Source of the DNA: Natronogracilivirga saccharolytica
GTDB lineage: Bacteria; Bacteroidota; Rhodothermia; Balneolales; Natronogracilivirgulaceae
Direction: 5' to 3'
DNA: 64,000 bases
NCBI RefSeq assembly: GCF_017921895.1
Contig: NZ_JAFIDN010000003.1
Span: 186,001 to 250,000 of the forward strand
Part shown: positions 1 through 64,000 of the stretch, piece by piece
Numbering within the stretch: the first letter of the stretch is position 1
Layout of the letters: each line of letters starts with the position of its first letter
Program-made: the position numbers and the translations under genes
The notes under the pieces: model-generated
Seen by the model: only the letters and a program-made list of their open reading frames with translations
The model's database searches: none
What the model was told of the DNA's origin: nothing

Positions 1-1331
1 ACAAAATGGACAGTGCCTTCGTCTTCTATGTCAATAATATAGAAGCGATAACCGGACAGTATCGTCATTTGCCACGGCCAGAGCGGCCCGGACCGGTTAT
101 GGCGGGTGTCAAAATCCCCCTCTCCCCCAACTAGCCTTAACGGCGCATTGCCTGCCGCTTCCGGAAGCTCCGGCATTTCTTCATTGTCAAAGATCTGAAT
201 AGTAACGGAAACGTCAGGTACCGGCACATGCTGCTTGAAATGGAATGCTCCATCGACACTGTCAGCTGCAACCGTGACAGAGTGGCCGGGCATATCGAGC
301 CGAACCGACTCAAGATCGTTGAACAGTCTGACTGCCCGTCTTGCACAAATACTGGCCCATCGCCAGTCATGGATAATATCCGGTACTATCAATGGATCAT
401 GGCGGGTTTCCAGGGGGTTTTCCGGTTTGCCGGTCCACCGCAGAACCAGGGTTGTTCCGTCAAGTGCTGCCTCGAGGTTTTTCGGCCGTGAGATGGCATG
501 AATCACGTCGGGCAGCAAATCCAGATCACCGGGTTCCGGGAGGCTGCTCAGGCCGGTGCCGCTGTAATTGATGCGGAGGCGGTCGGTGGGACGATCTGTT
601 TCCGGATCGGGCGAGGACATAGCAGCCAGTTCCGCTGCATTGCGGCGAATTCGAAGTTTCAGACTGTCGGTATCATGGCGCCGCGTGAGGCGGGATGCCT
701 GACCGGCAATCGCTCTGATGCGCTGCAGGCTGTGAATGTTTGGCTCTGTGAAGGAAGAATCAAAAATCACATCCAGGTGAAGGACGGATTTCTCATGCTT
801 GAAATTGATCCGATGGTTTCCGTCCGGAAGCTGCCGTTCCACATGTACCAGGGCGTCTTCCAAAGGGACCCGGTCGATTCTGTCCCTGAGTATTTCACTG
901 GCTGCCAGCCCAATGAGACCGGCTGCCACCGCTACAAGAAGGCGGATCAGGATGACGCTGCGTTTTCCGGGAATCCAGCTTTCACCTTCCGACCTGTATA
1001 GTATTGCGAAAAGAGCGGCGGGGATCCAGAAGAAAAAGGTTTTCAAAATCCTGATTGTAAGCCCCATCTCCATCCCATAACTGCCGGCCGTGATGCGAAA
1101 CCAGAATATCCCGGTCAGCACTACGCCCGCAATCCCGATAATCCAGCAGCTCAGGGCATGATGAGGATCTGTGGAGGTTTTGTCGGCGACAATCAGGTGC
1201 AGGGGAATCAGAATCAGCACAGCAATCAGAATTCCGTCAAGAACAGGCGTACGCATCGTCCCGGGATCCGGCAGCGTGAACAGGAGCAGGAGCGCAAGGA
1301 AAAGCAGGCCGGGGCGGAGGTATTTTTTCAT
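1..1331 (-). CDS. Hypothetical multi-pass membrane protein, C-terminus cut by window edge
   Basis: An uninterrupted minus-strand frame runs from the ATG at 1331 to the left edge, 443 codons without a stop, so the 3' end lies outside the window. Hydrophobic segments are visible at about residues 6-22, 31-49, 62-80, 97-112 and 124-147, giving about five membrane spans. They are followed by a long soluble region of at least 295 residues with no motif I recognise. The start begins MKKYLRPG and is followed at once by the first hydrophobic stretch; no strong Shine-Dalgarno is present. Codon use matches the rest of the window. Small plus-strand ORFs over this stretch are its shadows. I cannot assign a function. 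Confidence 0.8.
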   Translation of the reverse strand, partial: MKKYLRPGLLFLALLLLFTLPDPGTMRTPVLDGILIAVLILIPLHLIVADKTSTDPHHALSCWIIGIAGVVLTGIFWFRITAGSYGMEMGLTIRILKTFFFWIPAALFAILYRSEGESWIPGKRSVILIRLLVAVAAGLIGLAASEILRDRIDRVPLEDALVHVERQLPDGNHRINFKHEKSVLHLDVIFDSSFTEPNIHSLQRIRAIAGQASRLTRRHDTDSLKLRIRRNAAELAAMSSPDPETDRPTDRLRINYSGTGLSSLPEPGDLDLLPDVIHAISRPKNLEAALDGTTLVLRWTGKPENPLETRHDPLIVPDIIHDWRWASICARRAVRLFNDLESVRLDMPGHSVTVAADSVDGAFHFKQHVPVPDVSVTIQIFDNEEMPELPEAAGNAPLRLVGGEGDFDTRHNRSGPLWPWQMTILSGYRFYIIDIEDEGTVHF

Positions 1332-1365
1332 GAGAAGGCTTTACTCATATCCAAAAAAACAGATC

Positions 1366-1509
1366 TCACAGATTATGATTCCGGAAATAGCTATGATGAT
1401 TTGAAGCCAAAACTAATTTACGATCATTTTCGATCAGGTCAATCGCTTGTTGCTTAAGCTTTTGATAAACATCGTCGGGAATTCCTTTAATAGTGATATT
1501 CGTGGGCAT
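1366..1509 (-). pseudogene. Truncated FitA/VapB-like ribbon-helix-helix antitoxin remnant
   Basis: A 47-codon minus-strand frame starts MPTNITIKGIPDDVYQKLKQ, closely resembling the N-terminal ribbon-helix-helix strand and first helix of FitA-type antitoxins (usually about 75-85 residues). After residue 22 the sequence stops looking like the family and ends early. No toxin gene follows; the next downstream gene is the membrane protein starting at 1331. A frame change or deletion is the simplest reading. It could also be a very short intact gene, but the second helix that such proteins need is missing. Confidence 0.5.
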
Positions 1510-1712
1510 AATGAACTGGTTAAACCGTGGTTCCATTATGAGACCAAAAAGGTTCCGGATTTACTGCAAAAAATCTGCACTATAACGGCCTTGCGCTTGA
1601 TTCCCGGTTTACCTTAATCGTACCGGCAAAATTCACAAGAATTGTGATGGCAGGGTGATTATTTTAGTAACATTACTTTGAAAACTTTTCCCCGGCATTT
1701 TAAAAATATCCC

Positions 1713-1862
1713 ATGGAGCTATTTGTCATCCTCTTGATAGTAGTGATTATTATTGGTGCTTTTTTAGGTGGAAGAAACTTAGGTGATACAGTCAGAAAAG
1801 GATGCGGGTGTCTGGTACTAATTTTAATTGTTATTGCTTTGTTATTGCTTTCAAACGCATAA
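1713..1862 (+). CDS. Small two-segment membrane protein, hypothetical
   Basis: A 49-codon frame starting MELFVILLIVVIIIGAFLGG has a hydrophobic stretch at residues 3-18, a short polar and glycine-rich turn with a CGC motif near residues 31-33, and a second hydrophobic stretch at 34-46. The layout fits a small hairpin membrane protein. It is richer in A/T than its neighbours and stands alone about 65 bases before the tRNA terminator. No Shine-Dalgarno is evident, and no family is recognised. It may be a real small protein or chance coding. Confidence 0.4.
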   Translation: MELFVILLIVVIIIGAFLGGRNLGDTVRKGCGCLVLILIVIALLLLSNA

Positions 1863-1888
1863 ATATCATGCGGTGAATTCTTGCAAAA

Positions 1889-1925
1889 AAAAAGCCTTGC
1901 AAGTCAGTAGCTTACAAGGCTTTTT
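1889..1925. terminator. Bidirectional terminator downstream of tRNA-Leu
   Basis: AAAAAGCCTTG at 1889-1899 pairs perfectly with CAAGGCTTTTT at 1915-1925. The 15-base loop and the A and T tracts on opposite sides let the hairpin end transcription from either strand. It lies just after the 3' end of the minus-strand tRNA. Confidence 0.8.
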
Positions 1926-1926
1926 G

Positions 1927-2010
1927 TGCCGAAGGCGGGACTCGAACCCGCACGGGATTGCTCCCACACGCCCCTGAAACGTGCGCGTCTACCAATTCCG
2001 CCACTTCGGC
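1927..2010 (-). tRNA. tRNA-Leu (anticodon CAG)
   Basis: The minus strand folds into a complete class II tRNA. The acceptor arms are GCCGAAG and CTTCGGC with discriminator A. The D arm contains GGTAGA, the anticodon loop TTCAGGG gives CAG on a CACGT/GCGTG stem, there is a long variable arm, and the T arm carries GGTTCGAGTCC. The 3' CCA is not encoded. CAG decodes CUG leucine codons, which are common in this window. Confidence 0.95.
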
Positions 2011-2088
2011 ATCGTTTTTCAGTAGATTTTAAATATAAGGAGTCTTTTTGAAATTTCAATAATACAAATGCGGACGGATGCCGAATTT

Positions 2089-3381
2089 TCAAACGACCGG
2101 CGGATGCGTTGCCGCCAGCCCCGGCTGCGCAGTACCGGAATGTCCTTTTGCGTCAACGGTTCCGCTGGTCCCCGTCTGCCTGTGGTCATAAATATGTCTC
2201 ATCATGCGGATGTAGTTCTCTTCCAGCGGGATACCGCGCCGGGCCATCATGATCTCCGCCGTCACCATCGCTTTCTCGAATTCGTAGGGTTCGGTTGCTT
2301 CGGGACTCACCCAGCTGAAGGAGGGGATGTGTTTCGGAGGGAAGCCATAGGTGAAAATATTGCAGAATACCCCGCACAGGGTTCCGGCGGATAACGTCGT
2401 GTTGATCGCGGTCTTGCCGTGGTCTCCCATCACCGTGCCGAAAAACTGCAGCGGTGTGGAGTATACGTGTCCGGTCGACCACTCAGGTATCTTCACCGGT
2501 TTGTAATTGTTCTTCAGGTTCGATGTCGTCGTGTTCGCCCCAAGATTGCACCACTCACCGATCAGACTGTTTCCGAGATAACCGTCGTGCGCCTTGTTGG
2601 AATGGCTGTGCATGATCACATTGTGGATTTCGCCGCTTACTTTGCAGACCGGGCCGATGGTGGTGCCGGGATAGACTTTGCAACCCATCTTCAGCACGGA
2701 ATCTTCGCACAGGGCGCCCGGACCCTGGATAACCGCACCGTACATTACGTGGCTGTTTCGTCCGAGGTACACCGGTCCGGCAGAGGCATCAATAACCGCA
2801 CCGGGATCAACCCTGACATCGGGTCCGGCAAAAATGGCATCAGGATGGATCAATGTGGCATGGGGCCAGTCCGGCCTAACAAATGAGCGGACCGATTTCA
2901 GCAGTTCGATGTCGTTGCATATCTGCTCTTCATTGACCTGAAACAAATCCCACAAATTGCTGATCAGGGTTCCGTTTTCAGTGTCCCGGACATCGTCCGT
3001 ATGAGTAAGAAAATGATTCAGCCCGATCCCGTTCTCATAACAATCCCGGCTTTCGTTCACGGGCAGCCGCATGGCAACGATCCGGCCGTCGTGCCTGAGC
3101 GCCTGGTACGCATCGAGATTTCGCACTTCATCAGCCGCTGCGGCATCGGGCAGCCAGCGCGCATTGATCCACAGCACATCGCTGCTGTTATCGGGCAGTC
3201 CGGTGGTAAACAGGTAGATCAGCGGAGGCCGGCGGGTGCGTGTGATGGAATCCGGACCGAGGTACATCTCCCATTTTTCACGAATGGTAACAATTCCGGC
3301 ACGCAGGTCGTCCACCGGCCGGGTCAGGGTCAGAGGTGCAAAGCGGCGATGGCCTTCATCCTCAAAGAAACAAATAGTCAT
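2089..3381 (-). CDS. Alternative GlmU-like UDP-GlcNAc pyrophosphorylase/acetyltransferase
   Basis: The 430-residue protein begins MTICFFEDEGHRRFAPLTLT, the start typical of the alternative bacterial GlmU family found in Bacteroidota (about 390-430 residues). The N-terminal half is a nucleotidyltransferase-like domain. From about residue 185 to 330 there are hexapeptide-like repeats such as IDASAGPVYLG and VIQGPGALCE, forming a left-handed beta helix as in acyltransferases. The family is thought to carry out the last two steps to UDP-N-acetylglucosamine. It is divergent from glmS with a 188-base shared promoter region, which places two steps of one pathway side by side. The annotation 'putative sugar nucleotidyltransferase' would be equally safe. 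Confidence 0.82.
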   Translation of the reverse strand: MTICFFEDEGHRRFAPLTLTRPVDDLRAGIVTIREKWEMYLGPDSITRTRRPPLIYLFTTGLPDNSSDVLWINARWLPDAAAADEVRNLDAYQALRHDGRIVAMRLPVNESRDCYENGIGLNHFLTHTDDVRDTENGTLISNLWDLFQVNEEQICNDIELLKSVRSFVRPDWPHATLIHPDAIFAGPDVRVDPGAVIDASAGPVYLGRNSHVMYGAVIQGPGALCEDSVLKMGCKVYPGTTIGPVCKVSGEIHNVIMHSHSNKAHDGYLGNSLIGEWCNLGANTTTSNLKNNYKPVKIPEWSTGHVYSTPLQFFGTVMGDHGKTAINTTLSAGTLCGVFCNIFTYGFPPKHIPSFSWVSPEATEPYEFEKAMVTAEIMMARRGIPLEENYIRMMRHIYDHRQTGTSGTVDAKGHSGTAQPGLAATHPPVV

Positions 3382-3494
3382 AGTGCATCTTCTTTTGAAG
3401 AATATTGGGGTTCATATGCAACCCGCAAATGATACATAATTTTTAAAGCAAATAGAATTAATAAATAATAATTTTTCCAGGGTGCTATTATCCA

Positions 3495-3502
3495 TAACTT
3501 TG
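3495..3502 (+). promoter_or_regulatory. Possible Bacteroidota-type -7 element for glmS
   Basis: TAACTTTG at 3495-3502 matches the TAnnTTTG consensus, 68 bases before the glmS ATG. The upstream -33 region is only T-rich (3472-3476), so the assignment is tentative. Confidence 0.35.
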
Positions 3503-3569
3503 AGAGCGCCTGAAGCAAGAGCGGAAACGGAATCATCATCACGGATCAACCTGAAAAACATTTATCACC

Positions 3570-5405
3570 ATGTGCGGAATTGCAGGATATACAGGCTGGC
3601 GGAATGCCTCTGAAGTCATCATCAAAGGGCTGCAGCGCCTGGAGTACCGCGGATACGATTCGGCCGGAATGGCCGTCACGGGAAACGGGCTTGAAATACT
3701 GAAATCAGCGGGTAAAGTTGTCGCGCTGACCGAGCGCAATGGCAAGCAGGGCCTTGCCGGCACGGCAGGCATCGGGCACACGCGCTGGGCTACGCACGGT
3801 GAACCCAGCGATATCAATGCGCATCCCCACACAGATTCGCATGGGAACTTTGCCATCGTTCACAACGGGATCATCGAAAATTACAATGCGATCAAGCAGG
3901 ACCTGGAAAGGAAGGGGCATACGTTCAGGAGTGAAACCGATACCGAGGTGCTGGCTCATCTGATTGAGGAAATGCACGCGACCGGCGGATCTGATTTCAC
4001 CCGGGCCGTCAGACAGGCGCTGTCGCAGGTTGAGGGCACATACGGGATCGCCATCATCCACAAGGATCAGCCTGACCGGATTATTGCCGCAAGGAAAGGC
4101 TCGCCGCTTTTGATCGGCATCGGCGAGGATGAATATTTTATCGCATCGGATGCATCCCCGGTTGTTGAATATACCCAGAAAGTGATCTATCTGGAGGATG
4201 AGGAAGTGGCCGTTGTTTCAAAAGACGACTGCCATGTCTCGACGCTGAAGGAGCTCGAGCAGTCCAAGGAAGTGTACGAGCTGGCCATGAGCCTGGAGCA
4301 GATTGAGAAAGGCGGGTATCCCCATTTTATGCTCAAGGAGATATATGAGCAGAGCGAGACCATCGCCGACTGCATGAGGGGGCGCGTGATTGCCTCGGAG
4401 AACCGTATCCAGCTGGGCGGATTGGCCGACGTTCTGGACCGGCTGGTCAATGCCCGCCGGATTGTGATTGCAGGATGCGGAACCAGCTGGCATGCCGGTC
4501 TGGTGGGTGAGTACCTGTTTGAATACCTGGCGAAGGTGCCGGTTGAAGTGGAGTATGCCTCGGAGTTCCGATACCGCGAGCAGCTCATCGGTCCGGGGGA
4601 TGTTTTGATTGTCATATCCCAGAGCGGGGAAACCGCGGATACCCTTGCGGCGCTTCGTGAGGCGAAAAAGAGGGGAGCTCTGGTGCTGGGGATATGCAAT
4701 GTGGTCGGGTCGACGATCGCGCGCGAGACCGATGCCGGAGTGTATACCCACGCGGGACCGGAAATCGGAGTGGCATCCACAAAGGCCTTTACCGCCCAGG
4801 TCACGGTCCTTGCCATGATGGCGCTGCTGCTCGGCCAACAGCGGAACATCATATCAGATGAACTGATGAAGGTGCTGATCAGTGAGCTGTTGTCGCTGCC
4901 GGAAAAGGTTTCTGCCGTTCTTGAAAATGCATCCGGGGTAGAACATGTTGCCCGGCTGTTCACCTATTCATCGAACGTGCTGTATCTGGGAAGGTCGTAT
5001 AATTTTCCGGTAGCACTGGAAGGGGCTTTGAAGCTGAAGGAAATATCGTACATACATGCGGAAGGATATCCGGCCGCAGAGATGAAACATGGTCCCATCG
5101 CGCTTATCGATGAGTATATGCCGGTAGTTGTCATCGCAGCTACCCATCATACCAATGACAAGATGATCAGCAACATCGAGGAAATAAAAGCCAGAAAAGG
5201 CCGTATTATCACCATTTCGACAAACGGGCAATCCGGGGTGGGACAGCTGGCCGAGTTCAATATTACCGTGCCTCCGGTCCACGATTGTTTCACTCCGTTG
5301 ATTACAGTAATTCCTTTACAACTTTTATCGTATTATATTGCTGTTAACCGGAACTGCGATGTTGATCAGCCAAGAAATCTGGCCAAAAGCGTAACCGTTG
5401 AATAA
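3570..5405 (+). CDS. glmS: Glutamine--fructose-6-phosphate aminotransferase (isomerizing)
   Basis: This 611-residue enzyme makes glucosamine-6-phosphate from fructose-6-phosphate and glutamine, the first committed step of amino-sugar and peptidoglycan precursor synthesis. The start MCGIAGYTG exposes Cys2, the N-terminal nucleophile of the class II glutaminase domain (about residues 1-215). Two SIS sugar-isomerase domains follow (about 285-425 and 455-600), with GCGTSWHAG and ISQSGETADTL loops and the conserved C-terminal tail ending KSVTVE. Length is normal for the family (about 600-615). The gene is divergent from the GlmU-like gene and followed after 68 bases by the AraC-type regulator. No glmS ribozyme is apparent in the short leader. 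Confidence 0.97.
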   Translation: MCGIAGYTGWRNASEVIIKGLQRLEYRGYDSAGMAVTGNGLEILKSAGKVVALTERNGKQGLAGTAGIGHTRWATHGEPSDINAHPHTDSHGNFAIVHNGIIENYNAIKQDLERKGHTFRSETDTEVLAHLIEEMHATGGSDFTRAVRQALSQVEGTYGIAIIHKDQPDRIIAARKGSPLLIGIGEDEYFIASDASPVVEYTQKVIYLEDEEVAVVSKDDCHVSTLKELEQSKEVYELAMSLEQIEKGGYPHFMLKEIYEQSETIADCMRGRVIASENRIQLGGLADVLDRLVNARRIVIAGCGTSWHAGLVGEYLFEYLAKVPVEVEYASEFRYREQLIGPGDVLIVISQSGETADTLAALREAKKRGALVLGICNVVGSTIARETDAGVYTHAGPEIGVASTKAFTAQVTVLAMMALLLGQQRNIISDELMKVLISELLSLPEKVSAVLENASGVEHVARLFTYSSNVLYLGRSYNFPVALEGALKLKEISYIHAEGYPAAEMKHGPIALIDEYMPVVVIAATHHTNDKMISNIEEIKARKGRIITISTNGQSGVGQLAEFNITVPPVHDCFTPLITVIPLQLLSYYIAVNRNCDVDQPRNLAKSVTVE

Positions 5406-5412
5406 TCGCAGA

Positions 5413-5470
5413 AATCCGGATAAAGCAAAAAAAAATGCAACTCCGCATAAATCTGTAACTCCGCATAAAA
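5413..5470 (+). repeat. Short tandem duplication after glmS stop
   Basis: AACTCCGCATAAA occurs at 5439-5451 and again at 5457-5469 (period 18). A more diverged copy, AATCCGGATAAA, lies at 5413-5424. The array fills the gap between glmS and the next gene and is one of several stop-proximal arrays in the window. Confidence 0.6.
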
Positions 5471-5473
5471 CCG

Positions 5474-6151
5474 ATGACAAAAACCAGGGACAAGCAATCT
5501 GGTTCCAGTGATTCTATACGGCCCGTATCAGCCGGCGGACAGGATGCGCACAAACTGCGTATCAAAAACATGGTGTGCGACCGGTGCATCATGTCGGTCA
5601 GGGACCTGCTGAACACGCTGGGTTTTGAGGTTTCCGGGGTCACACTCGGTGAAGCGGTTGTTTCACCGGTCCCGTATGACGATCAGCTGACGCTGATTGA
5701 GCGGGAACTCAACAGTATTGGATTTGAGCTTGCCCGTGACCGGAGAGAGGAGACCGTTACGGTCATCAAGTCGCTGCTGATTGCCTATCTGTCCAAAGTC
5801 GAGGCGCAGTCCAGGGCGGACAAAAAAGCGGGCGGCAACGGGGATGTCATTTCTCAGCCGGTATCGGAGTTTATCACCTCCAGACTTCACCGGTCCTACT
5901 CCTCGCTTTCGAGATCCTTCTCAGCCAAAGAGGGGATAACCATCGAAAAATATCTCATCAGGCTGCGCATCGAGCGTGTGAAAGAGCTGCTGAGCTATGA
6001 TGAACTGACACTCAGCGAGATCGCTCACCAGCTTGGCTACAGCAGTGTCCAGCATCTGTCCGCCCAGTTCCGGAAAGTGACAGGCAGTTCCGTCACCGAG
6101 TACAAGACGAATAACCCCGGAAAACGCAGCAAGCTCGACGCGCTCAGCTGA
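5474..6151 (+). CDS. HMA-like domain fused to AraC-type DNA-binding domain; probable copper-responsive regulator
   Basis: The protein has 225 residues. Residues 27-95 resemble a heavy-metal-associated fold with the metal-binding motif NMVCDRC (Cys35 and Cys38). Residues about 130-215 form an AraC-family DNA-binding region with two helix-turn-helix units (KYLIRLRIERVKELL, then LSEIAHQLGYSSVQHLSAQF). This architecture is well known in Bacteroidota beside copper ATPases. I infer that Cu(I) or a related thiophilic metal binds the CxxC and alters DNA binding. It stands immediately before copA, so control of the downstream copper genes is likely. A poorly conserved N-terminal tail of about 25 residues precedes the sensor domain. 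Confidence 0.85.
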   Translation: MTKTRDKQSGSSDSIRPVSAGGQDAHKLRIKNMVCDRCIMSVRDLLNTLGFEVSGVTLGEAVVSPVPYDDQLTLIERELNSIGFELARDRREETVTVIKSLLIAYLSKVEAQSRADKKAGGNGDVISQPVSEFITSRLHRSYSSLSRSFSAKEGITIEKYLIRLRIERVKELLSYDELTLSEIAHQLGYSSVQHLSAQFRKVTGSSVTEYKTNNPGKRSKLDALS

Positions 6152-6330
6152 GGCCATTGCAAAACGTTAAGAGAGCCGGCCGGGAAGTCAAAATTGTATA
6201 ACATTTTCCTGACTCGTTGTAACACGATTCCGCTTCTGTTTTTGTTTTTTGGATAAGACATGATCACAGCATCGATGCCGGTGCCGGATTTGATCATACC
6301 ATTTTGCAATGAAAGCGACAGCAACAGGAA

Positions 6331-8781
6331 ATGACGCGTAAAAATCAGCCATACAATAACAATCCGGTAGCGGAAGGAAACGAAAAGTCCGGCAAGCATA
6401 AAAAGAACCTTCAGCAGAAGAGTTCACAGGAAAACGGTCCGCAGGACAACAGTCCGGAATCCGGCGATTACACATTGCAGATCGACGGCATCAGCTGCGC
6501 AAATTGTGTAACGAATGTGGAGCGGGCTTTGAAATCCGTGGATGGTGTGGAGCAGGCCGATGTCAACATGGGCACATCCGAGGCCAGGGTAAAGGCGGCC
6601 AGCACGGATATCAATACGCTGATCCGGGCTGTGGAAAAGGCCGGCTACGGTGCAGCTGCCATTGATGAGCTTGGGTACCTGCAGGATCAAAGCCCCGGCG
6701 CGCCTTCAGAAGCCGGAGATGAAGCAGATCATGGCGGAACAGATAAAGCAGACCGTACCAAAACAGGTGAAGAGCAATCTGCAGGCATGGAAGTTCCGGA
6801 GGCAGGTCATAAACGCGACACCCACGCCATCGCACCCCGGACATCCCGGTTCAGGAAAAAATTCTGGATTGCCCTGCCGCTGGCGGCTGTCGTTTTTGTG
6901 CTGGACATGGGCCCGATGGCCATTCCCGCGTGGAATGAATGGGTCATGCAGAACCTTACCATGTGGAGTCTGGCCCAGATGGTCATTACGGCCGTAATTC
7001 TGTTTTATGCCGGCGCATCATTCTTCACCGGCGCCTGGCGGGCGGCAAAACACGGGGCTGCGGATATGAACAGCCTCGTTGCCATCGGTACGGGTGCCGC
7101 CTTTGCCTTCAGCACCTATGCCATGTTTTTCGGTCGCGAAGGCGGCGTGGTCCAGCCCAATGAAATCTATTTTGAAACTGCCGCCATCATTATAGCGCTC
7201 ATCCTTCTCGGAAAATGGATGGAGGAGCGGGCGCGGCACAGAAGCCGTGATGCCATGGCCGGATTGCTGGAGCTTGCCCCGCAGCGCGCCAACCGTATTG
7301 CCGGATCATCCTACGAAACCATCCCTGTCAAGGATGTGGCTGTCGGGGACAAACTGCTGGTCAAGGCCTGGGAGCAGGTTCCCGTCGATGGCGAGGTGCT
7401 GTCGGGCCAGGCAAGTGTCGATGAATCGATGATGACCGGCGAGAGTGTGCCTGTTGAAAAAGAGCCCGGAAGCGAGGTCGTTGGAGGTACGCGGAACACA
7501 TCCACCACGTTCGAGATGACGGCCACCAGGGTGGGCCGCGATACCGCACTGGCGCGCATCATCAAAACGGTGCGTGACGCCCAAAGCTCAAAACCGCCCA
7601 TCCAGCGTCTGGTCGACAAGGTGGCGTCCATTTTTGTGCCCATTGTTCTGGTGGTTGCCGTGGTGACATTTCTGCTCTGGCTCTGGGCCGGAAGTCCCGC
7701 GCAGGCTATGGTCAACATGGTTGCGGTGCTGGTCATTGCCTGTCCCTGCGCACTCGGCCTGGCTACGCCGACCGGACTGATGGTGAGTTCCGGGCGAGCC
7801 GCGGAAAAGGGTATCCTGATCAAGGATGCGGTGACGCTTGAAGAAGCCCGTCGGGCCGATGTGGTGATGTTCGACAAAACCGGGACACTGACCACCGGTG
7901 TGATGCAGGTCAGCCGGGTGGATGTGACCGGCGATGATACGCTCACCAATAATGACCTGCTGGTGCTGGCGGCTTCCGTGGAGCAGCAGTCGGATCATCC
8001 CATCGCCAACTGTATTGTCCGCCAGGCTGGGGAAAAGGAGCTGCCGCTTCTGGATGCCGAAGAGGTGGAGACGTTCATGGGCATGGGAATTACCGGCATG
8101 GTATCCGGACGGAAGGTCACGGTGAGTGCGCACACGGTTTATGAGTCGTACGACGAGCAGAAAAAAAAGTACATCGAAGAAGCGCAGGATCGCGGGGAAA
8201 CCGTGCTGCTGGTCAGGTTGAATGACCGGCCGGCCGGATTCATAACTGTTTCGGATGAGGTGCGTCCGGAAGCAGCGGATGTGATCGCGCGGCTGAACCG
8301 GATGAATGTTGAAACGGTCATGGTCACCGGCGACCAGTACCGTAATGCACGCGTAGTAGCCGACCGTCTCGGTATTGATCACCTTGAAGCAAATGTTAAA
8401 CCTGACGAAAAGGCGAAAATTGTAGAACGTTATCAACAGTTGGGCAAGCGGGTGGCCATGGTGGGTGATGGCATAAATGACGCTGCCGCACTGGTGCAGG
8501 CCGATCTCGGCATGGCATTGTCAGGCGGAACGGATCTGGCCATGTCGTCATCAGATATCACCCTCGTGGGAGGGAGCCTTGACAAAGTGGTGGAAGCCCT
8601 TGATCTGTCACGAGGTACACTGAGAATAATCCGACAGAATCTGTTCTGGGCCTTTGTCTACAACTCAGTCGGAATTCCACTGGCTGCTATCGGATTGCTC
8701 AGCCCGATGTTTGCGGCATTTGCCATGGCCATGAGTTCGGTCAGTGTGGTCACTAACAGTCTTCGCATCCGGCGGCTGTAA
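6331..8781 (+). CDS. copA: Copper-exporting P1B-type ATPase (CPC type)
   Basis: This is an inner-membrane pump that moves monovalent copper or silver out of the cytosol using ATP. An N-terminal heavy-metal-associated domain carries ISCANC (Cys56, Cys59). A polar linker of about 75 residues follows, then membrane segments. The actuator loop has MMTGESVPV, the transport motif [12 protein letters not shown] puts the metal site at Cys471-Pro472-Cys473, and the phosphorylation motif DKTGT has the aspartyl acceptor at Asp515. The hinge GDGINDAA and C-terminal membrane pair are intact. At 816 residues it is full length. AGGAA lies just before the ATG. It follows the HMA-AraC regulator and precedes a CopZ-like chaperone, the usual partners. 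Confidence 0.95.
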
Positions 8782-8883
8782 TTATCCACATGGAAAGTAA
8801 AGAAATTTTAATATATTGACGATAACCCGGGTAGATGAGTTTATACAGACATCCCTCACAATATTTACCTAATCGAGGTTTCG

Positions 8884-8958
8884 ATGAAACGTTGGAAGAA
8901 CCGTATTGCGGCTGTGATGGCCGTTATAGTGGTGGTTTTCGTCATGTTGACCGGCTGA
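8884..8958 (+). CDS. Possible 24-residue hydrophobic peptide
   Basis: A very short frame, MKRWKNRIAAVMAVIVVVFV followed by MLTG, has a basic N-terminus and one hydrophobic helix. GAGG stands five bases before the ATG. It lies between copA and the chaperone gene. It could be a small membrane peptide, a leader peptide, or chance coding; nothing in the sequence decides this. Confidence 0.25.
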   Translation: MKRWKNRIAAVMAVIVVVFVMLTG

Positions 8959-8996
8959 GCCGGAATGATTTTTCGATCACATGATGTTCACGAATT

Positions 8997-9212
8997 ATGG
9001 AAAAGAAAGAAGTCTTTAAAGTCGAAGGAATGAGCTGCAGCGGCTGCTCTGGTACTGTCGAAACGGCATTGTCACAAGATGATGGTGTCACCCTCGCCCG
9101 TGTCAGCCACGAAGATGGAACAGCTGAAGTGCATCACACGCTCACGGACCGGGAAATCATCGATATCATTACCGGGGCGGGATACACCGTCACAGAAAAA
9201 ATATCGGGTTGA
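8997..9212 (+). CDS. CopZ-like heavy-metal-associated copper chaperone
   Basis: This 71-residue protein is a single HMA domain. The motif GMSCSGC (Cys15 and Cys18) binds Cu(I); the rest follows the beta-alpha-beta-beta-alpha-beta pattern, ending GYTVTEK. Such chaperones carry copper in the cytosol to CopA and to metal sensors. The position 215 bases after copA supports that role. The length is normal for CopZ/Atx1-like proteins (about 65-75 residues). Confidence 0.88.
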   Translation: MEKKEVFKVEGMSCSGCSGTVETALSQDDGVTLARVSHEDGTAEVHHTLTDREIIDIITGAGYTVTEKISG

Positions 9213-9292
9213 TATTCTGTGTTACATTGCGTTTAAATATTACATCGTAACCGTCAACGAGTTACATTTCCTCCAGTGCCATCCAGAAAAAG

Positions 9293-9748
9293 ATGAACCA
9301 GCCGGTCCCAAAATATCTGTCACTGCCTGATGTGAATGCAGCTGCCCCCGGAAAAGGGCGGGTCCACTTCATTGCGGCGTTTTTGCTGATGGGATTGCTG
9401 TTTCTGCCGATGGAAAATCTGGCCGGTGCTCACTGCACAATGGAGGAGCAGGGGCAGGCAGAGCAGCCCGTGAGCAACGACGACTGCTGCCCGTTAGAAA
9501 ATGAGAACCCGGAATCCGACTGTACTTCCTGCGAGATCTGCAATTGCTATTTCGCACCCTTTTCCGGTCATCACGATTCATCCTTCCGTGATGCCACCCT
9601 GCAGCATACACTGAAATTTGCCATACCCTCATCCCATGAGGTTCCCGCCCGAAGTATGGCATCGTTTCAAATAAAGCCTGCGGCGAAGGTGGCCGATCTG
9701 CCGCCATCCGTACCCGTCTATCTGGCCAACCAGGTATTTCTGAACTGA
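9293..9748 (+). CDS. Cysteine-rich exported protein upstream of cusA (HYC_CC_PP-like)
   Basis: This 151-residue protein has one hydrophobic segment (about residues 25-42) that looks like a signal peptide or anchor. Next comes a cysteine cluster, with HC at 47-48, DCC near 64-66 and DCTSCEICNCY near 76-86. The tail reads PPSVPVYLANQVFLN. This resembles the small HYC_CC_PP-type proteins that often sit immediately before Cus/Czc RND genes in Bacteroidota, which end in a similar PP...PV...FL tail. The eight or so cysteines suggest periplasmic metal binding, but this is inferred. Homology to the named family is from memory and would need a profile search. Confidence 0.6.
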   Translation: MNQPVPKYLSLPDVNAAAPGKGRVHFIAAFLLMGLLFLPMENLAGAHCTMEEQGQAEQPVSNDDCCPLENENPESDCTSCEICNCYFAPFSGHHDSSFRDATLQHTLKFAIPSSHEVPARSMASFQIKPAAKVADLPPSVPVYLANQVFLN

Positions 9749-9759
9749 AAATACCGCCA

Positions 9760-9788
9760 CTGATCACACAAGCCTATCCTGTGATCAG
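9760..9788. promoter_or_regulatory. Perfect 9-bp inverted repeat before cusA
   Basis: CTGATCACA at 9760-9768 pairs with TGTGATCAG at 9780-9788 around an 11-base centre, 12 bases after the stop of the cysteine-rich gene. There is no T tract, so it may be an RNA hairpin or a protein-binding site rather than a terminator. The rest of the 299-base gap up to cusA holds nothing I can name. Confidence 0.4.
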
Positions 9789-10047
9789 AATCTGCTTTCC
9801 GGACACAGCCTGTTTGCCATCACACCTTATTGTGAGCCGGTTGTGCCGCTTTGTGAACTGAGTATGCTGTCCGGCTTCTGATTATTCAATCTGACGCTGA
9901 CATCCAACCGGATGCAGATTATTCAGCCGGTGCAAAAGCATTCAGCCCGATTCAGGTGCAAGTAACATAAATACCTGCATCCCATGCAACAAGAAGTATC
10001 TAACGCACCCTGAAGCATAACACTCAAACCGCTATTTACACGTCACA

Positions 10048-13000
10048 ATGACATCCCGAATTATTCGATTTTTTCTCGAAAACAAACTGATTGCCCTGCT
10101 GCTGTTTCTGGCTCTGGCAGGCTGGGGCATCGCCACCGCACCCTTCGACTGGGATATCGACCTGATTCCGCGCGATCCGGTACCGGTGGATGCCATCCCG
10201 GATATCGGCGATAATCAGCAGATTATCTTCAGCGAGTGGTCCGGACGCTCGCCGCAGGATATCGAGGATCAGATCACCTATCCGCTCACCACTCAGCTGC
10301 TCGGCATCCCGGGTGTCCGCACCATCCGCAGCAACTCCATGTTCGGCTTCTCATCCATAAACATCATTTTTGAGGATGACGTCGAGTTTTACTGGAGCCG
10401 TGCGCGTATCCTCGAAAAACTCAACGCACTGCCCGGCGATCTGCTGCCTGATGGGGTCCAGCCGGCACTCGGTCCCGATGCCACCGCTCTCGGACAAATT
10501 TTCTGGTACACCCTGGAAGGCCACGATGCCGACGGCAACCCCACCGGCGGATGGGATCCGCAGGAGCTTCGCTCCATTCAGGACTTTCAGGTGCGATATG
10601 CGCTCTCGGCGGTCGAGGGTGTCGCCGAAGTGGCAAGCATCGGCGGATTCGTCAAAGAATATCAGGTGGACATCGATCCGGACGCCATGCGCGAGGCCGG
10701 TGTCACGGTGTCCGATATTGCCGATGCGGTTCGCAGCAGCAATCTGGATATCGGCGCCCGGACCATCGAAATGAACCGAGCCGAATATGTGGTCCGCGGC
10801 CTTGGCTACATCCAGTCACTGGAAGATCTGGAAGAGAGTGTGGTGGCTGTTCAGGACAACACGCCGATCCGCATAAAAGATGTGGCTCACGTCGGGATGG
10901 GTCCGGCACAGCGCCGCGGCGCCCTTGACAAGGCGGGCGCGGATGCGGTCGGCGGCGTGGTGGTGGCCCGGTACGGAGAAAACCCGCTTGAAGTTATTCA
11001 GAATGTAAAAGAGGAGATCGAAACCATCGCTCCCGGACTTCCGTCCAAAGAGCTGGACGACGGTACCGTTTCCCAGGTGGAAATTGTCCCGTTTTATGAC
11101 CGCACCGGCCTCATTTACGAAACACTCGGCACGCTGGAGGAGGCCCTTTCGCTGCAGATCCTGATCACCATTATTGTGATCATCATCATGGTCATGCATC
11201 TGCGCACGTCGCTTATCATTTCGTTGCTGCTGCCACTGGCGGTGCTGATGAGCTTCATCATGATGAAATACGTCGGGGTGGATGCCAATGTGGTGGCACT
11301 GGCCGGTATTGCCATATCCATCGGGACGGTGGTCGATATGGGCATCATCCTCACCGAAAACATGCTCAGGCATATAGAAGAGAAAGATCCCGAAGAGAAT
11401 ATGCTGGAGACCATCTACCGGGCTGTCTCGGAGGTGAGTCCCGCCGTGATCACCGCGCTGATGACCACGATTGTCAGCTTTCTGCCGGTATTCATGCTGG
11501 AGGCTCAGGAGGGGCGCCTGTTCGGCCCGCTTGCCTTCACCAAAACCTTTATCCTGATCGCGGCACTGGTTATCGTCATCACGCTGATTCCGGCGTTCTC
11601 CCACTGGCTCTTTTCACGTCGCATCGACAGCAGGAAATGGCGCATCATCTGGAACAGCATCATGATTGCCGGTGGTGTGATTGTTGCCTTTGCGTATCTG
11701 GCCTGGGCCGGAATTGCCCTGATCGCCCTCGGCGCCAATAATCTGGCGGGAATCTGGCGCGAAGAGTACCGGCCGTGGGCACCGTGGGTCAACAACGGGA
11801 TCATCTTTCTGGCCGTTGCCTGGCTGCTGGCCGGCAACTGGCTGCCGCTTGGACCCGAAAATCCGGTTTCGGTCAGCCTGCTCTTCATCCTGTTGATGGT
11901 TGGCGTCATTTTCGGCCTGTTCTGGCTTTTCATGAGATACTACGAACGTATTCTGGACTGGTCACTGAGGCGCAAAACCGCCTTTCTGACTATTCCCCTG
12001 CTGATCTTGCTTTTTGGGGCGATGAGTTGGCAGGGATTTGACACGACGTTCCGGTTTGTTGCAAAGGGCTGGAATGTGATCGGAGTGGAAATAGAAGAGA
12101 CTCGTGTCTGGTCTGCCGCCGACGAGCGTTTTCCGGGTCTGGGTCAGGAGTTCATGCCGACTCTTGATGAAGGGTCGTTCCTCCTGATGCCTACCACCAT
12201 GCCGCACGCTGGCATAGAAGAGACTCTTCAGATGATGCGCGAAATGGATATGAGGATCGCTTCCATCCCGGAAGTGGAAACCGTGGTCGGCAAGATCGGT
12301 CGTGTGGAATCGGCCCTGGATCCGGCGCCTATTTCCATGTTCGAAAATGTCATCATGTATAAAAGCGAGTACAAGACCGATGAGCGGGGCCGCCGGGTGC
12401 GCTATAAAGTGGAAAACGGTGCGTTTGTCCGGGATGATGCCGGCGAACTGATCCCCGATCGTCGAGGGCGTTACTACCGCCAATGGCGGGATCATATCCA
12501 CGACCAGGACGATATCTGGACAGAGATCCTGCATGCGGGTGATCTGCCGGGGGTCACATCCGCCCCGAAACTGCAGCCGATCGAAACCCGGCTGATTATG
12601 CTGCAAACGGGCATGCGGGCCAATATGGGCGTGCGTGTCAGCGGACCGGATCTGGAGACGATCGACGAGTTCGCCACCAGTCTGGAGCCGGTGTTGCGCC
12701 AGGTGGAAGGCGTGCGTCCCGCTTCCGTATTCGCCGATCGGGTGGTAGGCAAGCCCTATTTGGAAATTGCCATCGACCGGCAGGAAATCGCCCGTCATGG
12801 CCTGACCATCCGCAATGTGCAGGAGGTCATCAGCACCGCTATTGGCGGACAGATGCTCGGGATGACCGTCGAAGGACGTGAGCGGTATCCGCTGCGCGCC
12901 AGATATGCCCGCGAGTACCGGGATAATCCGGATGCAATGAAACGGATTCTGATTCCGGCTCCGGACGGCTCCCAGATCCCGCTCGGGCAGCTGGCCGAGA

Positions 13001-13818
13001 TCCGGTTTGAGACCGGCCCGATGAACATCCGCAGCGAGAACACCTTCCTCAACGCCTACGTCACCTTTGACGCTCAGCCCGGCGAGGCGCCTGTGGATGT
13101 GGTCAACCGTGCGCAGGACCAGATCGACCGGCAGATCAGCGAAGGCAACCTGAGTGTGCCCGACGGCATCAGCTATGTTTTTGAAGGAGAGTTTCAGAAT
13201 CAGAAACGGGCGGCTGAACGACTGTCGGTCGTGCTGCCGATTACATTGCTGATCATCTTCCTGATCATCTACTTCCAGTTCCGCTCATCGCCGGTCACCA
13301 TGATTGTGTTTTCCGGGATCATTCTGGTCTGGGCCGGCGGATTCGTCCTTCTCTGGCTGTACGGACAGGATTGGTTCTTCAACTTCTCTGTCATGGGCAC
13401 GGAGTTGCGGGAGTTTTTCCAGATGGGAACCATCAATATGAGTGTGGCGGTCTGGGTCGGATTCCTGGCCCTGTTCGGCATTGCCGTGGACAACGGCGTG
13501 GTCATGGCCACCTATCTGGAGCAGCTGTTTGAGCGGAAAAAGCCGGGCGACAGGGAGGCGGTGTACGCAACGGCCATCCAGGCCGGCATGCGCAGGGTAA
13601 GGCCCTGTCTGATGACCACCGGCACGACTCTGCTTGCGCTGATGCCGATACTCACATCTCCCGGCAAGGGCTCCGAGATTATGATTCCTATGGCGATTCC
13701 CATTTTCGGCGGAATGCTCATCCAGGTACTTAGCCTGCTTCTGGTTCCGCTGCTCTACGCCTTATGGAAAGAAACAACGCTGACATTTAACCACGAAAGC
13801 AAAACAGACCATGACTGA
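10048..13818 (+). CDS. cusA: CusA/CzcA-family heavy-metal efflux RND transporter
   Basis: This is the proton-driven inner-membrane pump of a tripartite efflux system that expels metal ions, most likely Cu(I)/Ag(I) given the neighbours. The N-terminus has the first membrane helix followed by VDAIPDIGDNQ, characteristic of the family. The proton-relay helix contains GTVVDMGIILTEN with an aspartate at about residue 429. The C-terminal membrane block runs from about residue 1065. At 1256 residues it is about 200 longer than classical CusA or CzcA. Extra hydrophobic segments occur between the usual TM6 and TM7 (about residues 535-605), and there is a charged insertion around 770-835. The stop overlaps the start of the TolC-like gene by 8 bases. 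Confidence 0.92.
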   Translation: MTSRIIRFFLENKLIALLLFLALAGWGIATAPFDWDIDLIPRDPVPVDAIPDIGDNQQIIFSEWSGRSPQDIEDQITYPLTTQLLGIPGVRTIRSNSMFGFSSINIIFEDDVEFYWSRARILEKLNALPGDLLPDGVQPALGPDATALGQIFWYTLEGHDADGNPTGGWDPQELRSIQDFQVRYALSAVEGVAEVASIGGFVKEYQVDIDPDAMREAGVTVSDIADAVRSSNLDIGARTIEMNRAEYVVRGLGYIQSLEDLEESVVAVQDNTPIRIKDVAHVGMGPAQRRGALDKAGADAVGGVVVARYGENPLEVIQNVKEEIETIAPGLPSKELDDGTVSQVEIVPFYDRTGLIYETLGTLEEALSLQILITIIVIIIMVMHLRTSLIISLLLPLAVLMSFIMMKYVGVDANVVALAGIAISIGTVVDMGIILTENMLRHIEEKDPEENMLETIYRAVSEVSPAVITALMTTIVSFLPVFMLEAQEGRLFGPLAFTKTFILIAALVIVITLIPAFSHWLFSRRIDSRKWRIIWNSIMIAGGVIVAFAYLAWAGIALIALGANNLAGIWREEYRPWAPWVNNGIIFLAVAWLLAGNWLPLGPENPVSVSLLFILLMVGVIFGLFWLFMRYYERILDWSLRRKTAFLTIPLLILLFGAMSWQGFDTTFRFVAKGWNVIGVEIEETRVWSAADERFPGLGQEFMPTLDEGSFLLMPTTMPHAGIEETLQMMREMDMRIASIPEVETVVGKIGRVESALDPAPISMFENVIMYKSEYKTDERGRRVRYKVENGAFVRDDAGELIPDRRGRYYRQWRDHIHDQDDIWTEILHAGDLPGVTSAPKLQPIETRLIMLQTGMRANMGVRVSGPDLETIDEFATSLEPVLRQVEGVRPASVFADRVVGKPYLEIAIDRQEIARHGLTIRNVQEVISTAIGGQMLGMTVEGRERYPLRARYAREYRDNPDAMKRILIPAPDGSQIPLGQLAEIRFETGPMNIRSENTFLNAYVTFDAQPGEAPVDVVNRAQDQIDRQISEGNLSVPDGISYVFEGEFQNQKRAAERLSVVLPITLLIIFLIIYFQFRSSPVTMIVFSGIILVWAGGFVLLWLYGQDWFFNFSVMGTELREFFQMGTINMSVAVWVGFLALFGIAVDNGVVMATYLEQLFERKKPGDREAVYATAIQAGMRRVRPCLMTTGTTLLALMPILTSPGKGSEIMIPMAIPIFGGMLIQVLSLLLVPLLYALWKETTLTFNHESKTDHD

Positions 13819-15181
13819 TATTCATAGAAATCCAAATCCTGCAATGTCGTGCGGAACGGCGCGGTGGCTGCCCGTGCTGTCACTGGCCGGTTTGATCATC
13901 CTGATGACCGCCTCATCCGTTCCGGCTCAGGCGCCGGACCGTCCGGAAGATCAGACCCGGCAGGAGTCCCCGTATTCCGGACAGGAGAGGCATCCGCAGC
14001 TCGAAGAGTATCTCCGCATCGCATCAGAGGAGAACCCGGAGCTGCGCGCCCTCTGGCACCGGTACCTGTCAGAGCAGGAGAAGATTCCCCAGGTGGGAAC
14101 ACTTCCCGATCCAGAAGTAAATATCGGGTTCGATTTCAACCCGATGATGTCGGAGACGGTGCTCGGTCGTTTTTCGATATCCGCAATGCAGATGTTTCCC
14201 TGGTTCGGGACCCTGGAATCGCGCCGGGAAATGCAGCGGGCCGCATCGGAGGCTGATCTTCAGAGCCTGAACAGCCGGCAGCTGGAGCTGTTTCGTGATA
14301 TTCAGTATGCATGGTTCGATTTGACGGAACTGCAGCAGCAGATCGAAATCGCTGAATATACGATCGAACTGGTGCGTGATCTGGAAACGCTTGTGGAAAT
14401 TCGTTACGAAACGGCGAACACCGCACAGGCCGACCTGCTTCGCATTCAGATGGAAGAGCAGCGTCTGCAGACCAGGATTTCTGATCTGGAAGATAAAAGG
14501 AATCCTGTCAAAGCCCGCTTTAACGCGCTGCTGAACCGGGCGCCCGATGCCGAAGTACAAACGGATGATGAGATTGCATCGCGCACGCTTCCCCATACCG
14601 AAGAAGCCCTGAAAGACCGGTTGATCGCGCAAAACCCTCAGTTCGACCAGCTCGATGCCCGGGAGCGCATGCTCCGGGAGCAGCAGAATCAGGCCAGGCT
14701 GGACGGACGGCCGAGTTTCGGTCTCGGACTGGAAGTAATGGGACGCGATTTCGGACCGATGTCGATGAGCCCCGACATGAACGAGGGTTTTGTCGGAATG
14801 GCGACCATACGGGTGCCGATATACAGATCGCGCTACAGCGCACAGTATCGCCAGGCCTCAGAGCAGCTTCGCGGACTGGATTATGAACGGGTGCAGACAG
14901 AAAACACCCTGCTGACCGGGCTTGAAGAAGCCCTTGAGCAGTTCCGGGATTCGGAGCGGTCGCTGAAACTGCTTGAGGACGAACTGATTCCCCGGGCCGA
15001 ACAGGCATATGAGATTCTCGGTGATGAATACGCCGCCGGAAATGTCCGGTTCGATGAAGTGCTGCAGATGCAGCGGGAATTGCTGGATCTTGAGCTTGAA
15101 CGCATCGAAACGCTGGTCCGGCAGAACAAGGCGGTCGTCTCGGTTGAAAGTATCACCGAAGAGGCTTCCGTGTCTTATTAA
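13811..15181 (+). CDS. TolC-family outer-membrane efflux protein (CusC-like)
   Basis: This 456-residue protein has an N-terminal signal segment (about residues 18-38, ending SSVPAQA) and the long amphipathic, glutamate- and glutamine-rich helices typical of TolC-type channels. Two outer-membrane efflux repeats can be traced, at about residues 60-260 and 270-450. It would form the outer-membrane exit duct of the RND system. It overlaps cusA by 8 bases and is followed 50 bases later by the adaptor gene, so the three are almost certainly cotranscribed. Confidence 0.9.
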   Translation: MTDIHRNPNPAMSCGTARWLPVLSLAGLIILMTASSVPAQAPDRPEDQTRQESPYSGQERHPQLEEYLRIASEENPELRALWHRYLSEQEKIPQVGTLPDPEVNIGFDFNPMMSETVLGRFSISAMQMFPWFGTLESRREMQRAASEADLQSLNSRQLELFRDIQYAWFDLTELQQQIEIAEYTIELVRDLETLVEIRYETANTAQADLLRIQMEEQRLQTRISDLEDKRNPVKARFNALLNRAPDAEVQTDDEIASRTLPHTEEALKDRLIAQNPQFDQLDARERMLREQQNQARLDGRPSFGLGLEVMGRDFGPMSMSPDMNEGFVGMATIRVPIYRSRYSAQYRQASEQLRGLDYERVQTENTLLTGLEEALEQFRDSERSLKLLEDELIPRAEQAYEILGDEYAAGNVRFDEVLQMQRELLDLELERIETLVRQNKAVVSVESITEEASVSY

Positions 15182-15231
15182 AACCTCATTCAACCCACTT
15201 TTACTCTTTTTATTTCAACAAACACAACGCT

Positions 15232-17067
15232 ATGAAACCAACAAGAAATCAAATAATTACCGGAGCCGGACTGGTCCTGGCGGGTCTGCTGCTCGGCTGG
15301 ATACTCTTCGCGGGACCGGCAGATCACGATCATGAAGACAACGGGCATGACCATGATCACGAAATGGCCGAAGGCGAACACGATCACTCAGCAGAGAACG
15401 GCGAGGAGGTGTGGACCTGCTCCATGCACCCGTCGGTCCGGGAAGACGGGCCGGGAGCTTGCCCCATCTGCGGGATGGACCTGATTCCGGCTTCTGCCGA
15501 AGAACATGAAGACGATTACTCGATGGTAATGACCGAATCGGCTGTGAAACTGGCGGATATTCAGACCACATCTGTTGTTCGCGGCAATCCGGAGCGGGAA
15601 ATCCGTATGCCGGGCCGCATCAAGGTGGATGAGCGCCGTCTGGTCAATATAACGACACAGTTTCCGGGCAGAGTCATTAAAACCAAAGTGGATTTCACCG
15701 GGGCGCCGATTCGCAAAGGCGAGCCGATGGCTTCGGTCTATTCTCCGGAGCTGATTGCTGCCCAGCGGGAATTGCTGGAAGCCGCCCGGAAAAAGGAGAG
15801 CAATCCCCGGCTGTACGAGTCGGCCCGTCAAAAATTCCGGTTCTGGGAGTTTACCGACAATCAGATTGATAACATCATCTCGCATGGTGAAGTGCAGCGC
15901 GAGCTGGAAATACTCTCTCCGGCAGACGGATTTGTGATGTCACGTAATATTGCGGATGAAGAGCACTTCGCGGAGGGATCGGTGATTTTTGAAGTGGCCA
16001 ACCTGGATCATCTCTGGGTGGTGCTGGAGGCTTATGAAGAAGATCTTGACTGGATATCGACCGGCGATGAGATCAGGTTTTCAACCCGCGGTAATCCGGG
16101 CAACAGCCATACGGCAACGGTAAGTTATATCGATCCGGTAATCGATTCCCGCAAACGAACCGCGGGCGTCCGCGCTGACATTGAAAACAATGATATGCGC
16201 CTGAAACCGGAAATGCTGGTCAGCGGTACAGTCAAATCCGTTATGGAAGAGGAAAAACTTATGGTTCCGGCTTCATCGGTTCTCTGGACCGGTCCGCGGT
16301 CGCTGGTCTATGTGAAAGACACCGGTGCCGACACACCGCGATTTGAAGCGCGGGAAGTGGACCTCGGATTGCGCAGCGGCGACCATTTTGTGATTGAGGA
16401 CGGTGTCGAAGAGGGCGAGCAGGTGGTCTTCCATGGCGCCTTCCGTGTGGACAGTGAATTCCAGCTGGCCGACCGCTTCAGTATGATGAACCGGGAGCCG
16501 GGTACCGGTGCGGTTCCGGCGCACGATCACGGTGACATGGACATGGACGACCATGATGATCCGGCAATGGATCATGATGACCACGCCGAGCCTGACGACG
16601 AGCCGCACGAGCACGGTGAGGCAATTGACGGAGCCACCGATGATTTCCGTGAAGATTTTGCCGCTGTTCTGGAATACTATCTGCAAGGCAAAGAGGCACT
16701 GACAACTTCCGATTTCGACGGTGCGCGCCAGGCTTTTGAGCGAACAGCCGAAGAACTTGAGGCCGTCGGACTGCACCGGATGGAAGGGGACGCACACATG
16801 CGGTGGATGGATCAGTACGAGGCCATTGACGGGCATCTGGATCACATTCTGGAGGCCGGTGATATCGAAGAACTGCGCCAGGGATTTGCACAGCTTTCCC
16901 ATGTACTAATCGAGGTGGTCCGCAATTACGAAATCCCCGGTGTGCACTATCATCAATACTGCCCCATGGTGGATGAAGACTGGCTCAGCAGCGAAGAGGA
17001 AATCGCGAACCCCTATGATCCGGATATGCTGCGCTGCGGCGAGGTGATTGAACGGATCGAATTTTGA
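15232..17067 (+). CDS. CusB-like periplasmic adaptor with heavy-metal-binding and DUF3347 domains
   Basis: This membrane-fusion protein links the RND pump and the TolC channel. In order it has an N-terminal membrane anchor (about residues 7-24), a His/Asp-rich stretch (28-50), and a heavy-metal-binding domain with CSMHPSVREDGPGACPICGM (Cys63, Cys79, Cys82). The adaptor core (barrel-sandwich and beta-barrel, about 100-425) follows, then a second His/Asp-rich linker (about 430-465). A DUF3347 domain ends it, with YHQYCPM, DWLSSEEEIANPY and LRCGEV. At 611 residues it is longer than classical CusB (about 400) because of the added domains. DUF3347 fusion to CusB is known in Bacteroidota; I infer it accepts or buffers copper. 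Confidence 0.92.
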   Translation: MKPTRNQIITGAGLVLAGLLLGWILFAGPADHDHEDNGHDHDHEMAEGEHDHSAENGEEVWTCSMHPSVREDGPGACPICGMDLIPASAEEHEDDYSMVMTESAVKLADIQTTSVVRGNPEREIRMPGRIKVDERRLVNITTQFPGRVIKTKVDFTGAPIRKGEPMASVYSPELIAAQRELLEAARKKESNPRLYESARQKFRFWEFTDNQIDNIISHGEVQRELEILSPADGFVMSRNIADEEHFAEGSVIFEVANLDHLWVVLEAYEEDLDWISTGDEIRFSTRGNPGNSHTATVSYIDPVIDSRKRTAGVRADIENNDMRLKPEMLVSGTVKSVMEEEKLMVPASSVLWTGPRSLVYVKDTGADTPRFEAREVDLGLRSGDHFVIEDGVEEGEQVVFHGAFRVDSEFQLADRFSMMNREPGTGAVPAHDHGDMDMDDHDDPAMDHDDHAEPDDEPHEHGEAIDGATDDFREDFAAVLEYYLQGKEALTTSDFDGARQAFERTAEELEAVGLHRMEGDAHMRWMDQYEAIDGHLDHILEAGDIEELRQGFAQLSHVLIEVVRNYEIPGVHYHQYCPMVDEDWLSSEEEIANPYDPDMLRCGEVIERIEF

Positions 17068-17165
17068 GATGGCCGGATGGAAGCGAAAAACCGTCTGAAA
17101 ATCCAACGGCAGAAGACAGTAACAGAGTAAATCAGCAATCTATCAACAACAAATAAGAGGCAATT

Positions 17166-17723
17166 ATGAAAAATGTAGTGATAACCTTTTCCATCCTTTT
17201 TGCGGGCATGTTGCTGGTCAGCCAGGCCGAAGCCCGGAGCGGGCAATCACATCATGCTCATCTTCTCCATGAAGCGGCATACGCCGGCAATGATGCAGAT
17301 GAATTCGGGGCCGAATTCGGCGCCTTGATGCAGGACTATTTCGGTTTGAAAGAGGCGCTTGTGGAATCGGATCTGGAACAAGCCGGCAGCAAATCGCATG
17401 CAATGGGAGAACGGCTGGATGAAATCGGCCCGCACCGGCTGGAAGGTGATGAGCATATGTTCTGGATGAATCGCTTTGAAGATCTCGCCGGTGAAATAAC
17501 TGCGATCCATGATGCCGAAAATCTGGATGATGTCCGTGAACATTTCAGTTCATTGTCCGATCAGCTGGTTGAAATCGTGAGCACACTTGGTACCGGCGAC
17601 AACGTGTACCACCAGTATTGCCCGATGGCGGAAGCCGGATGGCTGAGTGACGAGGAGGAGATCCGCAACCCTTACAAACCGGAGACCATGCTGGGTTGCG
17701 GGCGAATTGAGGCAAAAATGTAA
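17166..17723 (+). CDS. Secreted stand-alone DUF3347 protein
   Basis: A signal peptide (residues 1-23, ending SQAEA) precedes a mature domain that matches the C-terminal part of the preceding CusB-like protein almost motif for motif. It has a four-helix-like region containing GPHRLEGDEHMFWMN, then YHQYCPMAEAGWLSDEEEIR, NPY and MLGCGRIE. The two conserved cysteines, the methionine and histidines look like a copper ligand set. AAGAGG lies 7 bases before the ATG. I infer a periplasmic copper-binding role in partnership with the efflux system. A third, more diverged copy is encoded at 38963. Confidence 0.85.
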   Translation: MKNVVITFSILFAGMLLVSQAEARSGQSHHAHLLHEAAYAGNDADEFGAEFGALMQDYFGLKEALVESDLEQAGSKSHAMGERLDEIGPHRLEGDEHMFWMNRFEDLAGEITAIHDAENLDDVREHFSSLSDQLVEIVSTLGTGDNVYHQYCPMAEAGWLSDEEEIRNPYKPETMLGCGRIEAKM

Positions 17724-17743
17724 ACCACTCAGAGGTGCTGACC

Positions 17744-18082
17744 ATGAAAGAAATCAAAGCTTTAATACGACCGGAAAAGTTTGATGAAGTAAACCGGGAG
17801 CTGCGCAAAGAAGGTTTTTGCTGTATGACCGTGTTTAAAGGAGAAGGCACCGGCAGGCACAGTGATAGCGAAAAAGCCGCTCCAACCCTGGAGTTTCCTG
17901 TGCTGCATTCACATGTGGTGAAAATTGAAATCATGGTGGATGACAAGGAAGCAGACCGTATATGTTCCATCATTCAGGAATCTGGCAGCACAGGCCGTAA
18001 AGGTGACGGCATTATTACCATAACCGAATTGAGCCGGATTATCAGCATTCGAACCGGAGAAAAAGGTGCGGGTGCATTGTGA
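17744..18082 (+). CDS. PII-like signalling protein linked to metal efflux (PII-NG type)
   Basis: This 112-residue protein begins MKEIKALIRPEKFDEVNREL, the classical PII start. The C-terminal signature GDGIITITELSRIISIRTGE, continuing KGAGAL, matches the PII ATP-binding region with RTGEKG. The T-loop region is atypical, FKGEGTGRHSDSEKAAP, and has no tyrosine at the usual uridylylation position. Cys28 and Cys29 sit in the second strand. AGAGG at 17731-17735 selects this ATG over the upstream in-frame GTG at 17735. PII-like proteins of the PII-NG group are known beside CusA/CzcA genes, so a role sensing nucleotide or metal state for the efflux pump is inferred, not nitrogen control. Confidence 0.85.
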   Translation: MKEIKALIRPEKFDEVNRELRKEGFCCMTVFKGEGTGRHSDSEKAAPTLEFPVLHSHVVKIEIMVDDKEADRICSIIQESGSTGRKGDGIITITELSRIISIRTGEKGAGAL

Positions 18083-18186
18083 CGGATGGAAAACGGTCTG
18101 TATAACAGCATGCAGCATAATGCATCGGAGTCCGGCATGTAAATAAAAACAGGCCGGTATCAAAATGAACACATAACAGACAAATC

Positions 18187-19248
18187 ATGACTCCCGACTG
18201 GATTCCCAATATTCATCCCTTTATTGTCCACTTTCCTATCGCCCTGCTGGTTGTGGCGGTTTTATGTGATGTGATCCGGGTCTTTTTGAAAGATCAGTCC
18301 TGGCTTCACAAAATGGTGCTTGCACTCTATGCAGCCGGTACCGTCGGATTGATCGCTTCGTTTTTATCCGGCCGGCAGGCTGTTGAGACAGTCACTGTAA
18401 CAGGAGATGCGATCCCGGTCGTCACAGCTCACGAAGACTGGGCGCTATACACCCTGTTTTTTTACTTCGCCTTTACGCTTCTGCGGGGCTGGACCTGGTG
18501 GAAAAATCTTGAAGTAAAAAAGCCTGCATTAATCGGCCTGGTACTATTGGCTTTTGCCGGTACGGGGATGCTGTGGTATACTGGCGAACTGGGAGCCAAG
18601 CTCGTATATAAACACGGTGTGGCGGTCGGCGAAATTGACCGGCTGGAACAGCAAATTGAAAAACTCCGGCAAGATCTGGCAAGATTTCGTGAAGATGCGG
18701 CTCCTGAGCAGCATGATGACGGATCGTGGACCTGGAGAATCGGACCGGGAGCCGATCACGCGCTGACGGAATACTTCACTGTGGAAGGATCAGAACCTGA
18801 AAGAGCAGAACTGTCTCAGACTGACGGACAATATCACCTGCAACTGGAAGCCGGGGATGAATCTTCATTTCTCCTGTTCGGCGATGCAATCCGGAATGTC
18901 GACGGCCGCATCGAACTGAACACAGAGGAGTTCAACGGTGAGTTTGCACTGATCCATCATTTCCAGGATACGGAGAATTATCAGTATCTGAGGCTTGTGG
19001 ATTCGGAACTTATCCAGGGACAGATCCTGAACGGGTCCGATAATTCACTGGGTTCCGGCGATGTGGACACAACGGACTGGTTTACACTCCGGGTAACGGC
19101 AAGCGGACGCCATTTTTACGGATACCATAACGGTCAGACCGTTGTCCATACCCATGCCGATGAGATGGAGCCGGGTAAGACGGGAATTCTGATTCGTGGT
19201 GAAGGAACCGTGGGCATGAGGTTGCTTGAGTTCAATTCGGTAGAGTGA
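18187..19248 (+). CDS. DUF2231 membrane protein with C-terminal jelly-roll-like domain
   Basis: Residues 1-150 form a four-helix membrane domain starting with NIHPFIVHFPIALL, the signature of DUF2231. The conserved histidines suggest haem or metal binding, though the function is unknown. A short coiled coil (EIDRLEQQIEKLRQDLARF) follows. The C-terminal part (about residues 180-353) looks like a concanavalin-like beta sandwich, with FNGEFALIHHFQ and HFYGYHNGQTVVH. It lies within the copper operon, between the PII-like gene and copB, so an electron-transfer or envelope sensing role in metal stress is plausible but unproven. Confidence 0.7.
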   Translation: MTPDWIPNIHPFIVHFPIALLVVAVLCDVIRVFLKDQSWLHKMVLALYAAGTVGLIASFLSGRQAVETVTVTGDAIPVVTAHEDWALYTLFFYFAFTLLRGWTWWKNLEVKKPALIGLVLLAFAGTGMLWYTGELGAKLVYKHGVAVGEIDRLEQQIEKLRQDLARFREDAAPEQHDDGSWTWRIGPGADHALTEYFTVEGSEPERAELSQTDGQYHLQLEAGDESSFLLFGDAIRNVDGRIELNTEEFNGEFALIHHFQDTENYQYLRLVDSELIQGQILNGSDNSLGSGDVDTTDWFTLRVTASGRHFYGYHNGQTVVHTHADEMEPGKTGILIRGEGTVGMRLLEFNSVE

Positions 19249-19310
19249 CCAACCATTCGCAGGTATTATTGACAAAACGGTGGAAAACCTTATAACAGTC
19301 CGGAGGTACT

Positions 19311-21443
19311 ATGTCACATAATCATAAAAAACATGGTGGGCATGAAAATCATGACCATCACGGCCATGATCACCACAACCATCACAAAGATCATGATCAC
19401 CACAAAGGCCATGATCATCACGGAGGCCACGGTCATCACGGCCATCATGAAGGCCACGACCATCACGGTGGACACGGTCATCACGACCACCATGAGCATC
19501 ATGCCGCTATGGTTGAGGATTTCAAGTTCCGGTTCTGGTGGGTGCTGGCACTGACGATCCCGATCCTCGCCCTGTCACCCATGATCCAGGAGTTTATGGG
19601 TGTGGATTGGAGCTTCACCGGAGACATCTGGATCCTGTTTGCGCTCTCCTCCGTCGTCTTTTTCTTCGGCGGATGGCCGTTTTTGTACGGTCTTGTGGAT
19701 GAACTTCGCCAGAAGCAGCCGGGTATGATGACACTCATCGGCCTGGCCATTTCGGTGGCCTATATCTACAGCACTTTTGTGGTATTCGGCCTGGAGGGCA
19801 ATCTGCTGTTCTGGGAGCTCTCCACCCTGGTAGGCATCATGCTTTTGGGGCACTGGATTGAGATGCGCTCGGTAATGAGCGCCTCGGCTGCCCTGGAAAA
19901 GCTGGCCGAGCTGCTGCCGGGTAAAGCGCACAAAGTGCAGGACGACGGCAGCGTGGTGGATGTACCACTGGAAGAGCTGCAGGTAGGTGATAAGGTTTTG
20001 ATCAAACCGGGAGAAAAGATTCCGGCTGATGGAGTTGTCATCGAAGGCAGCACCAATGTCAACGAGTCGATGCTGACAGGTGAGTCCAAGCCGGTAAGCA
20101 AAGATAAGGATGACCAGGTTATCGGCGGGGCGGTCAACGAGGAAGGATCGATTACCATCTCCATCAACAAAACCGGTGACGACTCATTTCTGTCGCAGGT
20201 GATCGACCTGGTGAAACAGGCCCAGGCCAGCAAGTCCCGAACGCAGGATCTGGCAAATCGCGCCGCATTCTGGTTGACGTTGATTGCCATTACCGGTGGA
20301 ATCCTGACCTTTTTTGCCTGGATCGCTTTCACCACGCAGGATCTTAGCTTTGCCATCAACCGGACGGTTACGGTGATGGTCATTGCCTGCCCGCACGCCC
20401 TTGGTCTGGCGATTCCACTGGTGGTTTCGGTTTCAACGACCCTGGCGGCAACCAACGGATTTCTGGTCCGGAACCGGGTGGCTTTTGAGGCAGCCCGCAA
20501 TCTGAAAGCTGTCATTTTTGACAAAACCGGAACGCTTACGGAAGGAAAGTTCGGCGTTACAGACATTCTCGCCTTTGATTCGATCTCAGAAGAGGAGCTG
20601 CTTCGGACAACCGCTGCCGTTGAGGTCAATTCCGAGCACCCGATTGCCCGCGGAATTGTCGAAAAAGCGGGTGATAATAATGTGCCCAGGGTAAATGACT
20701 TCCAGTCCATTACCGGCAAAGGCGTACAGGGCAATGTGGAAGGAAAAAATGTGAAAGTGGTAAGTCCGGGATATTTGCGGGAGCAGAAAATGGATTATCC
20801 CCGTGAACAGATCGAAGAGCTCTCACGGCAGGGCAAAACGGTGGTGTTTACCATCATCGACGACAAACTTGCCGGAGCCGTAGCGCTGGGCGATCAAATC
20901 CGGGATGCTTCCAAAAACGCCATCTCAAAACTTCACGACATGGGTATTCAGTGCGTGATGCTCACCGGCGACAACCAGCAGACGGCTGATTATGTGGCCG
21001 GTCAGCTCGGAATCGATCAGGTCTTTGCCGAAGTGCTTCCGGATGAAAAGGCGGCCAAAGTGAAGGAAGTTCAGGATCAGGGTATGACGGTAGCCATGAC
21101 CGGCGACGGTGTGAATGACGCGCCCGCCCTGGCTCAGGCCGATGTCGGCATCGCGATCGGGGCCGGATCGGATGTAGCCGTCGAAACCGGCGATATCATA
21201 CTGGTTCAGAACAACCCGGAAGACGTGGCCGATGTGATCCGGCTTTCAAAAGCGACTTACGGCAAGATGGTGCAGAACCTGTTCTGGGCGACCGGCTACA
21301 ACGTCGTAGCCATCCCGTTGGCAGCCGGTGTGCTGTTCACCTGGGGCGTCATTTTGACCCCGGCGGCCGGCGCGGTATTGATGTCGCTGAGCACGGTAAT
21401 CGTGGCGATTAACGCCCGGTTTTTAAGTATGAAAGACGACTAG
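19311..21443 (+). CDS. copB: CopB-type copper ATPase (CPH motif) with His-rich N-terminus
   Basis: This 710-residue P1B ATPase opens with about 60 residues that are nearly half histidine (runs such as HHGGHGHHGHHEGHDHHGGH), a metal-binding tail in place of an HMA domain. The transport motif is ACPHALGLAIPL (Cys360-Pro361-His362), the mark of the CopB class, which is distinct from the CPC pump at 6331. The phosphorylation site is Asp404 in DKTGT; MLTGESKPV and GDGVNDAPAL are intact. A GGAGG Shine-Dalgarno lies before the ATG. Having both a CPC and a CPH pump suggests export of copper in two coordination or redox states. Confidence 0.94.
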   Translation: MSHNHKKHGGHENHDHHGHDHHNHHKDHDHHKGHDHHGGHGHHGHHEGHDHHGGHGHHDHHEHHAAMVEDFKFRFWWVLALTIPILALSPMIQEFMGVDWSFTGDIWILFALSSVVFFFGGWPFLYGLVDELRQKQPGMMTLIGLAISVAYIYSTFVVFGLEGNLLFWELSTLVGIMLLGHWIEMRSVMSASAALEKLAELLPGKAHKVQDDGSVVDVPLEELQVGDKVLIKPGEKIPADGVVIEGSTNVNESMLTGESKPVSKDKDDQVIGGAVNEEGSITISINKTGDDSFLSQVIDLVKQAQASKSRTQDLANRAAFWLTLIAITGGILTFFAWIAFTTQDLSFAINRTVTVMVIACPHALGLAIPLVVSVSTTLAATNGFLVRNRVAFEAARNLKAVIFDKTGTLTEGKFGVTDILAFDSISEEELLRTTAAVEVNSEHPIARGIVEKAGDNNVPRVNDFQSITGKGVQGNVEGKNVKVVSPGYLREQKMDYPREQIEELSRQGKTVVFTIIDDKLAGAVALGDQIRDASKNAISKLHDMGIQCVMLTGDNQQTADYVAGQLGIDQVFAEVLPDEKAAKVKEVQDQGMTVAMTGDGVNDAPALAQADVGIAIGAGSDVAVETGDIILVQNNPEDVADVIRLSKATYGKMVQNLFWATGYNVVAIPLAAGVLFTWGVILTPAAGAVLMSLSTVIVAINARFLSMKDD

Positions 21444-21457
21444 AAAAAAAGACCAAC

Positions 21458-21548
21458 ACCTGCCAGATTCAGAAATCCGGCAGGTACAAATAAAGCAATT
21501 AAAGAAGCATACAGATACCTGCCAGTCCGCCGGCCGGCGGATGGCAGG
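21458..21548. repeat. REP-like palindromic cluster after copB
   Basis: ACCTGCC at 21458-21464 pairs with GGCAGGT at 21479-21485. A larger near-perfect palindrome follows: CCTGCCAGTCCGCCGG at 21518-21533 against CCGGCGGATGGCAGG at 21534-21548, with one base missing in the right arm. All arms share CCTGCC/GGCAGG. The lack of T tracts argues against simple terminators; repeated extragenic palindrome or mRNA-stabilising hairpins fit better. Confidence 0.6.
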
Positions 21549-21596
21549 CGAGATTGAATTTTGAAATCAACCAAAACAACAACGCGAGGTTTTATT

Positions 21597-22010
21597 ATGA
21601 AGACCGCAATAATGTCAATTCTGACCGCTATAATATTAGGATTTGTGATCCATCCTGCCGAGGCGCAGCATCATAACCATGACAATGGCGACAGGCATCA
21701 GCATATGATGGAAAAGATGGGAGAATGCCCCATGATGGGTGATCACGATCATGACATGGATCACTCTGAAATGATGCAGAAGATGGGCGAACATCCCATG
21801 TTCGAGGGTAAAGATTTGAGTCATTCAGAAATGATGGAAAAAATTCGGGAATTCGGTCACTCCGAAAAAATGGAATTCATTGAAAAGCATCCTATGATGG
21901 AAGATAAAGATATGGATCACTCCGGAATGATGGAGATGGCCGAAAAATGCCCGATGATGGGCGGTGATGATGAGGAGGAAGAGTCTGACGGACACGACGG
22001 TCATCATTGA
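21597..22010 (+). CDS. Exported Met/His-rich repeat protein, probable periplasmic copper binder
   Basis: The start chosen (MKTAIMSILT) gives 137 residues with a clean signal peptide ending HPAEA and AGG upstream; an in-frame ATG 36 bases earlier would put a useless tail before it. The mature part repeats HSEMMxK(M/I)xE and HPM/CPM modules about four times, for example DHSEMMQKMGEHPM and DHSGMMEMAEKCPM. It ends in an acidic, His-rich tail. Methionine, histidine and two cysteines in periodic spacing strongly suggest binding of Cu(I)/Cu(II) in the periplasm. It follows copB, and no homologous family is recognised beyond generic Met/His-rich copper proteins. Confidence 0.75.
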   Translation: MKTAIMSILTAIILGFVIHPAEAQHHNHDNGDRHQHMMEKMGECPMMGDHDHDMDHSEMMQKMGEHPMFEGKDLSHSEMMEKIREFGHSEKMEFIEKHPMMEDKDMDHSGMMEMAEKCPMMGGDDEEEESDGHDGHH

Positions 22011-22030
22011 ACCTGACAGATAAGCAAAAC

Positions 22031-22064
22031 CATCCCGGGTAGCTGTATTCGGCTGTCCGGGGTG
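22031..22064 (+). terminator. Possible hairpin terminator after Met/His-rich gene
   Basis: CATCCCGG at 22031-22038 pairs with CCGGGGTG at 22057-22064 (8 pairs with one G-T) and is followed by ATTTCTG. The T run is short, so termination strength is uncertain. Confidence 0.4.
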
Positions 22065-22143
22065 ATTTCTGTATAAAGACTCATTTTAAGCCGGAATTAT
22101 TTATGAACCGGAGGCATCTTATAACCGCATTTACCCTGATGCT

Positions 22144-22371
22144 ATGGAACATCTGACCGAACTGCTAAACAGCTGGTACCCGCTGATGTTTATCCTGAGT
22201 GTGGGCGTCGCACTGATAATCTGGATTTGGGCAATCAAAAAGAAAACCCGGCACGACTTCCGGCAGGCGGCGGAACTTGTGCTGAATCGTCAGTACCGGA
22301 ATGGATATCTGTCAAAAGATGAGCTGCAAAGCCGGCTTCAATCGCTGAAAAAACGAAATTTCAACGAATAG
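22144..22371 (+). CDS. Small membrane protein with SHOCT domain
   Basis: This 75-residue protein has one membrane helix (about residues 12-31) followed by a basic stop-transfer sequence KKKTRH. The C-terminal SHOCT-like motif reads AAELVLNRQYRNGYLSKDEL, then QSRLQSLKK. SHOCT is a short oligomerisation domain often attached to membrane anchors. It is the first of three small genes at the end of the copper island. Its specific role is unknown. No clear Shine-Dalgarno is present. Confidence 0.65.
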   Translation: MEHLTELLNSWYPLMFILSVGVALIIWIWAIKKKTRHDFRQAAELVLNRQYRNGYLSKDELQSRLQSLKKRNFNE

Positions 22372-22426
22372 AAAGGAGCAACGCCATGGATAAGCATTTG
22401 CTTTGGACACCTCCGAAATTATTCGT

Positions 22427-22549
22427 ATGGATATTTCCTGGTGGCAGGGAGTATTAGGACTCATCCAGATCTTTATTATTGGCTGGCTTGCAGGAGCATT
22501 AATAGCTGCAATTTACAACTTCGGAATAACTGACAAAGAATCGACATGA
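22427..22549 (+). CDS. 40-residue holin-like membrane protein, translationally coupled, possibly frameshifted
   Basis: The frame MDISWWQGVLGLIQIFIIGW continues LAGALIAAIYNFGITDKEST. One hydrophobic helix with a WW...G pattern recalls the end of small holin-like/DUF5676-type membrane proteins found in metal-resistance clusters. Its TGA overlaps the ATG of the next gene (ATGA), so the two are coupled. A strong ribosome site (AAAGGAG at 22373-22379) instead serves an ATG at 22386, in a different frame, which ends after 23 codons. A single-base shift would join that start to this frame, so the gene may be frameshifted in this genome or in the assembly. Confidence 0.45.
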   Translation: MDISWWQGVLGLIQIFIIGWLAGALIAAIYNFGITDKEST

Positions 22550-22854
22550 ACCAACCTCAATTAGCTCCTGATAAACCAGACCTGATTATTTATTGCCAAA
22601 AATGGTGTGACTATATGCATCACTTGGTCAATATGTTACAGGAACTCGGCTGGTCATTCATGTTTATTGACCTGAGGTTTAACCACAAAGCAGGTCAAGA
22701 GCTGATTTCTGTTTTAGGCAAACCGGTGCCGTTACCTGTACTTGAATTCGGCGGGCAATATTATGTAAAACCTGAACTTGCGGAGTTGCCGGATTTACTC
22801 AAAGAAGGTCGGGGATTCCGTTTTTTCCGAGGCATTGATGGTTCAAAAACTTAG
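22546..22854 (+). CDS. Glutaredoxin-like protein
   Basis: This 102-residue protein has a thioredoxin/glutaredoxin pattern: LIIYCQKWCDYMHHL near residues 13-27, a helix, the strand SFMFIDL, and a cis-proline-like PLPVLEF near 67-73, then GGQYYV. The redox site aligns best as WCDYM, so it would be a monothiol type, with an additional Cys three residues earlier. It overlaps the preceding small gene by 4 bases. A role in thiol or copper handling is suggested by position only. Confidence 0.65.
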   Translation: MNQPQLAPDKPDLIIYCQKWCDYMHHLVNMLQELGWSFMFIDLRFNHKAGQELISVLGKPVPLPVLEFGGQYYVKPELAELPDLLKEGRGFRFFRGIDGSKT

Positions 22855-22923
22855 ATATGAGTCAGGATGATTATTCATAGTTATGGGCCAGGATAGAATT
22901 GTTAGATGTTAAAGGAGGCAGCA

Positions 22924-24066
22924 ATGAAACAGAAAACAGATGGCAATGGTATCCTTATAGTCGGAGGTTATGGCCATGTGGGGCGCTTGATTGCGTTGGA
23001 CATGGCGCCGCGATTTCCGGAACGAGTGGTTGTGGCCGGCCGTAATGGTGAGCGGGCGCAGGCATTCGCTGAAGAGCTGGGAAATGGGGCGCGCGGTATA
23101 GCACTCGATGCTGCCGATTCAGCAGCGGTGGAGAAAGCTCTTGAAGGCATGACCCTGGTAATCTCCTGCATCGACCAGGAAGTGCCGCATCTGCTCCGCT
23201 CTGCTGTTACGGGCGGCCTTGCTTACATAGACATCTCGGCTGAACTTGATTTATGGGAGCGTGCCCGGGAGCTCGAAGACGATGCGAAGAAAAACGGAGC
23301 ACGTGTTCTGATAGGATCTGGACTCGTACCCGGCACTGCGGGAGTAATGGCCAGGGAGGCAGTAGCTCAGACCGGCCCCGGAGGTACATTGGATGTCGGT
23401 ATCCTCTTGAGTATAGGCGACAATTTTGGAGCCGCTGCGCTCAACTGGATGATCGGTGCATCCGGCCGTGAGTTTACCATAAGCGAAAATGGACGGAATC
23501 GGCAGGTACGGGCAATGGCAGAGAAAAGGCGTATGGTTTTCCCCGATCCGTTTGGTCAACGTACCGTCATGCGTTTTGCAATTCCCGATCAGGTTTACTA
23601 TCCGGAGACGCTGGGGGTTCGCCGTGCGGGCAGTTGGGTCGCACTGGAACCCGGCTGGATCGCGACGTTTTTTTCACTCTGTGTGCAATCGGGACTTCTC
23701 CGTGTAATGCAACGGCTGCAGTTACAACGTGGATTAACAAGTATGTTCGAATGGCTGCAACGACGATATGAAGGGCGGAACACCTATGCTCTGACGGTCA
23801 AGGCAGAAGGTCCCAATGGGACAGCGAATCTATATGTAATCGGCCGGGACGAGTCTCAGGGAACGGCAGTCAGTGCGGTTACTATGGCCGATACATTTTT
23901 GGAAGACGGTAATATCGCACCCGGGGTATGGCTGCCGGAACAAATTTTTGAGCCTGCTTCTTACTTTGCCACATTGGAAAACCGGGGAATTAAATTGAAA
24001 AAAAACAATGCGCAGCCCGGAGAACACGAATCTCATCACAAAAGTAAAGTAAACCGGGGCAGGTGA
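22924..24066 (+). CDS. Saccharopine dehydrogenase-like NAD(P)-binding protein
   Basis: This protein of about 380 residues begins with a Rossmann fold, GILIVGGYGHVGRLIALDMA, followed by VVVAGRNGERA. This matches the saccharopine dehydrogenase NADP-binding domain family, which covers varied reductases. AAAGGAGG at 22911-22918 selects the ATG at 22924 over the ATG at 22906. The C-terminal half does not point to a particular substrate. It follows the copper island and may mark the change to accessory genes. Confidence 0.75.
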   Translation: MKQKTDGNGILIVGGYGHVGRLIALDMAPRFPERVVVAGRNGERAQAFAEELGNGARGIALDAADSAAVEKALEGMTLVISCIDQEVPHLLRSAVTGGLAYIDISAELDLWERARELEDDAKKNGARVLIGSGLVPGTAGVMAREAVAQTGPGGTLDVGILLSIGDNFGAAALNWMIGASGREFTISENGRNRQVRAMAEKRRMVFPDPFGQRTVMRFAIPDQVYYPETLGVRRAGSWVALEPGWIATFFSLCVQSGLLRVMQRLQLQRGLTSMFEWLQRRYEGRNTYALTVKAEGPNGTANLYVIGRDESQGTAVSAVTMADTFLEDGNIAPGVWLPEQIFEPASYFATLENRGIKLKKNNAQPGEHESHHKSKVNRGR

Positions 24067-24088
24067 TAGATGCAGATGTGTGGACAAA

Positions 24089-24217
24089 ATGGTCAACATC
24101 CATTCCCATTTGGCAGTAACCGGTAATAGTCCGAACAGTAGTTCTGGTACCATCAACAATGGGCACGCCACCGGGTCTTACAGCAATATTGGAAATGTGA
24201 CAGATTTATTACCTTAG
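24089..24217 (+). CDS. Possible 42-residue Asn/Ser/Gly-rich peptide
   Basis: A short frame reads MVNIHSHLAVTGNSPNSSSG then TINNGHATGSYSNIGN. The spacing of Gly, Asn and Ser looks like beta-roll or secreted-surface protein sequence, but there is no signal peptide and no ribosome site. It lies in the 176-base gap before the beta-barrel gene. It is probably a fragment or chance coding. Confidence 0.15.
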   Translation: MVNIHSHLAVTGNSPNSSSGTINNGHATGSYSNIGNVTDLLP

Positions 24218-24242
24218 CCAATAGCAGATTAAAAGTATTGCT

Positions 24243-24800
24243 ATGCATAAAACCACTGTCTTCGCAGTTATTGCAGTCATAGCACTATGGCCCGATATTG
24301 CTCAAGCCGGCGATGATACGGGCTCGTCCCCGAATCGGGGGATTTTCTTCGGAGGCAGCTTCTCTGGCAGCATGGCCTGGATTGACTATCCGGACGAGGA
24401 TCAGTCGGGCAAAGCCGGTGCTGTGTTTGACTTCAATTTCGGTTGGTGGCTCTCACCAAGACTGATGCTGGGTGGCCATTACGGTACGTGGGGGACCTCG
24501 ATCATTGGCACACCGCTCCATCTGCATCTGGTTGGCCCGCGGATTGACTATCGCTTAAAAGAAAGCCCCGGTTTTGACGGCGTTTTTGTTACGTTTGCAC
24601 CCGGTCTTGCGCTTATCGAGCCGGTTGATGAGGCTCACAGCGGCATCGGGGGGATCATAAAAGGCGGTTATCGCTATCAATGGGAGGATTTTACCACCGT
24701 GGGGGCTCATGTTGGACTGAAGAGCCACTTATTTGCTGATGGTTTTACTGTTATCCCGTTTGCAGGCGTGAATGTGCAGTTTTACGGTCTTACAAGGTGA
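24243..24800 (+). CDS. Outer-membrane beta-barrel-like protein, hypothetical
   Basis: This 185-residue protein has a signal peptide ending near IAQAG. Alternating hydrophobic strands typical of small outer-membrane barrels follow: GIFFGGSFSGSMAWI, AVFDFNFGWWLSPRLMLGGH, GVHVGLKSH-like turns, and VIPFAGVNVQFYG. The expected C-terminal aromatic is replaced by a short GLTR tail. A 92-base piece of this gene (24572-24663) recurs almost identically at 27844-27935. No specific family is recognised. Confidence 0.65.
   Translation: MHKTTVFAVIAVIALWPDIAQAGDDTGSSPNRGIFFGGSFSGSMAWIDYPDEDQSGKAGAVFDFNFGWWLSPRLMLGGHYGTWGTSIIGTPLHLHLVGPRIDYRLKESPGFDGVFVTFAPGLALIEPVDEAHSGIGGIIKGGYRYQWEDFTTVGAHVGLKSHLFADGFTVIPFAGVNVQFYGLTR
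24572..24663 (+). repeat. Direct repeat, copy A (inside the beta-barrel gene)
   Basis: This 92-base stretch, from TTTTGACGGCG to GGGATCATAAAAG, matches 27844-27935 at all but four positions by direct comparison. The two copies are in the same orientation and about 3.2 kb apart. They bracket the VapBC, AraC, methyltransferase and DJ-1 genes. Confidence 0.9.
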
Positions 24801-24904
24801 ACTTTTTCGTGAACGAAAAAACCGTATATCACATATACTTGCAATTATACTTGTTTTTGTGCGTTCTCAACAAGGAAGTTTTATATAAACTCAAAAAATA
24901 TATT

Positions 24905-25135
24905 ATGCCACAAATTTCTCTCTATATTGATGAAGAAAAACTGAAAAAAGTAAAGCAAGCCGCCGGGACCGAAAATACGTCCGTTTCCAAATGGGTTGCC
25001 CGGCAAATAGACCATGCTTTGGAATCGCGGTATCCGGAAAACTTTGAAAAATTATTCGGCTCCATTGATGATGAAACCTTCACACCCGTAGATCGAGACT
25101 CTGAAGCCGAAGATGCAGAGCGGGAGTCGCTCTGA
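24905..25135 (+). CDS. Ribbon-helix-helix antitoxin (VapB-like)
   Basis: This 76-residue protein begins MPQISLYIDEEKLKKVKQAA, a ribbon-helix-helix DNA-binding start. SVSKWVARQIDHALESRYP follows as the second helix, and the tail is acidic. The longer upstream ORF (from 24797) adds an unrelated hydrophobic lead and is unlikely. The stop overlaps the toxin start by one base (TGATG), the usual coupled arrangement. It should bind the PIN toxin and repress their shared promoter. Confidence 0.85.
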   Translation: MPQISLYIDEEKLKKVKQAAGTENTSVSKWVARQIDHALESRYPENFEKLFGSIDDETFTPVDRDSEAEDAERESL

Positions 25136-25527
25136 TGTATTTTCTTGATACCAATATTTGCATTCATTTTCTGAAAGGAGAGTATGATTCGATCAGGCAA
25201 AACATACTTGCGACTCAACCACACCGAATAAAAATTCCCGTAATTGTTGAGTCCGAACTGATGTATGGTGTCAGCAAAAGCAGCAAGAAAAAAGAGAACA
25301 GAAAAAAACTCGAGGCTTTTCTATCCGCTTTTGAAGTGGTCGACTACCGTCAGGAGATGTCACCGGTTTATGCTGAGTTACGAAGTGATTGCGAACGTCG
25401 CGGAGACCCGGTTGGGCCTTTAGACCTATTAATAGCAACCATTGTGAAAGCGCACAATGGAACTTTAGTGACTCGAAATACCCGGGAGTTTAGGAGGGTT
25501 GCCGGATTGTCTTTAACCGAGTGGTAG
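25135..25527 (+). CDS. PIN-domain ribonuclease toxin (VapC-like)
   Basis: This 130-residue PIN-domain protein has MYFLDTNICIHFLKG (acidic Asp5), the conserved glutamate in VIVESELMYGV, GPLDLLIATIVKAH, and the terminal TRNTREFRRV motif. VapC toxins cut specific RNAs when freed from their antitoxin. It is of normal length. It pairs with the overlapping antitoxin gene and forms the first part of the segment between the 92-base repeats. Confidence 0.9.
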   Translation: MYFLDTNICIHFLKGEYDSIRQNILATQPHRIKIPVIVESELMYGVSKSSKKKENRKKLEAFLSAFEVVDYRQEMSPVYAELRSDCERRGDPVGPLDLLIATIVKAHNGTLVTRNTREFRRVAGLSLTEW

Positions 25528-25573
25528 TTTGAAATAATACGCCATACAATATTCTGCTAAAATATCCGACAAC

Positions 25574-26347
25574 ATGCATCCGACACTCTATCTTTGGAAA
25601 GGGGTTGCATTAATCAATGCCGATTTTACGGAAACTTCATTGCACAGTCATCATGCAATACAACTGACCTGCGGTTATTCCGGAAACTTTTCAATTACCA
25701 TACCGCAACAGACAGAGTTACAGTCGAACGCTGTTGTATTGGATGCTGATACACCCCATTTGTTTCGAAATAAAGATCATGGGTTTACGCTGTTTATTTA
25801 CATAGAGCCGGAAAGTCTTTTGGCTGATGCAGTTCGGAATCATCTACTGAAAGGCAATAACTATCGGCAGCTTGACAGGGAGCTGTTCATGCCGTTGTGG
25901 CAGCTTCTGACATACCGGGATGCGGCTTGCAGAGATATGATTAACTCAATATCTGAATTGGCCGGGCTCCTTCAAGTTGAGGAAAGTGACAGGCAACGGT
26001 ATGATGAAAGAGTTTTAAGGGCATTGAGCTATATCCGGGAAAGTCTGGATCAACCCCTATCCATCAAGGATCTCGCTTCTTCATTATATCTTTCCGAGAG
26101 TCGTTTGATGCATCTTATAGCAGAGCAGACCGGTATGCCGTTTCGCAAACATGTACACTGGGCTCGATTGTTTGCCTGTGTCAAGGTTGTGGTTGGTGGA
26201 GCCAATCTCTCTGAAGCTTCTTTAAAAGCCGGATTTTCTGATCAAGCTCATTTCACAAGAACTTTTGTGCGAATGTTCGGTATTCCACCCGGTGATTTTT
26301 TAAAAGATAGCAGAAACGTTCAAGCCTTCTTTTGTGAAAGCGGGTAA
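25574..26347 (+). CDS. AraC-family transcriptional regulator
   Basis: This 257-residue protein has an N-terminal cupin-like sensor half (about residues 1-120) and a C-terminal AraC DNA-binding region, with LSIKDLASSLYLSESRLMHL and then ASLKAGFSDQAHFTRTFVRM. It ends with FGIPPGDFL. It precedes a methyltransferase and a DJ-1 family gene on the same strand with gaps of about 40 bases, so it probably controls them. The inducer cannot be told from sequence. Confidence 0.85.
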   Translation: MHPTLYLWKGVALINADFTETSLHSHHAIQLTCGYSGNFSITIPQQTELQSNAVVLDADTPHLFRNKDHGFTLFIYIEPESLLADAVRNHLLKGNNYRQLDRELFMPLWQLLTYRDAACRDMINSISELAGLLQVEESDRQRYDERVLRALSYIRESLDQPLSIKDLASSLYLSESRLMHLIAEQTGMPFRKHVHWARLFACVKVVVGGANLSEASLKAGFSDQAHFTRTFVRMFGIPPGDFLKDSRNVQAFFCESG

Positions 26348-26389
26348 GTTGCATGTTACAACCATCTGAACCTTAAACATAATAGTGTA

Positions 26390-27052
26390 ATGGGAAATCA
26401 ACTTACCTCCAACTATGTACCGGCTGCCGGTTTTTCGTTTCTCACCCGTTTTTATGACCCGCTGGTGCGAATAACCTGCCGGGAGACTTATTTCAAACAA
26501 CGTATGATTGAGCTTGCACATCCGGCTCAGGGTGAGAAGATCCTGGATGTCGGCTGTGGTACAGGAACCCTGTTACTGCAAATGCAGGCATATCAAGATA
26601 ACCTGGAATTACACGGATTGGATGGCGATGCCAGGGTTTTAAAAATCGCACAACAAAAAGCAGGCCGTAGCTCTTCAGAAATTTCTTTCAAGCAGGCGTA
26701 TTCCACAAATATACCTTACCCGGATAATCATTTCGATCTGATTACGAACAGTTTAATGATCCATCACCTCAATCCTGAAGATAAGATTCGTACTTTCCGG
26801 GAAATGCACCGGGTACTGAAGCCGGATGGCCGGTTGATTCTTGCCGATTGGGGAGAACCTCAAAACGATCTCATGCGCCTGGGCTCTCTTGGAATACGTT
26901 TGATCGACGGGTTTGATAATCTGAAAGCGCATATACAAGGTGATATTCCGGAAATGGTGTATGAGGTCGGATTTCTTCCGGTTAATGTGATGGAATATGT
27001 TCCAACAGTATTCGGCACGCTTTCTCTTATAAGAGCTAATAAAGCATTATAA
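26390..27052 (+). CDS. Class I SAM-dependent methyltransferase
   Basis: This 220-residue protein has the S-adenosylmethionine motif I ILDVGCGTGTL at residues 51-61, an acidic residue near 76 after the second strand (LHGLDGD), motif IV FDLITNSLMIHHLNP and VLKPDGRLILADWG. These match the Methyltransf_11/UbiE-like group. The substrate is unknown. It sits between the AraC regulator and the DJ-1 family gene. No strong ribosome site precedes the ATG. Confidence 0.85.
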   Translation: MGNQLTSNYVPAAGFSFLTRFYDPLVRITCRETYFKQRMIELAHPAQGEKILDVGCGTGTLLLQMQAYQDNLELHGLDGDARVLKIAQQKAGRSSSEISFKQAYSTNIPYPDNHFDLITNSLMIHHLNPEDKIRTFREMHRVLKPDGRLILADWGEPQNDLMRLGSLGIRLIDGFDNLKAHIQGDIPEMVYEVGFLPVNVMEYVPTVFGTLSLIRANKAL

Positions 27053-27086
27053 GTTTGTAGAAACACTTAAAACTCAGGAGCCCGTT

Positions 27087-27806
27087 ATGCAGGTTGCCAT
27101 TGTAGTATACCCGGGAATGACCGCACTCGACGCTATCGGTCCTTATGAAGTTTTCCGTTTTATACCTAACTGTGATCTGCGTTTTGTTTATCATCAAACC
27201 GGCCCGGTAGTTACTGATAGCAGGGTACTGATTTTAGGCGCAACACATTCATTTGAAGAAACTCCAGAACCGGATATTATTCTGGTTCCAGGCTCAGAAG
27301 CTAATACAGTGACTGCCATGGCGGATTCAGATTTGATAAAATGGTTGCGACGGGTACATCAAACAACCCGGTTAACTCTCTCTGTTTGTACCGGATCAAT
27401 GATACTTGCAGCAGCCGGAATACTGCAAGGCCATCCGGCTACTACACATTGGATTGCCCAAAAAAGACTTGCTGCATTTGGCGTTCAACCTCAACCAGAT
27501 AAGAGAGTCGTCTCTTCGGGAAAAATAAAGACGGCCGCCGGAGTATCGGCAGGGATTGATCTTTCACTGCAAGTAGTATCTGAACTTTACGGGAGGCAAA
27601 TGGCAGAAAAGATTCAGTTGATTATAGAGTATGATCCAAAGCCTCCGTTTCAAAGTGGTCATCCGAATAAAGCTTCAAAAGAAGTGCTGACTAATGCCGA
27701 AACAGAAATGAAAAAACGTTCTTATAATTCGCGAAATTTTATATCCGTTCCAAAAATCTATTGGAACAGCATTATTAACAAAGTGAGAATGGGAAAAGAA
27801 GATTAA
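27087..27806 (+). CDS. DJ-1/PfpI family protein, isonitrile-hydratase-like
   Basis: This 239-residue protein matches the DJ-1/PfpI superfamily. It begins MQVAIVVYPGMTALDAIGPY, and the nucleophile elbow SVCTGS puts the reactive cysteine at residue 101. HWIAQKRL and TAAGVSAGIDLSL follow. The combination of VCTGSMILAAAGIL and TTHW resembles isonitrile hydratase-type members. The last 45 residues are charged and atypical. It is cotranscribed with the AraC and methyltransferase genes; reaction on a small electrophile or isonitrile is a guess. Confidence 0.75.
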   Translation: MQVAIVVYPGMTALDAIGPYEVFRFIPNCDLRFVYHQTGPVVTDSRVLILGATHSFEETPEPDIILVPGSEANTVTAMADSDLIKWLRRVHQTTRLTLSVCTGSMILAAAGILQGHPATTHWIAQKRLAAFGVQPQPDKRVVSSGKIKTAAGVSAGIDLSLQVVSELYGRQMAEKIQLIIEYDPKPPFQSGHPNKASKEVLTNAETEMKKRSYNSRNFISVPKIYWNSIINKVRMGKED

Positions 27807-27843
27807 ATTCAGAACTCCTGATCCGCAAATCTCGAAATAAGTA

Positions 27844-27935
27844 TTTTGACGGCGGTTTTGTTACGTTCGCACACGGTCTTGCACTTATCGAGCCGGTTGA
27901 TGAGGCTCACAGCGGCATCGGGGGGATCATAAAAG
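27844..27935 (+). repeat. Direct repeat, copy B (orphan fragment of the beta-barrel gene)
   Basis: This is an out-of-context copy of 24572-24663 with four mismatches. It lies between the DJ-1 gene and the tail of the decayed serine hydrolase and has no start codon or signal peptide of its own. It is a relic of a second barrel gene copy or of a recombination event. Confidence 0.9.
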
Positions 27936-27986
27936 AAAAGATAATACCAGCAATTCTACTTGCAGTTATAGTTGTCCTTTATCGTT

Positions 27987-29175
27987 TTAATTTATCGTCC
28001 CTGAAAATTGAAGCACATCAGTTTTCATTCCCGTCAGGCTGTAAACATACCCAATCAAAATCAGGATCAGGAGCATAGCAATAAGCCAATTTGAAATGAC
28101 AGGAAACATCCCCATCAGTAAATAGACATTCCTGAGCTGCAGTACCAGTAAAATCAACAAAACGGCTATTGCTGATTTTATGAAACCGTAGGGCAGGGAT
28201 ATTGATGCATGTAAACTGATTCGCCGTTTTTTGGAAATGAGATCACGGAAAAGTTTTATACTCAAGGCTGATATCATGAAACCGAAAAGTACAACTGCCG
28301 ACCATAGTATTGTGGCAAACCTGGAAAAGGATCTGCTGATGGCTCAGAATCTCCTTGCCAATGTCGGAGACCATTGTACCTGCCGCCACAAATTGTGAGA
28401 AATCCCGAACTGTAGTTAAAAGCGCTCCGTGCGCATGAATTGGTTCGGACTTCAAGTGTACCGGATTCCCATTATACTGATAACCGGTTATGGCATTTTC
28501 TTTGATTTCAGGGGTGAGTTCAAATCCGGAATGATGCATTTGAAGCGGCTGAAGAAGTTTCTTCGCAATGAAATCAGGATAAGATTCTCCGGATACTTCC
28601 TCGATAAGCAGTTCCAGAACTATATATCCCGGATTTGAATATTTGAAGCTCTTGCCGGGTTGCTGCACGATCATGTTCTGATATTCAGCTAATTCCTCCA
28701 ATACACGCTCCTGCGATTCGTGCTTATCCATATCGACATTGTCAAAAATACTAAAGGGTAACCCGGCGCTATGATTTAGTAACTTGCGTATGGTTATCTC
28801 TGAAGAATCATATTCGGATTCCGGAAACTCCCATCGTGTGAGATGTTTTTCCACCGGATCATCGAGATGAATAGCCCCTTGCTCCACCAATACCATGACT
28901 GACCAGGCAGTGAGTGATTTCGTCATCGACTCGGCTCGAAAATAAGTGTCGGAGGTAATCGGGCTGGATTGATCGCGATCCGTAAAACCGAATCCTTTAT
29001 TCCAAACCGGCTCACCATCTTTGATTAAACCAACTGCGATACCGGGAACATTATAATTATTTAATAATTCCGGGATAAGCACTTCGAGATGCCCGGCAAA
29101 CTTCTGATGATCCTTATCAGTCCGATCTTCAACTCCGAATAAACCGAAAAGTAAAATTATCCAAAGCTTAATCAT
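27987..29175 (-). pseudogene. Serine hydrolase (beta-lactamase family), internally deleted and frameshifted
   Basis: The frame from 29175 to 28243 encodes 310 residues with a class C beta-lactamase-like domain: SMTK at 83-86 (SxxK nucleophile and base) and YSN at 179-181. It then ends in an unrelated run after about residue 275, before the third catalytic motif (HxG or KxG). The continuing frame (27987 to about 28330) encodes membrane helices, SRFATILWSAVVLFGFMISA and then LPYGFIKSAIAVLLILLVLQ, as found at the C-terminus of longer family members. The join is out of frame near 28320, with roughly 100 residues missing. Its start overlaps the preceding hydrolase by 8 bases. Probably inactive. 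Confidence 0.75.
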
Positions 29176-30250
29176 GATCTTCTATATCATATTGGATACG
29201 GATGATCTCCCGGCTGAATTTTTGCGGTTCTGCGAGAAACGGGGTGTGGGCTGAGGAGTCAAAAATTACCAGTTCCTTTCGGGGCACTTCGATGATTTCG
29301 TAGTATTTTTCGACCAGCTGCCGGGGTGTGTTTTTATCTTTATCGCCAATCAGAAACCAGACCGGCACCTCAAGGGAAGGTATCTCCGGCATGTAATCAA
29401 TATGATGCGCAAACAGCTCATCCCACATCGGTCCGCTGCCGCGATTGGCACCGTTTAGCCACCGGTAGTAATCCCGAAGATTGTATTCCGGCGCCCGGAA
29501 GGCAATCCGTGCCATCCGGGTCATGCTGATGTCGAAATTCCCGCCATAATCCCCGACCAGACCCGCAAGTTTTACATGATCACCGTGATCGGTGTAAGGC
29601 GGCTCACCCAATTCCTGAAGCCTGTTTTTGTCACTCTGGCTGCTTGTTGTTTCAATTTCGGATTTCAACCAGTTGTAGCTGATTTCGTACGCCCGGTGAT
29701 TGTCCACAACCTGGCTTATGCTGATGTAGGCGTGCAGGTTATCCGGATGCTTACGGGCATATTCAAGCCCCAGCATGGTGCCCCATGAATGACCAAGCAG
29801 ATAAATTTTTTCCTGATTAAACCGGTTTTTGAGATACTCGATCAGCTCATGAGTATCACTGAAAAACTGATCGAAAGTCATCGTCTCTTCATCAAACCCG
29901 TTGTGGTTGGATTTGCCGGCTCCCCGCTGATCCCAGTGAACTAAAACAAACTCCTCTTCGAGCTGACGGTCCAGATGATGAGCCAGCGGCATCTGAGCTG
30001 CCCCCGGCCCGCCGTGCAGCCAGAGCAGCACCGGGTTGGACCGGTCATGCCCCCGCAAAAGAACCGACTGTTTAAGTCCTCCCAGTTCAATCTGTTTCAG
30101 CTCCGCAATGCTTTCGGGGACCGTTTCTCCCCCGGCATCCCGGATCGGATCGGTTGAGGAGGAAAATTGTCCCGTAATGCCGGACAACAATAGCAGCAGG
30201 AGCAGTAGTGCTGTGAAAACAGTCAGTATATATAGCAGTATGGACTTCAT
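29168..30250 (-). CDS. Alpha/beta hydrolase, proline-iminopeptidase-like
   Basis: This 360-residue protein has an N-terminal membrane anchor or signal (residues 4-23). HGGPG at 79-83 supplies the oxyanion hole and GHSWG (Ser155) the nucleophile elbow. WDQRGAGKSN and a late FLIGDKD plus SSAHTPF give the acid and histidine of the triad. This is the pattern of prolyl aminopeptidases and related esterases (family S33). The signal suggests an envelope location. It overlaps the preceding Omp85-like gene at TGATG and the serine hydrolase after it, as part of the same operon. Confidence 0.85.
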   Translation of the reverse strand: MKSILLYILTVFTALLLLLLLLSGITGQFSSSTDPIRDAGGETVPESIAELKQIELGGLKQSVLLRGHDRSNPVLLWLHGGPGAAQMPLAHHLDRQLEEEFVLVHWDQRGAGKSNHNGFDEETMTFDQFFSDTHELIEYLKNRFNQEKIYLLGHSWGTMLGLEYARKHPDNLHAYISISQVVDNHRAYEISYNWLKSEIETTSSQSDKNRLQELGEPPYTDHGDHVKLAGLVGDYGGNFDISMTRMARIAFRAPEYNLRDYYRWLNGANRGSGPMWDELFAHHIDYMPEIPSLEVPVWFLIGDKDKNTPRQLVEKYYEIIEVPRKELVIFDSSAHTPFLAEPQKFSREIIRIQYDIEDHD

Positions 30251-31461
30251 CAGAATGCTTCACCGATGGTTATGTACAACCCGCCTCCATGCGGACTTAT
30301 TCCGTAGTCAATCCGCAAGTTCGTTGTGTCATCCGGATTGAGGTCGAAACGCAAGCCTGCTCCTGCGGAAAATTTCGGGTTGTTCAGGTGAAAATCCTCA
30401 AACCGGTTCCAGACTTCACCGGCGGCGGCAAAGACAGCAAAACCGATGCGCCACCAGGCGTGCCGGCGAAATTCAGCCTGGATTTGAGCGCTGTTGGAAT
30501 CCCGGAATCTTCCCTCGTAGTATCCGCGCATAATCTCCCGTCCACCCAGAAGCGCATACTCACGAAACGGAAGCTGTCCGGTCGTCAGCTGACTGCGGAA
30601 GTGAATAGCAAGAACCTGACTTTGATCCCCGGACAAATCCAGGTAGCGCCTGGCATCCATACGCCAGCTGCTGTGCGGATGCGTGGCGCCGGATATATCG
30701 GGATAAAACATGGCAGTAAGCTCCAGATACCGGCCTTGAGCAGGTGTGGCTATGCTGTTGCGACGGTCCTGCCGGACCGAAAATCCGATGCCGGCCAGTG
30801 TAGTCTGCTCAACCGCATTATTTCCGGCATCCGATGCAGTATTATTCTCCGGTTCTTCCACTGAAATATCATACACCCGGTTCCATCGGAGTTTGGGTCC
30901 TGCAAATAAATCCGGACCCAATTTACGCAATACGGATTGTCTGAAATCAAAAGAACTGTACTCGATTTCCAGCTCGTCATCATCTGCGGTCTCACTGCCC
31001 ACTCCCCAATAGCTTTCCGGGAAAATCGAGAATTCGTAGCGGCCATCCAGTATCCATCGCTCCTGCGGAAAAATTACATTTGGAGTAAACTCGATCATAA
31101 GCTGACGGTTCAGCGTATACATTGCTGAAAAAATGAAGCTGGATGAACGTGTTTCCGGTCCTGCATCACCCGGTTTGAACTGATGCAGGGACAATCCGCC
31201 AAACATCAGGCTGGTTTCAGGAGTATAGCTGACGAACGGCAGAACAGAGTAGCTGCTTTGATAGACGGTATCCTTATTTGCAGCAGCCGTGCTTTCCTCC
31301 GCAAAAGTATTAGTCGGAAAAGCATTTTCCGAAAAAAAAATTGCTGCAAAAGCATCAGCAGGAAAAGCATTTGCAGGTAAATCATCTGCTGCAAATGCTT
31401 TTGAAAATAGAGGCAATGCGACAAGCGTCAGAAGTATCAGCTTCATGGGTTTTGTGAACAA
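30250..31461 (-). CDS. Omp85/BamA-TamA-like outer-membrane barrel
   Basis: The 403-residue protein has a signal peptide (about residues 1-24). Residues 26-62 are a low-complexity stretch of repeating AFPADAF/NAFPTNTF units. The rest is a surface-antigen-type barrel, with YSVLPFVSYTPETSLMFGG, GIGFSVRQDRRNSIATPAQG, YALLGGREIMRGYYEGRFRD (the conserved RGY-like loop) and a C-terminal LYITIGEAF ending in phenylalanine. POTRA domains are absent, so it is a barrel-only member of the Omp85 group. It lies between another outer-membrane barrel and hydrolases in the transport operon. Confidence 0.8.
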   Translation of the reverse strand: MFTKPMKLILLTLVALPLFSKAFAADDLPANAFPADAFAAIFFSENAFPTNTFAEESTAAANKDTVYQSSYSVLPFVSYTPETSLMFGGLSLHQFKPGDAGPETRSSSFIFSAMYTLNRQLMIEFTPNVIFPQERWILDGRYEFSIFPESYWGVGSETADDDELEIEYSSFDFRQSVLRKLGPDLFAGPKLRWNRVYDISVEEPENNTASDAGNNAVEQTTLAGIGFSVRQDRRNSIATPAQGRYLELTAMFYPDISGATHPHSSWRMDARRYLDLSGDQSQVLAIHFRSQLTTGQLPFREYALLGGREIMRGYYEGRFRDSNSAQIQAEFRRHAWWRIGFAVFAAAGEVWNRFEDFHLNNPKFSAGAGLRFDLNPDDTTNLRIDYGISPHGGGLYITIGEAF

Positions 31462-31476
31462 AATAGAGCTGATGAT

Positions 31477-32670
31477 TTAAAAATTATACTTTAGCTGCGC
31501 GGTAATCAGATTTCCGGCATTCGCAAAGGCCGAATCGTCACTGCCGGTGAAAAACTGACCCAGAACATGGAAGTCGAGATCGGTAATCACCGACCAGCTT
31601 ACCGAAGGAGAGACAAAAAACGCCTCTTCATCCGGGTAGTAGATCACGGCTAAAGTTCCGTCCACAAGAGGATGAATGGGATAGGTGACCTGAGAGGTGA
31701 TCTGATATTTGGAAAAAGAAGGATTGTCCGGGGTCAGCTCTTCGGCCATGAGCTGAAAATCTTCGCGGCCGCCTTCGGCATTGTACAGCAATTCGGCTAC
31801 CAGGAACATCCGGTTGTCAAACATGTAATCGACGGATGCCGAGGCGATGAAGTTGGTTTCATCTGCATCCGCATAAAACATCGTTTCTCCTTTGATGCCG
31901 GCACCGCGATAATCTCCGGCCCATCCGGCTCCCATCGCAAACCGTTCACGGTAATATCCGCTGATGAGCTGAATATCATAGCCCCGGGTGTGGAAGGAGT
32001 AGAGCGCGGCGGCAATACTTCGCTCAAAATCTCGCGCCGGGCTGACGGCCAGTTCCAGACGGGAATCAAAACCCAGATAGCGCTGCAGGCGAACCGCATC
32101 CGAACCCGGGCGTTCCGGATAGTCAAAATCATAAAAGGAGTAGATGTTAAAAATGTCATTGGGATTGGTAATCATGTTCACACCCCAGTTGACTCGCTGG
32201 CGGCCGACGCGAATGTTCCAGTCGGCAGTATCCCATTCGGCATACAAACGGTCGGGGATGTAATGCAGCAGCCAGTCATTCTGATCAAAAATCAGCCAGG
32301 AGAGACTCATCAGCCCGTCGTCATGGTCAATGCCATCTGCATATCCGGGAATGTCGCGGACCAGATCTCCGGCAAACATCCGGGTGCGCATCTGCCAGTA
32401 GAATGTCAGGTCGGAGGCGGCATCCCACCGCACGTTGAGTCTGTTCTGAAATCGGTATTCCATCCAGGTTTCATCTCCGAGAGGCTCGGGCAATTCGGCG
32501 GCAATCCGTACCGGATTTCCCTGCACGTACCCGGAGATTCGCAGATTATCCCGATTTTGTGCGTTGCTTGCCGATGGCAGACCAGCCAGGACGAGCAATG
32601 CCGCTAAGAGGGGAATCAGATTATACCTTGCATCAGACGTCATCATATTCTTTCGCTTTTTGATACTCAT
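31477..32670 (-). CDS. Outer-membrane beta-barrel protein of an ABC/LolA-type operon
   Basis: This 397-residue protein has a signal peptide (about residues 12-37) and then continuous beta-barrel strands: LRISGYVQGNPVRI, WNIRVGRQRVNWGVNMITNP, FYWQMRTRMFAG and the terminal ITAQLKYNF. The glycine-arginine-glutamine WG motif recalls DUF1302-like porins, which in proteobacteria accompany LolA-fold and RND proteins. The start at 32670 overlaps the ATPase gene by 38 bases; a start at 32646 (MMTSDARYN) is equally possible. I infer it is the outer-membrane component of the transport system. Confidence 0.75.
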   Translation of the reverse strand: MSIKKRKNMMTSDARYNLIPLLAALLVLAGLPSASNAQNRDNLRISGYVQGNPVRIAAELPEPLGDETWMEYRFQNRLNVRWDAASDLTFYWQMRTRMFAGDLVRDIPGYADGIDHDDGLMSLSWLIFDQNDWLLHYIPDRLYAEWDTADWNIRVGRQRVNWGVNMITNPNDIFNIYSFYDFDYPERPGSDAVRLQRYLGFDSRLELAVSPARDFERSIAAALYSFHTRGYDIQLISGYYRERFAMGAGWAGDYRGAGIKGETMFYADADETNFIASASVDYMFDNRMFLVAELLYNAEGGREDFQLMAEELTPDNPSFSKYQITSQVTYPIHPLVDGTLAVIYYPDEEAFFVSPSVSWSVITDLDFHVLGQFFTGSDDSAFANAGNLITAQLKYNF

Positions 32671-33340
32671 CGCTGTAAATCGCGCCGTCCACCATGGTGA
32701 TCACACGCCGTGCCCGGTCGATCACGCGCTGATCGTGAGTCGAAAACACGAAAGTGACATTCTGTACATCATTCATTTTCTGCATGATGTCGAGCAGATT
32801 CATTGCGGCAGAAGAGTCGAGGTTTGCCGTAGGCTCATCGGCAAGGATGAACTTCGGCTCTGACGCCAGTGCACGGGCAACGGCAACGCGCTGCTGCTGT
32901 CCGCCGGACATCTGCCCGGGCCGGGCATCTTTCCTGTCCGCCAGTCCGACTTTATCCAGAAGCTCATCAGCCCGCTTTTGCATCGCTTTTTTGTCCTGCT
33001 TCTGCAAAAGCATGATGAAGGAGACGTTTTCACGGGCGGTGAATACGGGAATCAGGTTATAGTGCTGAAAGACGAAGCCGATATTCTTCAGACGAAAATC
33101 AATCATTTTGCTGTCTTTCATTTTGGTGATATTGGTCCCGTTGATTTCCACATGTCCGGAGGTTGGCTTATCCAGCCCGCCGAGCATGTTGAGCATGGTG
33201 GTCTTGCCGGATCCCGACGGGCCGACAATACTGGTAAATTCGCCCTTTTCTATTTCGAGCGATGCGTCCCGGAGTGCGTGAACCGGTACGGTATCCGGGT
33301 TATAAACTTTGGTCAGATTTACTGCTTTGACTATTGCCAT
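32633..33340 (-). CDS. ABC transporter ATP-binding protein (LolD/MacB-like)
   Basis: This 235-residue ATPase has Walker A GPSGSGKT at 40-47, the Q loop near FVFQHYNLIP, the signature SGGQQ at 145-149, and Walker B FILADEP at 164-170 followed by TANLDS. This matches the LolD/MacB/FtsE-like family that powers FtsX-type permeases. The two FtsX permeases are immediately upstream. It likely drives extraction or secretion of a lipid or lipoprotein substrate at the inner membrane. Confidence 0.93.
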   Translation of the reverse strand: MAIVKAVNLTKVYNPDTVPVHALRDASLEIEKGEFTSIVGPSGSGKTTMLNMLGGLDKPTSGHVEINGTNITKMKDSKMIDFRLKNIGFVFQHYNLIPVFTARENVSFIMLLQKQDKKAMQKRADELLDKVGLADRKDARPGQMSGGQQQRVAVARALASEPKFILADEPTANLDSSAAMNLLDIMQKMNDVQNVTFVFSTHDQRVIDRARRVITMVDGAIYSDEYQKAKEYDDV

Positions 33341-33394
33341 GATTATTCCTCATTTACATTTCTGTTTTTTCTGAAAATCGTTGGTCAGCAACGA

Positions 33395-33650
33395 TTTGCA
33401 ATGCCAGGTCGATACTATTTAATTATTTTTTGTGATGTCAAGACGATGTACTTCATTGATTTTTGTGATGCAGAGCCGATGCATTTCAATGATATTTGCG
33501 ATGCAGGTCCGATGGTTTTCAATGATATTTGCGATGCAGGTCCGATGGTTTTCAAAGATTTTGTGATGTTAAGCTGATATTTTTTCAAAGATTTTATAAT
33601 TTTGATCCGATGCATTTTAAACATTTTTGATGTCAGGCCGATGCACTTGA
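33395..33650 (-). repeat. 33-bp tandem array abutting the stop of the FtsX gene
   Basis: About eight degenerate units with a 33-base period fill the gap between the second FtsX gene and the ATPase gene. On the plus strand the two best units (about 33495-33560) read TTTGCGATGCAGGTCCGATG then GTTTTCA(A/G)(T/A)GAT(A/T). On the coding strand each unit starts with a piece like the gene tail (ATCANTRA) and contains CATCGGACC. The array starts at the stop codon (33651-33653). Small ORFs within it are repeat artefacts. Confidence 0.85.
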
Positions 33651-34877
33651 TTAGTGATCTTTGGCCGCTTCCAGCGGGTTGATCCGGATTGCTTTAAGTG
33701 CCGGATAAAGCGAGGCAAGAAGGGTTATAAAAATCACCACGAGTAAAATTCCGGTGTACTCGCCGGGTGTGATAATCGGGTAGATGATGTGGTCGAATCC
33801 GATTTCAGCAAAGCCCCGGGCATCGGCAAAAATTTCAAGATTGATGCCGGTATCCCTGAAGTAATACAGGCTTGCCCGCGCCAGAAGCATCCCCGCGACA
33901 GCTCCCGTTATGCTCAGCATGACCGATTCCAGCATGATCATGGTAAATACCCGCAGCCTGCTCATTCCAATGGATATCAGCATCCCGAGTTCGCGCATCC
34001 GCTCAAACAGGGCCATCAGCATGGTGTTGAGAATTCCGAAGGCGAGCGCAATCATGATGATCATCGTAATGATATAGGTCATGCTGCCTCCCATCTGAAC
34101 CATCATGTTGAGTTCCGGAGAAAGCTGACTCCAGGTCTGGGCGTGAATATCCGGGAATTCGTTATTCAGGTCGGATGCCACCGAAGAAGCGCAGGCATCA
34201 TTTTCGAGCATCATCGCAATTTCGTGATACACCGGCTGATCCGACAACAGTGCCAGAAAGTCACCGGAACGGATGAGCACGTTCCGTTTGTCGTAATCAG
34301 CCGAAGCCGACTCGAAAAAACCGGCGATGTTGAACGAGCCGGAGGTGAGCTCGTTATTCACATCCTCAAACGTGAGCACGATGCGGTGTCCGAGGTCCAG
34401 ATTGTGCTCATCGGCCAGTCGCCGGCCGATGATGACGGGGTTTCGCATATCGGTATCCAGATAATCCCCTTCCACCATGTTTTCGTGAAACGTGGTGGTG
34501 CGGTTTTCGGACTCCATGTCGATTCCGCGAATCCTGATACCCGTGGTTTTAACGGGGGACTGCAGCATGCCGTCGGTCAGTACCCGGGATGTATGTGAGG
34601 CGACCCGTTCGTCATCATCCAGCCAGGATGTGATTTTTTCGTGATCAGGAATATACATCCACGAATAGCCTTCGCTCAGAAATTCGGGATGATGAACCTG
34701 AACGTGGGTAAGTTCGCTGTCAATGACGTGGTCTGTGCGTTGCTGGATCATGCCGTTCATTGTGCCAACGGCCATGACACCGGCCCACAAGCCGATAATT
34801 ATGGCGGCCAGTAGCACCGAGCTCCGTGCCGGGTGGCGCCAGATGTTTCTCCAGGATATGGTTAATAATGTTTTCAT
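33651..34877 (-). CDS. FtsX-family ABC permease (second)
   Basis: This 408-residue protein has the MacB/LolC-E type layout. One N-terminal membrane helix (about residues 17-38) begins after ISWRNIWRHPARSS, a long periplasmic domain spans about 40-265, and three C-terminal helices follow, with MLMALFERMRELGMLISIGM between them. It pairs with the permease at 34927-36147. With the ATPase and LolA-like protein it forms a Lol- or Mac-type system. The 33-base repeat array begins right at its stop codon. Confidence 0.9.
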   Translation of the reverse strand: MKTLLTISWRNIWRHPARSSVLLAAIIIGLWAGVMAVGTMNGMIQQRTDHVIDSELTHVQVHHPEFLSEGYSWMYIPDHEKITSWLDDDERVASHTSRVLTDGMLQSPVKTTGIRIRGIDMESENRTTTFHENMVEGDYLDTDMRNPVIIGRRLADEHNLDLGHRIVLTFEDVNNELTSGSFNIAGFFESASADYDKRNVLIRSGDFLALLSDQPVYHEIAMMLENDACASSVASDLNNEFPDIHAQTWSQLSPELNMMVQMGGSMTYIITMIIMIALAFGILNTMLMALFERMRELGMLISIGMSRLRVFTMIMLESVMLSITGAVAGMLLARASLYYFRDTGINLEIFADARGFAEIGFDHIIYPIITPGEYTGILLVVIFITLLASLYPALKAIRINPLEAAKDH

Positions 34878-34926
34878 AAGTTTGTATTGTTAGAAGGCAT
34901 AAAATGCCGGGCATGTTACACTCTGA

Positions 34927-36147
34927 TTACTTTCTTGCTGCTTCAAGGACATTTAATCTCATTACCTTTATCAGTGGAAACAGGAACACTACTATTGCGA
35001 TCAGGAAGACGAAGAATCCCTGTGTGTAGAACTGATCGGCGGCAAAGGACATCGGCAGGACGGGTTCAAAACCGAAATCTATTACGGCCTGGGCGGCATC
35101 GCCGCTGAGTGCAATGGGATCCATCCACTTGAGAATCAGCCAGGCGGCAGCAACGCCGGCAAGCGAGCCCAGGATGCTGATGAACAGGGTTTCCAGAAAC
35201 AGAACCGCTGCCAGTCTGCCTCGCTTCATCCCGACGGAGATCAGTACACCGAATTCGCGGAGGCGCTCCATGGTCATGGTGAGGATGGTGCCGAGGAATC
35301 CGAACCCGATCACGATATACAGTACGAGCGTAAAAAAGCGGGGACCAGCCAGGTCCATTTCCATCAGATCAAGCAGTTCGGGCATCAGCTCCGGCCAGGT
35401 GAATACGACCAGTTCGCTGTCTTTGCCTTCAAATTCGCTCTTGAGCGACGAGGCCACCCGGTTGGTTTGCCGTTCCTGCTCCGGGTTGATCATCAGTTTG
35501 CTGATGTATCCTTCGGCGGAGAGCAGTTCCTGCGAGGCCGGCAATGACAGGTACACTACCTGGTTATTCAGCTCCCGCATCGGGTGTTCGACGATGCCGC
35601 TGATCTCAAACAGCGCGCTTGCCGACATGCCGAACCGGCCCTGACCAATCAGTGCCAGAGTATCGCCGACTTCAAGCTGAAGACGTCTTGCCAGACCCTC
35701 GCCTAACACCGTTTTTCGTTCGTCAATACCGAAAAACCGTCCATCCTTCAGGTAGTTCTTGATTTCATTGACTTCGTGCTCGTTCTCCGGTTCAATACCG
35801 AACACAGCCGCACCCCGTGTGGATTCGTCATTGGCGGCCAGCATGAATGTTTCAATTCGCGGCAGGATGCTGACGATGCGGTCATCTGCGGCTGCCACAC
35901 GCTCCCGCATTTCCTCGTCAAAATAAAAGGTGTTGTCGAGCGAGGCCTCATCGTCGTAACGATAATCCTGAATCTGAAGATAGCCGGTGTTGAAATTCAC
36001 CATCCGGTCGATCATCAGTTCATAGCTGCCGCGGTTAACCGATTGCATCACAACCGCTGCCATCACCGCAAACACAATAGCAGAGACCGTAATCAGTGTG
36101 CGGCGTTTGTTTCTCCAGATATTTCTCCAGGCAAGTTTAAGATACAT
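34927..36147 (-). CDS. FtsX-family ABC permease (first)
   Basis: This 406-residue protein begins MYLKLAWRNIWRNKRRTLIT, with one N-terminal helix, a periplasmic domain (about 45-270) and three C-terminal helices containing MTMERLREFGVLISVGMKRG. It is a paralogue of the following permease and probably forms a heterodimer with it. The start codon lies only a few bases from the left inverted-repeat arm of the four-helix-bundle cassette, so transcription from the LolA-like gene must cross that insertion. Confidence 0.9.
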   Translation of the reverse strand: MYLKLAWRNIWRNKRRTLITVSAIVFAVMAAVVMQSVNRGSYELMIDRMVNFNTGYLQIQDYRYDDEASLDNTFYFDEEMRERVAAADDRIVSILPRIETFMLAANDESTRGAAVFGIEPENEHEVNEIKNYLKDGRFFGIDERKTVLGEGLARRLQLEVGDTLALIGQGRFGMSASALFEISGIVEHPMRELNNQVVYLSLPASQELLSAEGYISKLMINPEQERQTNRVASSLKSEFEGKDSELVVFTWPELMPELLDLMEMDLAGPRFFTLVLYIVIGFGFLGTILTMTMERLREFGVLISVGMKRGRLAAVLFLETLFISILGSLAGVAAAWLILKWMDPIALSGDAAQAVIDFGFEPVLPMSFAADQFYTQGFFVFLIAIVVFLFPLIKVMRLNVLEAARK

Positions 36148-36149
36148 AG

Positions 36150-36798
36150 CCAGTTATCAGTTATCAGTATACAGTGATCAGTTATCAGTTGACAGTAAGC
36201 AGTTTTCAGATGCGAAAGTGTGAAGTAATTACTTTTTATCTGTGTTGGTGTAAGGTTGAACAGGTAGAAAACTCTTATGGGTATCAGCATTTAACGGATT
36301 ATACCTGGACATAACAGTTCACACTCAGACTTGGTGAAAATGGATAATAATTTGTATGAGAAAGCATATTCGTTTTCTATTCGCATTGTCAGGTTGTATC
36401 ATTATTTAAGCAAAGAGAAACGTGAGTTTGTTATATCCAGACAGGTTTTGCGTTCGGGAACATCGATTGGTGCAAATGTAGCTGAGGCCAACGGGGCCAT
36501 ATCCGTTTCAGATTTTTCAGCTAAAATCTCTATTGCATACAAGGAGTGCCTCGAAACGAAGTATTGGCTGTGTTTGCTTAAGGATACCGGAATCATCACT
36601 AAACCCTCATATAATTCGATTTACAATAATGCTGACGAACTTGGCAAAATCCTTTTTTCCATTCTCAGAACTACCAGAATCAGTTGCCAGTGATCATTAC
36701 AGTTGTCAGTTATCAGTGATCAGTGAGATAATTTGAAGTAGTCAGATGATGGTTAGTGTTTGCTGGTTACTGTTAACTGATAACTGTTCACTGTTTCA
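36150..36798. mobile_element. Four-helix-bundle cassette bounded by inverted CAGTTATCAGT-type repeats
   Basis: The 650-base gap between the LolA-like gene and the first FtsX gene is filled by a plus-strand four-helix-bundle gene (36331-36693) flanked by repeat arms. The left arm (36150-36209) holds CAGTTATCAGTTATCAG, CAGTGATCAGTTATCAGTTG and CAGTAAGCAG. The right arm (about 36697-36798) holds CAGTTGTCAGTTATCAGTG and TTAACTGATAACTGTTCAC. CAGTTATCAGTT on the left is the inverse of AACTGATAACTG on the right. The arms run exactly up to the flanking genes. No transposase is present, so any mobility would be non-autonomous. Confidence 0.6.
36331..36693 (+). CDS. Four-helix-bundle protein (S23/IVS-type)
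   Basis: This 120-residue protein begins MDNNLYEKAYSFSIRIVRLY (with an MVK lead) and includes the family signature RQVLRSGTSIGANVAEANGA and ECLETKYWLCLL. It belongs to the four-helix-bundle family first found in intervening sequences of 23S rRNA and related to the Avd accessory protein of diversity-generating retroelements. It is opposite in strand to the operon it interrupts. Length is usual for the family (about 115-125). No reverse transcriptase or rRNA gene is nearby; the function of free-standing copies is unknown. Confidence 0.9.
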   Translation: MVKMDNNLYEKAYSFSIRIVRLYHYLSKEKREFVISRQVLRSGTSIGANVAEANGAISVSDFSAKISIAYKECLETKYWLCLLKDTGIITKPSYNSIYNNADELGKILFSILRTTRISCQ

Positions 36799-37554
36799 CT
36801 GAACTCTTTGCATATTTCTCTGGGTGAAGAATCCCTCGTCAATGTCGACATCGAACTCCAGGTGCTGATAGGTCAGAATGGTGCGTTCGTTGTCTTTGCC
36901 GGCGGGGATTACGGTAATGCGGGCAGGGATTTCGCGATCACCGAACCGGGTGACCTGATCCAGTTTCATGGTGTTTACCAGCTCATTGCGCTGATCGTAA
37001 TTTTCCAGGCGGAGCTGTATGTAACTCTGTGTGCAGACCCACATTTTGACTTTTCCCCAGACAATCGGGGTGTCCGGTTTGGGGATCATTTCGATTACAT
37101 ACGCTTCGCGGCCTTCATATTCTTCGGTTCGCAAAAGCTCGTGCTCGTAATCCTCTATGATATCACTGTCCCGGACAAGGTCATCATTGGTGAAATCCGA
37201 ACCCATCCACGATTGTGCCATCATGGAAGAGGGCATGCGCGTGGTGCGGTCGATGCGTGGGTCGTAATTCCATATATCACTGCCGCGCATTAAATAAGCA
37301 GTGCCCTCATCGCGTGACGGAGCGGTAATGACGATCATCGAGTGGTCACGGCCATACTGCCATGAGCGCATGGATACTTCACGCTCATATCGGGGACGCT
37401 CGATTTTCATGGTCATTTCGGCCTCGTTGGAATTTCCGCGCATCACCTGCTCCATGCGGTCGAGAATTTCAGCCGGATCCGGGTCTGAAGCCTGCAGTGT
37501 TGTCGCCATCAGCAGACCTGCAAACAGGGATAAGATGGATATTTTCAGTTTCAT
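36796..37554 (-). CDS. LolA-like outer-membrane lipoprotein-sorting protein
   Basis: The 252-residue protein has a signal peptide (ending TLQAS, about residue 23). PAEILDRMEQVMRG and EMTMKIERPRYEREVSMRSW follow, with a LolA-like half-barrel, DIWNYDPRIDRTTRMPSSMM, and W-GKVKMWV. It matches the outer-membrane lipoprotein-sorting protein family (LolA fold) rather than LolA itself. It is the first gene of the operon, 243 bases after tetR, with a TetR-type operator upstream. I infer that it shuttles a hydrophobic cargo from the FtsX permeases to the outer-membrane partner. Confidence 0.85.
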   Translation of the reverse strand: MKLKISILSLFAGLLMATTLQASDPDPAEILDRMEQVMRGNSNEAEMTMKIERPRYEREVSMRSWQYGRDHSMIVITAPSRDEGTAYLMRGSDIWNYDPRIDRTTRMPSSMMAQSWMGSDFTNDDLVRDSDIIEDYEHELLRTEEYEGREAYVIEMIPKPDTPIVWGKVKMWVCTQSYIQLRLENYDQRNELVNTMKLDQVTRFGDREIPARITVIPAGKDNERTILTYQHLEFDVDIDEGFFTQRNMQRVQ

Positions 37555-37599
37555 AATGATATTGCTGTTATTGAGTTTTTGTTTTTAAATATACGGTTT

Positions 37600-37620
37600 G
37601 ACCAACCACTTGGTTGACTG
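37600..37620 (-). promoter_or_regulatory. TetR-type operator upstream of the LolA-like gene
   Basis: AACCA-CT-TGGTT at 37604-37615 is a perfect 5-base inverted repeat with a 2-base centre, extended by C and G on each side. It lies 46 bases before the start codon. A near-consensus -7 box (TATATTTA on the minus strand, 37593-37586) lies just downstream. The same AACCA-N2-TGGTT pattern occurs upstream of tetR. Confidence 0.6.
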
Positions 37621-37649
37621 CGGGTTTGACTGCGCTTAATAATCTTGCA

Positions 37650-37808
37650 GCCGCCAATCCTGTCCATCATGTCAAATATCAGTCAGCAAATCCGGTGCAT
37701 TATGTTATTTAAGAGTCAGTCAATCCGGTCCATTATGTTATTTATCAGTCAGCTAATCCTGTCCATTATGTTATTTAAAAGTTAGCCAATAGTCGTTTTA
37801 TTTATCAG
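37650..37808 (-). repeat. 33-bp tandem array running into the tetR stop codon
   Basis: Four exact 33-base periods (37650-37682, 37683-37715, 37716-37748, 37749-37781) and a shortened fifth unit (37782-37808) lie head to tail. On the coding strand each unit begins like the tetR tail (CTGATAAATAA) and contains ATGGACCGGAT or a close variant. The last unit covers the final codons and stop of tetR, so the array seems to have grown from the end of the gene. Confidence 0.88.
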
Positions 37809-38475
37809 TCATACGTTGTTCGTAGTATTCCGGTTTCATCAGGATGCGGAAAGCGTGATCCACCACTTCTTTTTTGCGCTCTTCCACAAACTTCCGGTAC
37901 TCTTCCTCATTCAGCCGGAAGGCCTGCATTAAGGTATTCCTGGCAATGATGGGGTATACACACATCCCGATCAGGGAAACAGAAAAATGTTCGGGATTTA
38001 CAGGGTTGTACCTGCCCTCTTTTTGCCCTTCTTCAATCTGCCGAATCATCGTCATGGCGCGCATATCGTCATGATCGGCGTCATCTGATTCGGATAACGG
38101 GGCGTATTTCCGGGTGATGGCAAGCAACCGGTCCGGATTTCTGGCAATTTCGTACATCAGAAACAGCGGAAGCTGCGGGTTGGCGGCCATGACATCAATA
38201 TACCTTTGCACAAACAATTTGATCATATCTTCCACATGAATGGAAGGGTCACGCGTAATTTGTATGATCGGTGCAAGTTGAGTGATGAAATCTTCTTCAA
38301 ATACCTCCTGGAACAACCTCTCCTTGCTCCGGTAATAATAATGCAGCATCGCTTTGTTGATATTGGCTTCATCAGCGATGGCCTGCATGCGGGCACCTTC
38401 CAGCCCTTCACGGTGAAACACCCTGCGGGCGGCTTCTTTTATTTGCTGTTCGGTATTGTTGTCTTTTTGAGCCAT
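37798..38475 (-). CDS. TetR-family transcriptional repressor
   Basis: This 225-residue protein has an N-terminal TetR helix-turn-helix, IKEAARRVFHREGLEGARMQ, then IADEANINKAMLHYYYRSKE (about residues 12-52), and a helical ligand-binding domain. It lies upstream of the LolA-like/FtsX operon in the same orientation. Palindromes AACCA-N2-TGGTT occur in its own promoter and before the LolA-like gene, so it likely represses both itself and the operon until a ligand binds. Its last codons lie within a 33-base repeat unit. Confidence 0.9.
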   Translation of the reverse strand: MAQKDNNTEQQIKEAARRVFHREGLEGARMQAIADEANINKAMLHYYYRSKERLFQEVFEEDFITQLAPIIQITRDPSIHVEDMIKLFVQRYIDVMAANPQLPLFLMYEIARNPDRLLAITRKYAPLSESDDADHDDMRAMTMIRQIEEGQKEGRYNPVNPEHFSVSLIGMCVYPIIARNTLMQAFRLNEEEYRKFVEERKKEVVDHAFRILMKPEYYEQRMTDK

Positions 38476-38527
38476 TTATAATTTCGTGGTAATAAAGTAG
38501 TTAACTAAAGGGATAATCTGAATGATA

Positions 38528-38610
38528 TAACTAAATGGTTAAAACAAATATATTGCCCTGCTGCGCGTTTGTCAAGAGGTTTAACCAAATAATTTTACCA
38601 TATGGTTAAA
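38528..38610 (-). promoter_or_regulatory. tetR promoter with multiple operator-like sites
   Basis: On the minus strand TTGAC (38575-38571) and TATATTTG (38552-38545), 18 bases apart, fit a -33/-7 promoter. Around it lie AACTA-AA-TGGTT (38529-38540), AACCA-AA-TAATT (38583-38594) and TACCA-TA-TGGTT (38596-38607). The first overlaps the start of transcription and the other two are upstream of the -33 box, consistent with autoregulation by TetR. Confidence 0.55.
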
Positions 38611-38727
38611 TTTGTGCCGGGTTATATTGCGAGATGTTATATTGCGGACAAAATATCACACGCAATCAGCAGTTAATTACTTTTGTCAATTAAAAATCAG
38701 CAACTACTGGCACCTGCCGAACAAAAT

Positions 38728-38913
38728 ACATCCAACAAATCAAAAGGCATCCGGTATATCAATAGACACCCGATAAACAAATTACATCCGGTATATCAAT
38801 AGGCACCCGATAAACAAATTACATCCGGTATATCAATAGGCACCCGATAAACAAAATACACCCGGTGTATCAATAGGCACCCGGTAGGTAAAAAGACATC
38901 CAACATATCAACA
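38728..38913 (+). repeat. Minisatellite of about 37 bp in the leader of the DUF3347 lipoprotein gene
   Basis: About five units lie head to tail. The clearest consists of ACATCCGGTATATCAATAGG followed by CACCCGATAAACAAATT, 37 bases. Each unit is itself two related halves of 18-19 bases (CAyCCGrTAwAyCAAwwr). There are no unique spacers. The array ends 25 bases before the ATG at 38939. Between the tetR promoter and this array the only other signal is a 15-base duplication GTTATATTGCGAGAT/GTTATATTGCGGACA at 38621-38649 and a possible -7 box TACTTTTG at 38678-38685. Confidence 0.85.
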
Positions 38914-38962
38914 CACACCAAACCAAATACAGAAATTCATGTTACTCAGGTTACCTTGCGCA

Positions 38963-39553
38963 ATGAAATTTGTTTCCCTTATGCTGCTGGTCTTCATCTT
39001 CCATGGCTGCAAAGATGACGGCAATGAACACCCTCCGGGAGAAATGCCGGAAGAGTCAGCTCATGAGGAAGCCGGCCCGGATATGCAGGAAGAATCAGCG
39101 GAAACTGCTCTTGAAGACACTGCTGCTGAACGTTTTGACTCGGTGCTGGAGGAATATCTGGCTCTGACCGACGCCCTGGTAGCATCCGATACTGAAAGGG
39201 CGGCTTCAAACTCTGAACTGTTCTATGACGCCGTGCAATCGTTTCAGCAAACCGATATCGATGCTTCACTGCGGGCTGATGTGGGAATCCTGAACATGAC
39301 GCTGCTTGAAATGAGTGACATCATCACCGGCAGCACAGATATTGAGGAACAGCGGGGTGCCTATGAAACGCTGTCGGAAACCATGATAGCCATGGTTCAA
39401 CGGCTGGGCCATCAGCGCGATACCCTCTATCATCAGCGCTGTCCGATGGTCAATGACGGCGATGGCGACTGGCTCAGCACAAAGGAGGAGATCCGAAACC
39501 CCTACCACGGTGACCGGATGATGAACTGCGGGTCGACGGTGCAGCAGCTTTAG
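38963..39553 (+). CDS. DUF3347-like lipoprotein
   Basis: From the ATG at 38963 the protein has about 196 residues, with a lipoprotein-like leader MKFVSLMLLVFIFHGC (lipid cysteine about residue 16). A long acidic linker (about 17-60) follows, then a helical domain ending YHQRCPMVNDGDGDWLSTKE, EIRNPY and MMNCGST. This tail matches the DUF3347 domain of the CusB-like and secreted proteins at 15-17.7 kb, although the helical part is more diverged. An ATG at 38939 would add eight residues. The metal-ligand-like residues are conserved, so copper binding is inferred. It is divergent from tetR. Confidence 0.75.
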   Translation: MKFVSLMLLVFIFHGCKDDGNEHPPGEMPEESAHEEAGPDMQEESAETALEDTAAERFDSVLEEYLALTDALVASDTERAASNSELFYDAVQSFQQTDIDASLRADVGILNMTLLEMSDIITGSTDIEEQRGAYETLSETMIAMVQRLGHQRDTLYHQRCPMVNDGDGDWLSTKEEIRNPYHGDRMMNCGSTVQQL

Positions 39554-39578
39554 GTCCGGACATGCACTTCATGCGTTA

Positions 39579-39665
39579 TGCCGGGGCACACATAATCGTA
39601 AACCCCGGTCCACAGTGTCACAAATCGTCCAGCAACCCGGTTCATCCTGTCACAAATCGTCCAGC
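39579..39665 (-). repeat. 32-33-bp tandem array running into the stop of the TPR gene
   Basis: Two clear units (39601-39633 and 39634-39665) and a diverged third (39579-39600) lie in tandem. On the coding strand each contains GCTGGACGATTTGTGA, the end of the TPR gene with its stop, followed by a GGACCGGGGTT-like part. The GGACC core recurs in the tetR and FtsX arrays. Confidence 0.85.
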
Positions 39666-40444
39666 ATCTCGCGCATATTATCTTTCCAGCGCTCATCGTC
39701 ACTGGTAAGAATTTCCTGTTGGAGTCCCTTTTCCAGTGACTGACGGGCCTTGTCTTCTTCTCCGATGGTCAGATAGAATTCTGCCTGGTCATGATAGTAT
39801 AGAACGTACTGCGGGTCCAGCTCAATGGCTTTTTTGAAGGCTTCGCGGGCGCTGTCGTTACTGGCACCTTCCGGGGCTCCTCCAAATAACGCATTGGCAG
39901 CCAGGCGCTCCATGCGCGACAGGTTTGCCGCACGATGGTGCCATACGCCCAGTACATTCCATGCGCGGGAGTATTCAGGGTCCAGTTCTACCGCTTTTTC
40001 GGCGTGTTCGCGGATTTCCGTGGATAATCTCAGTCGCTCTCTAGCCCCTGCACTCTGGGCTTTCCTGCCGACAGCGGCGGAATAGGCGAAGTGCGATGCG
40101 GCACTGTCAGGGTAGGCCTCGAGCATTTTTTTGGCAAGCTCGTGGGCCTGCTCATAATGTGCTTCCTCATCCCTGCTTCGGCTCTGGCGGTTTCCGATTG
40201 AGGTGTGCAGTATAACGGCATTCCACAGTGCTTCAAAGTGCTGCTCGTCCTCTTCAAGAACTTCTTCAAATGCCTTCAGGGCCTCTTCGTCCTTGAAGTC
40301 ATTTTTCAGCTCCATGGCATGTTTAAGCTTTTCTTCAGAACCGGACTTTGCAGCAAGTGAAGTTTGCGGAAAAAATGCGGAAACTCCGGCCACCAGCAAG
40401 GTCAGCATCAGATACGTGAATAATTTGAGTGAAAGTGTTTTCAT
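39650..40444 (-). CDS. TPR-repeat protein, periplasmic
   Basis: With the ATG at 40444 the protein has 264 residues and a signal peptide MKTLSLKLFTYLMLTLLVAG ending near TSLAAKS; an upstream ATG at 40462 adds six residues. Several tetratricopeptide-like helices follow: EALKAFEEVLEEDEQHFEAL, HAEKAVELDPEYSRAWNVLG and AFKKAIELDPQYVLYYHDQA. Such proteins act as scaffolds; no partner is identifiable. Its stop codon lies in a tandem repeat. Confidence 0.85.
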   Translation of the reverse strand: MKTLSLKLFTYLMLTLLVAGVSAFFPQTSLAAKSGSEEKLKHAMELKNDFKDEEALKAFEEVLEEDEQHFEALWNAVILHTSIGNRQSRSRDEEAHYEQAHELAKKMLEAYPDSAASHFAYSAAVGRKAQSAGARERLRLSTEIREHAEKAVELDPEYSRAWNVLGVWHHRAANLSRMERLAANALFGGAPEGASNDSAREAFKKAIELDPQYVLYYHDQAEFYLTIGEEDKARQSLEKGLQQEILTSDDERWKDNMREMLDDL

Positions 40445-40469
40445 TGAAAGTATCAGGCTCATATTTATA

Positions 40470-40635
40470 CAAGGTTACATTTCCGGCTGCCTCTTTTAGC
40501 AGGACTGCCTTTTATAAGGTTACATATTCTAAGGGTATATATTTTAAAGTTACAAGCTTCTATGAAACTGCATTTTCCACACGGTTACTTTTTGGAACGT
40601 TACAATTTTTCTGCCTGGTTACGTAATTCAGATGT
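40470..40635. repeat. Degenerate repeats of AAGGTTACAT/GTTAC type
   Basis: The gap between the TPR gene and the DUF4412-like gene contains diverged copies around ACAAGGTTACATTT, ATAAGGTTACATATT, TTAAAGTTACAAGC, CACGGTTACTTTTTGG and ACGTTACAATTTT, spaced about 25-45 bases. Nothing else was recognised there. Confidence 0.45.
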
Positions 40636-40731
40636 TTATTCCGGTGGATATTTAATCCGGCTAACGACGTGACTGTATTTTAAGCCATTCGCCATAGCAG
40701 TAACGGTACCTGAAAAAATGCGGCAGGCGCA

Positions 40732-41439
40732 TCAGTAATCCGGTATAGTGACATTTATATCACGATAGCTGGCAGGCACTTCGAACAGTTCCGGAGCAAG
40801 GGTCTCTTCAACGATGTCATACAACCTGATGTTGATTTTCGTCTCTTTTCCCTCATAGAAAACAAGAAACGGGAAAAAGCCGGCAGGGACATCATGTTTA
40901 AGCAGTCGCGAGAGCGCCGGATTGCCGAAATCAGGAAACTGAAAATACCCGTAACGGCTCGCGTCAACCGGAGACCACAGGACAAAGTCTTCATCCCTGT
41001 CGGTATGAATGATATATTCGTTGCTCAAAACTCCGGAAATCATCTGCTCGTTTCCGGTAAACGCAAATCTGTCCACCCGGTCAATCAGTGCTTCACCGCG
41101 GTCAGCAAGTTCCTTGAAGGCAACTTCGGAATACCCGCCCACCTCATGCATGAGTATCACCACCTGATCATGATCCTGCGCCATCAGCAAGGTCATGGAT
41201 CCGCCCATCAGAGGATCATCGATTTCCAGACGGATCAGGTTTCCTTTTATCCGGTAGCGGAACTCCTGCTCCATCCCGTTGATATCCAGATCGTAGTACA
41301 AGGTACCCTGAAAATAGTCGGGATCCGTATCCGGTGCGCCTGACGGGTTGGCATAACCACTGGCTGACACACTGCCAGAACCATATCCCGAAAGCGAAAA
41401 AAGTGAAACAAGCAGAATCGCACAAAGAAATCGTTTCAT
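40732..41439 (-). CDS. DUF4412-like exported protein
   Basis: The ATG at 41439 gives 235 residues starting with a signal peptide MKRFLCAILLVSLFSLSGYG; longer starts add an unrelated N-terminus. YFQGTLYYDLDINGMEQEFR, IKGNLIRLEID and MGGSMTLLMAQDHDQVVIL match the pattern of DUF4412 periplasmic proteins (LolA/LppX-like fold). The later LSNEYIIHTD and VTIPDY segments fit the same. Function unknown; a lipid- or ligand-binding envelope role is possible. Confidence 0.7.
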   Translation of the reverse strand: MKRFLCAILLVSLFSLSGYGSGSVSASGYANPSGAPDTDPDYFQGTLYYDLDINGMEQEFRYRIKGNLIRLEIDDPLMGGSMTLLMAQDHDQVVILMHEVGGYSEVAFKELADRGEALIDRVDRFAFTGNEQMISGVLSNEYIIHTDRDEDFVLWSPVDASRYGYFQFPDFGNPALSRLLKHDVPAGFFPFLVFYEGKETKINIRLYDIVEETLAPELFEVPASYRDINVTIPDY

Positions 41440-41647
41440 TTGCGTACCCGAAACCGGGAGTTTATGGCGCATAATTGATGGTGCCGCACGGATTACCATG
41501 CCGCATTGGTATTGAACTGGCAGCCTGCTATTTTTGAGTTCGGGCAGAAAAATATCACCCCATTAAATATTGCCACATAGGATATCACCGCATATCTCTG
41601 TATAAGGTAATAAATATCAGTAAAAAAAAGGAGCGGCATATAAAATT

Positions 41648-42559
41648 ATGCAAAAAGTAATGATAATGGGAAGCGGTGCCGTTGGCGGATACTACGGCGC
41701 GCATCTGGCATCAACGGAGGGAGTTGACGTCAGCTTTGTTGCCAGGGGCAGACATCTTGAAGCGATCAGGAAGAACGGCTTGAAGATTACCGGCAATAAG
41801 GAGCTGCATGTTAAAAGTGTCCGGACTCTGGAGCATCCCGAAGAACTGGGGCACCCTCCCGACCTGATCATTGTTGCAGTGAAGTCGTTTGACACCCCCG
41901 ATGCCATAAACATGATCCGCCCGGTGGTGCGGTCCGGCACCATGATACTGACACTGCAAAACGGACTGGAGAATTATGATCTGCTGGCGGCTGAGTTCGG
42001 AAAAGAGAGGGTTATCCGCGGATTCTGTCAAATTGGTGTGGAGGTGACCGAACCCGGGGTAATTGATTACAGAGGCATGTCCCGTGTGGTTTTTGGAGAG
42101 GAGAGCGGGGCATCATCTAACCGGGTGATGCAGCTGCAGAAAATGTTCGAACTTGCAGGCGTTCCCGCCAGGGTGAGTGACAATATCCGCAAAGACAGCT
42201 GGCTGAAATTTATCTGGAACGGCATATTCAACATGATTACCGGCATCTCCGGTGTTACAACCGACAGAATTTTCGAGGATGATGACACTCTCGCAACAGC
42301 CCGGGAGTTGTTTTTTGAAATGAAGGCGCTGGCCGGTGCTTCAGGTGTATCCATAACGGATGAGGACGTAAGCAAGATCATTGATGATACCCGGAAGCTG
42401 GGTGCTTTCCGCACATCCACATATCAGGACCGCCTCAAGGGAAAACCGCTTGAATATGACACTTTCTGCGGATATGTCGTCAGAAAGGCGGATGAATACG
42501 AGCTGGAAGTTCCGGTTAACCGGACCCTTTACAGTTTGTACAAGCTCCGGGAGAGATGA
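41648..42559 (+). CDS. panE: 2-dehydropantoate 2-reductase family protein
   Basis: This 303-residue protein begins MQKVMIMGSGAVGGYYGAHL (NADPH-binding Rossmann motif). It has VKSFDTPDA, LQNGLENYDLL and the catalytic-lysine helix DSWLKFIWNGIFNMITGIS, then the C-terminal helical domain with RTSTYQDRLKGKPLEYD. This matches ketopantoate reductase, which makes pantoate for coenzyme A synthesis. Family members with other substrates exist, so the symbol is likely rather than certain. Length is normal (about 300). Confidence 0.82.
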   Translation: MQKVMIMGSGAVGGYYGAHLASTEGVDVSFVARGRHLEAIRKNGLKITGNKELHVKSVRTLEHPEELGHPPDLIIVAVKSFDTPDAINMIRPVVRSGTMILTLQNGLENYDLLAAEFGKERVIRGFCQIGVEVTEPGVIDYRGMSRVVFGEESGASSNRVMQLQKMFELAGVPARVSDNIRKDSWLKFIWNGIFNMITGISGVTTDRIFEDDDTLATARELFFEMKALAGASGVSITDEDVSKIIDDTRKLGAFRTSTYQDRLKGKPLEYDTFCGYVVRKADEYELEVPVNRTLYSLYKLRER

Positions 42560-42795
42560 TGCAGATTATCAGCTTGATGAGGATTCGGATTGTCAATTTG
42601 CCCCGGATTACTTTTCAGGAAATCTGCACCAGGTTATATATTACCTGCCGATACATATTTTCCGGGGTCGCGTTACCAGGCGCTGATGTTATCTAAAAAT
42701 GGCAGGTCGACGCTTTAAAGACGGATAATTACATTAAGCACAGAGCCATATATTCAAACGCGGAAGTTGCATTTTCAGATAACAGAATTACTTTC

Positions 42796-42835
42796 ACCAA
42801 CACGCACCAACACGCACCAACACGCACCAACACGG
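42796..42835 (+). repeat. Four 10-bp tandem repeats next to a ribosome-binding site
   Basis: ACCAACACGC is repeated at 42796-42805, 42806-42815, 42816-42825 and, with a last-base change, 42826-42835. The array merges into the GGGAGA ribosome site of the phosphoesterase gene at 42844. Repeat number changes would alter the 5' leader length. The rest of the 283-base gap holds no recognisable feature. Confidence 0.85.
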
Positions 42836-42843
42836 GAGACATT

Positions 42844-43329
42844 ATGAAAATCGGCATATTATCAGACACTCACGATCATGTTCCCCACATAACCAGGGCA
42901 ATGTCCCTCTTCAGAAAAGAGGACATCCGGCATCTGCTGCATGCCGGTGATTTTTGCAGTCCGTTTACTATACCGCTGTTCAAAGGATATGAAATGGACG
43001 CCGTTTTCGGCAATAATGACGGGGATCATTTCAGACTGATAGGAAAGTTCCGTGAAAACGGGCTCTCCATCCACAACGAGTTTTTCCAGACCGAACGTGA
43101 TGGATGCCGGATTGCCCTGTACCACGGCACGCGTCCGGAAATTACCGACGCGCTGGGCCGGTGCGGAACGTATGACCTGGTCATCAGCGGGCATACCCAC
43201 ACGGTAGTAAATGAGCGGATCGGCAGCACACTCATGCTGAACCCGGGCTCGGCCCACGGTTTTGACAGCCAGGCCACAGTCGCGGTTTTTGACACCGAAA
43301 CGCGGGAAGCGGTTATTCACTCCCTGTGA
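42844..43329 (+). CDS. YfcE/MJ0936-family metallophosphoesterase
   Basis: This 161-residue protein has the metallophosphoesterase motifs MKIGILSDTHD (Asp8, His10), HAGDFC, FGNNDGD and SGHTHTVV, which bind two metal ions. Members are phosphodiesterases with poorly known physiological substrates. GGGAGA lies 6 bases before the ATG and is preceded by a 10-base repeat. Its 3' end overlaps the convergent IDH-like gene by 17 bases. Confidence 0.88.
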   Translation: MKIGILSDTHDHVPHITRAMSLFRKEDIRHLLHAGDFCSPFTIPLFKGYEMDAVFGNNDGDHFRLIGKFRENGLSIHNEFFQTERDGCRIALYHGTRPEITDALGRCGTYDLVISGHTHTVVNERIGSTLMLNPGSAHGFDSQATVAVFDTETREAVIHSL

Positions 43330-44335
43330 TCTTTTTCAGCTGACTCACCACAGCATTGGTGAATTTTGAGGTGCTGCCCTCGCCCCCAAGGTCGGCAGTG
43401 ATTACCTCCTTGTCCGGCAGCGTGCGGTAAAGGGCTTTGCGTATCTGCTGTGCACTGTCAAGTTCGCCGATGTGCTCGAGCATCATCAGAGCAGAAAGCA
43501 GGAGGGCTGTGGGATTGGCCATGCCTTTTCCGGCAATATCGGGTGCTGACCCGTGGACGGCCTCAAAAATTGCGTGTTTGTCACCGGTATTGGCCGACCC
43601 GGTGACACCGAGTCCTCCTACCAGGCCGGAGGCCAGATCGGACAGAATATCCCCGAACAAATTGGTTGTCACGATGATATCAAATGTTTCGGGACGCATT
43701 ACCATCTGCATCGCGGTGTTATCCACGATCATGTCATTAAAGGTGATATCCGGGTAGTCTTTTGCAATATCCTGGCCCACCTGCAGGAAGAGCCCGGTAG
43801 TGTATTTCAGGATATTGGCCTTGTGCACCAGTGTTACTTTCCGGCGCCGGTATTTCCGGGCGTACTCGAATGCCGAGCGTATGATGCGTTCGCTGGCTTC
43901 TCTTGTGATTACGGCAATGGACTCGGCACGGTTCTGGTCGCCTTCGACATATCGTTCCTGGCCGATGTACATCCCCTGGGTATTTTCACGAAACGTGATG
44001 AGGTCCACATTGCCGAACCGGCTGGGTACTCCCGGAAGCGTTCTGGCCGGACGCATATTGCAAAAAAGGTGGAAACGCTGACGAAGGGCGACATTTACGG
44101 AACGAAACCCGCTGCCCACCGGTGTTGTCAGCGGTCCTTTTAGGGCAATTTTGTGCTTGTCAATCAGGGCTACGGTTTCATCGGGAAGGGGGTTTCCGGA
44201 AGATTCATAAGCCTCCATACCTGCTGATGCGGGAATCCAGTTTATCTCAATCTTTGCGGCTTCCAGTATTTTCAGAACCGATTCCGTGATTTCCGGTCCG
44301 ATACCGTCTCCTTTGATAAGAACAATATTATGCAT
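43313..44335 (-). CDS. Isocitrate/isopropylmalate dehydrogenase family enzyme
   Basis: This 340-residue NAD-type dehydrogenase begins HNIVLIKGDGIGPEITESVL. It has LRQRFHLFCNMRPARTLPGV, YIGQERYVEGDQNRAES, TLVHKANILKYTTGLFL, and NLFGDILSDLASGLVGGLGV, then FEAVHGSAPDIAGKGMANPT. The pattern fits NAD-dependent isocitrate dehydrogenase, which oxidises isocitrate to 2-oxoglutarate in the TCA cycle. Isopropylmalate dehydrogenase is less likely given the isolated position without leu genes. The length is as expected for the short family (about 335). Confidence 0.85.
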   Translation of the reverse strand: MHNIVLIKGDGIGPEITESVLKILEAAKIEINWIPASAGMEAYESSGNPLPDETVALIDKHKIALKGPLTTPVGSGFRSVNVALRQRFHLFCNMRPARTLPGVPSRFGNVDLITFRENTQGMYIGQERYVEGDQNRAESIAVITREASERIIRSAFEYARKYRRRKVTLVHKANILKYTTGLFLQVGQDIAKDYPDITFNDMIVDNTAMQMVMRPETFDIIVTTNLFGDILSDLASGLVGGLGVTGSANTGDKHAIFEAVHGSAPDIAGKGMANPTALLLSALMMLEHIGELDSAQQIRKALYRTLPDKEVITADLGGEGSTSKFTNAVVSQLKKITGSE

Positions 44336-44567
44336 GTTGAAAAAGTATGATAAGGGGAAAGTGCCAGGTTTGTGAACAAGCGCAAGGTAATAATTGATTT
44401 TGGAATTATCATTATTTCAGCATTGTAATTTCAGCGCTGAATATGCGATATTATCCCGTACAACGTTATACTGTATTGTAAAAAGACGTTAACTGTAATG
44501 GCAGCTCGAACTAAAATCCGTATAATTTGTTGTAGGAGATAGAGCAACAAACCAAATAAGGAGAAAT

Positions 44568-45071
44568 ATGAAAAGCATGAAATCTAAGATATTCGCAAGC
44601 GGTCTCGCACTTTTGATTACGGGATTACTGCTATTTCAGCCCGAGGCAAAGGCACAGGTTGAGACCGGTGAAAATATTATGACATCTGCTGCTCAGTTCG
44701 GGCAGATTCAGTATTTCCGCACACTCATCGAAGAAGTCGGTCTGGATGACAAACTCAATGAGGACGGCCCGTTTACGGTTTTCGCACCAACCGATGAAGC
44801 TTTTAATGAAATACCGGAAGCAGAATTGCAGGAACTGCTTGAGAGTCCTGATGATCTCCGTGAGGTACTACTGGCCCACATTGCCGAAGGTGCCTATCAG
44901 GCTGAAGACATGGCTGACAGGGATGATCTGACCATGGTTAACGGAGTTGAACTGAATGTGGATCAGCACGAAGGCGGTATCTCTGTAGGCGATGCCCTTA
45001 TGGTAGCCGCTGATATTGTTGCAACCAACGGAGTTATTCATGCCGTTGACAAAGTGATACTTCCGGAATAA
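44568..45071 (+). CDS. Secreted fasciclin (FAS1) domain protein
   Basis: This 167-residue protein has a signal peptide ending near AKAQV, then one FAS1 domain: the H1-like motif GPFTVFAPTDEAFNEIP, VLLAHIAEGAYQAEDM, and the H2-like NGVIHAVDKVILPE at the C-terminus. FAS1 domains mediate adhesion or small-molecule binding. AAGGAG lies before the ATG. A terminator follows at 45124. It appears to be a single-gene unit. Confidence 0.9.
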   Translation: MKSMKSKIFASGLALLITGLLLFQPEAKAQVETGENIMTSAAQFGQIQYFRTLIEEVGLDDKLNEDGPFTVFAPTDEAFNEIPEAELQELLESPDDLREVLLAHIAEGAYQAEDMADRDDLTMVNGVELNVDQHEGGISVGDALMVAADIVATNGVIHAVDKVILPE

Positions 45072-45123
45072 CAGCGCAGCTGAAGGTTTGCGTGATTTTT
45101 TTAAAATTTGACCCCTCCGATGG

Positions 45124-45154
45124 AAAAGGGATTGTTATTACAGCAATCCCTTTT
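45124..45154. terminator. Terminator between fasciclin and PP2C genes
   Basis: AAAAGGGATTG at 45124-45134 pairs with CAATCCCTTTT at 45144-45154 with a 9-base loop and T/A tracts on both sides. It can serve both convergent genes. Confidence 0.85.
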
Positions 45155-45163
45155 TCCTTTCAA

Positions 45164-47689
45164 TCAAGAGCCATTGTAACGCATGATAAGCAGTGTCATG
45201 TCATCATCGGGAGACTGGCTGCCGGTAAACCTGGTTACCGAGGCATCAATTGTCTTCAGCAGTGCGCCAGGAGGCTGTTCCAGGTTCTTTTTTATGGAAG
45301 CTAAAAGCCGGTCGTCACCATACATTTCTTTGCCCGCATTGACTGCTTCGGTTACGCCGTCGGTATAGAAAATCAGACCGTCCCCCGGTTTCATGGTGAT
45401 CTTTTCCTCGGTCACTTCCTGCTCAAAAGCTGAGTTGCGTGTCAGGCCAATTGCAATGCCCCGAGACCGGATCAGTGACACGCTCTTCTGGTCCGGACGT
45501 ATGAGAATTCCGGGATTGTGCCCCGCTCTGGCATACCGGACAGTCCCGTCACGAACATCGGCAAGTGCATAGCAGACGGAGATAAAACTGCCGCGCCGGG
45601 CATTGTCATAAAACAGCCGGTTCATACGGGTCAGCAGCGGGATGGGTTCCGGTATTTCTTTTACCAGACTTTGCACAATGCCCTTGACCATGGTCATAAA
45701 AAAGGCAGCCTGAATACCCTTGCCGCTGACATCGCCAATGACAAAAGCAAGCCGGTGATCGTCAACTTTGATGACATCATAATAATCGCCGCCGACATCA
45801 AACGCAGCCTTGCAGTGGGCTGCAACTTCAATTCCGGAAACAGTCGGAAGATGAACGGGCAGAAAGGACTGGTGCACCTGACGGGCAATTTCAAGTTCAC
45901 GCTCAACCCGCTGCTCACGGGCAATTTCTTCAATATAAGCCGGAGTAAGTCCGGCAATCTGTTCGTTATTATTGCCGTATTCGGCAACATACCATCCGGT
46001 GGCAAGAATCAGGATCATCAGTCCGGGAACGGACCAGGCAAGCCAAATATCCGGTGAACCCGATACCATCAGCCCATCCGTAACAGCCCACAAGGCAATA
46101 AAAAAGAAAACCGATGTCATGAGTGCAAGCAGGTCATACTTGAGGAAGACGTACGTGAATGCCAGGCCGGGAATGAGCCAGAAAAGCAGTACCATCGGCG
46201 AACCCGGAGTCGATACGTAAAAAGAGGTCATAAGGGCCAGACCAATACTGCCGGCGATCAGCAGAAATATACGGGACGGGAAGTTGAGTGCCAGCCAGGA
46301 AACCAAACAGGCGTACAGCCCTGCAGAAATGATAAACATCCAGAAAAGCCCTGATGCGGCCACATGCCAGACTGAAAAGAGGTAGCTCTCAGTGTAAAAG
46401 AACTGTTCGTTCATGGGATTCAGGAAGCTGCGGTCAACGAGTGTGTACATCACGGCAGCAAGGCCAAGAATGATCATGGCTGCAGAAATGCCGGTATAAA
46501 CGGAAAGTCCGGCACGCCTGCTCTTGAAATAACCCAGCCTCAGCAGGGACAGGCTGGTGATTTTTTCGGGCCAGACTTCGCGGCTGACGGATTCACCAAG
46601 TCCAGAAAGCAGGAAGGCCATGCCTCCGGTCAGCGCGGCAAGAAACAGCAGGATCACCAAAAAGGATATTACAGACAACAAGGGCTGATCTATCTGAAAC
46701 AGGGCCGGATCCTGCAGAAGAAGAAAAACTATGTGGAACAGTGCAAGTCCTGCCACCATGGAAGCATATGTCGTGGAAGCCTTTAAATCAATCAGACGAT
46801 GAAACAGGCGGCGGAAAAAAACGGAAAGCAGAAGCAGCAGTCCGGCAATGTAAAACAGAACCCTGATGAAGTCCGCATACTCGGCCTGATTTATCCCGTC
46901 AAAGCCGCTGAGGCTGACATTCTGATCGATACCCAGCAATTGTCCGTCTTGCGAGTATGTGACCGTTATGGTGGGTGTGTGTGAAAAAATTTCCGATTTC
47001 AGAGACATGCGCACCCTGTGTACCTGCTCTCCGTGCGCTTCGTGGAGGTACATGGAGTCCGGTGCTATCAGACCGGTATCCCACACGGTATTTCGTATAA
47101 GGGACTTCAGAAAATCTGCTCCGGGCTGTTCGGAAAGCGAGGCTCCCGGTATGATTGCATCCGGGTCAATTTCCTGAAAGCCAGGGACATGCCGTCCGGA
47201 TTCTGCCGGCACCCCGGTAATATGTTCCCCGGCTTTTTTGTCCGATATTTCCAGTTGCTGAACAGCCCCGTCCGGCGCATGTACTGTTCGCAGAAGAGGC
47301 GGACCGCCCGGATGCCGAAATCCTGTCATGGTCAGTTCCGTATCTTCAGCAGGATCATCGGTAATCCAGAATACCTCATAGTACCAGGTCGGAATAAATC
47401 TCAGGAATCCGTTTTTGATAAAATCATTGAGGGAGCGTTTTCCGAAATGGGATATCTGCTCATCAAGAAGTGTTTCGTTGGTTTTAAAAACTGCAAACGG
47501 TTCGAGCGGACCGGTATCGAATCCGGAATCCTCAAGAAATGACCGTGATGAGTCAATAACCTCCCGGTTTTCAGCAATGTGGGGGATGTGCGAAGCCGGG
47601 TGCGAATGTTTCATCAGAAGCAAAAATAGCATCATGCCGGCAAATGCTGGCAGCACGATCCACTGGTTATATTCCCCTGAAGCAAACAC
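45164..47689 (-). CDS. Membrane PP2C/SpoIIE-type serine phosphatase
   Basis: The 841-residue protein has an N-terminal helix (about residues 9-27) and a large extracytoplasmic part (about 30-280). A cluster of some eight to ten membrane helices spans about 285-590, and a C-terminal PP2C phosphatase domain follows. The domain has FDVGGDYYDV, LAFVIGDVSGKGIQAA, YARAGHNPGILI and DGLIFYTDGVTEAVN, the metal-binding aspartates of RsbU/SpoIIE-type enzymes. Such phosphatases control anti-sigma-factor antagonists, but no STAS or anti-sigma gene is in the window. It is divergent from the hybrid kinase gene across 164 bases. Confidence 0.88.
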   Translation of the reverse strand: MFASGEYNQWIVLPAFAGMMLFLLLMKHSHPASHIPHIAENREVIDSSRSFLEDSGFDTGPLEPFAVFKTNETLLDEQISHFGKRSLNDFIKNGFLRFIPTWYYEVFWITDDPAEDTELTMTGFRHPGGPPLLRTVHAPDGAVQQLEISDKKAGEHITGVPAESGRHVPGFQEIDPDAIIPGASLSEQPGADFLKSLIRNTVWDTGLIAPDSMYLHEAHGEQVHRVRMSLKSEIFSHTPTITVTYSQDGQLLGIDQNVSLSGFDGINQAEYADFIRVLFYIAGLLLLLSVFFRRLFHRLIDLKASTTYASMVAGLALFHIVFLLLQDPALFQIDQPLLSVISFLVILLFLAALTGGMAFLLSGLGESVSREVWPEKITSLSLLRLGYFKSRRAGLSVYTGISAAMIILGLAAVMYTLVDRSFLNPMNEQFFYTESYLFSVWHVAASGLFWMFIISAGLYACLVSWLALNFPSRIFLLIAGSIGLALMTSFYVSTPGSPMVLLFWLIPGLAFTYVFLKYDLLALMTSVFFFIALWAVTDGLMVSGSPDIWLAWSVPGLMILILATGWYVAEYGNNNEQIAGLTPAYIEEIAREQRVERELEIARQVHQSFLPVHLPTVSGIEVAAHCKAAFDVGGDYYDVIKVDDHRLAFVIGDVSGKGIQAAFFMTMVKGIVQSLVKEIPEPIPLLTRMNRLFYDNARRGSFISVCYALADVRDGTVRYARAGHNPGILIRPDQKSVSLIRSRGIAIGLTRNSAFEQEVTEEKITMKPGDGLIFYTDGVTEAVNAGKEMYGDDRLLASIKKNLEQPPGALLKTIDASVTRFTGSQSPDDDMTLLIMRYNGS

Positions 47690-47853
47690 TGAATAATGTT
47701 GGTTTCGGATGCAGTTTGAGATACGATTTGAAATATAGCTCGAATAATGTACGTATGCTTCAAATAGTTGTTACACGCATTTGCCGGTGAGGTAAAAATG
47801 AGCTTATATTAATCGGAATTACAGTAAAATCAAGATCCAGGTCAACCTGCCTG

Positions 47854-49908
47854 ATGAATATCCAAAAAAACGCACAGAATCGGATGGACCAGGCCAGCAA
47901 TGAGATTCGGAACCGTCTGGTCCGGGAGAAAAGTCCGGACATGAATGCCATACTGCACCTGCTTGGCAAATCCGTGTCCGCCGACAGGATTTGCGTATGC
48001 CTCTTTCCGCTTGAAAGTGACCATAATAACAGCACCAGAGAGCTTTACCATTGGGAGTCCGGTTCCTGGAAAAGCAAAAACAGCAGTAATAAACCTGAGG
48101 ACTTTGAGTGGTGGAATGATTCGGTTTTTGACGGAGAGCACGTATTGTGCGAGGACACGGCGAAACTGCAGCCCGGTGAAGGGCCGGACGTGACCATGGT
48201 CAGGGCCGCTGGTGTGCGGTCACTTGCAGCATATCCTTTTCGTTCGGAGGAAACCGGATACACGGGTATTATTGAACTGAACTGGGTGGAACCGGATTTT
48301 GGCGGCACGGATCCGGATCTGAATGCACTGGCCATGATCGTTGAAATGGTCTCGTCGCACATCATCCGGTCCCAGGCGGAGGAGAAGCTTCGGAGGAGTG
48401 AAAGCCGTTTTCGAAGCCTGATTCAGAAAAGCTCGGATATCGTAGCAGTTCTGGGACTTGACCGGAAATTCATGTACGTCAGCCCGTCGGTGAAGAAAGT
48501 CCTGGGCTACGAAGAAGATGAGCTGCTTCAGTCCGATGCGTTTTCCTTCATTCATGAACAGGATCTGCCGGATGTTGAAAAAGCTTTTGATCAGGTCAGG
48601 CAGAAACCTGAAAGCGATATTATTGCTGAATACCGTTTTCAGCACAAAAAAGGGCACTGGGTCTATCTGGAATCGGTGGGATATGATATGACGGATGATC
48701 CCGATCTGGGAGGGATCGTTATAAACTCAAGGGACATCAGTGATCGCAAAAAAGCCCAGCAGCAATTGATCAAGGCCAGGGATCTTGCCGAAGATATTAA
48801 CCGGGTCAAAACGGCCCTTCTGGCCAACATGAGCCATGAGATGCGCACACCACTTACCGGAATTCTGGGCTTCGCCAGCATTCTGGAGTCAGACATTGAA
48901 GACCCGGAGCATCGGAAAATGGCGGGAAGAATTCAAAGCAGCGGCCGGCGGCTGCTTGAAACCATTGAATCGATCCTGGACCTTGCCCGGCTGGAAGCCG
49001 AACAGGTGGATATCCATCCCGAGGAGGTCAATATCATTGATGAGGTCTCCCGTGCGATGGACATGCACATACGAACTGCGGAACACAAAGGACTTTCTTT
49101 TGAAGTGAAAAGCGAATTTGATCGGTTGCCGGTGCATGTCGACCGTCAGCTGTTCAACAGGGTGCTTTACAATCTGCTCTCCAATGCATTCAAATACACC
49201 GATCGGGGCAAAGTTTCGGTCATCGTTTCCGTTGCTGATGATCAATACGGCAAATGGCTTCAGGTGGATGTCAAGGATACCGGAGTGGGGATAGAAAAAG
49301 AGTTTCTGCCCAAAGCGTTTGAGGAGTTTCAGCAGGAAAGCACCGGGTTTTCCCGCAAATTTGAAGGTACCGGCCTGGGTCTCACCATTTCAAGACGTCT
49401 GGTGGAGATCATGGGCGGCACCATTACCGCAGAAAGTGAGAAGAACAAGGGCTCCACGTTCACAATTCGCCTTCCTTACAAAGACAGTATCCAGATCCAG
49501 AGGGATATTGCGGAAAAGGTTCCCGCAGAGCCGCAGGAAGATCCTGCACGGCCCCGTATTTTGCTGGTTGAGGATGATTTTGACAGCTCCGACATCACCA
49601 GTCTTTACCTTGGAAGCAAGTATGATGTTTCGGCGGTGGATACGGGTGAGCGTGCACTTGAAATACTCCGGCAGCATACCTTTGATCTTGTGATCATGGA
49701 TATCAGTCTGGGTACGGGCATGGACGGAGTGGATACACTCAAAGCTATGAAGAACAACCCCGTCCTTGCGAAAATCCCGGCCATTGCACTGACCGCCCAC
49801 GCGCTTAGCGGAGATGAAGAATATTATCTCTCACAGGGATTTACGGGATACCTTGCAAAGCCGTTCAAGAAGAACGAGCTGATGAAGCTGGTGGGGCAGT
49901 ACGTCTGA
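47854..49908 (+). CDS. Soluble hybrid sensor histidine kinase (GAF-PAS-HisKA-HATPase-REC)
   Basis: The 684-residue protein has in order a GAF-like domain (about 30-175), a PAS domain (SRFRSLIQKSSDIVAVLGLD, about 180-300) with a PAC tail, and HisKA with phospho-acceptor His328 in MSHEMRTPLTG. A HATPase domain follows (about 435-540; N box NAFKYTDRG, DTGVGIEK, GTGLGL), then a receiver domain (about 566-684) with phospho-acceptor Asp616. No membrane helix is present, so it senses cytosolic signals. It lacks an adjacent separate response regulator. A short tandem repeat begins right at its stop. Confidence 0.92.
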   Translation: MNIQKNAQNRMDQASNEIRNRLVREKSPDMNAILHLLGKSVSADRICVCLFPLESDHNNSTRELYHWESGSWKSKNSSNKPEDFEWWNDSVFDGEHVLCEDTAKLQPGEGPDVTMVRAAGVRSLAAYPFRSEETGYTGIIELNWVEPDFGGTDPDLNALAMIVEMVSSHIIRSQAEEKLRRSESRFRSLIQKSSDIVAVLGLDRKFMYVSPSVKKVLGYEEDELLQSDAFSFIHEQDLPDVEKAFDQVRQKPESDIIAEYRFQHKKGHWVYLESVGYDMTDDPDLGGIVINSRDISDRKKAQQQLIKARDLAEDINRVKTALLANMSHEMRTPLTGILGFASILESDIEDPEHRKMAGRIQSSGRRLLETIESILDLARLEAEQVDIHPEEVNIIDEVSRAMDMHIRTAEHKGLSFEVKSEFDRLPVHVDRQLFNRVLYNLLSNAFKYTDRGKVSVIVSVADDQYGKWLQVDVKDTGVGIEKEFLPKAFEEFQQESTGFSRKFEGTGLGLTISRRLVEIMGGTITAESEKNKGSTFTIRLPYKDSIQIQRDIAEKVPAEPQEDPARPRILLVEDDFDSSDITSLYLGSKYDVSAVDTGERALEILRQHTFDLVIMDISLGTGMDGVDTLKAMKNNPVLAKIPAIALTAHALSGDEEYYLSQGFTGYLAKPFKKNELMKLVGQYV

Positions 49909-49943
49909 GACGATTGTCAGAGACGATTGTCAGAGACGATTGT
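49907..49943 (+). repeat. 13-bp tandem repeat starting at the kinase stop codon
   Basis: GAGACGATTGTCA is repeated at 49907-49919, 49920-49932 and partly at 49933-49943. The first copy includes the last two bases of the TGA stop of the kinase gene (49906-49908). The repeats fill most of the space before the convergent mgtE stop. Confidence 0.85.
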
Positions 49944-49953
49944 GCCCCTTTCC

Positions 49954-51342
49954 CTACATAGTGACACCAATGACCAGGCTGGCGATGCTGAAGTATATCA
50001 GCAGACCCGCCGCATCAACAATAGTGGTAATCAGCGGACTGCTTGCCACGGCCGGGTCAATATTAAGCCGTGTGAGCAGGAAGGGCAGCAGAGTCCCGAT
50101 AATATTGGCGACCAGTACAATAAGGACCATGGACAAGCCGACGACAATACCGATTTCCGCTCCGCCACGATACAATCCCAGCGCCCAGCTTGCCGCACCC
50201 ATGGCAACTCCAAGGGCAATACCAACCAGTACCTCTTTTCCGACAGTCTGGAGCCATTGCCGGAGTTTTATGTCCCCGATGGCGATAGCCCGGACCATAA
50301 GCGTAGCCGACTGAGCTCCTGCATTTCCGCCGCTGTCAATAAGCAGCGGAATAAAAAAGGCCAGCGCGATGGCCGAAGCGAGAACCTCTTCAAAAGCTTC
50401 AATCACACCGGAGGACACAAGGTTGACAAATACAAGAATAATCAGCCAGGAGATACGCTTGCTGAACAGGTCCCATATGGTGGCTTCACGGTAGCTGGTC
50501 CGCAGCGGAGCCACCGCAGCACCTTTCTGGAAATCCTCGGTCGCCTCTTCTTCGGCTACGTCCAGAAGGTCATCAATGGTAACGATTCCAAGCAGCATTC
50601 CTTCGGAATCGACAACCGGAAGCACCGTTTTGTCATATTTCTGAACGGTCTGCACGGCTTCTTCACGGTCTGCAAACGCTGGTATGGAGATGAAGGTATC
50701 ATCCATTATCTCCTCGACCTTCTTGTCCGGGTTGGACAGGATGAACAGCTGCAGGTCAAGAGCATCAAGCAGTTTACCTCCCGGATCGGTAACATAAATG
50801 ACGTTGATGGTCTCGCTTTGCCGACCCATTTTTCTGATGTGATCCAGCGCCTGTCCGATAGTCCAGTGCGGGCGGACGGAGAGGTAGTCCGGTGTCATCA
50901 GACGTCCGGCACTCTCTTCGGGATAGCCAAGCAGCGAACGCGCCTCTTTCAGATCCTGGGGACTCAGAAGGCTGAGCAGCTGCTGAGTCACCTGTGCCGG
51001 AAGTTCATCCAGCAGAGCCGTCCGGTCATCGGGTGCCAGGTTGGAGAGCAGCTGGCGGGTTTCATCGTCCGTAAGTTCCACCAGCAGCGAATTCTGCTGT
51101 TCGGGCTCAAAATGGGAAAAAACCGCGGCACTCATGTGCCGGGGGAGGATGCGGAAAAATACTACCCGGTCCTGTTTTTCCAGCGTCTGCATCAGATCAG
51201 CAATTTCGGGAATCGGCCAATCCTCTACGGATTCACGAAGTTCAGACCATTTTTTCTTTTTTATGAGCTCGGAAATCTCCGGCATTATCAATTGCTTGTT
51301 GATCATGACGACACTCTTTTTTTCTGTGAATCCCCTCTGCAA
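49954..51342 (-). CDS. mgtE: MgtE-type magnesium transporter
   Basis: This 462-residue channel has the N-terminal superhelical domain (about 1-130), two CBS domains (about 140-265; TVLPVVDSEGMLLGIVTIDD), and a plug helix. Five C-terminal membrane helices follow (about 290-460), with LLIDSGGNAGAQSATLMVRA, the MgtE signature. It imports Mg2+ gated by intracellular magnesium. It is 55 bases after the SDR gene and may share its transcript. No M-box-like leader fits in the short gap. Confidence 0.93.
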   Translation of the reverse strand: MQRGFTEKKSVVMINKQLIMPEISELIKKKKWSELRESVEDWPIPEIADLMQTLEKQDRVVFFRILPRHMSAAVFSHFEPEQQNSLLVELTDDETRQLLSNLAPDDRTALLDELPAQVTQQLLSLLSPQDLKEARSLLGYPEESAGRLMTPDYLSVRPHWTIGQALDHIRKMGRQSETINVIYVTDPGGKLLDALDLQLFILSNPDKKVEEIMDDTFISIPAFADREEAVQTVQKYDKTVLPVVDSEGMLLGIVTIDDLLDVAEEEATEDFQKGAAVAPLRTSYREATIWDLFSKRISWLIILVFVNLVSSGVIEAFEEVLASAIALAFFIPLLIDSGGNAGAQSATLMVRAIAIGDIKLRQWLQTVGKEVLVGIALGVAMGAASWALGLYRGGAEIGIVVGLSMVLIVLVANIIGTLLPFLLTRLNIDPAVASSPLITTIVDAAGLLIYFSIASLVIGVTM

Positions 51343-51397
51343 CTAACGGGAAAAAATAGTAAAACAAGGACTAAAGCACAGAAAAAACGGAAAAAAA

Positions 51398-52144
51398 CTA
51401 AAAAATCCGGTACAGCAGCGGCCTGGGCATGAGCGAGAGAAGGTAGGCAATAAGCCGCCAGCGGCGGGAAACGTAGCTGATCGGTTTCTTTTTGATGATA
51501 TCCCGGGCGATCTGCCGGGCAGCTTTTTCAGCGCTTGCCACCCAGAACATGCGCTTGTTTTCCTCGGTCATGGGGGTGAGGATGTAACCGGGCATTACAT
51601 CGGTTATGGTCACGTTTTCGCCCCTTCTTTTGATCCGCAGACGCATGCTGTCGAGATAATTGGATACAAATGCCTTTGAGGCATTATAAGCCGAACCGTT
51701 CGGATGGGGCAGCAGTGAAGCGATGGACGAGATTCCGGCGATGTGTCCGTGTCCCTGTTTCTGAAAAATACGGTATGCCTCGTGGAGCATGGCGGCAAAA
51801 CCCAGGACATTGATCCGGATGAGTTGTTCGGCCGCCTCCCGTTCCATGTTGGACGAACTTCCGGAGACCCCGGCATTGATGACCATCAGGTCAATACCAC
51901 CCATCTTTTTAATTAAATCATGAAGAGCAGAAATGGATGATTCGATGTCCGAGACATCCATGTAGCTTAAATAGGACGGGGAGACAAGTTCGGGCTGGAT
52001 TTCCTTTTCCATAACCCCCATTCTGCGTGCCGTCAGTCCCAGGATATACCCTTTTTTGGATAACTCTATAGCAAGCGCGGCACCAATCCCCGAACTTGCA
52101 CCAATTATTACTGCTTTTTTCGCCTGATTGTTTTTCTTTTCCAA
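51398..52144 (-). CDS. Short-chain dehydrogenase/reductase
   Basis: This 248-residue enzyme has the NAD(P)-binding AVIIGASSGIGAALAIELSK, VINAGVSGSS, and the catalytic Ser-Tyr-Lys set in GISSIASLLPHPNGSAYNAS followed by KAF. It is a classical SDR with unknown substrate; the C-terminal hydrophobic RPLLYRIF suggests membrane contact. It is followed by mgtE and preceded 12 bases earlier by the DUF6580 gene, suggesting an operon. Confidence 0.9.
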   Translation of the reverse strand: MEKKNNQAKKAVIIGASSGIGAALAIELSKKGYILGLTARRMGVMEKEIQPELVSPSYLSYMDVSDIESSISALHDLIKKMGGIDLMVINAGVSGSSSNMEREAAEQLIRINVLGFAAMLHEAYRIFQKQGHGHIAGISSIASLLPHPNGSAYNASKAFVSNYLDSMRLRIKRRGENVTITDVMPGYILTPMTEENKRMFWVASAEKAARQIARDIIKKKPISYVSRRWRLIAYLLSLMPRPLLYRIF

Positions 52145-52156
52145 GGTGCTTCGTTT

Positions 52157-52687
52157 TCAAACTTTGATATGCCCGTGCTCCTCCCGTATGACAGGGAAAT
52201 ATTTTTCAGCCCAGATAAAGACTCCAAACAGGATCGCACTGTACATCAGTGTACTGATGACCATATAGTGCAGAAATGGTATGGCCGCGATATATGCCGC
52301 GGCAAGCCCCTCGATTGTTTTCGGATACATGGATCCTGCAAGCCATACTCCGAAATTGGTAATGATAAAAAAGAGCATGGCACCGGTTATTCCGCCGCCT
52401 GCTACGTATCCGACAGATACTTTTGGACGTATGGCCCGCCCGATCAGCACCATCAGTATGAATGAGAGATATACGAAGGGGATGGTGTTGTGCCACCCGA
52501 GAAAAAGGTCGGATATCATCATTACGGCAAGCGGTGCAAGCATGGCGGCAAACCGGTCACGGAAGAAGACACCGGAAAAAAGTGCCAGCGCTGCAACGGG
52601 TGTGAAATTGGGAGGCTGAGGCATGAAACGAATAGCCAAAGCTGCGATAATGAGTACAAGTAGGACGGTTATCCGGTATTTGTTCAT
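52157..52687 (-). CDS. DUF6580-family membrane protein, possible ECF-type transporter component
   Basis: The 176-residue protein has about five membrane helices, including ITVLLVLIIAALAIRFMP, FTPVAALALFSGVFF, FVYLSFILMVLIGRAI and LFFIITNFGVWLAGSMYP. The PNFTPVAALALFSG and NFGVWL motifs match the family named DUF6580, which resembles substrate-binding subunits of energy-coupling-factor transporters. The substrate is unknown. It is first in a likely operon with the SDR gene and mgtE. Confidence 0.78.
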   Translation of the reverse strand: MNKYRITVLLVLIIAALAIRFMPQPPNFTPVAALALFSGVFFRDRFAAMLAPLAVMMISDLFLGWHNTIPFVYLSFILMVLIGRAIRPKVSVGYVAGGGITGAMLFFIITNFGVWLAGSMYPKTIEGLAAAYIAAIPFLHYMVISTLMYSAILFGVFIWAEKYFPVIREEHGHIKV

Positions 52688-52863
52688 GATATTCCTGATA
52701 CTACAGTCTTTTGTCTGTTTGTGTCTTGAAAGTCTGAACCTTTTGAGACGTTGAAAATAAGCAATTAAGCAACCAGATTAAAAAAGAAAACGGACACCCT
52801 TGACGCACCGGACGTTTGTCAGTACAGGAAACACTGCGCAGACAGGCAGTGACTGCAGGCAGC

Positions 52864-53538
52864 TCAGGGAGCGCCAAAAGTGTTGGTCGCCTTGAATACC
52901 GATTCGGATGTATCCCAGTAAATTACAATATCATCACTGGCATCACGCCCTTCATCATCCATCATCACAATTTCGATGAGGGTCACGGCATCATCGTAAA
53001 GTGCGTCATTCTCAAAGGGTTCCAGAAGCAGGGCATAGCCGTTTGCGGCCGGAACCTGGTCGATCATCCGGTTGCCGTGCTCATCCGTGATGGACTCATC
53101 GTCTATGGCAAGAACGGGAAAAAGCTCGCGCTCACGGACTTCATATACAACAAGATTCCGGAAATTATGGGTAAATCCGACATCGGAGAGCAGGGGGCTC
53201 AGTTCGGGGAGCTCAGATTCACCCCGGGAGATGATCAGATAGTTGGGAGCTTCGTTTGCGTTGATATCCTCATCCAGAATCAGTAATTCAAAGCCATCGG
53301 GCAGCTGATTGTTGATGGCGTCGCGGTCAAGGTTCTCATCTTTTGACCAGCGTACGATGCTTTCAATCAGTGGTTCACCGTCGATAATAAAATGATCCGG
53401 AACCGGAACATCACGGGAGTGGGTCAGAGGATCGGTCCGGTCGATTACAAGTATCACGGCAAAGTAAATGCCGATCAGAATGATCACCATGGCACCGAGC
53501 CGGATCAGCATGGTGTTTGGTTTTTTTTTGTTGTTCAT
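52864..53538 (-). CDS. Hypothetical membrane-anchored protein
   Basis: This 224-residue protein has a lysine-rich N-terminus, one membrane helix (about residues 11-31) and a soluble acidic domain. Conserved-looking segments are DGFELLILDEDINANEAPNY, GFTHNFRNLVVYEVRER and YDDAVTLIEIVMMDDEG. I recognise no family. It may be an extracytoplasmic domain of a regulator or assembly factor. It lies alone between the DUF6580 gene and the divergent DUF4168 gene. Confidence 0.6.
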   Translation of the reverse strand: MNNKKKPNTMLIRLGAMVIILIGIYFAVILVIDRTDPLTHSRDVPVPDHFIIDGEPLIESIVRWSKDENLDRDAINNQLPDGFELLILDEDINANEAPNYLIISRGESELPELSPLLSDVGFTHNFRNLVVYEVRERELFPVLAIDDESITDEHGNRMIDQVPAANGYALLLEPFENDALYDDAVTLIEIVMMDDEGRDASDDIVIYWDTSESVFKATNTFGAP

Positions 53539-53732
53539 CGGGTGATTCGGGTATTTTTTTAACGTTCACTTATCACATTCCCAGACAACACAATATACAA
53601 AACTGTAACGCATGTCATTAAGTTGATCCAGCCGTTATTTTGATTAAATTCGGGATTTTCAAAAAATAATTTTATGTTTACCATGTTATAGTAACCTTAA
53701 ACCACATGTATTAATTAATGATTGAGGCTAAT

Positions 53733-54257
53733 ATGAGTTATCAATGGATTGCCGGAAGTATGGCAGCATTGCTTTTGATTTTTGCAGCAGGAACGGTTCA
53801 GGCGCAGTTTGAGCAGGCTCCCCAGCAGCCTGAAGCTGCAACCGATGTTTCAGATGAAGAGTTGCAGGTCTTTGTAGATGCTTCCATGAAGGCACAGCAG
53901 ATTCAAACCGAGTCACAGATGGAAATGATCGCCATTGTCGAAGAGGAAGGACTCGAAGTGGAAACCTACAACGAGATTCTCCAGGGCATGCAGATGGGTC
54001 AGGAACCCGAAGAGCTGGAAGTCTCCTCCTCCGATGTCGCCAAGTTTGAGAAAGCTTCGGAACAAATCGGTGAAATCGAGCAGGAAATGGAGCAGGAGCT
54101 CATTACTGCCATCGAGGATGAAGGCATGGATCTTGACCGGTATCAGGAAATCTTCACCGCCATCCAGGCTGATCCCGAGTTGCAGCAAAAAATGCAGCAA
54201 ATGATTCAGGAAGCCCAGATGCAGCAGGGCGGACAGCAGCAGCCCGGCGGATTCTGA
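53733..54257 (+). CDS. DUF4168 exported protein
   Basis: The ATG at 53733 has GAGG upstream and starts MSYQWIAGSMAALLLIFAAG, a signal peptide ending QAQF; the ATG at 53718 is less likely. The mature protein repeats helical modules such as VSDEELQVFVDASMKAQQIQ and VSSSDVAKFEKASEQI, with the family pattern F--A---I--I, and ends in a Gln/Gly-rich tail. DUF4168 proteins are periplasmic and of unknown function. A terminator follows. Confidence 0.82.
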   Translation: MSYQWIAGSMAALLLIFAAGTVQAQFEQAPQQPEAATDVSDEELQVFVDASMKAQQIQTESQMEMIAIVEEEGLEVETYNEILQGMQMGQEPEELEVSSSDVAKFEKASEQIGEIEQEMEQELITAIEDEGMDLDRYQEIFTAIQADPELQQKMQQMIQEAQMQQGGQQQPGGF

Positions 54258-54281
54258 TAGTATCCTTTACAAACGAGTTAT

Positions 54282-54320
54282 AAAAAAAGCCTGCTGCTCC
54301 CGGAGCGACAGGCTTTTTTT
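54282..54320. terminator. Terminator after the DUF4168 gene
   Basis: AAAAAAAGCCTG from 54282 pairs with CAGGCTTTTTTT ending at 54320 around a 15-base loop that itself contains GCTCCCGGAGC. Strong intrinsic hairpin with T tract, usable from both sides. Confidence 0.88.
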
Positions 54321-54479
54321 ATATATACGGAAGCAGGCGCACAGCAGTGGACATACAGAAACGGGCAGCCTGCAGTGGCTGGTCAGAAGGGTCCGTAAGT
54401 AGCAGACAGTCAGAATCTTTCAGACATCAGACGGCCAGTCACCTACAATCAGTCAGCGCAGGTACACGGACTTTAGTCG

Positions 54480-55106
54480 CTATTTGGCCGGACTGGTCCA
54501 GCCGGAGTTTGCAATCCGGAACCGCCACGGAAGACGGGCGTCATCACCGGCATAATCGATACCGACACGGGGAGTGGCCAGGATGCCTCTTTTATCCGGA
54601 AGATCTTCGCTCTTTGCCGGTGTCAGCCAGATTCTGTCTCCGTCAAGCGGCACCCCGTAATCCTCACGCGTGATGCCGAGTGCCTGACTGACCAGACCCG
54701 GACCACCCGCAGTGTTGCGCTTGAGGGAAGTCTGGTTCCGCCTTTCAAGGATGGTTTTTATACCGTACACCGGCTTCAGTGCTCTGATAAGGATAGCCTG
54801 CGGAACCTCTTCCGGACCTGTGATAATATTAAACAGGGTGTGGATGCCATAGCACAGATAGGTATACGCACAGCCTCCGGAATGATAGAAAATTTCCGTA
54901 CGCGGGGTACGCCGCCCGCCGAACGCATGTGTTGCGCGGTCGGTCAGCCCGTCATAAGCCTCTGTTTCGACAATGATGCCGGCCGTTACATTGTCTTCAT
55001 GCCGCGACCACAACCGGCATCCCAGCAGATTCCTGGCCAGGGCAACGACATCATCCGACAGATAAAATGATCTTGGCAGTTTGCTGTTGGTGTCGATTTG
55101 TGACAT
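54480..55106 (-). CDS. DNA-3-methyladenine glycosylase (AAG/MPG type)
   Basis: The 208-residue protein matches the Mpg family: FYLSDDVVALARNLLGCRLW, GIIVETEAYDGLTDRATHAF (with the catalytic glutamate region), GGRRTPRTEIFYHSGGCAYT and AILIRALKPV, then GPGLVSQALGI. It removes alkylated or deaminated purines to begin base-excision repair. Length is normal (about 200). It is divergent from mutS, so two DNA-repair genes share a 150-base promoter region. Confidence 0.92.
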   Translation of the reverse strand: MSQIDTNSKLPRSFYLSDDVVALARNLLGCRLWSRHEDNVTAGIIVETEAYDGLTDRATHAFGGRRTPRTEIFYHSGGCAYTYLCYGIHTLFNIITGPEEVPQAILIRALKPVYGIKTILERRNQTSLKRNTAGGPGLVSQALGITREDYGVPLDGDRIWLTPAKSEDLPDKRGILATPRVGIDYAGDDARLPWRFRIANSGWTSPAK

Positions 55107-55256
55107 ACCGATTTACCTTGTCCCGGAGTTCTGCTATTTTACAAAATTAATCAAAAAAACCAGCTTTTGATCAGCATACCGTTCATAACGTCATGCAATG
55201 ACAATATGTGATTCCGGCTGATTGATTGTGAACGGACAACGGGAATATCGGAAAGT

Positions 55257-57974
55257 ATGGGCAAAACCAACACCGCTGAACCACGAAAGGAGGCGACGCC
55301 GCTGATGCGTCAGTATCAGCAGATCAAGGAGGAGCATCCCGGTACCATACTGTTGTTTCGGGTGGGTGATTTCTACGAAACGTTTTCCGATGACGCCGTG
55401 ACCATCAGCCGTGAGTTGGGCATTACGCTGACCCGCCGCAATAATGCCGGCGACCAGACCCCGCTTGCCGGATTCCCCTATCATGCCCTGGAAAGCTATT
55501 TGCCCAGGCTGGTGAAGAAAGGCTACCGGGTGGCCGTGTGTGACCAGTCAGAGGATCCGGCACAGGCTAAAGCCGCAGGCCGCAAACTGGTCAATCGCGA
55601 AATTACCGAAGTGGTAACCCCGGGAGCCACACTTTCCGACAAAGTCCTGGACCGCAACAGGAACAACTACATCGCTTCCGTACATCCGTCCGGCAAGGTC
55701 TACGGATTGGCATACGCGGATATATCAACAGGGGAGTTTGCTGTTGCCGAACTGCCGCAAAAGGAGCTGCAGAATGTGCTGGAATCGCTCGCCCCATCCG
55801 AAATCCTCATCGGTAAAAAGCACAAACAGACTATACCGCAATGGCTTAACGAGTACGTTGTTACCTGGCAGGAGGACTGGATTTACGAGGGTAACTACGG
55901 CTATGATGTTCTCCTGGAGCACTTTAAAACCCATTCGCTGAAGGGGTTTGGTGTGGAAGAGCTTGCCGAAGCCCATGTTTCCGCCGGCGCGCTGCTTCAC
56001 TATGTCCGGGAAAACCAGCGAGCCTCACTGGGTCACCTTCGCACCATGCATGCTTTCGAAAATTCGGCATATATGATGCTGGATGCTTCTACCAAACGCA
56101 ATCTGGAGCTGATCACAAGTCTTCAGCAGGGAGGGTCGGAAGGTACACTGATTTCAATACTTGACGAAACCGGCACTCCCATGGGCGGGAGGATGCTGCG
56201 CAAGTGGCTTATGCGCCCGCTCACGAAGCTGCCGGATATCCGTAACCGGTTGCAGGCCGTTGAAGTGCTTTACATCCGTCATGATATGCGGCAGCAGTTC
56301 CGCGAAATATTGAAAGATATCGGTGATCTGGAGCGGCTGGTTTCCCGGGTTTGTGTCAAACGGGCCAATGCCCGGGAGCTGAAGCAGCTGAATGAATCGC
56401 TTGGCCGCATCCCGGATCTGAAAAAACTGCTGTCGGATTTCGAAGAACCCCTGCTTTCTGAGATCAACAGCCAGCTTTCGGTTCCGGACGATCTGCAGGA
56501 GCGGCTGGAGGCGGCCCTGGTGGATGATCCGCCGGCCGGTCTGCGCGACGGCGGTTTTATTCGCGACGGTTACTCAAAAGAGCTTGATGAGCTGCGCGAA
56601 ATTGCGAGCAGCGGGAAAGAGTTCATTGCCCGCATACAGAAAGAAATGGTCGAACGAACTCAGATCCCGTCACTCAAGCTGGGTTACAACAAGGTTTTCG
56701 GCTATTATATTGAAGTCACTAACGCCCACAAGGACAAGGTCCCCGATGACTTCATCCGCAAACAGACCCTGGTCAACGCCGAACGGTACATCACCCCCGA
56801 GCTGAAAGAGATCGAAGAGAAGATCCTTTCATCGGAAGAGCGGAGTCAGACGCTGGAGCAGGAGCTTTTTCAGGAACTTCTGGATTACGTTGCCGGATTC
56901 GCCGAACCCGTTCAGAACAATGCCGATGCCCTGGCCCGCCTGGATTGCCTTCAGAGTCTGGCGGAGGTTGCCTATCGCTATAATTATGTAAAACCCTCCG
57001 TCACCGACGGGACGGAAATTGATATCAGCGGCGGACGCCATCCCGTGGTTGAGCGGTTCCTTCCCCAGGGCGAACCCTTTATCCCGAATGATGTGCGGGT
57101 TGACAGTGAATCCGATCAGATTCTCGTGATAACAGGCCCCAATATGGCCGGTAAAAGCATCATCCTGCGGCAAACCGGGCTGATCGTGCTTCTCGCCCAG
57201 ACCGGATCCTTTGTCCCTGCAAAAAAAGCCCGGATCAGCATTGTCGACAAGATTTTCACCAGAGTGGGCGCATCGGACAATCTGGCGGCCGGAGAGAGCA
57301 CATTTCTGGTCGAAATGAACGAGGCTGCCAACATTCTCAACAATGCCAGTCCGAAGTCGCTGATTCTGCTTGACGAGATCGGCAGGGGAACCAGCACATT
57401 TGACGGACTCAGCATTGCCTGGTCACTTGCTGAGTATCTGCATAACCAGCCTGCTGTGGCTGCCAAAACCCTTTTCGCGACGCACTATCACGAGCTCAAC
57501 GAACTCGAAAATCTGTACGAGCGCATTGTGAACTACAATGTGCAGGTTAAAGAGCACAAAGGGAAAATCATTTTTCTGAGGAAGCTCATAAAGGGGGGAG
57601 CGGACCACAGTTACGGGATTCAGGTTGCTGCGATGGCCGGGCTCCCGGAGCTGGTGATACATCGTGCACGGGAGATTCTGGGGAACCTGGAGTCGCACAG
57701 TCTGGATGTCACCCGGTCATCAGGTACACTTGAAAAAGGAACCTCAGCTGAAAAAGAAGCGGGAGCAAAGAAAAAAGCAGCGCGTGAAGCGGTCAGAAAA
57801 ACCGAAAAACAATCTGCGGTGCCGCAGATGTCACTTTTCCAGGCAGAACTGGATCCGAACCTGGAGACGGTCAAGCACAAACTGGAAGGAACGGACCCCA
57901 ACCGCATGACTCCGGTGGAAGCGCTGATGCTATTATCCGAGCTGAAACGCATTCTTGAAAACAGTGAATCGTAG
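55257..57974 (+). CDS. mutS: DNA mismatch repair protein MutS
   Basis: The 905-residue protein has the mismatch-binding domain with LLFRVGDFYETFSDDA (Phe-X-Glu motif nearby), a connector, a long clamp and the ATPase with Walker A GPNMAGKS at 627-634. ILLDEIGRGTSTFDGLSIAW follows as Walker B and dimer region. ATHYHELNELE and the C-terminal helix-turn-helix are also visible. Length is near the family norm (about 850-900); residues 820-855 form a Lys/Ala-rich linker. The 3' end overlaps the next ORF only if that gene's longest start is used. Confidence 0.96.
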   Translation: MGKTNTAEPRKEATPLMRQYQQIKEEHPGTILLFRVGDFYETFSDDAVTISRELGITLTRRNNAGDQTPLAGFPYHALESYLPRLVKKGYRVAVCDQSEDPAQAKAAGRKLVNREITEVVTPGATLSDKVLDRNRNNYIASVHPSGKVYGLAYADISTGEFAVAELPQKELQNVLESLAPSEILIGKKHKQTIPQWLNEYVVTWQEDWIYEGNYGYDVLLEHFKTHSLKGFGVEELAEAHVSAGALLHYVRENQRASLGHLRTMHAFENSAYMMLDASTKRNLELITSLQQGGSEGTLISILDETGTPMGGRMLRKWLMRPLTKLPDIRNRLQAVEVLYIRHDMRQQFREILKDIGDLERLVSRVCVKRANARELKQLNESLGRIPDLKKLLSDFEEPLLSEINSQLSVPDDLQERLEAALVDDPPAGLRDGGFIRDGYSKELDELREIASSGKEFIARIQKEMVERTQIPSLKLGYNKVFGYYIEVTNAHKDKVPDDFIRKQTLVNAERYITPELKEIEEKILSSEERSQTLEQELFQELLDYVAGFAEPVQNNADALARLDCLQSLAEVAYRYNYVKPSVTDGTEIDISGGRHPVVERFLPQGEPFIPNDVRVDSESDQILVITGPNMAGKSIILRQTGLIVLLAQTGSFVPAKKARISIVDKIFTRVGASDNLAAGESTFLVEMNEAANILNNASPKSLILLDEIGRGTSTFDGLSIAWSLAEYLHNQPAVAAKTLFATHYHELNELENLYERIVNYNVQVKEHKGKIIFLRKLIKGGADHSYGIQVAAMAGLPELVIHRAREILGNLESHSLDVTRSSGTLEKGTSAEKEAGAKKKAAREAVRKTEKQSAVPQMSLFQAELDPNLETVKHKLEGTDPNRMTPVEALMLLSELKRILENSES

Positions 57975-58104
57975 CTTGGCTGCGCCCGCCTGTTCCACCA
58001 AATTCGCCCGATTAACCAAAATAACCCGGCCCCTGAGCCGTTTGCAGATCATGCGTTATTCCGTACCCGAGTTTTTTCCACAAATTGCGCCGGTTTCACC
58101 TGTT

Positions 58105-58872
58105 ATGACCGGCCTTCTCCTTTCTGTGCTGCTGTTTGCATACGGATGCAACGAGCAGGGCGATCCCTTCATTTCCGGAACTGTTACAAATGCCGCAGGG
58201 GAACCTGTAAGCGATGCGGAGGTGATGATAGCCTACTATCTGGATCTTCTTAATCCTGAAGAAGAAGATCATTCTTCGGGCAATGAGGCCGTTACCGCAG
58301 ACAGAGTATATCTGCCATGGCCGAATCCGGTATGCAGGGGAGAATCGCAAACCCTTGCTTTCGACCTTGCCGATACAGCCACTGTTACATTCTATGCCCG
58401 CTCATTCCGTGATCTGAATGAATACGATCACCTTTTTATGGATTTTTACGAGGCCGGGCGCCATGACACCTCCTATCAGATGGTTCCCGACATGTATGAA
58501 ATGAATGTGACATTTGTTGAGGATACGCTCGTTTCCGTTGTCGTCCCCGAGGTTTTGCCTGTATCCTGGGACCGCGGTGAAATGCTGACACATTGTGAGG
58601 GGAACGACGGATATCCGGCCGAAGTTCTGGATGTAACCGACGACCGTGGCCGATTCTCGGCAGACCGCCGTGATATTTTGTGGCAGTTCCGGGCGTTCTG
58701 GAAAACATCACCCGACTCAAGCCTTAAATCGCGAAATGAAGCCCCCGTCTACCGGCTGGGAACGACGGCGGCTGTCTTTGTCCGCGATGATCTCGCCGAA
58801 GACGGGACGGTACGCCTGGAAGAGACCGACCTTATGGAAGAGAGCAGTTTTATTGAGATAAAAACCGAATAA
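58105..58872 (+). CDS. Lipoprotein with carboxypeptidase-regulatory-like domain
   Basis: The ATG at 58105 gives MTGLLLSVLLFAYGCNEQGD, a typical lipoprotein signal with lipobox FAYGC. Starts at 57955 (overlapping mutS) or 58051 add an atypical N-terminus. The next stretch, FISGTVTNAAGEPVSDAEVM, is a carboxypeptidase-regulatory-like beta sandwich. Further on, the YLPWPNPV segment resembles secretion-tail style sequence. Function unknown; surface or periplasmic. It is followed 10 bases later by another lipoprotein gene. Confidence 0.72.
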   Translation: MTGLLLSVLLFAYGCNEQGDPFISGTVTNAAGEPVSDAEVMIAYYLDLLNPEEEDHSSGNEAVTADRVYLPWPNPVCRGESQTLAFDLADTATVTFYARSFRDLNEYDHLFMDFYEAGRHDTSYQMVPDMYEMNVTFVEDTLVSVVVPEVLPVSWDRGEMLTHCEGNDGYPAEVLDVTDDRGRFSADRRDILWQFRAFWKTSPDSSLKSRNEAPVYRLGTTAAVFVRDDLAEDGTVRLEETDLMEESSFIEIKTE

Positions 58873-58882
58873 AAAAAAGACT

Positions 58883-59845
58883 ATGTACCACACACATCGT
58901 ATTCTTACACTTCTGATTGCCTTTTCACTGCCGTTGCTGATGATATCCTGCGACGACTCCACCAGTTCGAATGACGATCTGTCGGATGTGCCTGAACTGC
59001 CGCCGTTCCAGGATATGGCGCTGGCAACGGGTATTTTCACCCAGGGTGGATTCGGAGGCGAGCAGGAGGCGCTTCAAAAACAGCTTGCGGATCCTGATCA
59101 TCCGGAAGCATCACTTTCGGGCAGCTCACAGCTTCGCGATTCGTTTGACGAGCAGCCTGCGATAGCTGATGAGCCCGGGACGCCGGCATTCATTCTGGCA
59201 TCAACACTGGTGAACAACTATCAGACGGCTTTCTTTACCCATCTCCAGTATGCCAATACCTTCACATCCCAGGTTAATCCGGGAAATGCGGAGATGTCGG
59301 ATGATGAGTATGTCTGGGAACTGGAAATTGAGGACCAGGAACTTGACGAAACGGTTAGTATCACTGTGACGGCCAATACATCCAACGATGCCGTGGAGTG
59401 GGTCGCGATCGCTTCATCGGATGCGTCCGAAGGCGGCATTGCCGAACAGCAGGTCATTGACGCCACCACGTCGGCGGACGGTCGGTCGGGTGAATGGACA
59501 GTTTCTCTGTATCAGGAAGAGTTTGAGTTTGACTATGAAAGCACCATCACCTGGGAGTTTGGTGACGATGCTCTGGAAATGCTTGATCTGACATTCGACA
59601 TGTCAGAGGGTGGCGAAGAGTTCTATTTCCTTGTCGACGGATTTTATAACCTGGAGCAGCCGGTTGCCAGTATCACCGACGGCCAGTTCCGGAGCTCGGA
59701 GCTGACCGACGAAGGCCTCCAGACCGATGTCGATATCACCGAGATCTTTGACCTGACCTGGGATGTTGAACAGGGCGACGGATCGCTCGAAATGGACGGT
59801 GTGACTATGTGCTGGGATGAGACGCAGGCTGACACCGATTGCTAA
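58883..59845 (+). CDS. Acidic hypothetical lipoprotein
   Basis: This 320-residue protein begins MYHTHRILTLLIAFSLPLLM then ISCDDS, a lipoprotein signal with lipobox MISC. The mature sequence is strongly acidic (many Glu and Asp), with beta-rich segments such as SDDEYVWELEIEDQELDETV, FYFLVDGFYNLEQP and EFEFDYESTITWEFG. Four cysteines occur, two at the extreme C-terminus. No family is recognised. It is the second of a lipoprotein pair after mutS. Confidence 0.7.
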   Translation: MYHTHRILTLLIAFSLPLLMISCDDSTSSNDDLSDVPELPPFQDMALATGIFTQGGFGGEQEALQKQLADPDHPEASLSGSSQLRDSFDEQPAIADEPGTPAFILASTLVNNYQTAFFTHLQYANTFTSQVNPGNAEMSDDEYVWELEIEDQELDETVSITVTANTSNDAVEWVAIASSDASEGGIAEQQVIDATTSADGRSGEWTVSLYQEEFEFDYESTITWEFGDDALEMLDLTFDMSEGGEEFYFLVDGFYNLEQPVASITDGQFRSSELTDEGLQTDVDITEIFDLTWDVEQGDGSLEMDGVTMCWDETQADTDC

Positions 59846-59847
59846 AC

Positions 59848-59890
59848 AGCGATTGATTGCATCACTGCCTGATTATCACATCGCTGCCTA
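59848..59890 (-). repeat. Degenerate 20-bp tandem repeat at the convergent stop codons
   Basis: GATTGATTGCATCACTGCCT (59851-59870) and GATTATCACATCGCTGCCTA (59871-59890) follow each other, with a weaker half copy before. The second copy contains the stop of the AsmA-like gene (CTA on the plus strand at 59888-59890). Confidence 0.6.
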
Positions 59891-62800
59891 GTTTCTGCGA
59901 AACCGGTCCAGAACGCCGTCGATGATGTCCCGGCCCTCGTCCTCTGCACGCCGGCGAAGATAATCCTCGACGGCTTCACGGACCTTACTGTCATCAACAC
60001 CCGGACGCGGACTTTCCGAAGTTCCGCGAATGGTCAGAGGCAGCACCAGCATGCCGTCATCACGCTTGAGGGCTTCCCTGCCTTCGCGCGGGATGGTTCC
60101 GGCAAGACGCTCGACCCACTCGCCCGGCATTACAATTTCGGCCCGGTAGTCCAGCTCATCACTGATCAGATCCTGAGTGCCGGACAGATTCAGACCCAGA
60201 TCCCGGCTCGTCAGGTTGAAATTGTCCAGCCGCATAATCCCGTCTTCTATGTGATAATCGGCGGTCCAGGTATCAAGTGACAGATCACGAAGATCATCCG
60301 AGTTCAGTAAACCGGCGAGCCCTTCCTGTACCGGATGATCTGAGATACGCGCCTCATCCATGCCGAAGTCACCATCCGCAAAAAGCTCCATCATATCCAT
60401 TTCAAAATATTCATCGAACTCAGCATAGAATTCAGTGGTGGCGCTGAAGTCGGCCCGCACATGCTCGGCGAGATTGGCCTGTCCGCCCAGATCAAAATGC
60501 GAGAAGAGCTCCTCCACACGCATGTTTTGCAGATCGCCATTGAACGTGAAACCCGTATGATCTGCCGCAAAAACATCCCACCGGAAACTTCCGTCCATTG
60601 AGCCGCCGTAGATGGCAAGCCGGGCATTATCGGAACCAATGTGATCGGGCGACATTTCAACCGTACCGGTAATATCGGTAGCCTCCATTGCGAAGAACTG
60701 CAGCACGTCGATTTCGACCTCCATTTCACCTTCCAGGTTGGGCAGCCAGGCTTCAAACGGCTCCGGGTCTTCCGGGACATCTTCAAAGTCGAGGAATTCA
60801 TCCGCATCGAAAAATTCGGACCGGAACCTGCCGGTGAAGCGTGTCGGTGACGCCTCGCCGGGCTCGTACATCAGCGCCTTGAAATTCATGATGTCACCGG
60901 TAATGTGATAGTCGGACTCACCAAACAGGAAGGTGATGCCGCCGGTGGTCAGGTCCTCCCCGCGAAACGTGATGGCGCCGTTAAGATCAGCAAGCGGAAG
61001 CAGCAGATCGGGAGAATCCATGCTGATGTCGTTTGCCTCTACGGTTCCGTCGAGCCGGATTCCCTCCAGGTCATCAATGGATCCGCGGAGCCTGACATCG
61101 GAATCCACGCTGCCGCTCATGACCAGTCCGAACTCATCTTCCAGCGGATAATAGGTGTCCATTTCGTTCAGCGCCAGAAAGCCGTTGATTGTGAGATCGA
61201 AAACGGCATTTTCCTCCATGTAATTTCTGACACTGCCGTTCATGGAAAACCGGTTGGATCCCGAGCGCACGGCGGCGTCGGACACAGAGACATTTCGTTC
61301 GGTAACATTGACCCGGGTGGTGAGCTCCTCAATCGGCTGACCCAGTTCGTGATAGCTGATGAAACCGTCAGCCAGCTCAAGATCAAGATCAAAGCTTGCG
61401 TTTTCCGGATCATCCAGGCGTCCGCCTGCAGAACCGCTGAAGCTGATCATGCCACGTATCTCAAGCGTATCTTCATCGATGGGATAGTACTCTTTGACCG
61501 TTGCCAGATCCCAGGTTACATCTCCGGTCGCTTCAAAAGTAGCGGCATCAAGGTCCAGCGGCGATGTGAGCGTTCCGGTTGCCGAAAAGTAGTTGTCGGA
61601 TGAGCGCGCCGTTGCCCTGGTGATGCTTACTTCCTGATGTGTCGCCTGAAGTTCTACAATGATGTCTTCCACGGCACGCGGAATTTCGGCATGAGCAATC
61701 CGGCCGTCGGAAAACGAAACCGAGACGTCGAATTGTACGTTTTCAGGATCCCAAACCAGTCCGCTGGCCTCGGCAGAGATGTCAATCAAACCGGCAAGAT
61801 CGGTGATGTCAAACTCTTCCAGGGGAACGTAGCGGTCCATGGTGGACAAATCGGCGCTCATTGATCCGCTGATATCAAAAACAGCCGACTCTTCGAGGGG
61901 ATCGCGTATCTCTCCGCTGGCCGATATGCGCGTTTCACCGGCAGTTGCTTCGAAGGCCTCAATAACTACAAGATCATTTACCGCATTGGCGGACAATGTG
62001 ATGCCGGAAATCCGGTCGGGCACATCGGTGTGCTGGATGAATCCGTCGGTAATACCCGCCCTGGCTTCGAAAGAAGGAACCTCATCCTCACTGATGCGTC
62101 CCTGCAGGCTGAGCATAACCTCCAGCTCGCCGCCGGTATCCAGGTCGGCAATAAACTCCTCGAATTCAGGCGGGACCAGATCAAGCAGCGCCCCGAAGTC
62201 ATCCGATTCCGATTCCATATTCAGATCGACCAGCGGTTCACCTCCGCCCCAGTCGGAAATATTTCCCTCCAGCGTGAGTCCGAGTCCGGCCAGGTTCAGC
62301 GTGCCGTCCTGCAGCTGCAGCTGCTCGCCTTCGATGTCCAGAACGGAGGTCTGGGTAAGCGTGAGTCCGAGTCCGGAGACCATCCGCTGCCCCTCAAATA
62401 TCACATCAAGACTGCCCAGACTCACATCCATCGTACTTTCAAGTACGTCGGTAAACCTGAGGGCGCTGCGGATGTCAAGTTCCGAAAGCATCACGGATGT
62501 TTCGGTTTGATGATCCGTCATGCCGAAAGCGGCATCTGTGACAATGATTTCAGACAGATCCAGTTCCATGAGTTCTGCCGGTTCAGGCTCCTCATCGGGT
62601 TCCTCTTCCGGCAAGAAATCGTCCAGGTTGGTTGAGCCGTCTTCGTAAATCACATATGTGAACTCGGGACGGTTAACCTCCAGGCGATGGACGCTGACTT
62701 CCCCGCCGATGAGCGGAATAAGGTTCACCGAGACCAGCAGCCGTTCCACTCCGGCCAGTTTGTCTTCACGCGGATCCGGCACTTCCAGGTTCTCAATGAC

Positions 62801-62995
62801 AAGCCCGAATCTCGGAAAGGTCCGGAACAGGGTGTAGGATATGCGCTCAATCTGAACGTCCCTGCCGGTAGCTTCCTGAATTTCCGGGAGAACCCACGAC
62901 CGCAGGCGCTCATCGGTCAGATACAGCGAAAGACCTCCGATCAGAATGACGATGACCAGCAAAAAAATACCGAGAACCAGGGCAACCTTTTTCAT
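59888..62995 (-). CDS. Large AsmA-family envelope protein
   Basis: From the ATG at 62995 the protein has 1035 residues: one N-terminal membrane helix (KKVALVLGIFLLVIVILIGG) followed by a very long periplasmic part. AsmA features include ITLFRTFPRFGLVIENLEV-type N-terminal text and many repeats of the form F(N/D)(L)-(D/E)--(L/I)-DGFI-H. The C-terminal AsmA region has GIMRLDNFNLTSRDLGLNLS. Such proteins form hydrophobic bridges or regulate outer-membrane assembly and lipid transport. The longer ORF start at 63052 adds 19 unlikely residues. The region is strongly acidic. Confidence 0.85.
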   Translation of the reverse strand: MKKVALVLGIFLLVIVILIGGLSLYLTDERLRSWVLPEIQEATGRDVQIERISYTLFRTFPRFGLVIENLEVPDPREDKLAGVERLLVSVNLIPLIGGEVSVHRLEVNRPEFTYVIYEDGSTNLDDFLPEEEPDEEPEPAELMELDLSEIIVTDAAFGMTDHQTETSVMLSELDIRSALRFTDVLESTMDVSLGSLDVIFEGQRMVSGLGLTLTQTSVLDIEGEQLQLQDGTLNLAGLGLTLEGNISDWGGGEPLVDLNMESESDDFGALLDLVPPEFEEFIADLDTGGELEVMLSLQGRISEDEVPSFEARAGITDGFIQHTDVPDRISGITLSANAVNDLVVIEAFEATAGETRISASGEIRDPLEESAVFDISGSMSADLSTMDRYVPLEEFDITDLAGLIDISAEASGLVWDPENVQFDVSVSFSDGRIAHAEIPRAVEDIIVELQATHQEVSITRATARSSDNYFSATGTLTSPLDLDAATFEATGDVTWDLATVKEYYPIDEDTLEIRGMISFSGSAGGRLDDPENASFDLDLELADGFISYHELGQPIEELTTRVNVTERNVSVSDAAVRSGSNRFSMNGSVRNYMEENAVFDLTINGFLALNEMDTYYPLEDEFGLVMSGSVDSDVRLRGSIDDLEGIRLDGTVEANDISMDSPDLLLPLADLNGAITFRGEDLTTGGITFLFGESDYHITGDIMNFKALMYEPGEASPTRFTGRFRSEFFDADEFLDFEDVPEDPEPFEAWLPNLEGEMEVEIDVLQFFAMEATDITGTVEMSPDHIGSDNARLAIYGGSMDGSFRWDVFAADHTGFTFNGDLQNMRVEELFSHFDLGGQANLAEHVRADFSATTEFYAEFDEYFEMDMMELFADGDFGMDEARISDHPVQEGLAGLLNSDDLRDLSLDTWTADYHIEDGIMRLDNFNLTSRDLGLNLSGTQDLISDELDYRAEIVMPGEWVERLAGTIPREGREALKRDDGMLVLPLTIRGTSESPRPGVDDSKVREAVEDYLRRRAEDEGRDIIDGVLDRFRRN

Positions 62996-63149
62996 GTGTT
63001 TATAATTTATGATTCTGACGTCACATGTAGTACCCATGTTGGCTATAATCATGCTCCTGTGTGACGGTAAGCCGCCATGGGTATTTCATCTGTTTTAAAT
63101 TTTCGATTTATAATGACGTGCACATTTCATGAAAGATAGCGAATAAATG

Positions 63150-64000
63150 CTATCCGACCGATACCGGTTTATCTGCCTTGCTGATAAATTCTTCGAGCAG
63201 TTCTGAAAGGGTCGGGCGGCCGATTTCCTGAAGGTCATAGCCGACCCTGGCAACGGGCTGTTCAATGGAAACCACACGAGTCAGGTCGATGGGTGTTCCG
63301 ATGATGACCGTATCGCAGTCGGTGGCTCTGATGGTTGCCTCAAGGTCGCTTATTTGCTGTTTTCCGTATCCCATCGCAGGAAGGAGGGGGCCGATATTCG
63401 GATAATTTTCAAACGTTCGGGTCAGTTTTCCCACAGCATAAGGGCGCGGGTCGACAAATTCGGATGCACCGAATTTCTGGCCTGCCACGGTACCGGCACC
63501 GATGGCCATCTCGCCGTGTGTCAGAGTGGGCCCGTCCTCAACCACGAGAACGCGTTTGCCGCGGATATGCTCCGGGTTGTCAACCGTCAGCGGCGAGGCG
63601 GCATCAACCACCCGTGCGGCCGGATTAACTTTCAGGATATTTTTCCGGAGCAGCGCTATGTCTTCGGGAGCTGAGGTGTCAATTTTGTTGATGACTACGA
63701 TATCGGCCATCCTGAGGGTTGTTTCTCCGGGATAATAGGAGAGTTCGTGTCCGGCACGGTGCGGATCGGTAACGGTTACCATGAGATCCGGTTTGTAGAA
63801 CGGGAAATCGTTATTGCCGCCGTCCCAGATGATGATATCCGCCTCCTTTTCGGCTTCCCGCAGGATCGCTTCGTAGTCAACCCCGGCATAAATCACATTG
63901 CCGCGCATAATGTGAGGCTCGTACTCCTCCATCTCCTCAATTGTGCACTCATGTTTTTCAAGGTCTTCAAGTGTTGCAAACCGTTGTACTTTCTGCTTTG
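63150..64000 (-). CDS. Cyclic 2,3-diphosphoglycerate synthase-like GTPase, N-terminus cut by window edge
   Basis: The frame is open from the stop at 63150 to the right edge (283 codons visible), so the ATG at 63932 is internal and the true start lies beyond 64000. Visible motifs are IIWDGGNNDFPFYKPDLMVT, VVINKIDT (a NKxD-type guanine motif), VVEDGPTLTHGEM and GFVDPRP-like text (ASEFVDPRPYAVGKL). These match the cyclic-2,3-diphosphoglycerate-synthetase-like GTPase family seen in many bacteria and archaea. The real substrate in bacteria is uncertain. Confidence 0.82.
   Translation of the reverse strand, partial: KQKVQRFATLEDLEKHECTIEEMEEYEPHIMRGNVIYAGVDYEAILREAEKEADIIIWDGGNNDFPFYKPDLMVTVTDPHRAGHELSYYPGETTLRMADIVVINKIDTSAPEDIALLRKNILKVNPAARVVDAASPLTVDNPEHIRGKRVLVVEDGPTLTHGEMAIGAGTVAGQKFGASEFVDPRPYAVGKLTRTFENYPNIGPLLPAMGYGKQQISDLEATIRATDCDTVIIGTPIDLTRVVSIEQPVARVGYDLQEIGRPTLSELLEEFISKADKPVSVG

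Follow-up and report, generated by a model that had tools for sequence, protein, structure and literature searches.

The tandem repeats that follow three genes of Natronogracilivirga saccharolytica are very probably neutral intergenic minisatellites of fast turnover, which arose by tandem duplication and are tolerated where the neighboring gene stays intact. They can be explained without assuming a shared seed, an RNA structure or a function. The window analyzed here, the whole 64-kb stretch of DNA (C3:186001-250000), belongs to a draft genome (G000) of 3.75 Mb in 49 contigs, and the closest named relatives are metagenome assemblies of the Balneolales/Balneolaceae. The three host genes, recognized from their open reading frames and orthologues, all lie on the minus strand and encode an FtsX-like ABC permease (ftsX, 33651..34877), a TetR-family regulator (tetR, 37798..38475) and a TPR-repeat protein (39650..40462).

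Tandem repeats behind ftsX, tetR and the TPR gene

Each of the three repeats beats Markov shuffles, with 0 of 100 shuffles as good for any of them. The first-pass annotation of the window had described tandem units of about 33 bp behind all three genes. Repeats are indeed present at all three loci and the 33-bp period holds at ftsX and tetR, but what had been called an array at the TPR gene is a single duplication of two copies with a unit of 32 bp. The units differ from locus to locus and are not copies of one element, as had been stated: whole-genome DNA and pattern searches found no ftsX, tetR or TPR units elsewhere in the genome beyond chance-level matches with three mismatches, and the same searches ruled out a dispersed repeat family as their source.

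The ftsX array is a degenerate array of about 33 bp per unit (33416..33628, minus strand), recognized by TRF, periodicity and comparison with relatives, that lies between ftsX and an ABC ATPase gene. TRF delimits it to 33427-33568, with a period of 33, 4.3 copies and a score of 114; the periodic stretch is wider, starting 22 bp past the ftsX stop codon and ending 75 bp short of the next start codon. Two central units are identical (CATCGGACCTGCATCGCAAATATCATTGAAAAC). The array is absent in the closest relative (L043/L097); there, with an FtsX of 94% identity, the next start follows the ftsX stop after about 20 bp, compared with 310 bp here. Three further relatives (L108, L111 and L112) have weaker repeats of other kinds behind ftsX. 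A plasmid origin of the array was considered and dropped, as there was no plasmid match. The contig that encodes this close FtsX orthologue (L097, G009:C74, and L043) may be a misbinned or transferred segment; the TetR orthologue of the same genome is 70% identical and is on another contig.

The array behind tetR (37653..37790, minus strand) consists of 4.2 copies of a 33-bp unit of the ACTGATAAATAACATAATGGACCGGATTGACTG type, according to TRF and comparison with relatives. Its periodic stretch begins 7 bp beyond the tetR stop and ends 98 bp short of the next start codon. It was not found in the relatives compared, all from outside the host's genus; one of them, L024, keeps the RMT-x-x-stop ending of TetR and has no array. 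Operator-like palindromes of the AACCAnnTGGTT type lie close to tetR and ahead of the following gene, at 37555-37640 and 38500-38640, and one palindrome copy, AACCAAGTGGTT, is conserved in L024. Upstream of tetR, TRF detects an array of 3.7 copies of a 37-bp unit (38738..38893, minus strand; 38748-38883 by TRF, with 95% matches and an inner half-period near 19 bp), which is more regular than any other array of the region and was missing from the first-pass annotation.

The TPR duplication (39604..39671, minus strand; 39604-39666 by TRF, 32 bp in 2.0 copies) lies across the stop codon of its gene and is documented by TRF, by the tail match and by the relative L167. Behind the same gene in two other genera there are unrelated arrays, at 14 bp (L170) and 18 bp (L172).

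Taken as a kind of sequence, these repeats had been thought to be undescribed. They consist of head-to-tail units within the range of about 10-100 bp, their unit sequence is locus specific and their presence differs among close relatives, all of which places them among minisatellites, and there is no core shared between them. The repeats behind ftsX, tetR and the TPR gene are of an ordinary sequence kind, and it is the rule of their placement that is mildly interesting.

Gene tails as the source of units

It had been proposed that the units at every locus begin with a copy of the tail of the host gene. This is true of two of the three loci. The last 14 nt of tetR (TGACTGATAAATAA, 37798..37811, minus strand) recur exactly inside a unit of the array, a match equaled by 0.1% of 943 other gene tails, and the 17-nt tail of the TPR gene (TGCTGGACGATTTGTGA) is found exactly in the second copy, which none of 943 other gene tails equals. 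The ftsX units are at chance level, their resemblance to the ftsX tail scoring 8, a value matched by 52% of other gene tails. The relative L167 has the identical 18-nt TPR tail, ATGCTGGACGATTTGTGA, followed by unrelated sequence without a duplication; the tail is thus older than the duplication, and at the TPR gene the direction from gene tail to array is shown. The same direction is likely at tetR.

The repeats would have begun with the tandem duplication of a short segment, by replication slippage or by short-homology recombination. Slippage or unequal crossing over may then have added and homogenized units, as the identical central units and degenerate edge units suggest, and point mutations would later erode the arrays. 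When a duplication crosses a stop codon, the first copy would keep the gene complete and the second would become downstream non-coding DNA. A stop-spanning duplication would be tolerated because its first copy leaves the gene complete, and tolerance of this kind would give rise to units that begin with the tail of the host gene. A duplication across a start codon would probably create a spurious start and a shifted promoter and ribosome-binding site, and would rarely be retained. The claim that the gene ends had grown independently is borne out by the locus-specific units and by the own-tail seeds at tetR and the TPR gene; the active process suggested along with it is unsupported.

Placement of arrays across the genome

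We took a census of arrays in 1.26 Mb of this genome, sampled in stretches that amount to about one third of it, using our own hexamer-based gene caller, with which start codons are approximate. Intergenic arrays number 39 in this sample, and their periods run from 12 to 77 bp. A stop codon is spanned by 13 of them and a start codon by one; 25 span neither, which goes against the idea that the arrays are tied to stop codons. The tetR array itself falls in the last class under the strict definition, since its periodic stretch begins 7 bp after the stop. One further stop-spanning array in the window, detected by TRF and the census (49903..49943, no strand assigned), has 3.2 copies of an unrelated 13-bp sequence, GTCAGAGACGATT. 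At three loci on another contig (C5:20572, 62705 and 66244; L077 and L079), genes that end in MMLVK-stop have tandem copies of their own tails past the stop. We take this ending to be that of a type IX secretion sorting domain; arrays that look unrelated can share letters because the gene ends from which they grew are homologous.

If the arrays were placed at random within these intergenic regions, 10.7 would be expected to span a stop and 5.7 a start. The single start-spanning array is significantly fewer than expected (p 0.015), whereas the excess of stop-spanning arrays is not significant (13 versus 10.7, p 0.19), so that the data neither establish nor rule out a mutational preference for seeding at stops. 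Regions between convergent genes make up 9.5% of the intergenic bases and contain 10 of the 39 arrays (p 0.003; p 0.07 when counted by regions). The placement of arrays is mainly an avoidance of start codons, with an enrichment between convergent genes. Two other genomes of the family have three stop-spanning arrays each and no start-spanning ones, which brings the three sampled genomes of the family to 19 stop-spanning arrays against one start-spanning; a genome from another family of the order has none of the former and one of the latter.

Uniform neutrality is opposed by two features of the data, namely that array density differs several-fold between relatives and that the distribution of arrays on the chromosome is clustered (variance/mean 1.9, p 0.0004). 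TRF finds 0.25 arrays per kb of intergenic DNA in this genome and 0.04-0.07 in two relatives (G007 and G028); a more sensitive self-shift method gives, per 100 intergenic regions, 4.9 arrays in this genome and 1.9, 4.4 and 8.9 in three other genomes. A regional mutation process, in which some gene ends would be hot spots of repeat formation beyond what neutral duplication and selection produce, would account for the significant clustering, including five arrays within 6.3 kb, and for a TRF density above that of the two relatives. Clustering could also be caused by low selective constraint or by acquired segments, and no causal gene or motif was found; we regard such hot spots as unlikely.

The GGACC core, reading frame and RNA structure

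The first-pass annotation had the arrays grow from a common seed with a GGACC core. Tested array by array against the remaining intergenic DNA, GGACC is found in six of the 39, where 2.6 are expected, and the arrays that prompted the idea are among the six; the claim is a product of local coincidence. The view that gene ends are extended from one shared seed containing GGACC, by a dedicated element or an active process, could draw on the frequency of the motif, which is 3.1 per kb in arrays and 0.84 per kb in other intergenic DNA, but the first figure counts repeated units. GGACC is present in only some units and is no core across the genome, most other units lack anything of the sort, and periods are not fixed at 33 bp, a length that is exact in three of the 39. 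We consider an element of this sort extremely improbable. Nor does a register of 11 codons explain the 33-bp period, because stop codons interrupt the units in the coding-strand frames of tetR and ftsX and because periods of 32 and 37 bp are found in the same cluster.

By analogy with some repeats in other bacteria, the arrays might be post-transcriptional or termination elements that tune the expression of co-oriented genes. With the ftsX array in place, the gap between two genes of an operon is about 310 bp instead of about 20 bp, and sequence and folding place a hairpin with 9-bp arms, AAATCGTTG-CTGAC-CAACGATTT (33375..33397, minus strand), at the downstream end of this intergenic region; in L024 the tetR gap has a terminator-like hairpin (GAGCCGCCTAAGAGGCTC) that is gone here. 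Against this, the predicted folding of the ftsX and tetR regions is no stronger than that of shuffles (z 1.77 and -0.61), a search for terminator-like sites on the coding strand returned none within the three arrays, and the arrays are not conserved in relatives. Rfam searches gave no family at gathering score, and a sub-threshold match of snoRNA type was discarded as a chance match inside a gene. Expression tuning of this kind is very doubtful, and neutral minisatellites that turn over rapidly remain our preferred reading.

Comparison with known repeats

The arrays most closely resemble bacterial intergenic minisatellites, or VNTR, with which they share locus-specific units of tens of bases, a homogeneous middle with degenerate edges, and absence in relatives. 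They differ from that kind in that a third of them span a stop codon. A search of the literature on stop-overlapping tandem duplications in bacteria returned nothing relevant.

Mycobacterial interspersed repetitive units (MIRUs) in senX3-regX3 have units of 77 bp and 53 bp (PMC4213456), and MIRUs form a single dispersed family, apparently mobile, whose members are described as inserting at start codons (PMC12548453). The likeness consists of tandem units between co-oriented operon genes (PMC4213456, PMC12548453); the arrays here differ from MIRUs in being mutually unrelated and in lying behind stops. DNA and pattern searches revealed no homologous dispersed family among them, and they have no junction at the downstream start codon, which lies 75 bp past the end of the ftsX array and 98 bp past that of the tetR array.

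Degenerate heptamer repeats of the CAGTTATCAGTTATCAG type (CAGTTAT), found by TRF at 36147-36209 and 36679-36801, are likewise short tandem repeats between genes of this region; they differ from the arrays in their 7-bp period and in one sequence being common to several places. They flank a small gene (36331-36693, plus strand), presumably encoding a four-helix-bundle-like protein, which lies between the permease gene and a lipoprotein-sorting-like gene. In L111 and L113 a similar small gene and similar short repeats are found instead in the gap between ftsX and the ABC gene.

A dispersed element at start codons

A separate observation concerns a dispersed element that is about 94-113 bp long and frequently occurs as tandem copies; in the window it lies at 62988-63112 on the minus strand (G000:C3:248988-249112, L205). 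Other copies are L198-L217. This genome has 55 matches, several other genera of the family have tens of them, and the element is present in 11 genomes out of the 21 searched. Its units meet at ATGAAA, and in about half of 20 copies this junction supplies the start codon of the gene downstream. Copies of the best-conserved type open with ATGAAA and contain an open reading frame of 22 codons (MKYPWRLTVTQEHDYSQHGYYM), which ends just before the ATG of the gene; ends that resemble inverted repeats, around CCTTCGGTTCATSTG, are seen in some copies. It has no Rfam match and is MIRU-like in its placement. This element is more interesting than the ftsX, tetR and TPR arrays.

Implications

The count of 19 stop-spanning arrays against one start-spanning array in three genomes of the family could be cited for a bolder proposal, in which tandem duplications arise preferentially at the 3' ends of Balneolaceae genes, for instance as a result of termination or of conflict between replication and transcription. 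If this were true, stop-seeded satellites would be a recognizable mutational signature of the Balneolaceae; we think it quite unlikely. A duplication across a stop codon costs the gene nothing, and satellites that start with the tail of the host gene are thus to be expected, which is a caution against inferring a shared function from tail-seeded satellites. The bias of 19 to 1 is, in addition, a cheap gauge of selection at gene starts compared with gene ends.
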